Shown here piece after piece: positions 1 through 12,818 of a stretch of DNA of 12,818 bases. The stretch's first letter is position 1. The number at the start of each line of letters is the position of its first letter. Made by a program: the position numbers and the translations under genes. A model generated the notes under the pieces. It did no database searches and was not told the origin of the DNA. It saw only the letters and a list, made by a program, of their open reading frames with translations. Source of the stretch: Melioribacteraceae bacterium (lineage in GTDB: Bacteria > Bacteroidota > Ignavibacteria > Ignavibacteriales > Melioribacteraceae); NCBI GenBank assembly GCA_026987055.1, contig JALSNL010000227.1, forward strand, positions 1-12,818, in the 5' to 3' direction.

Positions 1-1
1 T

Positions 2-760
2 TTAGCACATGCTACTTCGATTGAAGATATAAAAAATTATAAATTTCCTGACCCTTTTGCAGAAGGAAGGTTTGATAACGCTGAAGCTGCAATTGAAAAG
101 TATGGTAAAGACTATGCTATAGTTGCAGATTTGGAAACGGTTTTTTTTGAAACCTCTTGGTATTTAGTTGGTTTGGAAAAACTTCTGCTTGATATGGCAA
201 TGGGCGAAGATTACGTTCCCGTATTGTTTGATAAAGTAATGGAAGTAAACGTTGCTGTTGGCAAAAAACTAATTGAAATGGGTGCCGATATTCTTTGGGC
301 CGGAGATGATTTCGGTTCCCAAAACGGAATGCTGATTGCTCCTGAAATGTGGCGTCATTATTTTAAACCACGAATTAAAGAAATGTTTCAAGAATTTAGA
401 AGTGTAAACTCCAATGTAAAACTTGCTTGGCATAGTTGCGGTTCTATTGTTCCGATAATTCCCGACTTTATCGAAGTTGGTTTGGATATCCTAAACCCCA
501 TACAACCTTTGGCAACAGGAATGACACCCGAATATCTTAAAGGAAACTTCGGGAATGAATTATGTTTTTTCGGTGGGATAGATATTCAAGATCTTTTACC
601 AAACTCAACACCCGAAGAAATTAAAACGGAAGTAAAAAGACGCATTAACGTTCTTGGTGATAATGGCGGATACATAATTGCTCCGGCTCATAATATTCAG
701 GATGATACTTCCGTTGAAAATATTTTAGCTTTTTTTGAAGCTGCAAAAAATCCTTATTAA
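2..760 (+). CDS. URO-D superfamily protein, 3' part (5' end outside window)
   Basis: The reading frame is open from base 2 with no start codon needed, so the gene begins upstream; a TTG at 131 is internal. The visible 252 residues are the C-terminal two thirds of a uroporphyrinogen decarboxylase-fold (TIM barrel) protein. Family-like landmarks are WHSCGS (His at 431-433, Cys at 437-439), LDILNPIQP, FFGGIDIQDLLP and a closing GGYIIAPAHNIQDD segment (His at 689-691). The HxC pair resembles the zinc site of MtaA/MtbA-type methyltransferases, but the usual later Cys is absent and a His sits in that part of the protein. This is unlike HemE and fits the functionally diverse URO-D-like group found in catabolic clusters. 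It is followed 57 bp later by lutC, so co-transcription is possible. The substrate is unknown. URO-D fold membership is confident; methyltransferase activity is inference. Confidence 0.85.
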   Translation, partial: LAHATSIEDIKNYKFPDPFAEGRFDNAEAAIEKYGKDYAIVADLETVFFETSWYLVGLEKLLLDMAMGEDYVPVLFDKVMEVNVAVGKKLIEMGADILWAGDDFGSQNGMLIAPEMWRHYFKPRIKEMFQEFRSVNSNVKLAWHSCGSIVPIIPDFIEVGLDILNPIQPLATGMTPEYLKGNFGNELCFFGGIDIQDLLPNSTPEEIKTEVKRRINVLGDNGGYIIAPAHNIQDDTSVENILAFFEAAKNPY

Positions 761-817
761 TAAATTTTATACTTTACAATAGTCCATAGTAATTTCTTTT
801 AATAACTTAATCTAATT

Positions 818-1339
818 ATGATTAATAAATTTATTCAAGTAGCTCAAACAGTGGAAACAAATGTTAATGTAATTCCAGAAACGGAAGCCGCATTAAATGA
901 AATTCTAAACTCTATTATAAACGATGAAGGGAAAATAGTTTTATCAGAATTTCGGTTTACTCAAAAGAAATTACTAAATAAATTTATAAACACTAACAAT
1001 AATATAATTTCACATCCAACCGATAACGAACTTGCTAAAGCCAAATACGGAATTACCGATGCCTTTGCCGGTATTGCCGAAACCGGTTCTGTGTGTGTAT
1101 TAAACGATGATTCAATGAGCGGAAGTTACAGCCTTTTTGTAAACACTCATATTGCAATTATAAATTCAAAAGATATTGTTGCAAGACCGAGAAATATTTT
1201 TCAATCGGAACCTTACAAATCAATTGCATTAAAAAAAGATTTTGTTTTTATCAGCGGTTCAAGTGCTACTGCAGATATGGGACCTTTGGTTCGCGGAGTT
1301 CACGGTCCGGCTAAATTGCACGTTATAATTTTGGAATAA
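818..1339 (+). CDS. lutC: LutC-type lactate utilization protein (LUD domain)
   Basis: This 173-residue protein is a single LUD domain. Its C-terminal half carries the family signature: a GITDAFAGIAETGSV segment, then the ending GSSATADMGPLVRGVHGPAKLHVIILE in broken form (SATAD near residue 149, GVHGP near 160, HVIILE at the C-terminus). LutC belongs to the LutABC iron-sulfur complex that oxidises L-lactate to pyruvate in the cytoplasm. LutC proteins are usually 200-240 residues, so this is a short version with a reduced N-terminus. The ATG at 818 has no clear Shine-Dalgarno site. The LutB homologue starts 9 bp after the stop, so the two are almost certainly co-transcribed. Family assignment is strong. 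The substrate being L-lactate is inferred from homology and from the nearby rhamnulokinase. Confidence 0.88.
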   Translation: MINKFIQVAQTVETNVNVIPETEAALNEILNSIINDEGKIVLSEFRFTQKKLLNKFINTNNNIISHPTDNELAKAKYGITDAFAGIAETGSVCVLNDDSMSGSYSLFVNTHIAIINSKDIVARPRNIFQSEPYKSIALKKDFVFISGSSATADMGPLVRGVHGPAKLHVIILE

Positions 1340-1348
1340 TTTTTTATT

Positions 1349-3613
1349 ATGGAAAAAGTTAATGCCATAAAAAATATTCACCCGAGAGAAGTTGCAGATA
1401 AAAGTGTGCAAGGGAATTTGCAAAAAGCAATTGATATGTCTTTGCAAATTGAAAGCAAAGCCGTAAGAAAAAATACACAATCGTTTAACACCAACAGATA
1501 CAAAGCAAAAACTAATATAACCGATTATGAAAATCTTAAAGATGAAGTTCGTAAAATTAAAGAAGAAGCAATAAATGATTTACCAAGCTTATTATTGAGA
1601 TTGGAAAATTCAGTTAAAAAAAACGGCGGTACATTCTATTTGGCAAAAGACGCCGATGATGCAAGCAAATATATTACCGGAATTTGTAAACAACATAATG
1701 CGGAATTGGTTGTTAAAGCTAAGTCAATTACATCGGAAGAAATAAAATTAAATGACTATTTGGAAAAAGCCGGAATTGAAATTGCCGAAACCGATTTGGC
1801 GGAATTTATTTTGCAAGTTTCCGGTGAACAACCTTCACACATCGTTGCTCCGGCAATTCACCGCAGCCGGGAAAGAATATCGGAATTATTCAAGGAAAAA
1901 TTTAACTCTAAACTACCACTTGAAACAGGAGAAGATTTAACAAAATTTGCCCGCGATATTTTACGTAATAAGTTTCTAACTGCCGGTGTTGGAATAAGCG
2001 GAGCAAACGTAATAGCAGCAGATACCGGAACGTTACTGCTTGTTGAAAGCGAAGGCAATATTCGTATGGTTACACAAGCACCTTCTGTTCATATTGCTAT
2101 TGCCGGAATTGAAAAAGTAATTCCGCATAGAAAAGATTTATGGAAGTTTTTGGAATTGTTGGCACCAAGTGCAACGGGACAAAATTTAACTTCCTACACA
2201 CATATTATTAAACCTCCTTTAAATATTCCTCCTTTTTCTTTTGACGGAAGAGAAAAGAAAAAACGTGAATTTCATCTTGTGCTAATTGATAACGGCAGAA
2301 CAAAAATGCGGGACGACAATGTTTTCCGTGAAGCTCTTTACTGCATAAGATGCAGTGCTTGTATGAATGTGTGCGCAAATTTTCAAACTGTTGGCGGACA
2401 TGCTTTTGGCGGTGAAACTTATCCCGGTGGAATTGGAGGCAGTTGGGAAGCTTGGACAGGTAATTTAAACAAAGCTCAGTTTAGTGATTTGTGTACCGGT
2501 TGTTCAAGGTGTGTAACAGAATGTCCGGTTCGTATTGATATTCCTTGGCTTAACGAAAATTTAAGAAATCGATTAAACAAAAATAATCACAATAAAATTC
2601 TAACTTCAATTATCAGCGGAGTATTACCTTCTGACAAAGATGATAAAACCGCAACACTTCAAAAACAATTTTTTGCAAATTACTCAACAATTGCGAAGTG
2701 GGGAAGTAAGTTCCCGAATTTGTTTAATAAATTATCTGATACAAATATTGCAAAATCTTTTGCCGAGAAATTTTTATCTGTTGATAAACGGAGAAGATTT
2801 CCGAAGTTTACTAACGAAACCTTAGTTAAACAATTTACAAATAAAGTTTATGGTACAAATAAAACCGGAGATAGTAAAAATATTTTGCTTGTAGCGGATT
2901 TGTTTACAAATTATTCAAGACCCCAAGCAGGTATTGCTACAATTGAAGTTCTTAAGCAATTTGGTTTTAATGTTACACTCAGTAAAATCGGTAACGAAGG
3001 CAGGGATTCGCTTTCGCAAGGATTTCTTAAAACATCGAAAAAACGTGCAGTCGAAACAGCTAAGTATCTGTTGAAATATATTTATCAAGGTTACGATGTT
3101 ATTGTTATTGAACCTTCCGTATTAGCTCTTTTCAGAAAAGATTATAAACATTTTATAAGTGAAGAAATGTTTGAACGTCTAAAACTAAAATGTTTTGAAC
3201 CCTTAGAATATTTACAAAAAAATGTTAAAGAAAATAATCTTACTCTAAAAAATTATTTTAAGACTGATGAAATTAAAAACCAACCGAAAATATTTTTTCA
3301 CAGTCATTGTCAACAAAGATCAATTTATACTGAAGAACCAACTATAAAATTACTTAGTGAGCTGGGTTTTATTGTTGAAAGTTCAAATGTTGAATGCTGC
3401 GGAATGGCTGGAAGCTTTGGTTATAAAAAGCAATATTATGATTTAAGTGTAGAAGTCGGAAAAGAATTAATCGGGCAGATTGAATCATCAAAAACAAAAA
3501 ATGAAGAAATGATTGTTCTTGCAAGCGGTGTTTCGTGTCATGAGCAAATGGGTGATTTGGGAAAAACCGATACAATTCATCCTATGGAATTATTAGTTAA
3601 ATATTTAAGATAG
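1349..3613 (+). CDS. lutB: LutB-like iron-sulfur protein fused to a C-terminal CCG (LutA/FAD-oxidase-type) domain
   Basis: This 754-residue protein is much longer than normal LutB (about 470). Residues 60-310 form a LUD domain (GISGANVIAADTGTLLLVE near 214-233). Two 4Fe-4S motifs follow: C332-C335-C338-C342 and C382-C385-C388-C392-Pro. A LutB-like tail runs to about 490. Residues 510-754 are an extra cysteine-rich electron-transfer domain with HSHCQQR (C654), ECCGMAGSFG (C683, C684) and GVSCHEQ (C730). That domain looks most like the C-terminal end of GlcD/YdiJ-type FAD-linked oxidases with Fe-S domains. At EPSV (588-591) a Val sits where I recall a Cys in those enzymes. The fused domain may replace LutA, which has no separate gene here. 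The ATG at 1349 lies 9 bp after lutC. The rhamnulokinase begins 8 bp after the stop. Predicted role: oxidation of L-lactate (or a related hydroxy acid) to pyruvate. Confidence 0.85.
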   Translation: MEKVNAIKNIHPREVADKSVQGNLQKAIDMSLQIESKAVRKNTQSFNTNRYKAKTNITDYENLKDEVRKIKEEAINDLPSLLLRLENSVKKNGGTFYLAKDADDASKYITGICKQHNAELVVKAKSITSEEIKLNDYLEKAGIEIAETDLAEFILQVSGEQPSHIVAPAIHRSRERISELFKEKFNSKLPLETGEDLTKFARDILRNKFLTAGVGISGANVIAADTGTLLLVESEGNIRMVTQAPSVHIAIAGIEKVIPHRKDLWKFLELLAPSATGQNLTSYTHIIKPPLNIPPFSFDGREKKKREFHLVLIDNGRTKMRDDNVFREALYCIRCSACMNVCANFQTVGGHAFGGETYPGGIGGSWEAWTGNLNKAQFSDLCTGCSRCVTECPVRIDIPWLNENLRNRLNKNNHNKILTSIISGVLPSDKDDKTATLQKQFFANYSTIAKWGSKFPNLFNKLSDTNIAKSFAEKFLSVDKRRRFPKFTNETLVKQFTNKVYGTNKTGDSKNILLVADLFTNYSRPQAGIATIEVLKQFGFNVTLSKIGNEGRDSLSQGFLKTSKKRAVETAKYLLKYIYQGYDVIVIEPSVLALFRKDYKHFISEEMFERLKLKCFEPLEYLQKNVKENNLTLKNYFKTDEIKNQPKIFFHSHCQQRSIYTEEPTIKLLSELGFIVESSNVECCGMAGSFGYKKQYYDLSVEVGKELIGQIESSKTKNEEMIVLASGVSCHEQMGDLGKTDTIHPMELLVKYLR

Positions 3614-3621
3614 AGGGAAAG

Positions 3622-5097
3622 TTGAAATCTCATTTTATTGCTGTCGATTTTGGTGCCGGGAGCGGACGTGTTATTCTAGGTATATTGAATAACGATAAGT
3701 TAACTCTAAATGAAGTTCACCGATTTGAAAATAAAATGATTGAAAAGAACAATCATCTTTATTGGGATTTGGATTATTTGTTTAACGAACTGATTACCGG
3801 ACTAAGCAAGATTGACGAAAAGATAAAGAAAGAAATTTTAAGTATTGGTATTGATACTTGGGGTGTTGATTATGCTTTTATTGATGAAGATGGTGAAATT
3901 ATTGATAATCCTTTTGCATACAGAGATTCCAGAACCAACGGAATAATGAAGGAAGTTTTTAATATCATTCCTAAAAGAAAAATTTATGAACATACCGGAA
4001 TACAGTTTTTACAATTCAATACAATTTTTCAATTATATAGTGAACTTAAATTCAATAAAGAGCAAATAGAGAAAGCGAAATCATTTTTGTTTATGCCTGA
4101 TGTATTCAACTATTTTTTAACAGGAAAACAATTATCCGAATATACAATAGCATCAACCTCGCAATTGATAAATGCGGAAAGTAAAAATTGGGACGAAGAA
4201 ATAATTAAAGATTTACAATTGCCAATTCAAATATTCCCGCAAATTGTACAACCGGGTAAAATAATCGGTTTATTAAAAGAAGATATACAAAAGAGTACAG
4301 GTTTATCAAACGTTGATATTATTGCGGTTGGTGCACATGATACTGCAAGTGCTGTAGCTGCAGTTCCTGCAATTGAAAATAGCAATTGGGCTTATCTAAG
4401 TTCAGGTACTTGGTCTTTGCTTGGGGTTGAAGTTAAAGAACCGGTGATAAATGATATATCGTTTAACGATACTTTTACAAATGAAGGCGGCATTGAAGGA
4501 ACGATAAGATATTTGAAAAACACAATGGGTTTATGGATTTTTGAACAAACAATTAAGAGCTGGGAGAAAGTCGGTTATAAAAAAGATTACAATCAATTGT
4601 TCAAACAGGCTGCCGAAACACAACCTTTTAGATCAATAATTAATCCGGATGATATAACTTTTCTTAATCCGAACGACATGCCTGCAGCAATAAAAAATTA
4701 TTGTGAAAGAACAAATCAAAAAGTACCCGTAAGCAAAGGTGAATTTGTAAGATGTATTCTGGAAAGTCTGGCATTAAAATATAAATTCATTCTTGAAAAA
4801 ATAAATGAACAATTAAAAGAGCCTGTTAAAGTTTTACATATAATTGGCGGCGGTTCGCAAAATGAAATGCTCAATCAATTTACTGCTGATGCTACCGGTA
4901 TTAAAGTTGTTGCCGGTCCGGTAGAAGCTACGGCAATTGGAAATATTTTAATGCAGGCAATTGCAAAAAATAAAATAAAAAATCTGGCGGAAGGGAGAAA
5001 TATTGTCGGCAATTCGTTTAGGTTAAAAATATTTCAACCACTGAAAACAAAGAATTGGGAAAAAGTTTATAAAAGTGTCAAAATATTATTTGTTTAA
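3622..5097 (+). CDS. rhaB: Rhamnulokinase-type FGGY carbohydrate kinase
   Basis: This 491-residue, full-length FGGY kinase has RhaB-like signatures. These are an N-terminal phosphate loop VDFGAGSGRVI (D9), GIDTWGVDYAFID (77-88), VGAHDTASAV (D240, the expected catalytic base), the adenosine-site segments YLSSGTWSLLGVE (258-270) and IIGGGSQNEMLNQFTADATG (407-426), and a C-terminal NSFRLKIFQP. RhaB phosphorylates L-rhamnulose to L-rhamnulose-1-phosphate, which an aldolase splits into DHAP and L-lactaldehyde. The start is TTG at 3622, because no ATG or GTG precedes the phosphate loop in frame; an AGAGGG Shine-Dalgarno-like site (3612-3617) lies just upstream and overlaps the lutB stop. Tight spacing to lutB suggests one operon. 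No isomerase or aldolase is in the window, so a related ketose such as fuculose cannot be excluded as substrate. Confidence 0.86.
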   Translation: MKSHFIAVDFGAGSGRVILGILNNDKLTLNEVHRFENKMIEKNNHLYWDLDYLFNELITGLSKIDEKIKKEILSIGIDTWGVDYAFIDEDGEIIDNPFAYRDSRTNGIMKEVFNIIPKRKIYEHTGIQFLQFNTIFQLYSELKFNKEQIEKAKSFLFMPDVFNYFLTGKQLSEYTIASTSQLINAESKNWDEEIIKDLQLPIQIFPQIVQPGKIIGLLKEDIQKSTGLSNVDIIAVGAHDTASAVAAVPAIENSNWAYLSSGTWSLLGVEVKEPVINDISFNDTFTNEGGIEGTIRYLKNTMGLWIFEQTIKSWEKVGYKKDYNQLFKQAAETQPFRSIINPDDITFLNPNDMPAAIKNYCERTNQKVPVSKGEFVRCILESLALKYKFILEKINEQLKEPVKVLHIIGGGSQNEMLNQFTADATGIKVVAGPVEATAIGNILMQAIAKNKIKNLAEGRNIVGNSFRLKIFQPLKTKNWEKVYKSVKILFV

Positions 5098-5357
5098 CTT
5101 TAAAAATACAGTAATCATATTTTCAAATTCTAATTTTTATTCAAAAATAAGTAAGACATCACGAAAATTAAATGAACGAAATTTCTACTATATTCTTTCC
5201 CTTAAATAAAATTACTATACGAAGTTAAAATTTTGTCTCCGGCTAAATAAACCTTTAGAGGGTTAACTATTTCTTTAAAATTACGATAGTTAAATAATGT
5301 AACAATTACTCCAAATAAATTACATTAATATTTAAATATTATGCCTTATATGCCAGA
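5098..5357 (+). other. Intergenic region without a recognisable gene
   Basis: About 260 bp of very AT-rich sequence follow the rhamnulokinase stop. I see no convincing ORF, no tRNA, no cobalamin riboswitch conserved core and no GC-rich hairpin with a T-tract that would mark a strong terminator. A promoter for the downstream corrinoid genes probably lies here, but I cannot place it by eye. The region ends at the inverted repeat starting at 5358. Confidence 0.5.
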
Positions 5358-5454
5358 AACAAATTGGTTTTCGGATTTTCAAATAGTCCTCTCTTTACAA
5401 AAGAGAGGATTTAGGTGAGTTATAAAAATGAATCAATCCGAAAACCAATTTGTT
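5358..5454. repeat. Nested palindromic repeat element (20-bp outer arms, 10-bp inner hairpin)
   Basis: The outer arms at 5358-5377 and 5435-5454 are perfect 20-bp reverse complements (core AATTGGTTTTCGGATT). Between them is a second hairpin: TCCTCTCTTT at 5387-5396 and its exact complement at 5400-5409, with loop ACA. It is followed by ATTTAGGTGAG. The inner part resembles short dispersed palindromes I associate with Bacteroidota-like genomes, which is recall rather than a search. The right arm ends 17 bp before the ATG at 5472. There is no T-tract after either stem, so it is not a classical terminator. It could be a MITE-like or REP-like element, or a structured leader of the downstream mRNA. 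No clear target duplication is visible. Confidence 0.8.
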
Positions 5455-5471
5455 GTTAGTATATTAAAATT

Positions 5472-7004
5472 ATGGATTATAAAAAAGTAAGAATGAGTAA
5501 AGAAAAAGTAAAATTAAGAATTGAACCGCTTGGGAAAGAACTATTAGTAAATAAAGATACACCTCTAAAAGATATTGTCTTTCAATATGGAATTGAATTT
5601 CCTTGTGGTGGTGAAGGTTATTGCGGCGGGTGTAAAGTTAAACTGCTGAAAGGTGAAGTTAAAAATCCTGAAAAACATGCCGAACTAAATTACAAACTTG
5701 GACTTGAAGAAAATTACCGTCTTGCATGTAAAAGCAAAATATGCGAAGATACTGTTGTAGAAATTCCTCAATTCAATTCAATTGTTTTAACAGATAATTC
5801 CAAATATTTTTTTACACCCAAAACCGGCTATGGAATAGCAATAGATTTAGGCACAACAACCATTGTAGCTCAACTTGTTGATTTATCCAACGGTCATGTT
5901 ATTGGCGTGCAAACCGCAAGAAATCCTCAAACGCAATTTGGTTCCGATATCATGTCAAGAGTTTTACATGGAATGAATAGTCAAGGGAAAGAAGAATCTC
6001 AAAAACTTATTAGAGATGAACTGGATAATATGGTTCAAATTCTAATTAAAGAAAAAAATGTTGAAATTGAAAAAATAATTATCGTTGGTAACACGGTAAT
6101 GCATCATTTATTTTGTGGTTTTGATGTTACACCGTTGGCTAGTTATCCTTTTGAAACGGAACATAAAGAAAGTGTTGTCTTTTCTCCCGGTAATTTGGGA
6201 TGGGACTTACCTTCAAAAACTAAAATTATATTTGTCAGACCTATTGCAAGTTTTATCGGTAGTGATATACTTGCAGGTATAGTAGCTTCAGGTATGCACC
6301 AAAAGTGTAATTTTACATCTTTAATAGATTTGGGAACAAACGGAGAAATAGTTGTAGGATGTTGCGATAAAATTTTATGTGCTTCTACTGCCGCCGGTCC
6401 TGCTTTTGAAGGTGCAAATATTCAAATGGGAATGTCTGCAATGTCCGGTGCTATTGCTTCCGTTGATGTTGTTGATAATAAAATTAATTACCATGTAATC
6501 GGAAACCAAGAACCAATCGGAATATGCGGTAGCGGATTAATTGATGCTATTAAAGTTTTTATAGAGCAAGGTATAATTGATTCCGGTGGGGCAATTGTAG
6601 GAAATACTGAAAAACTGATGCTAAGTGAAAATGTTTACATTACTCAAAAAGATATTAGGGAATTTCAATTGGCAAAAGGTGCCATCGCTGCGGGACTTCA
6701 AATATTGGTAAATAAACTTAACAAAAGTATTTCCGATATTACACGTATTTTAATTGCCGGTGGGTTTGGTAATTTTATAAATACAAAAAATATAATAGAT
6801 ATTGGTATGTTAAAAGTAAGAGAAAGAAAAATTAAAAAATTCGGTAACAGTGCATTAATTGGGGCCAAAATGTTTCTTTTTTATGATGATTATTCCTTTA
6901 CCGAAATCATTAATAAAATTGAACATGTTTCTTTAGATGCCGATAAAGATTTTCAAGATATTTTTGTTGATAAAATGTTTTTTACAGAATCTGTACTTTT
7001 GTAG
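5472..7004 (+). CDS. RACo/RamA-like reductive activator of corrinoid proteins (2Fe-2S + ASKHA)
   Basis: The 510-residue protein starts with a plant-type 2Fe-2S ferredoxin domain, with cluster ligands C45, C51, C54 and C86 (PCGGEGYCGGC). It continues into the DUF4445/ASKHA ATPase region: GIAIDLGTTT (D125), GNTVMHHLFCG (206-216), SLIDLGTNGEI (D286), GICGSG (350-355) and IAGGFGNF (428-435). Such proteins use ATP to drive low-potential reduction of inactive Co(II) corrinoid to Co(I), keeping corrinoid methyltransferases working. It is compact compared with clostridial RACo of about 630 residues. The ATG at 5472 or the in-frame ATG at 5493 could be the start; neither has a good Shine-Dalgarno site. 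The likely partner is the corrinoid protein at 10645. An IS element now lies between this gene and the rest of the cluster. Family assignment is strong; the partner is inferred from context. Confidence 0.92.
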   Translation: MDYKKVRMSKEKVKLRIEPLGKELLVNKDTPLKDIVFQYGIEFPCGGEGYCGGCKVKLLKGEVKNPEKHAELNYKLGLEENYRLACKSKICEDTVVEIPQFNSIVLTDNSKYFFTPKTGYGIAIDLGTTTIVAQLVDLSNGHVIGVQTARNPQTQFGSDIMSRVLHGMNSQGKEESQKLIRDELDNMVQILIKEKNVEIEKIIIVGNTVMHHLFCGFDVTPLASYPFETEHKESVVFSPGNLGWDLPSKTKIIFVRPIASFIGSDILAGIVASGMHQKCNFTSLIDLGTNGEIVVGCCDKILCASTAAGPAFEGANIQMGMSAMSGAIASVDVVDNKINYHVIGNQEPIGICGSGLIDAIKVFIEQGIIDSGGAIVGNTEKLMLSENVYITQKDIREFQLAKGAIAAGLQILVNKLNKSISDITRILIAGGFGNFINTKNIIDIGMLKVRERKIKKFGNSALIGAKMFLFYDDYSFTEIINKIEHVSLDADKDFQDIFVDKMFFTESVLL

Positions 7005-7073
7005 CGATTGTTGATTTTATAAAAGAAAAATCATAATAATTACATTTCTTATTTAAGTTTCAAATCTAATACC

Positions 7074-7079
7074 CAAAAC
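7074..7079. repeat. Target-site duplication, left copy (CAAAAC)
   Basis: CAAAAC lies immediately outside the left terminal repeat and is repeated exactly at 8300-8305 next to the right terminal repeat. A 6-bp direct duplication fits IS481-family insertion and indicates an intact transposition product with no rearrangement since. Confidence 0.88.
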
Positions 7080-7101
7080 TGTAAAGTTTCACAAGGTTGT
7101 T
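7080..7101 (+). repeat. IS left terminal inverted repeat
   Basis: This 22-bp terminal repeat matches the reverse complement of 8278-8299 at 21 of 22 positions (A versus C at position 4). It sits directly inside the CAAAAC duplication. Confidence 0.92.
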
Positions 7102-7131
7102 GATGCTTTTCTTTTTGGTTTAGGCAAGATA

Positions 7132-7190
7132 AGAGAACTTGGGGTAACGTAAGGAGCCCGTAGGGCGACTGGAGTTACCCCAAGTTCTCT
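7132..7190. repeat. Long hairpin in the IS leader (17-bp perfect stem)
   Basis: The arms AGAGAACTTGGGGTAAC (7132-7148) and its exact reverse complement (7174-7190) enclose a 25-nt interior with its own small stem, GCCC/GGGC (7156-7159 and 7163-7166, loop GTA). It is far more GC-rich than its surroundings. A run of eight A's follows on the + strand, and no T-run follows in either direction, so it is not a standard terminator. It lies 87 bp before the transposase ATG and may limit read-through translation or transcription of the transposase from the host operon. Confidence 0.85.
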
Positions 7191-7277
7191 CGAAAAAAAA
7201 GTTGCCATGTAGAAAAAAAAGCATCCAAATGAAAACTTGTTTATTTAATTTTGCTTCAACTAAAAAGGAAATTAAAT

Positions 7278-8297
7278 ATGAAACAAGTATATCATTCAAA
7301 TGCCGTAACTAATTTACACATTAGAAGTGAAATTAGAAATAGCAATTTGACCAATTTGGAATTAGCAACTAAGTTTAACACCTCTGTTGCAACAATCAGT
7401 AAATGGAAAAATAGAGAAGAGCTTGCTGATAATAGTTCTGCTCCCAAGAAAATAAATTATGCTCTTAATGATATTGAACAGAGTTTGATAACTTCTATAA
7501 GGAAAACCACTTGGCTACCCCTTGACGAAGTTTGGGAAATGATGTTGGAGCAAAAGACAACCATTACTCGTAGCTCTGTGTACAGAACATTTTGTAGAAA
7601 TAACCTAAGCAAAGTACCTCAAGAAAAAAGAGATAAAGCTAAGAAGTTCAAAGAGTATGAACCAGGATATTTACATATGGACGTTACCTATTTACCAAAA
7701 TTTGATGGTGTTAAATATTACCTTTTTGTTGCAATAGACAGAGCAACGAGAACTCTTTATTTTGAAGTATATGATGCTAAAACAAGCGAGAATACTGAAT
7801 CGTTTATGAACAATTGCTTAGAGTATTTTCCCTTTAACATTACTCATGTTCTTACTGATAATGGATTAGAATTTACTAACAGACTCATTAAATCAAAGAA
7901 AGGTAATCTTTGTACTAAACCTTCTAAACTGGATGTTATTTGTGAAGATAACAAAATAGACCACAGACTTACTAAGCCGGCAACACCTAAAACAAACGGG
8001 ATGGTAGAGAGAGTCAATGGAACTATTAAAAATGGAACAATACTTAAAGAAAAATATAAAAACTTAAATGAAATGATTGCTGCATTAAATGTTTTTCTTA
8101 TTCACTATATGTTATACAGAAGGCACGGTGGAGTCAGAAAAGAGCTTAATGTGAAAACTCCTTTTAATGCTTTAGAAAAATGGTATGAATTAAAACCAGA
8201 ACTTTTTAATCAAAATCCTTTGGATTTTAAAACTAAATTATTAACTTTGAAACAACATTATTATACAAAGTTTCGTAAACAACCTTGTGAAACTTGA
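7278..8297 (+). CDS. IS481-type DDE transposase
   Basis: I start this gene at the ATG at 7278, which has AAGGAA (7265-7270) seven bases upstream; an upstream in-frame TTG at 7251 would add nine residues and has no ribosome site. The product is 339 residues. An N-terminal helix-turn-helix (about 20-50, LTNLELATKFNTSVATISKWK) should bind the terminal repeats. An rve-type integrase core follows, with D135 (HMDVTYLP), D194 (LTDNGLEF) and E244 (NGMVERVNGTIK) as the catalytic triad. The C-terminus is rich in aromatic and basic residues. All catalytic residues are present and the frame is intact, so the enzyme is probably functional. It has no role in the surrounding pathway. Confidence 0.93.
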   Translation: MKQVYHSNAVTNLHIRSEIRNSNLTNLELATKFNTSVATISKWKNREELADNSSAPKKINYALNDIEQSLITSIRKTTWLPLDEVWEMMLEQKTTITRSSVYRTFCRNNLSKVPQEKRDKAKKFKEYEPGYLHMDVTYLPKFDGVKYYLFVAIDRATRTLYFEVYDAKTSENTESFMNNCLEYFPFNITHVLTDNGLEFTNRLIKSKKGNLCTKPSKLDVICEDNKIDHRLTKPATPKTNGMVERVNGTIKNGTILKEKYKNLNEMIAALNVFLIHYMLYRRHGGVRKELNVKTPFNALEKWYELKPELFNQNPLDFKTKLLTLKQHYYTKFRKQPCET

Positions 8298-8299
8298 CA
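8278..8299 (-). repeat. IS right terminal inverted repeat
   Basis: Read on the minus strand this matches 7080-7101 at 21 of 22 positions. It overlaps the last codons and the TGA stop of the transposase. Confidence 0.92.
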
Positions 8300-8305
8300 C
8301 AAAAC
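8300..8305. repeat. Target-site duplication, right copy (CAAAAC)
   Basis: This exact copy of 7074-7079 lies immediately outside the right terminal repeat. It is 35 bp upstream of the next gene's likely ATG, so the insertion lies in that gene's leader. Confidence 0.88.
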
Positions 8306-8340
8306 CATAAAAAAAGCTTACCTACAAAATTGGCGTGCAA

Positions 8341-9693
8341 ATGAACATGACCGGGAAAGAATTAATTTTTAAAGTATTTAATAATCAAAAAGTTGATAGA
8401 GTTCCTTGGATACCTTATACGGGAATTCAAGTTGGAAGTTTAAGCGGAGCTACAGCAGAAGACTTGCTTAAAAATGAAAATCTACTTGTAGCAAATTTAT
8501 TAAAAGCCCATAGTTTATACGGACCTGATGGAATGCCAGTCATTTTTGATTTACAACTTGAAGCTGAAATATTAGGTTGTGATTTAATGTGGGCGGAAAA
8601 AGCTCCTCCTTCGGTAAGAACTCATCCGCTGAGTGAAAGAAAAAATATCGATTTGGAATTACCAAAAAAGGAAGACGGACGTTTACCTTTGGTGCTTAAC
8701 GTTATGAAGAAAATGAAGCAAGAGGTTGGTGATACAACTGCACTTTATGGCTTGATATGCGGACCTTTAACATTAGCTTCGCATCTGCGGGGTATGAATC
8801 TTTTTATGGATATGTATGAAGATGAAAATTTTGTACAAGAAATAATAAATTTTTCTACAGATGTGTTTCTTAAAATGGCAGATTTTTACATCGATGCCGG
8901 AATGGATATTATTGCCGCAGTTGATCCAATTGTTTCGCAAATATCTCCGGATTCTTTTACACAATTTTTGCACAAACCATACACGAAAATATTTTCATAT
9001 TTAAAAGAGAAAAATGTATTCAATGGTTTTTTTGTTTGTGGAGATGCTACAAAAAATTTGAAAGTAATGTGCAACACAAAACCAGATAGTATTTCAATTG
9101 ATGAAAACATAGATATTGTTGCAGCAAAAAAAATTACGGATGAACATAATATTGTAATCTCCGGTAATATTCCGTTAACATCCGTTATGTTACTTGGTAC
9201 ACAACAAGACAATCAAAAGTATTCAATTGAACTGATGGAAAAACTTGGAAATAAAAATTTTATTTTGGCACCCGGTTGTGATATGCCTTATGATGTACCG
9301 CAAGAAAATATAGTTGGAATTGCTCAAGCAGTGCAAGATCCAAAAGCAACAAAATTGTTTTTGAAAAATTATGTTAAAGATGAAATAACTTTAGAAGTTG
9401 AATTGCCGGATTATAAAAATTTGGATAAACCTTTAATTGAAGTCTATACAATAGATTCCGCTACATGTGCCGCTTGCGGTTATATGACAATGGCTGCAAT
9501 GGAAATGAAAAATATATTCGGTAATAAAATTGAAGTTAGAGAATACAAAATTACAGAACCGGAAAATATAGTTCGTATAGGGAAATTGGGAATTAAAAAT
9601 TTACCAACCTTAGTAATAAACGGTCAACCAAAGTTTATTTCAATCATTCCTAATAGAACAACACTTAAAAAAGAAATAGAAAATTATTTATAA
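8341..9693 (+). CDS. URO-D/MtaA-type corrinoid methyltransferase fused to a C-terminal thioredoxin-like domain
   Basis: The start is uncertain: GTG 8335, ATG 8341 and ATG 8347 are all in frame, and I choose 8341 (MNMTGKE). The 450-residue product has a URO-D TIM barrel at about 1-345, beginning TGKELIFKVFNNQKVDRVPW and containing GFFVCGDATKN (C233) and LAPGCDMPYDVP (C313). These two Cys match the zinc-binding Cys of MtaA/MtbA methyltransferases, but the His of the usual HxC pair is Phe231. Residues about 362-450 form a thioredoxin-like domain with C376-A-A-C379 and a probable cis-Pro at 422 (NLPTLVINGQP). MtaA-type enzymes move methyl groups between a corrinoid protein and a thiol. The cognate corrinoid protein is likely at 10645. 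The thioredoxin-like domain could supply a thiol acceptor or redox control (inference). The CobW gene starts 8 bp after the stop. The IS lies directly upstream and may have altered expression. Confidence 0.87.
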   Translation: MNMTGKELIFKVFNNQKVDRVPWIPYTGIQVGSLSGATAEDLLKNENLLVANLLKAHSLYGPDGMPVIFDLQLEAEILGCDLMWAEKAPPSVRTHPLSERKNIDLELPKKEDGRLPLVLNVMKKMKQEVGDTTALYGLICGPLTLASHLRGMNLFMDMYEDENFVQEIINFSTDVFLKMADFYIDAGMDIIAAVDPIVSQISPDSFTQFLHKPYTKIFSYLKEKNVFNGFFVCGDATKNLKVMCNTKPDSISIDENIDIVAAKKITDEHNIVISGNIPLTSVMLLGTQQDNQKYSIELMEKLGNKNFILAPGCDMPYDVPQENIVGIAQAVQDPKATKLFLKNYVKDEITLEVELPDYKNLDKPLIEVYTIDSATCAACGYMTMAAMEMKNIFGNKIEVREYKITEPENIVRIGKLGIKNLPTLVINGQPKFISIIPNRTTLKKEIENYL

Positions 9694-9701
9694 ATTTTTT
9701 T

Positions 9702-10643
9702 TTGAAAAGAATTAATTCAAAAATTAAAATATTATTGATAACCGGATTCCTCGGTTCCGGAAAAACCACTTTAATCAACAGACTTATTGATTTTTATAAG
9801 TCAAAAAAAATTGCTTTGATTATAAATGATTTTGGTAAAATTGTTGTTGACGGAACTTTATTACGGAATCAATTTGGTGATCAAAAATCTACTGTTTATG
9901 AAATAGCAAACGGTTCAATTTTTTGTACATGCTTAAGTGCCGAACTTGTTAAATCACTAAACTATTTTATTAATATAAATCCGGAAATAGTAATTATCGA
10001 AACTTCCGGTTTGTCCGATCCTTCAACTTTTCAAAAGATATTAACAGATAATAAACTATATGATTTTTATACTATAGCAAACTCTATATGCACAATCGAT
10101 TCAACAAATGTATTACATCTTTCCAAAAAAATTATTGCCATAGAAAAACAAATTTTATCAAGCAATTTAATTTTAATAAATAAAAGTGATTTAATTAGTG
10201 AAAAAGAATATCAAAAGATTGAAGAGTTTGTTAAATCGAAAAACAAAAATTCAGACATTATAAAATCCGAATATGCAGAGTTTAACTTGGAGCTACTTAA
10301 AAATAAGTCATCTATTAAATTCTTGGATGATGCGGTTACTTGTAATACTGTTTCAACAAGACCAGGCAGTATTTTATTAAAACAAAAGGAAATTACTTTA
10401 ATAGAAATTGAAAAATTTTATACTAAAATTAGTAAGTATCTATTACGTATAAAGGGATTTTTAAAAATAAAAAATGAATCGTATTATATATCCGATAACC
10501 ATAGAAAGTTACAAATTAAAAAATTTAACAAAAATAAAATAACAAAATACGGATTATCGGTTTTATTAAATAAAAACTATATTCCTATAGTAGAAAAAGA
10601 ATGGAATAATTTTGATAATAGTGTAAACAAATTACGAGGTTAA
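9702..10643 (+). CDS. CobW/G3E-family P-loop GTPase
   Basis: This 313-residue G3E GTPase starts at TTG 9702, the only start ahead of the P-loop. Motifs in order: Walker A GFLGSGKTT (15-23), the metal-motif region GSIFCTCLSAEL (C75, C77), a Walker B-like segment VIIETSGLSDP (E100) and the guanine-specificity motif NKSD (160-163). Most CobW/COG0523 proteins have CxCC there; here the third Cys is replaced by Leu78. The C-terminal part is short, AT-rich and Lys-rich with little recognisable similarity. G3E proteins insert or deliver metals or cofactors. Between a methyltransferase and a corrinoid protein, this one could help load cobalamin or zinc, or gate activation as MeaB-like relatives do for mutases. 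It starts 8 bp after the upstream gene and ends 1 bp before the next, so it is in the same operon. Confidence 0.87.
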   Translation: MKRINSKIKILLITGFLGSGKTTLINRLIDFYKSKKIALIINDFGKIVVDGTLLRNQFGDQKSTVYEIANGSIFCTCLSAELVKSLNYFININPEIVIIETSGLSDPSTFQKILTDNKLYDFYTIANSICTIDSTNVLHLSKKIIAIEKQILSSNLILINKSDLISEKEYQKIEEFVKSKNKNSDIIKSEYAEFNLELLKNKSSIKFLDDAVTCNTVSTRPGSILLKQKEITLIEIEKFYTKISKYLLRIKGFLKIKNESYYISDNHRKLQIKKFNKNKITKYGLSVLLNKNYIPIVEKEWNNFDNSVNKLRG

Positions 10644-10644
10644 T

Positions 10645-11310
10645 ATGGATGAACTGTTGCATCAATTAGCAGTTTGCATTGAACGGGGAAAAGTAAATAT
10701 AAATTCACCATTTCCTGCTGATTTAAAGGGTCAAGAAGGTGCAGACGAGCTTACAAAAAAAGCTTTGGATAATGGAATAAAACCTGAGGTTATATTAAAT
10801 GATGCTCTAATGATTGGAATGCGAAAAGTTGGCGATAAATTTGAACAAGGCAAAGCATTTATTCCCGATATGCTTATTTCGGCAAAAGCAATGAACGCTG
10901 CAATGGTTCATCTCAAACCGTTTTTTGAATCGGGGCAAGTTGAACTAAAAGGTGATTTTATTATTGGTACGGTTGCCGGGGATTTACATGATATCGGAAA
11001 GAATATTGTTAAAATGGTTTTAACCGGTGGTGGTTGGAATGTAATAGATTTAGGCTCTGATGTAAAAGCGGAAAAGTTTGTTGAAACATTGAAACAACAT
11101 CCCAAAGCTTTGGTTGGAATGAGTGCTTTACTAACAACAACAATGATGCAAATGGAAGTAACAACCAAAGCTATCAAAGAAATATCGCCCGAAACAAAAG
11201 TGTTTGTTGGAGGAGCTCCCTTATCACAAGAGTTTAGCGATAAAATTGGAGCTGACGGATATTTCCCCGATCCGAATAAGTTTATAAAATATCTGGAAGA
11301 AATTATATAA
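10645..11310 (+). CDS. Stand-alone corrinoid protein (MtaC/MtbC/MetH-like cobalamin-binding)
   Basis: This 221-residue protein has the standard two-domain layout. The N-terminal helical cap (about 1-95, with ALMIGMRKVGDKFEQGKAFIPDMLISAKAM) covers the cobalamin. The Rossmann domain (about 100-221) contains GDLHDIGKNIV, where D113-x-H115-x-x-G118 is the base-off/His-on motif and H115 the expected cobalt ligand. It also has GMSALLTTTM (158-167) and VGGAPLSQEFSDKIGADGY (188-206). Such proteins shuttle a methyl group between a donor-specific methyltransferase and a second methyltransferase. The ATG at 10645 has a GAGGT site (10636-10640) and lies one base after the CobW stop, so the genes are tightly coupled. 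Likely partners are the URO-D/thioredoxin protein, RACo, the activation-domain protein at 11354 and the homocysteine methyltransferase at 12078. Confidence 0.95.
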   Translation: MDELLHQLAVCIERGKVNINSPFPADLKGQEGADELTKKALDNGIKPEVILNDALMIGMRKVGDKFEQGKAFIPDMLISAKAMNAAMVHLKPFFESGQVELKGDFIIGTVAGDLHDIGKNIVKMVLTGGGWNVIDLGSDVKAEKFVETLKQHPKALVGMSALLTTTMMQMEVTTKAIKEISPETKVFVGGAPLSQEFSDKIGADGYFPDPNKFIKYLEEII

Positions 11311-11353
11311 CGGTTTTAAGTATATTTAATTTATTATAAAGTTCTAAAATAAT

Positions 11354-12067
11354 ATGAACAACAAAAATAAATTTCAACAATTTCAATTTTCTCCGAAAGT
11401 TACTTCTTTACAAGTAAATTTGAAAAATATAATTTATCAAACCGGTTACAGTTCTAAATTGGAATTCCCAAATTATGATTTGTTAAAAAGTCTGTTAAAC
11501 GAAATTAAAAATATAATTAAACCTGTTAGTGCTTTTGTTGTTATTCCTAAGGCAAGTTGTAATATTAAAAATAGTAGTCTTGATATTGGTGGCGTTCAAT
11601 TTTATACGGCAGGAATAATTTCCTATCCCTTAAAACAAATATCACGAGCTGTGTTTTTTGTTGCTTCAATCGGAAAAGAATTTGATGAATTTTTAATAGA
11701 GAAAAAAAAAGAGACTGATTCGTTCACGGAATATTTAGTAAACTTAATCGGTTCGGAAATTACAGAGTCCCTTGTTAAATGGACTTATGAAAAAATAATT
11801 GAGTATGCTAAAAAAGAAAATATTAAATGGAGCAATAAATACAGCCCGGGTTACTGCGGTTGGAATGTAAATGAACAAAAAAAAATATTTGGTTTTTTCT
11901 CAAAAAATATTTGTGGTATAACACTTACGGAATCATCATTAATGCTTCCTATAAAATCTGTTAGCGGATTAGTTGCCTTAGGAAAAGATATTACTTGGCA
12001 GGAATATCCTTGTGATATTTGCAAAGTACCGCATTGTTACAAAAATAGAAGAAGTATATTAGTATAA
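11354..12067 (+). CDS. Stand-alone MetH-type B12 reactivation domain protein
   Basis: This 237-residue protein resembles the C-terminal AdoMet-binding activation domain of cobalamin-dependent methionine synthase, but as a separate polypeptide. Key segments are YSPGYCGWNVNEQKKIFGFF (163-182; MetH has a related RPAPGYPACP motif) and GITLTESSLMLPIKSVSGLVALG (188-210). In MetH this domain uses AdoMet and an electron to rescue oxidised Co(II) cobalamin. A C-terminal PCDICKVPHC cluster (C220, C223, C228) is not in E. coli MetH and could bind a metal or Fe-S centre; similar tails occur in other stand-alone members (recall). The gene starts 43 bp after the corrinoid gene, its likely target, and ends 10 bp before the homocysteine methyltransferase. 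No clear Shine-Dalgarno site precedes the ATG. Confidence 0.87.
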   Translation: MNNKNKFQQFQFSPKVTSLQVNLKNIIYQTGYSSKLEFPNYDLLKSLLNEIKNIIKPVSAFVVIPKASCNIKNSSLDIGGVQFYTAGIISYPLKQISRAVFFVASIGKEFDEFLIEKKKETDSFTEYLVNLIGSEITESLVKWTYEKIIEYAKKENIKWSNKYSPGYCGWNVNEQKKIFGFFSKNICGITLTESSLMLPIKSVSGLVALGKDITWQEYPCDICKVPHCYKNRRSILV

Positions 12068-12073
12068 AAGGAG
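12068..12073 (+). promoter_or_regulatory. Shine-Dalgarno site AAGGAG for the homocysteine methyltransferase
   Basis: AAGGAG lies four bases before the ATG at 12078 and is the strongest ribosome site in the window apart from that of the IS transposase. It fixes the start of the last gene. Confidence 0.7.
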
Positions 12074-12077
12074 AATA

Positions 12078-12818
12078 ATGAAGAAGATAACGGAAATGAT
12101 TAAAGAAGGAAAAGTATTACTTTCCGACGGAGCTTGGGGAACCTTTTTACAAGCTGAAGGTCTGAACCAAGGGGAATGTCCTGAATTGTGGAATGTAACT
12201 CATAAAGACGTTGTATTAAAAATTGCAAAAAGTTATATAGATGCCGGCTCCGACATGATTGAAACAAATACTTTCGGTGGAAACAAAGTTAAGCTATCAC
12301 ATTACGGTTTAGCGGAAAGAACTTATGAGTTGAATAAAGCCGGTGCGGAAATTTCAAGAGAAGCAGCCGGAGGTAAGATTGTTCTTGGTTCTATAGGTCC
12401 AACCGGTAAAATATTAATGATGGGTGATATTACCGAAGAAGAATTATACGATGCTTTTACAGAACAAATTAAAGGTTTGCGAGACGGCGGGGTTGATGCA
12501 GTTTGTATAGAAACTTTTTTTGATCTTAAAGAAGCGGAGATAGCTATAAGTGCTGTAAGGGAAAATACGGATTTGGAAGTAATCCTAACATTCTCGTTTG
12601 ATAAAAGTCCGGCAGGTTTTAATACAATGATGGGAGTTTCTCCTAAAGCTTTAATTGAACAATTTGGAAAAGATGTTGATATTATAGGAACAAACTGCAG
12701 TAACGGTTTTGAAGGAATGATTGACATCGTAAAAGAAATGAGAGAAGTAAATAATGAAATTCCTATTCTTGTTCATGCAAATGCTGGTATGCCCGTTTCC
12801 ACAGGCAGAGAAGTTAAT
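12078..12818 (+). CDS. Homocysteine S-methyltransferase domain protein (MetH N-terminal type), 3' end outside window
   Basis: The frame is open from ATG 12078 to the window edge, giving 247 residues with no stop. The sequence matches the start of the homocysteine-binding TIM barrel of MetH: LLSDGAWGTFLQ (14-25), GSDMIETNTFGGNKVKLSHYGL (57-78), VLGSIGPTGK (102-111), CIETFFDLKEAEIAI (143-157) and IGTNCSNGFEGM (C207). C207 is the first of three zinc-ligand Cys; the paired GGCC should lie just beyond the window. The enzyme methylates homocysteine to methionine. Because the corrinoid and activation domains are separate genes just upstream, the full protein is probably shorter than classical MetH, perhaps the homocysteine domain alone or with a pterin domain. 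This is inference until the 3' end is seen. Confidence 0.9.
   Translation, partial: MKKITEMIKEGKVLLSDGAWGTFLQAEGLNQGECPELWNVTHKDVVLKIAKSYIDAGSDMIETNTFGGNKVKLSHYGLAERTYELNKAGAEISREAAGGKIVLGSIGPTGKILMMGDITEEELYDAFTEQIKGLRDGGVDAVCIETFFDLKEAEIAISAVRENTDLEVILTFSFDKSPAGFNTMMGVSPKALIEQFGKDVDIIGTNCSNGFEGMIDIVKEMREVNNEIPILVHANAGMPVSTGREVN

Follow-up and report, generated by a model that had tools for sequence, protein, structure and literature searches.

A modular corrinoid methyl-transfer gene cluster of a Melioribacteraceae bacterium and a possible sugar methyl ether donor for methionine synthesis

In single-chain MetH the homocysteine, pterin, B12 and activation domains stand together, whereas a Melioribacteraceae bacterium encodes such parts as separate genes, none of the scanned frames having a pterin domain, on a 12,818-nucleotide stretch of DNA (the window, meaning that whole stretch). 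This raises the question of where the methyl group comes from and where it goes. Six families on one strand had been read as a disassembled MetH-like system with an unnamed methyl donor, and all six are in place as open frames with Pfam support (Table 1); two features had been overlooked, an insertion sequence (IS) that interrupts the cluster and another URO-D at 2–760. The likely donor-side URO-D at 2–760 falls outside positions 5472–12818, to which the original prediction was confined. The reading towards which we lean, judging from sequence, is of a modular, folate-independent corrinoid system that would demethylate a non-folate donor and pass the methyl to homocysteine, giving methionine. 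The components, their recurrence together and, in relatives, the lack of a PF00809 pterin partner beyond dihydropteroate-synthase-sized and MetH-type proteins are observed, and the earlier interpretation as a whole is partly supported.

Table 1. Features of the window, with coordinates, strand and supporting matches.
Feature	Coordinates	Strand	Evidence and remarks
URO-D1, URO-D family methyltransferase	2..760	+	PF01208 1.7e-26; 5' end cut by contig start
LUD-domain protein (LutC-like), neighbour	818..1339	+	PF02589 2.2e-16
LUD + 4Fe-4S protein (LutB/LldF/LdhH-like), neighbour	1349..3613	+	PF02589 3.2e-41, Fer4 families
Rhamnulokinase RhaB	3622..5097	+	TIGR02627 563 bits, cut-off 528
RACo-type corrinoid reductive activator, 2Fe-2S domain	5472..7004	+	PF14574 (RACo_C_ter) 6.1e-65, PF17651 1e-45, Fer2 1.2e-7
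Insertion sequence between RACo and URO-D-Trx	7080..8299	+	transposase 7251–8297: rve 2.3e-13, PHROG transposase
URO-D-Trx, MtaA-like URO-D barrel with C-terminal thioredoxin-like CxxC domain	8335..9693	+	URO-D 1.3e-55
G3E GTPase (CobW family)	9702..10643	+	PF02492 1.2e-37
Free corrinoid protein, cap and B12 domain, GDLHDIGKN	10645..11310	+	PF02607 8.1e-19, PF02310 5.5e-24
Free MetH-type activation domain (MetAct), KYSPGY, C-terminal CxxCx4C	11354..12067	+	PF02965 (Met_synt_B12) 2.3e-9
Homocysteine methyltransferase (HcyMT), SDGAWGT type	12078..12818	+	PF02574 190.6 bits; 3' end cut by contig end

The 2Fe-2S, middle and ASKHA domains of RACo are all present, with PF00111, PF17651 and PF14574 above cut-off. 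The IS is flanked by 22-nt inverted repeats (95%) at 7080–7101 and 8278–8299; unlike in the IS-split window, RACo directly adjoins URO-D-Trx in two related loci (L006 and L007). The URO-D-Trx frame may start at 8341 or 8347 instead. Further upstream, the product of 1349..3613 matches the LdhH model at 3.6e-136, under the curated cut-off, and the LUD protein encoded at 818..1339 may have a part in the methyl-transfer system. Rfam gave no match in the window at gathering scores, which rules out a known RNA element there. The contig ends at 12818, so the HcyMT frame is incomplete in this assembly, and since the genome is 68.6% complete, absences from it mean little.

Relatives of the last gene indicate what it encodes. 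A search of 395 genomes of the phylum gave 22 further HcyMT matches, all in frames of 294–344 aa, too short to add a pterin domain, so that the gene very probably encodes a stand-alone HcyMT; a full-length MetH is ruled out on the same ground. Its GTNC Cys is present, and the GGCC of relatives would fall past the contig end. Relatives of MetAct carry PGY in 15 of 15 cases and CxxCx4C in 14 of 15. Members of the families recur together: nine of 21 relatives have the corrinoid protein, MetAct and a URO-D no more than 5 kb from HcyMT (L153, L154, L157–L162 and L164, with the URO-D on the opposite strand in L161 and L162), neighbours being called by phmmer with queries drawn from those same loci. 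The same three accompany HcyMT in L120, outside the 21-relative sample; the corrinoid protein and MetAct occur without a URO-D in L165 and L166, and none of the three lies within 5 kb in five of the 21 (L107, L163, L169, L170 and L172, of which L169 is contig-cut). RACo is near HcyMT in one region of 21 only (L167) and therefore does not regularly accompany it in this phylum. To call the system a disassembled MetH was too strong: most relatives retain MetH beside the cluster, and MtgC/MtbC-type models give the corrinoid protein a higher score than MetH does.

Each of the 25 relatives searched has two genes of the pterin-binding family PF00809, one the size of a dihydropteroate synthase and the other of MetH type. 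As far as this family goes, the pattern suggests a second, non-folate route; MtrH/MtgA-type folate methyltransferases fall outside PF00809. The window's own genome, incomplete as it is, yielded one PF00809 frame, of 284 aa. Of the components of a folate-linked O-demethylase (MT-I, corrinoid protein, MT-II and activator), the folate methyltransferase (MT-II) was found neither in the window nor, as an extra gene of the PF00809 type, in the 25 relatives. Judged by PF00809 genes, which leave MtrH/MtgA-type enzymes aside, the cluster seems to take its methyl from a non-folate donor; the core of the original prediction, a disassembled homocysteine-methylating corrinoid system with such a donor, gains support from the recurrence of the parts and from these counts.

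Closest to URO-D-Trx is MtaA, the methylcobalamin:coenzyme M methyltransferase (PDB 4ay7), at 25% identity and without the thioredoxin-like domain. In the alignment with MtaA the metal site reads Phe-Cys-Cys, with two Cys kept and Phe in place of the His before the first conserved Cys, so the odd metal-site residues remarked on earlier are real. The thioredoxin-like domain gives weak profile matches (PF13192 in part of the relatives); it was barely covered in the fold search and had no match among the matches listed. A G3E GTPase relative starts right after URO-D-Trx in at least 58 of 80 loci, and around this pair the corrinoid protein, RACo and donor enzymes vary. HcyMT lies within 5 kb of URO-D-Trx in at least two of 81 other loci (L019 and L052), the second being an Anaerolineales operon with, in a row, URO-D, URO-D-Trx, a CobW-type GTPase, corrinoid protein, RACo, HcyMT and DUF1638. 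These neighbour counts are lower bounds, with the anchor frame recovered in 78 of 82 loci, because the simple ORF caller mispredicts high-G+C loci (e.g., L020) and many loci are contig-cut. MtaB follows the GTPase in L007, and MTTB is found in the HcyMT cluster of L168 and about 4.4 kb from URO-D-Trx, on the opposite strand, in L017, which makes the donor enzyme look interchangeable; for the window frames that were scanned, the observation that no MtaB, MttB or MtmB is in view holds. At E 1e-60 URO-D-Trx occurs in two of 97 genomes only, one being the window's own, and in the Spirochaetota sample it was found in four of 296 genomes, the centre among them, a number too small to tabulate co-occurrence. 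It is not part of every such system, as none was found in clusters L120 and L153–L166 with the queries used. URO-D-Trx and the G3E GTPase probably form a semi-independent module, a thiol-side methyltransferase.

Hardwood xylan commonly carries 4-O-methylglucuronate side groups, pectin and algal polymers contain O-methyl sugars, and GH115 enzymes, which release 4-O-methylglucuronate, act on a methyl-ether sugar. Among 97 genomes, 12 have GH115, with 13 genes in all. Within three genes downstream on the same strand lies a corrinoid gene in 10 of 13 cases, one URO-D type in 10 and either of them in 11, two GH115 genes being without a cluster, and HcyMT lies downstream on the same strand in eight; these are raw tallies of loci that share ancestry and so are not independent. 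One locus has GH115 without HcyMT beside it (L191) and another has GH115 with a URO-D only (L192). UxuA lies near several of the GH115 clusters, and the GH115, GH43, UxuA and rhamnose genes that adjoin related clusters point to sugar methyl ethers as the donor. When the GH115-linked URO-Ds were aligned, one in each of two clusters had a His-x-Asp metal site, an O-type pattern by the argument in the available part of PMC10418091, and one URO-D was His-Cys-Cys. Of 8000 candidates scored against one GH115-linked URO-D type, 7962 reached E 1e-60 or better.

In the window itself, RhaB ties the locus to rhamnose breakdown. URO-D1, whose metal site is His-x-Cys ... Ala-Pro-Ala-His (His-Cys-His), is likely the donor-side enzyme. 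An 80% relative lies beside RhaT and near GH106 (L119), of the relatives at 45–46% the one in L120 belongs to a corrinoid/MetAct/HcyMT operon and the one in L121 follows GH78 directly, and RhaM adds a further rhamnose link (L128); the exceptions in the set are G646, with other sugar genes, and G076, with GH42, neither with rhamnose genes. The URO-D1 type was found in three of the 395 genomes of the phylum sample, the window's among them. The donor that the original prediction left unnamed can thus be narrowed, and from gene neighbourhoods it is probably a sugar methyl ether, plant or algal sugars being the source to which the neighbourhoods in relatives point.

Other readings must be weighed against this one. 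URO-D-Trx and the GTPase could be the acceptor side of a pathway of their own, the methyl going to sulfide or to the protein's own thioredoxin Cys to give methanethiol, with HcyMT a separate neighbour. The constancy of the pair amid varying corrinoid, RACo and donor genes and the scarcity of HcyMT near it (two loci, a lower bound) speak for this, but the six genes form one same-strand array in both L052 and the window (IS aside), and we consider it unlikely. Least probable of all is a donor role for methanol, methylamines or glycine betaine, with the sugar genes adjoining for other reasons, such as methanol arising from sugar methyl esters. MtaB in L007, MTTB in L168 and L017, and the esterase-type genes inside two GH115 clusters would fit, yet GH115 acts on a methyl-ether sugar, and its clusters contain URO-Ds and no MTTB match (the phmmer queries included MTTB and excluded MtaB). 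The corrinoid protein reaches 179.8 bits against the NCBIfam MtgC cut-off of 370 and lies below both the MtgC and MtbC cut-offs, and no MTTB-family donor enzyme of the glycine betaine system was found among the window frames scanned.

Salvage of methyl-S or methyl-Se compounds, as proposed for the type 1 mlp clusters of Kountz and Balskus (PMC10418091), in which URO-Ds would transfer the methyl of methyl thiols or selenols to the corrinoid protein and homocysteine would take it away, is distinctly unlikely. The available part of that paper has several MtaA-like URO-Ds, a corrinoid protein and a Ram/RACE activator on one strand without a folate methylase, and suggests methyl recycling into methionine; in addition, URO-D-Trx is closest to an S-methyltransferase, keeps two metal-site Cys and has a CxxC domain, and one GH115-cluster URO-D is His-Cys-Cys. 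The window URO-Ds, however, are Phe-Cys-Cys and His-Cys-His instead of His-Cys-Cys, HcyMT is present, carbohydrate genes often adjoin the clusters in relatives where the mlp context is one of selenium genes, and, the methyltransferase itself aside, the window shows no gene annotated for selenium or sulfur. Type 1 clusters are defined there by at least two MtaA-like proteins, a corrinoid protein and a Ram protein in the same direction and at most 2 kb apart; here 4.7 kb and three other genes separate the end of URO-D1 (760) from the start of RACo (5472), and without URO-D1 one MtaA-like protein is left. Metal sites and spacing rule out membership, and the thioredoxin fusion and G3E GTPase found here have no description in the available part of that paper. 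Lower still we rate a split methionine synthase that runs on methyl-folate through an MtrH/MtgA-type enzyme, of the kind outside the PF00809 counts, or, as Phaeobacter and Ruegeria do, through a pterin-binding subunit from another locus. As far as the available text of PMC5764234 and PMC12478193 goes, the Phaeobacter inhibens synthase and the MtgBCDE system of Ruegeria pomeroyi likewise have a free homocysteine domain and a free corrinoid protein, with demethylation tied to methionine; their activator is of RamA type, and the window has a RACo, which lies near HcyMT in one of 21 relatives. Separate homocysteine (12078–12818) and corrinoid (10645–11310) subunits are present here. Those systems differ in a free pterin-binding subunit, which in P. 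inhibens is PF00809 (PMC5764234, available part), and R. pomeroyi also has an MTTB-family donor enzyme; here there are URO-Ds, a free MetH activation domain and sugar-gene neighbours, MetH is kept in most relatives, and no separate PF00809 subunit was found in the window or beyond the usual two genes in the 25 relatives, with only the 284-aa frame in the incomplete genome. The split-synthase partner DUF1638 had no match among the window frames scanned; one occurs in L052. Folate-independent methionine synthesis is also carried out by the core methionine synthases MesA–MesD, MesA–C probably using corrinoid proteins (PMC7857596, available part), but these are MetE-related Meth_synt_2 (PF01717) proteins, whereas the window enzyme is a PF02574 homocysteine methyltransferase and PF01717 had no match in G000.

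If the folate-independent sugar-ether reading is right, a sugar methyl ether would give up its methyl to Co(I) of the free corrinoid protein by way of the donor-side URO-D (2–760 here), the stand-alone HcyMT would collect it from methyl-Co(III), and Co(II) would be re-reduced by RACo and/or the free activation domain. In GH115-type relatives, demethylation of 4-O-methyl-D-glucuronate released from xylan would yield glucuronate, which the UxuA pathway could use; the donor of the window type may be an O-methylated rhamnose-like sugar, whose demethylation would yield rhamnose for RhaB. We give about an even chance to the wider proposal of an oxygen-independent corrinoid pathway that strips sugar methyl ethers during polysaccharide use through interchangeable URO-Ds (for 4-O-methylglucuronate with GH115, for O-methyl-rhamnose-like sugars with rhamnose genes) and passes the methyl directly to homocysteine without folate. 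Such a pathway would explain how anaerobes use O-methyl sugars and would tie the breakdown of biomass to the supply of methionine; it would also assign a role to a very large URO-D group. Split methionine synthases were already known; the literature searched, judged by title and abstract start, held nothing on a sugar-methyl donor or on corrinoid/cobalamin demethylation of methylated sugars or 4-O-methylglucuronate. The one sugar demethylation found in it, in the available part of PMC10033563, is the oxidative demethylation of 6-O-methyl-D-galactose by a cytochrome P450. There too a methyl ether is taken off a sugar during polysaccharide use, but by a monooxygenase that makes formaldehyde, whereas the proposed corrinoid-based route would keep the methyl. 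The cultivated Melioribacter roseus carries a GH115-linked cluster, which makes the idea directly testable.

The window spans all of contig C227 (12,818 bases), one of the 458 contigs that make up a 68.6% complete source genome of 2.35 Mb. All window genes that were read lie on the plus strand, in the order listed below. The original prediction had named the gene families from 5472 to 12818, and all of them are present, so that its overall observation stands with corrections; an insertion sequence, a thioredoxin-like domain and a second uroporphyrinogen decarboxylase-type protein (URO-D1) change the picture. The insertion sequence separates the corrinoid activator (RACo) from the URO-D with the thioredoxin-like domain (URO-D-Trx), whereas the two directly adjoin in two Calditrichia loci (L006 and L007). 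The two LUD-domain proteins adjoin rhamnulokinase and perhaps serve lactate made from rhamnose.

Features of the window
Feature	Position	Strand	Remark
URO-D1	2-760	+	5' end cut
Two LUD-domain proteins	818-3613	+	
Rhamnulokinase		+	follows the LUD proteins
RACo-type activator	5472-7004	+	
Insertion sequence (transposase)	7080-8299	+	22-nt inverted repeats
URO-D-Trx	8335-9693	+	thioredoxin-like domain at C-terminus
G3E GTPase	9702-10643	+	
Corrinoid protein	10645-11310	+	
MetH-type activation domain (MetAct)	11354-12067	+	
Homocysteine methyltransferase (Hcy)	12078-12818	+	truncated by contig end

From neighbourhood, motif and fold, on which we base both substrate and reaction, the system would work like a demethylation-coupled split methionine synthase. 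The window's type of homocysteine methyltransferase was found in 23 of the 395 genomes of the phylum, the window's included (E 1e-70 or better), and its frames in the other 22 measure 294-344 aa. Neighbourhoods were examined for 21 of these 22 relatives (20 regions plus L107, with G590 left out). Within 5 kb of the methyltransferase there was a corrinoid protein in 13, a MetAct in 14, a URO-D in 12 (counting a 110-aa fragment in L156) and a RACo in one, and corrinoid protein, MetAct and URO-D occurred together in 9 of the 21. One Hcy frame, in L167, was missed by the ORF caller, and its position was taken from the phylum-wide search. None of the three partners was seen near Hcy in L163, L169 (cut by the contig end), L170, L172 or L107, the last of which is set among the GH78-type, sulfatase and apiosidase-type genes of a polysaccharide locus. 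Motifs are intact in the Hcy, corrinoid and MetAct frames checked: GGCC in all 24 full Hcy frames, DLHxIGKN in all 14 corrinoid proteins, and PGY in all 15 MetAct proteins, 14 of which also carry a C-terminal CxxCx4C. A minimal form, consisting of corrinoid protein, MetAct, homocysteine methyltransferase and a URO-D of the URO-D1 type, is found in L120 (genome G076). The window's gene set without the free activation domain is present on an Anaerolineales contig (L052), where URO-D, URO-D-Trx, a CobW-type GTPase (a phmmer match of only 44 bits), corrinoid protein, RACo, homocysteine methyltransferase and DUF1638 are consecutive. In L168 (7587-12034), homocysteine methyltransferase, corrinoid protein and MetAct share one strand with an MTTB-family enzyme in place of URO-D, likely a variant of this system that draws its methyl groups from betaine or amines.

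The original prediction had taken the cluster to be a disassembled MetH-like system with an unknown, hypothetically non-folate, donor, a reading that is borne out in part, with the donor narrowed and the non-folate element resting on pterin-binding (PF00809) genes. Exactly two such genes scored over the cut-off in each of 25 relatives, that is, the genomes with the window's homocysteine methyltransferase type or the URO-D1 type. The first is a 278-409 aa frame of dihydropteroate synthase size; the second is MetH-type, with more than 1150 aa in 20 genomes, 611-776 aa in four and a contig-cut frame in one. In G013 the homocysteine domain shares the MetH-type frame of 1234 aa with the pterin domain. 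MetE-type (PF01717) matches occur in three of the 25, in frames of 341-386 aa. The PF00809 search of the 25 relatives, outside which fall MtrH/MtgA-type folate methyltransferases as a different family, found no PF00809 subunit belonging to the split cluster itself. Since a MetH-type gene is already present and the split cluster has no such subunit, the cluster is probably a second methionine route with another donor, and folate, judged on PF00809 genes, does not appear to be its methyl source. In three genomes of one genus (G446, G646 and G752) the MetH-type pterin frames are only 611-637 aa, versus about 1230 aa. The Neomarinimicrobiota genome G113 (L108) carries an Hcy frame that stands alone, together with a pterin frame of 267 aa, and its profile-search results include no MetH or MetE (PF01717) match. 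The standalone enzyme is possibly the sole methionine synthase of this organism; alternatively, part of the genome is missing from the assembly.

The features tested place the window system neither in MetH nor among PF00809-bearing split methionine synthases nor among type 1 mlp clusters. The split enzyme of P. inhibens is described as three genes with a RamA-like protein and a DUF1638 protein (PMC5764234), and in R. pomeroyi the corrinoid protein of the split enzyme is reported also to serve glycine betaine demethylation (PMC12478193). In these accounts both enzymes use a pterin subunit, whereas the window cluster is without a PF00809 subunit. Type 1 mlp clusters, for which methyl recycling to methionine has been proposed, share the URO-D/corrinoid/Ram logic, but as described they mostly combine His-Cys-Cys sites with a selenium- or sulfur-related setting, unlike the window system (PMC10418091). 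MesA-D are presented as MetE-related (PMC7857596).

As to the donor, a URO-D 80% identical to URO-D1 adjoins RhaT and lies near a GH106 alpha-L-rhamnosidase in G025, one 46% identical directly follows GH78 in G079, and a more distant relative adjoins L-rhamnose mutarotase in G630. Other relatives neighbour a PfkB kinase and permease (G646) or GH42 (G076), and no rhamnose gene was recognised near the weaker matches in G065 and, as a second copy, in G025. In the window itself, URO-D1 and the rhamnulokinase are encoded on one strand. The metal site is His-Cys-His in the window's URO-D1 versus His-Asp-His in L120. Because of the rhamnose-gene neighbours, the foremost candidate donor is an O-methylated rhamnose-like sugar, a tentative and specific assignment that is less likely than not to be right. 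Removal of sugar methyl ethers by P450 is known (PMC10033563); no corrinoid route to sugar demethylation was found in the open-licence literature searched.

A further sugar link involves GH115 enzymes, which free (4-O-methyl)glucuronate from xylan. GH115 and GH43 genes precede the cluster in three loci (L155, L158 and L159). A reverse survey starting from GH115 took in the window's genome plus 96 relatives (97 in total) and yielded 13 genes in 12 genomes; each of the 13 regions was examined. On the GH115 strand, the second or third downstream gene encodes a corrinoid protein in 10 of the 13; also downstream on that strand, a URO-D of the L159 type occurs in 10, one or the other in 11, and a homocysteine methyltransferase in 8. 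These 11 positive regions span three families (f1, f2 and f3), and a cluster of GH115, GH43, corrinoid protein, homocysteine methyltransferase, MetAct and URO-D is present in the cultivated Melioribacter roseus P3M-2. A contig edge comes right after the corrinoid gene in L186, the homocysteine gene is lacking from the cluster in L191, URO-D alone directly follows GH115 in L192, and no cluster genes lie downstream of GH115 in L193 and L195 (second GH115 copy of G008, M. roseus). UxuA, the mannonate dehydratase of the glucuronate pathway, is near L153, L158, L164, L186, L189 and L191. When the URO-Ds of two GH115 clusters were aligned, one with a His-x-Asp metal site was seen in each cluster, the other URO-D being His-Cys-Cys; carboxylates at this site are described as favouring oxygen ligands (PMC10418091). 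By sequence matching the GH115-linked URO-D type is a large group. With the M. roseus protein (L159:8987-10018) as reference, E-values of 1e-60 or better were reached by 7962 of the 8000 candidates scored.

URO-D-Trx, a thioredoxin-like CxxC fusion in which Phe replaces the metal-site His of MtaA, forms a widespread module with the G3E GTPase (loci L004-L085), to which no function was assigned in the literature searched. In a separate set of 22 genomes selected for URO-D-Trx (the window's included), only a subset carries a standalone Hcy frame, and homocysteine is thus not universally the partner of the fusion protein. Ten loci (e.g., L020:12283-13269) have a member of one radical SAM family close to URO-D-Trx and the GTPase.
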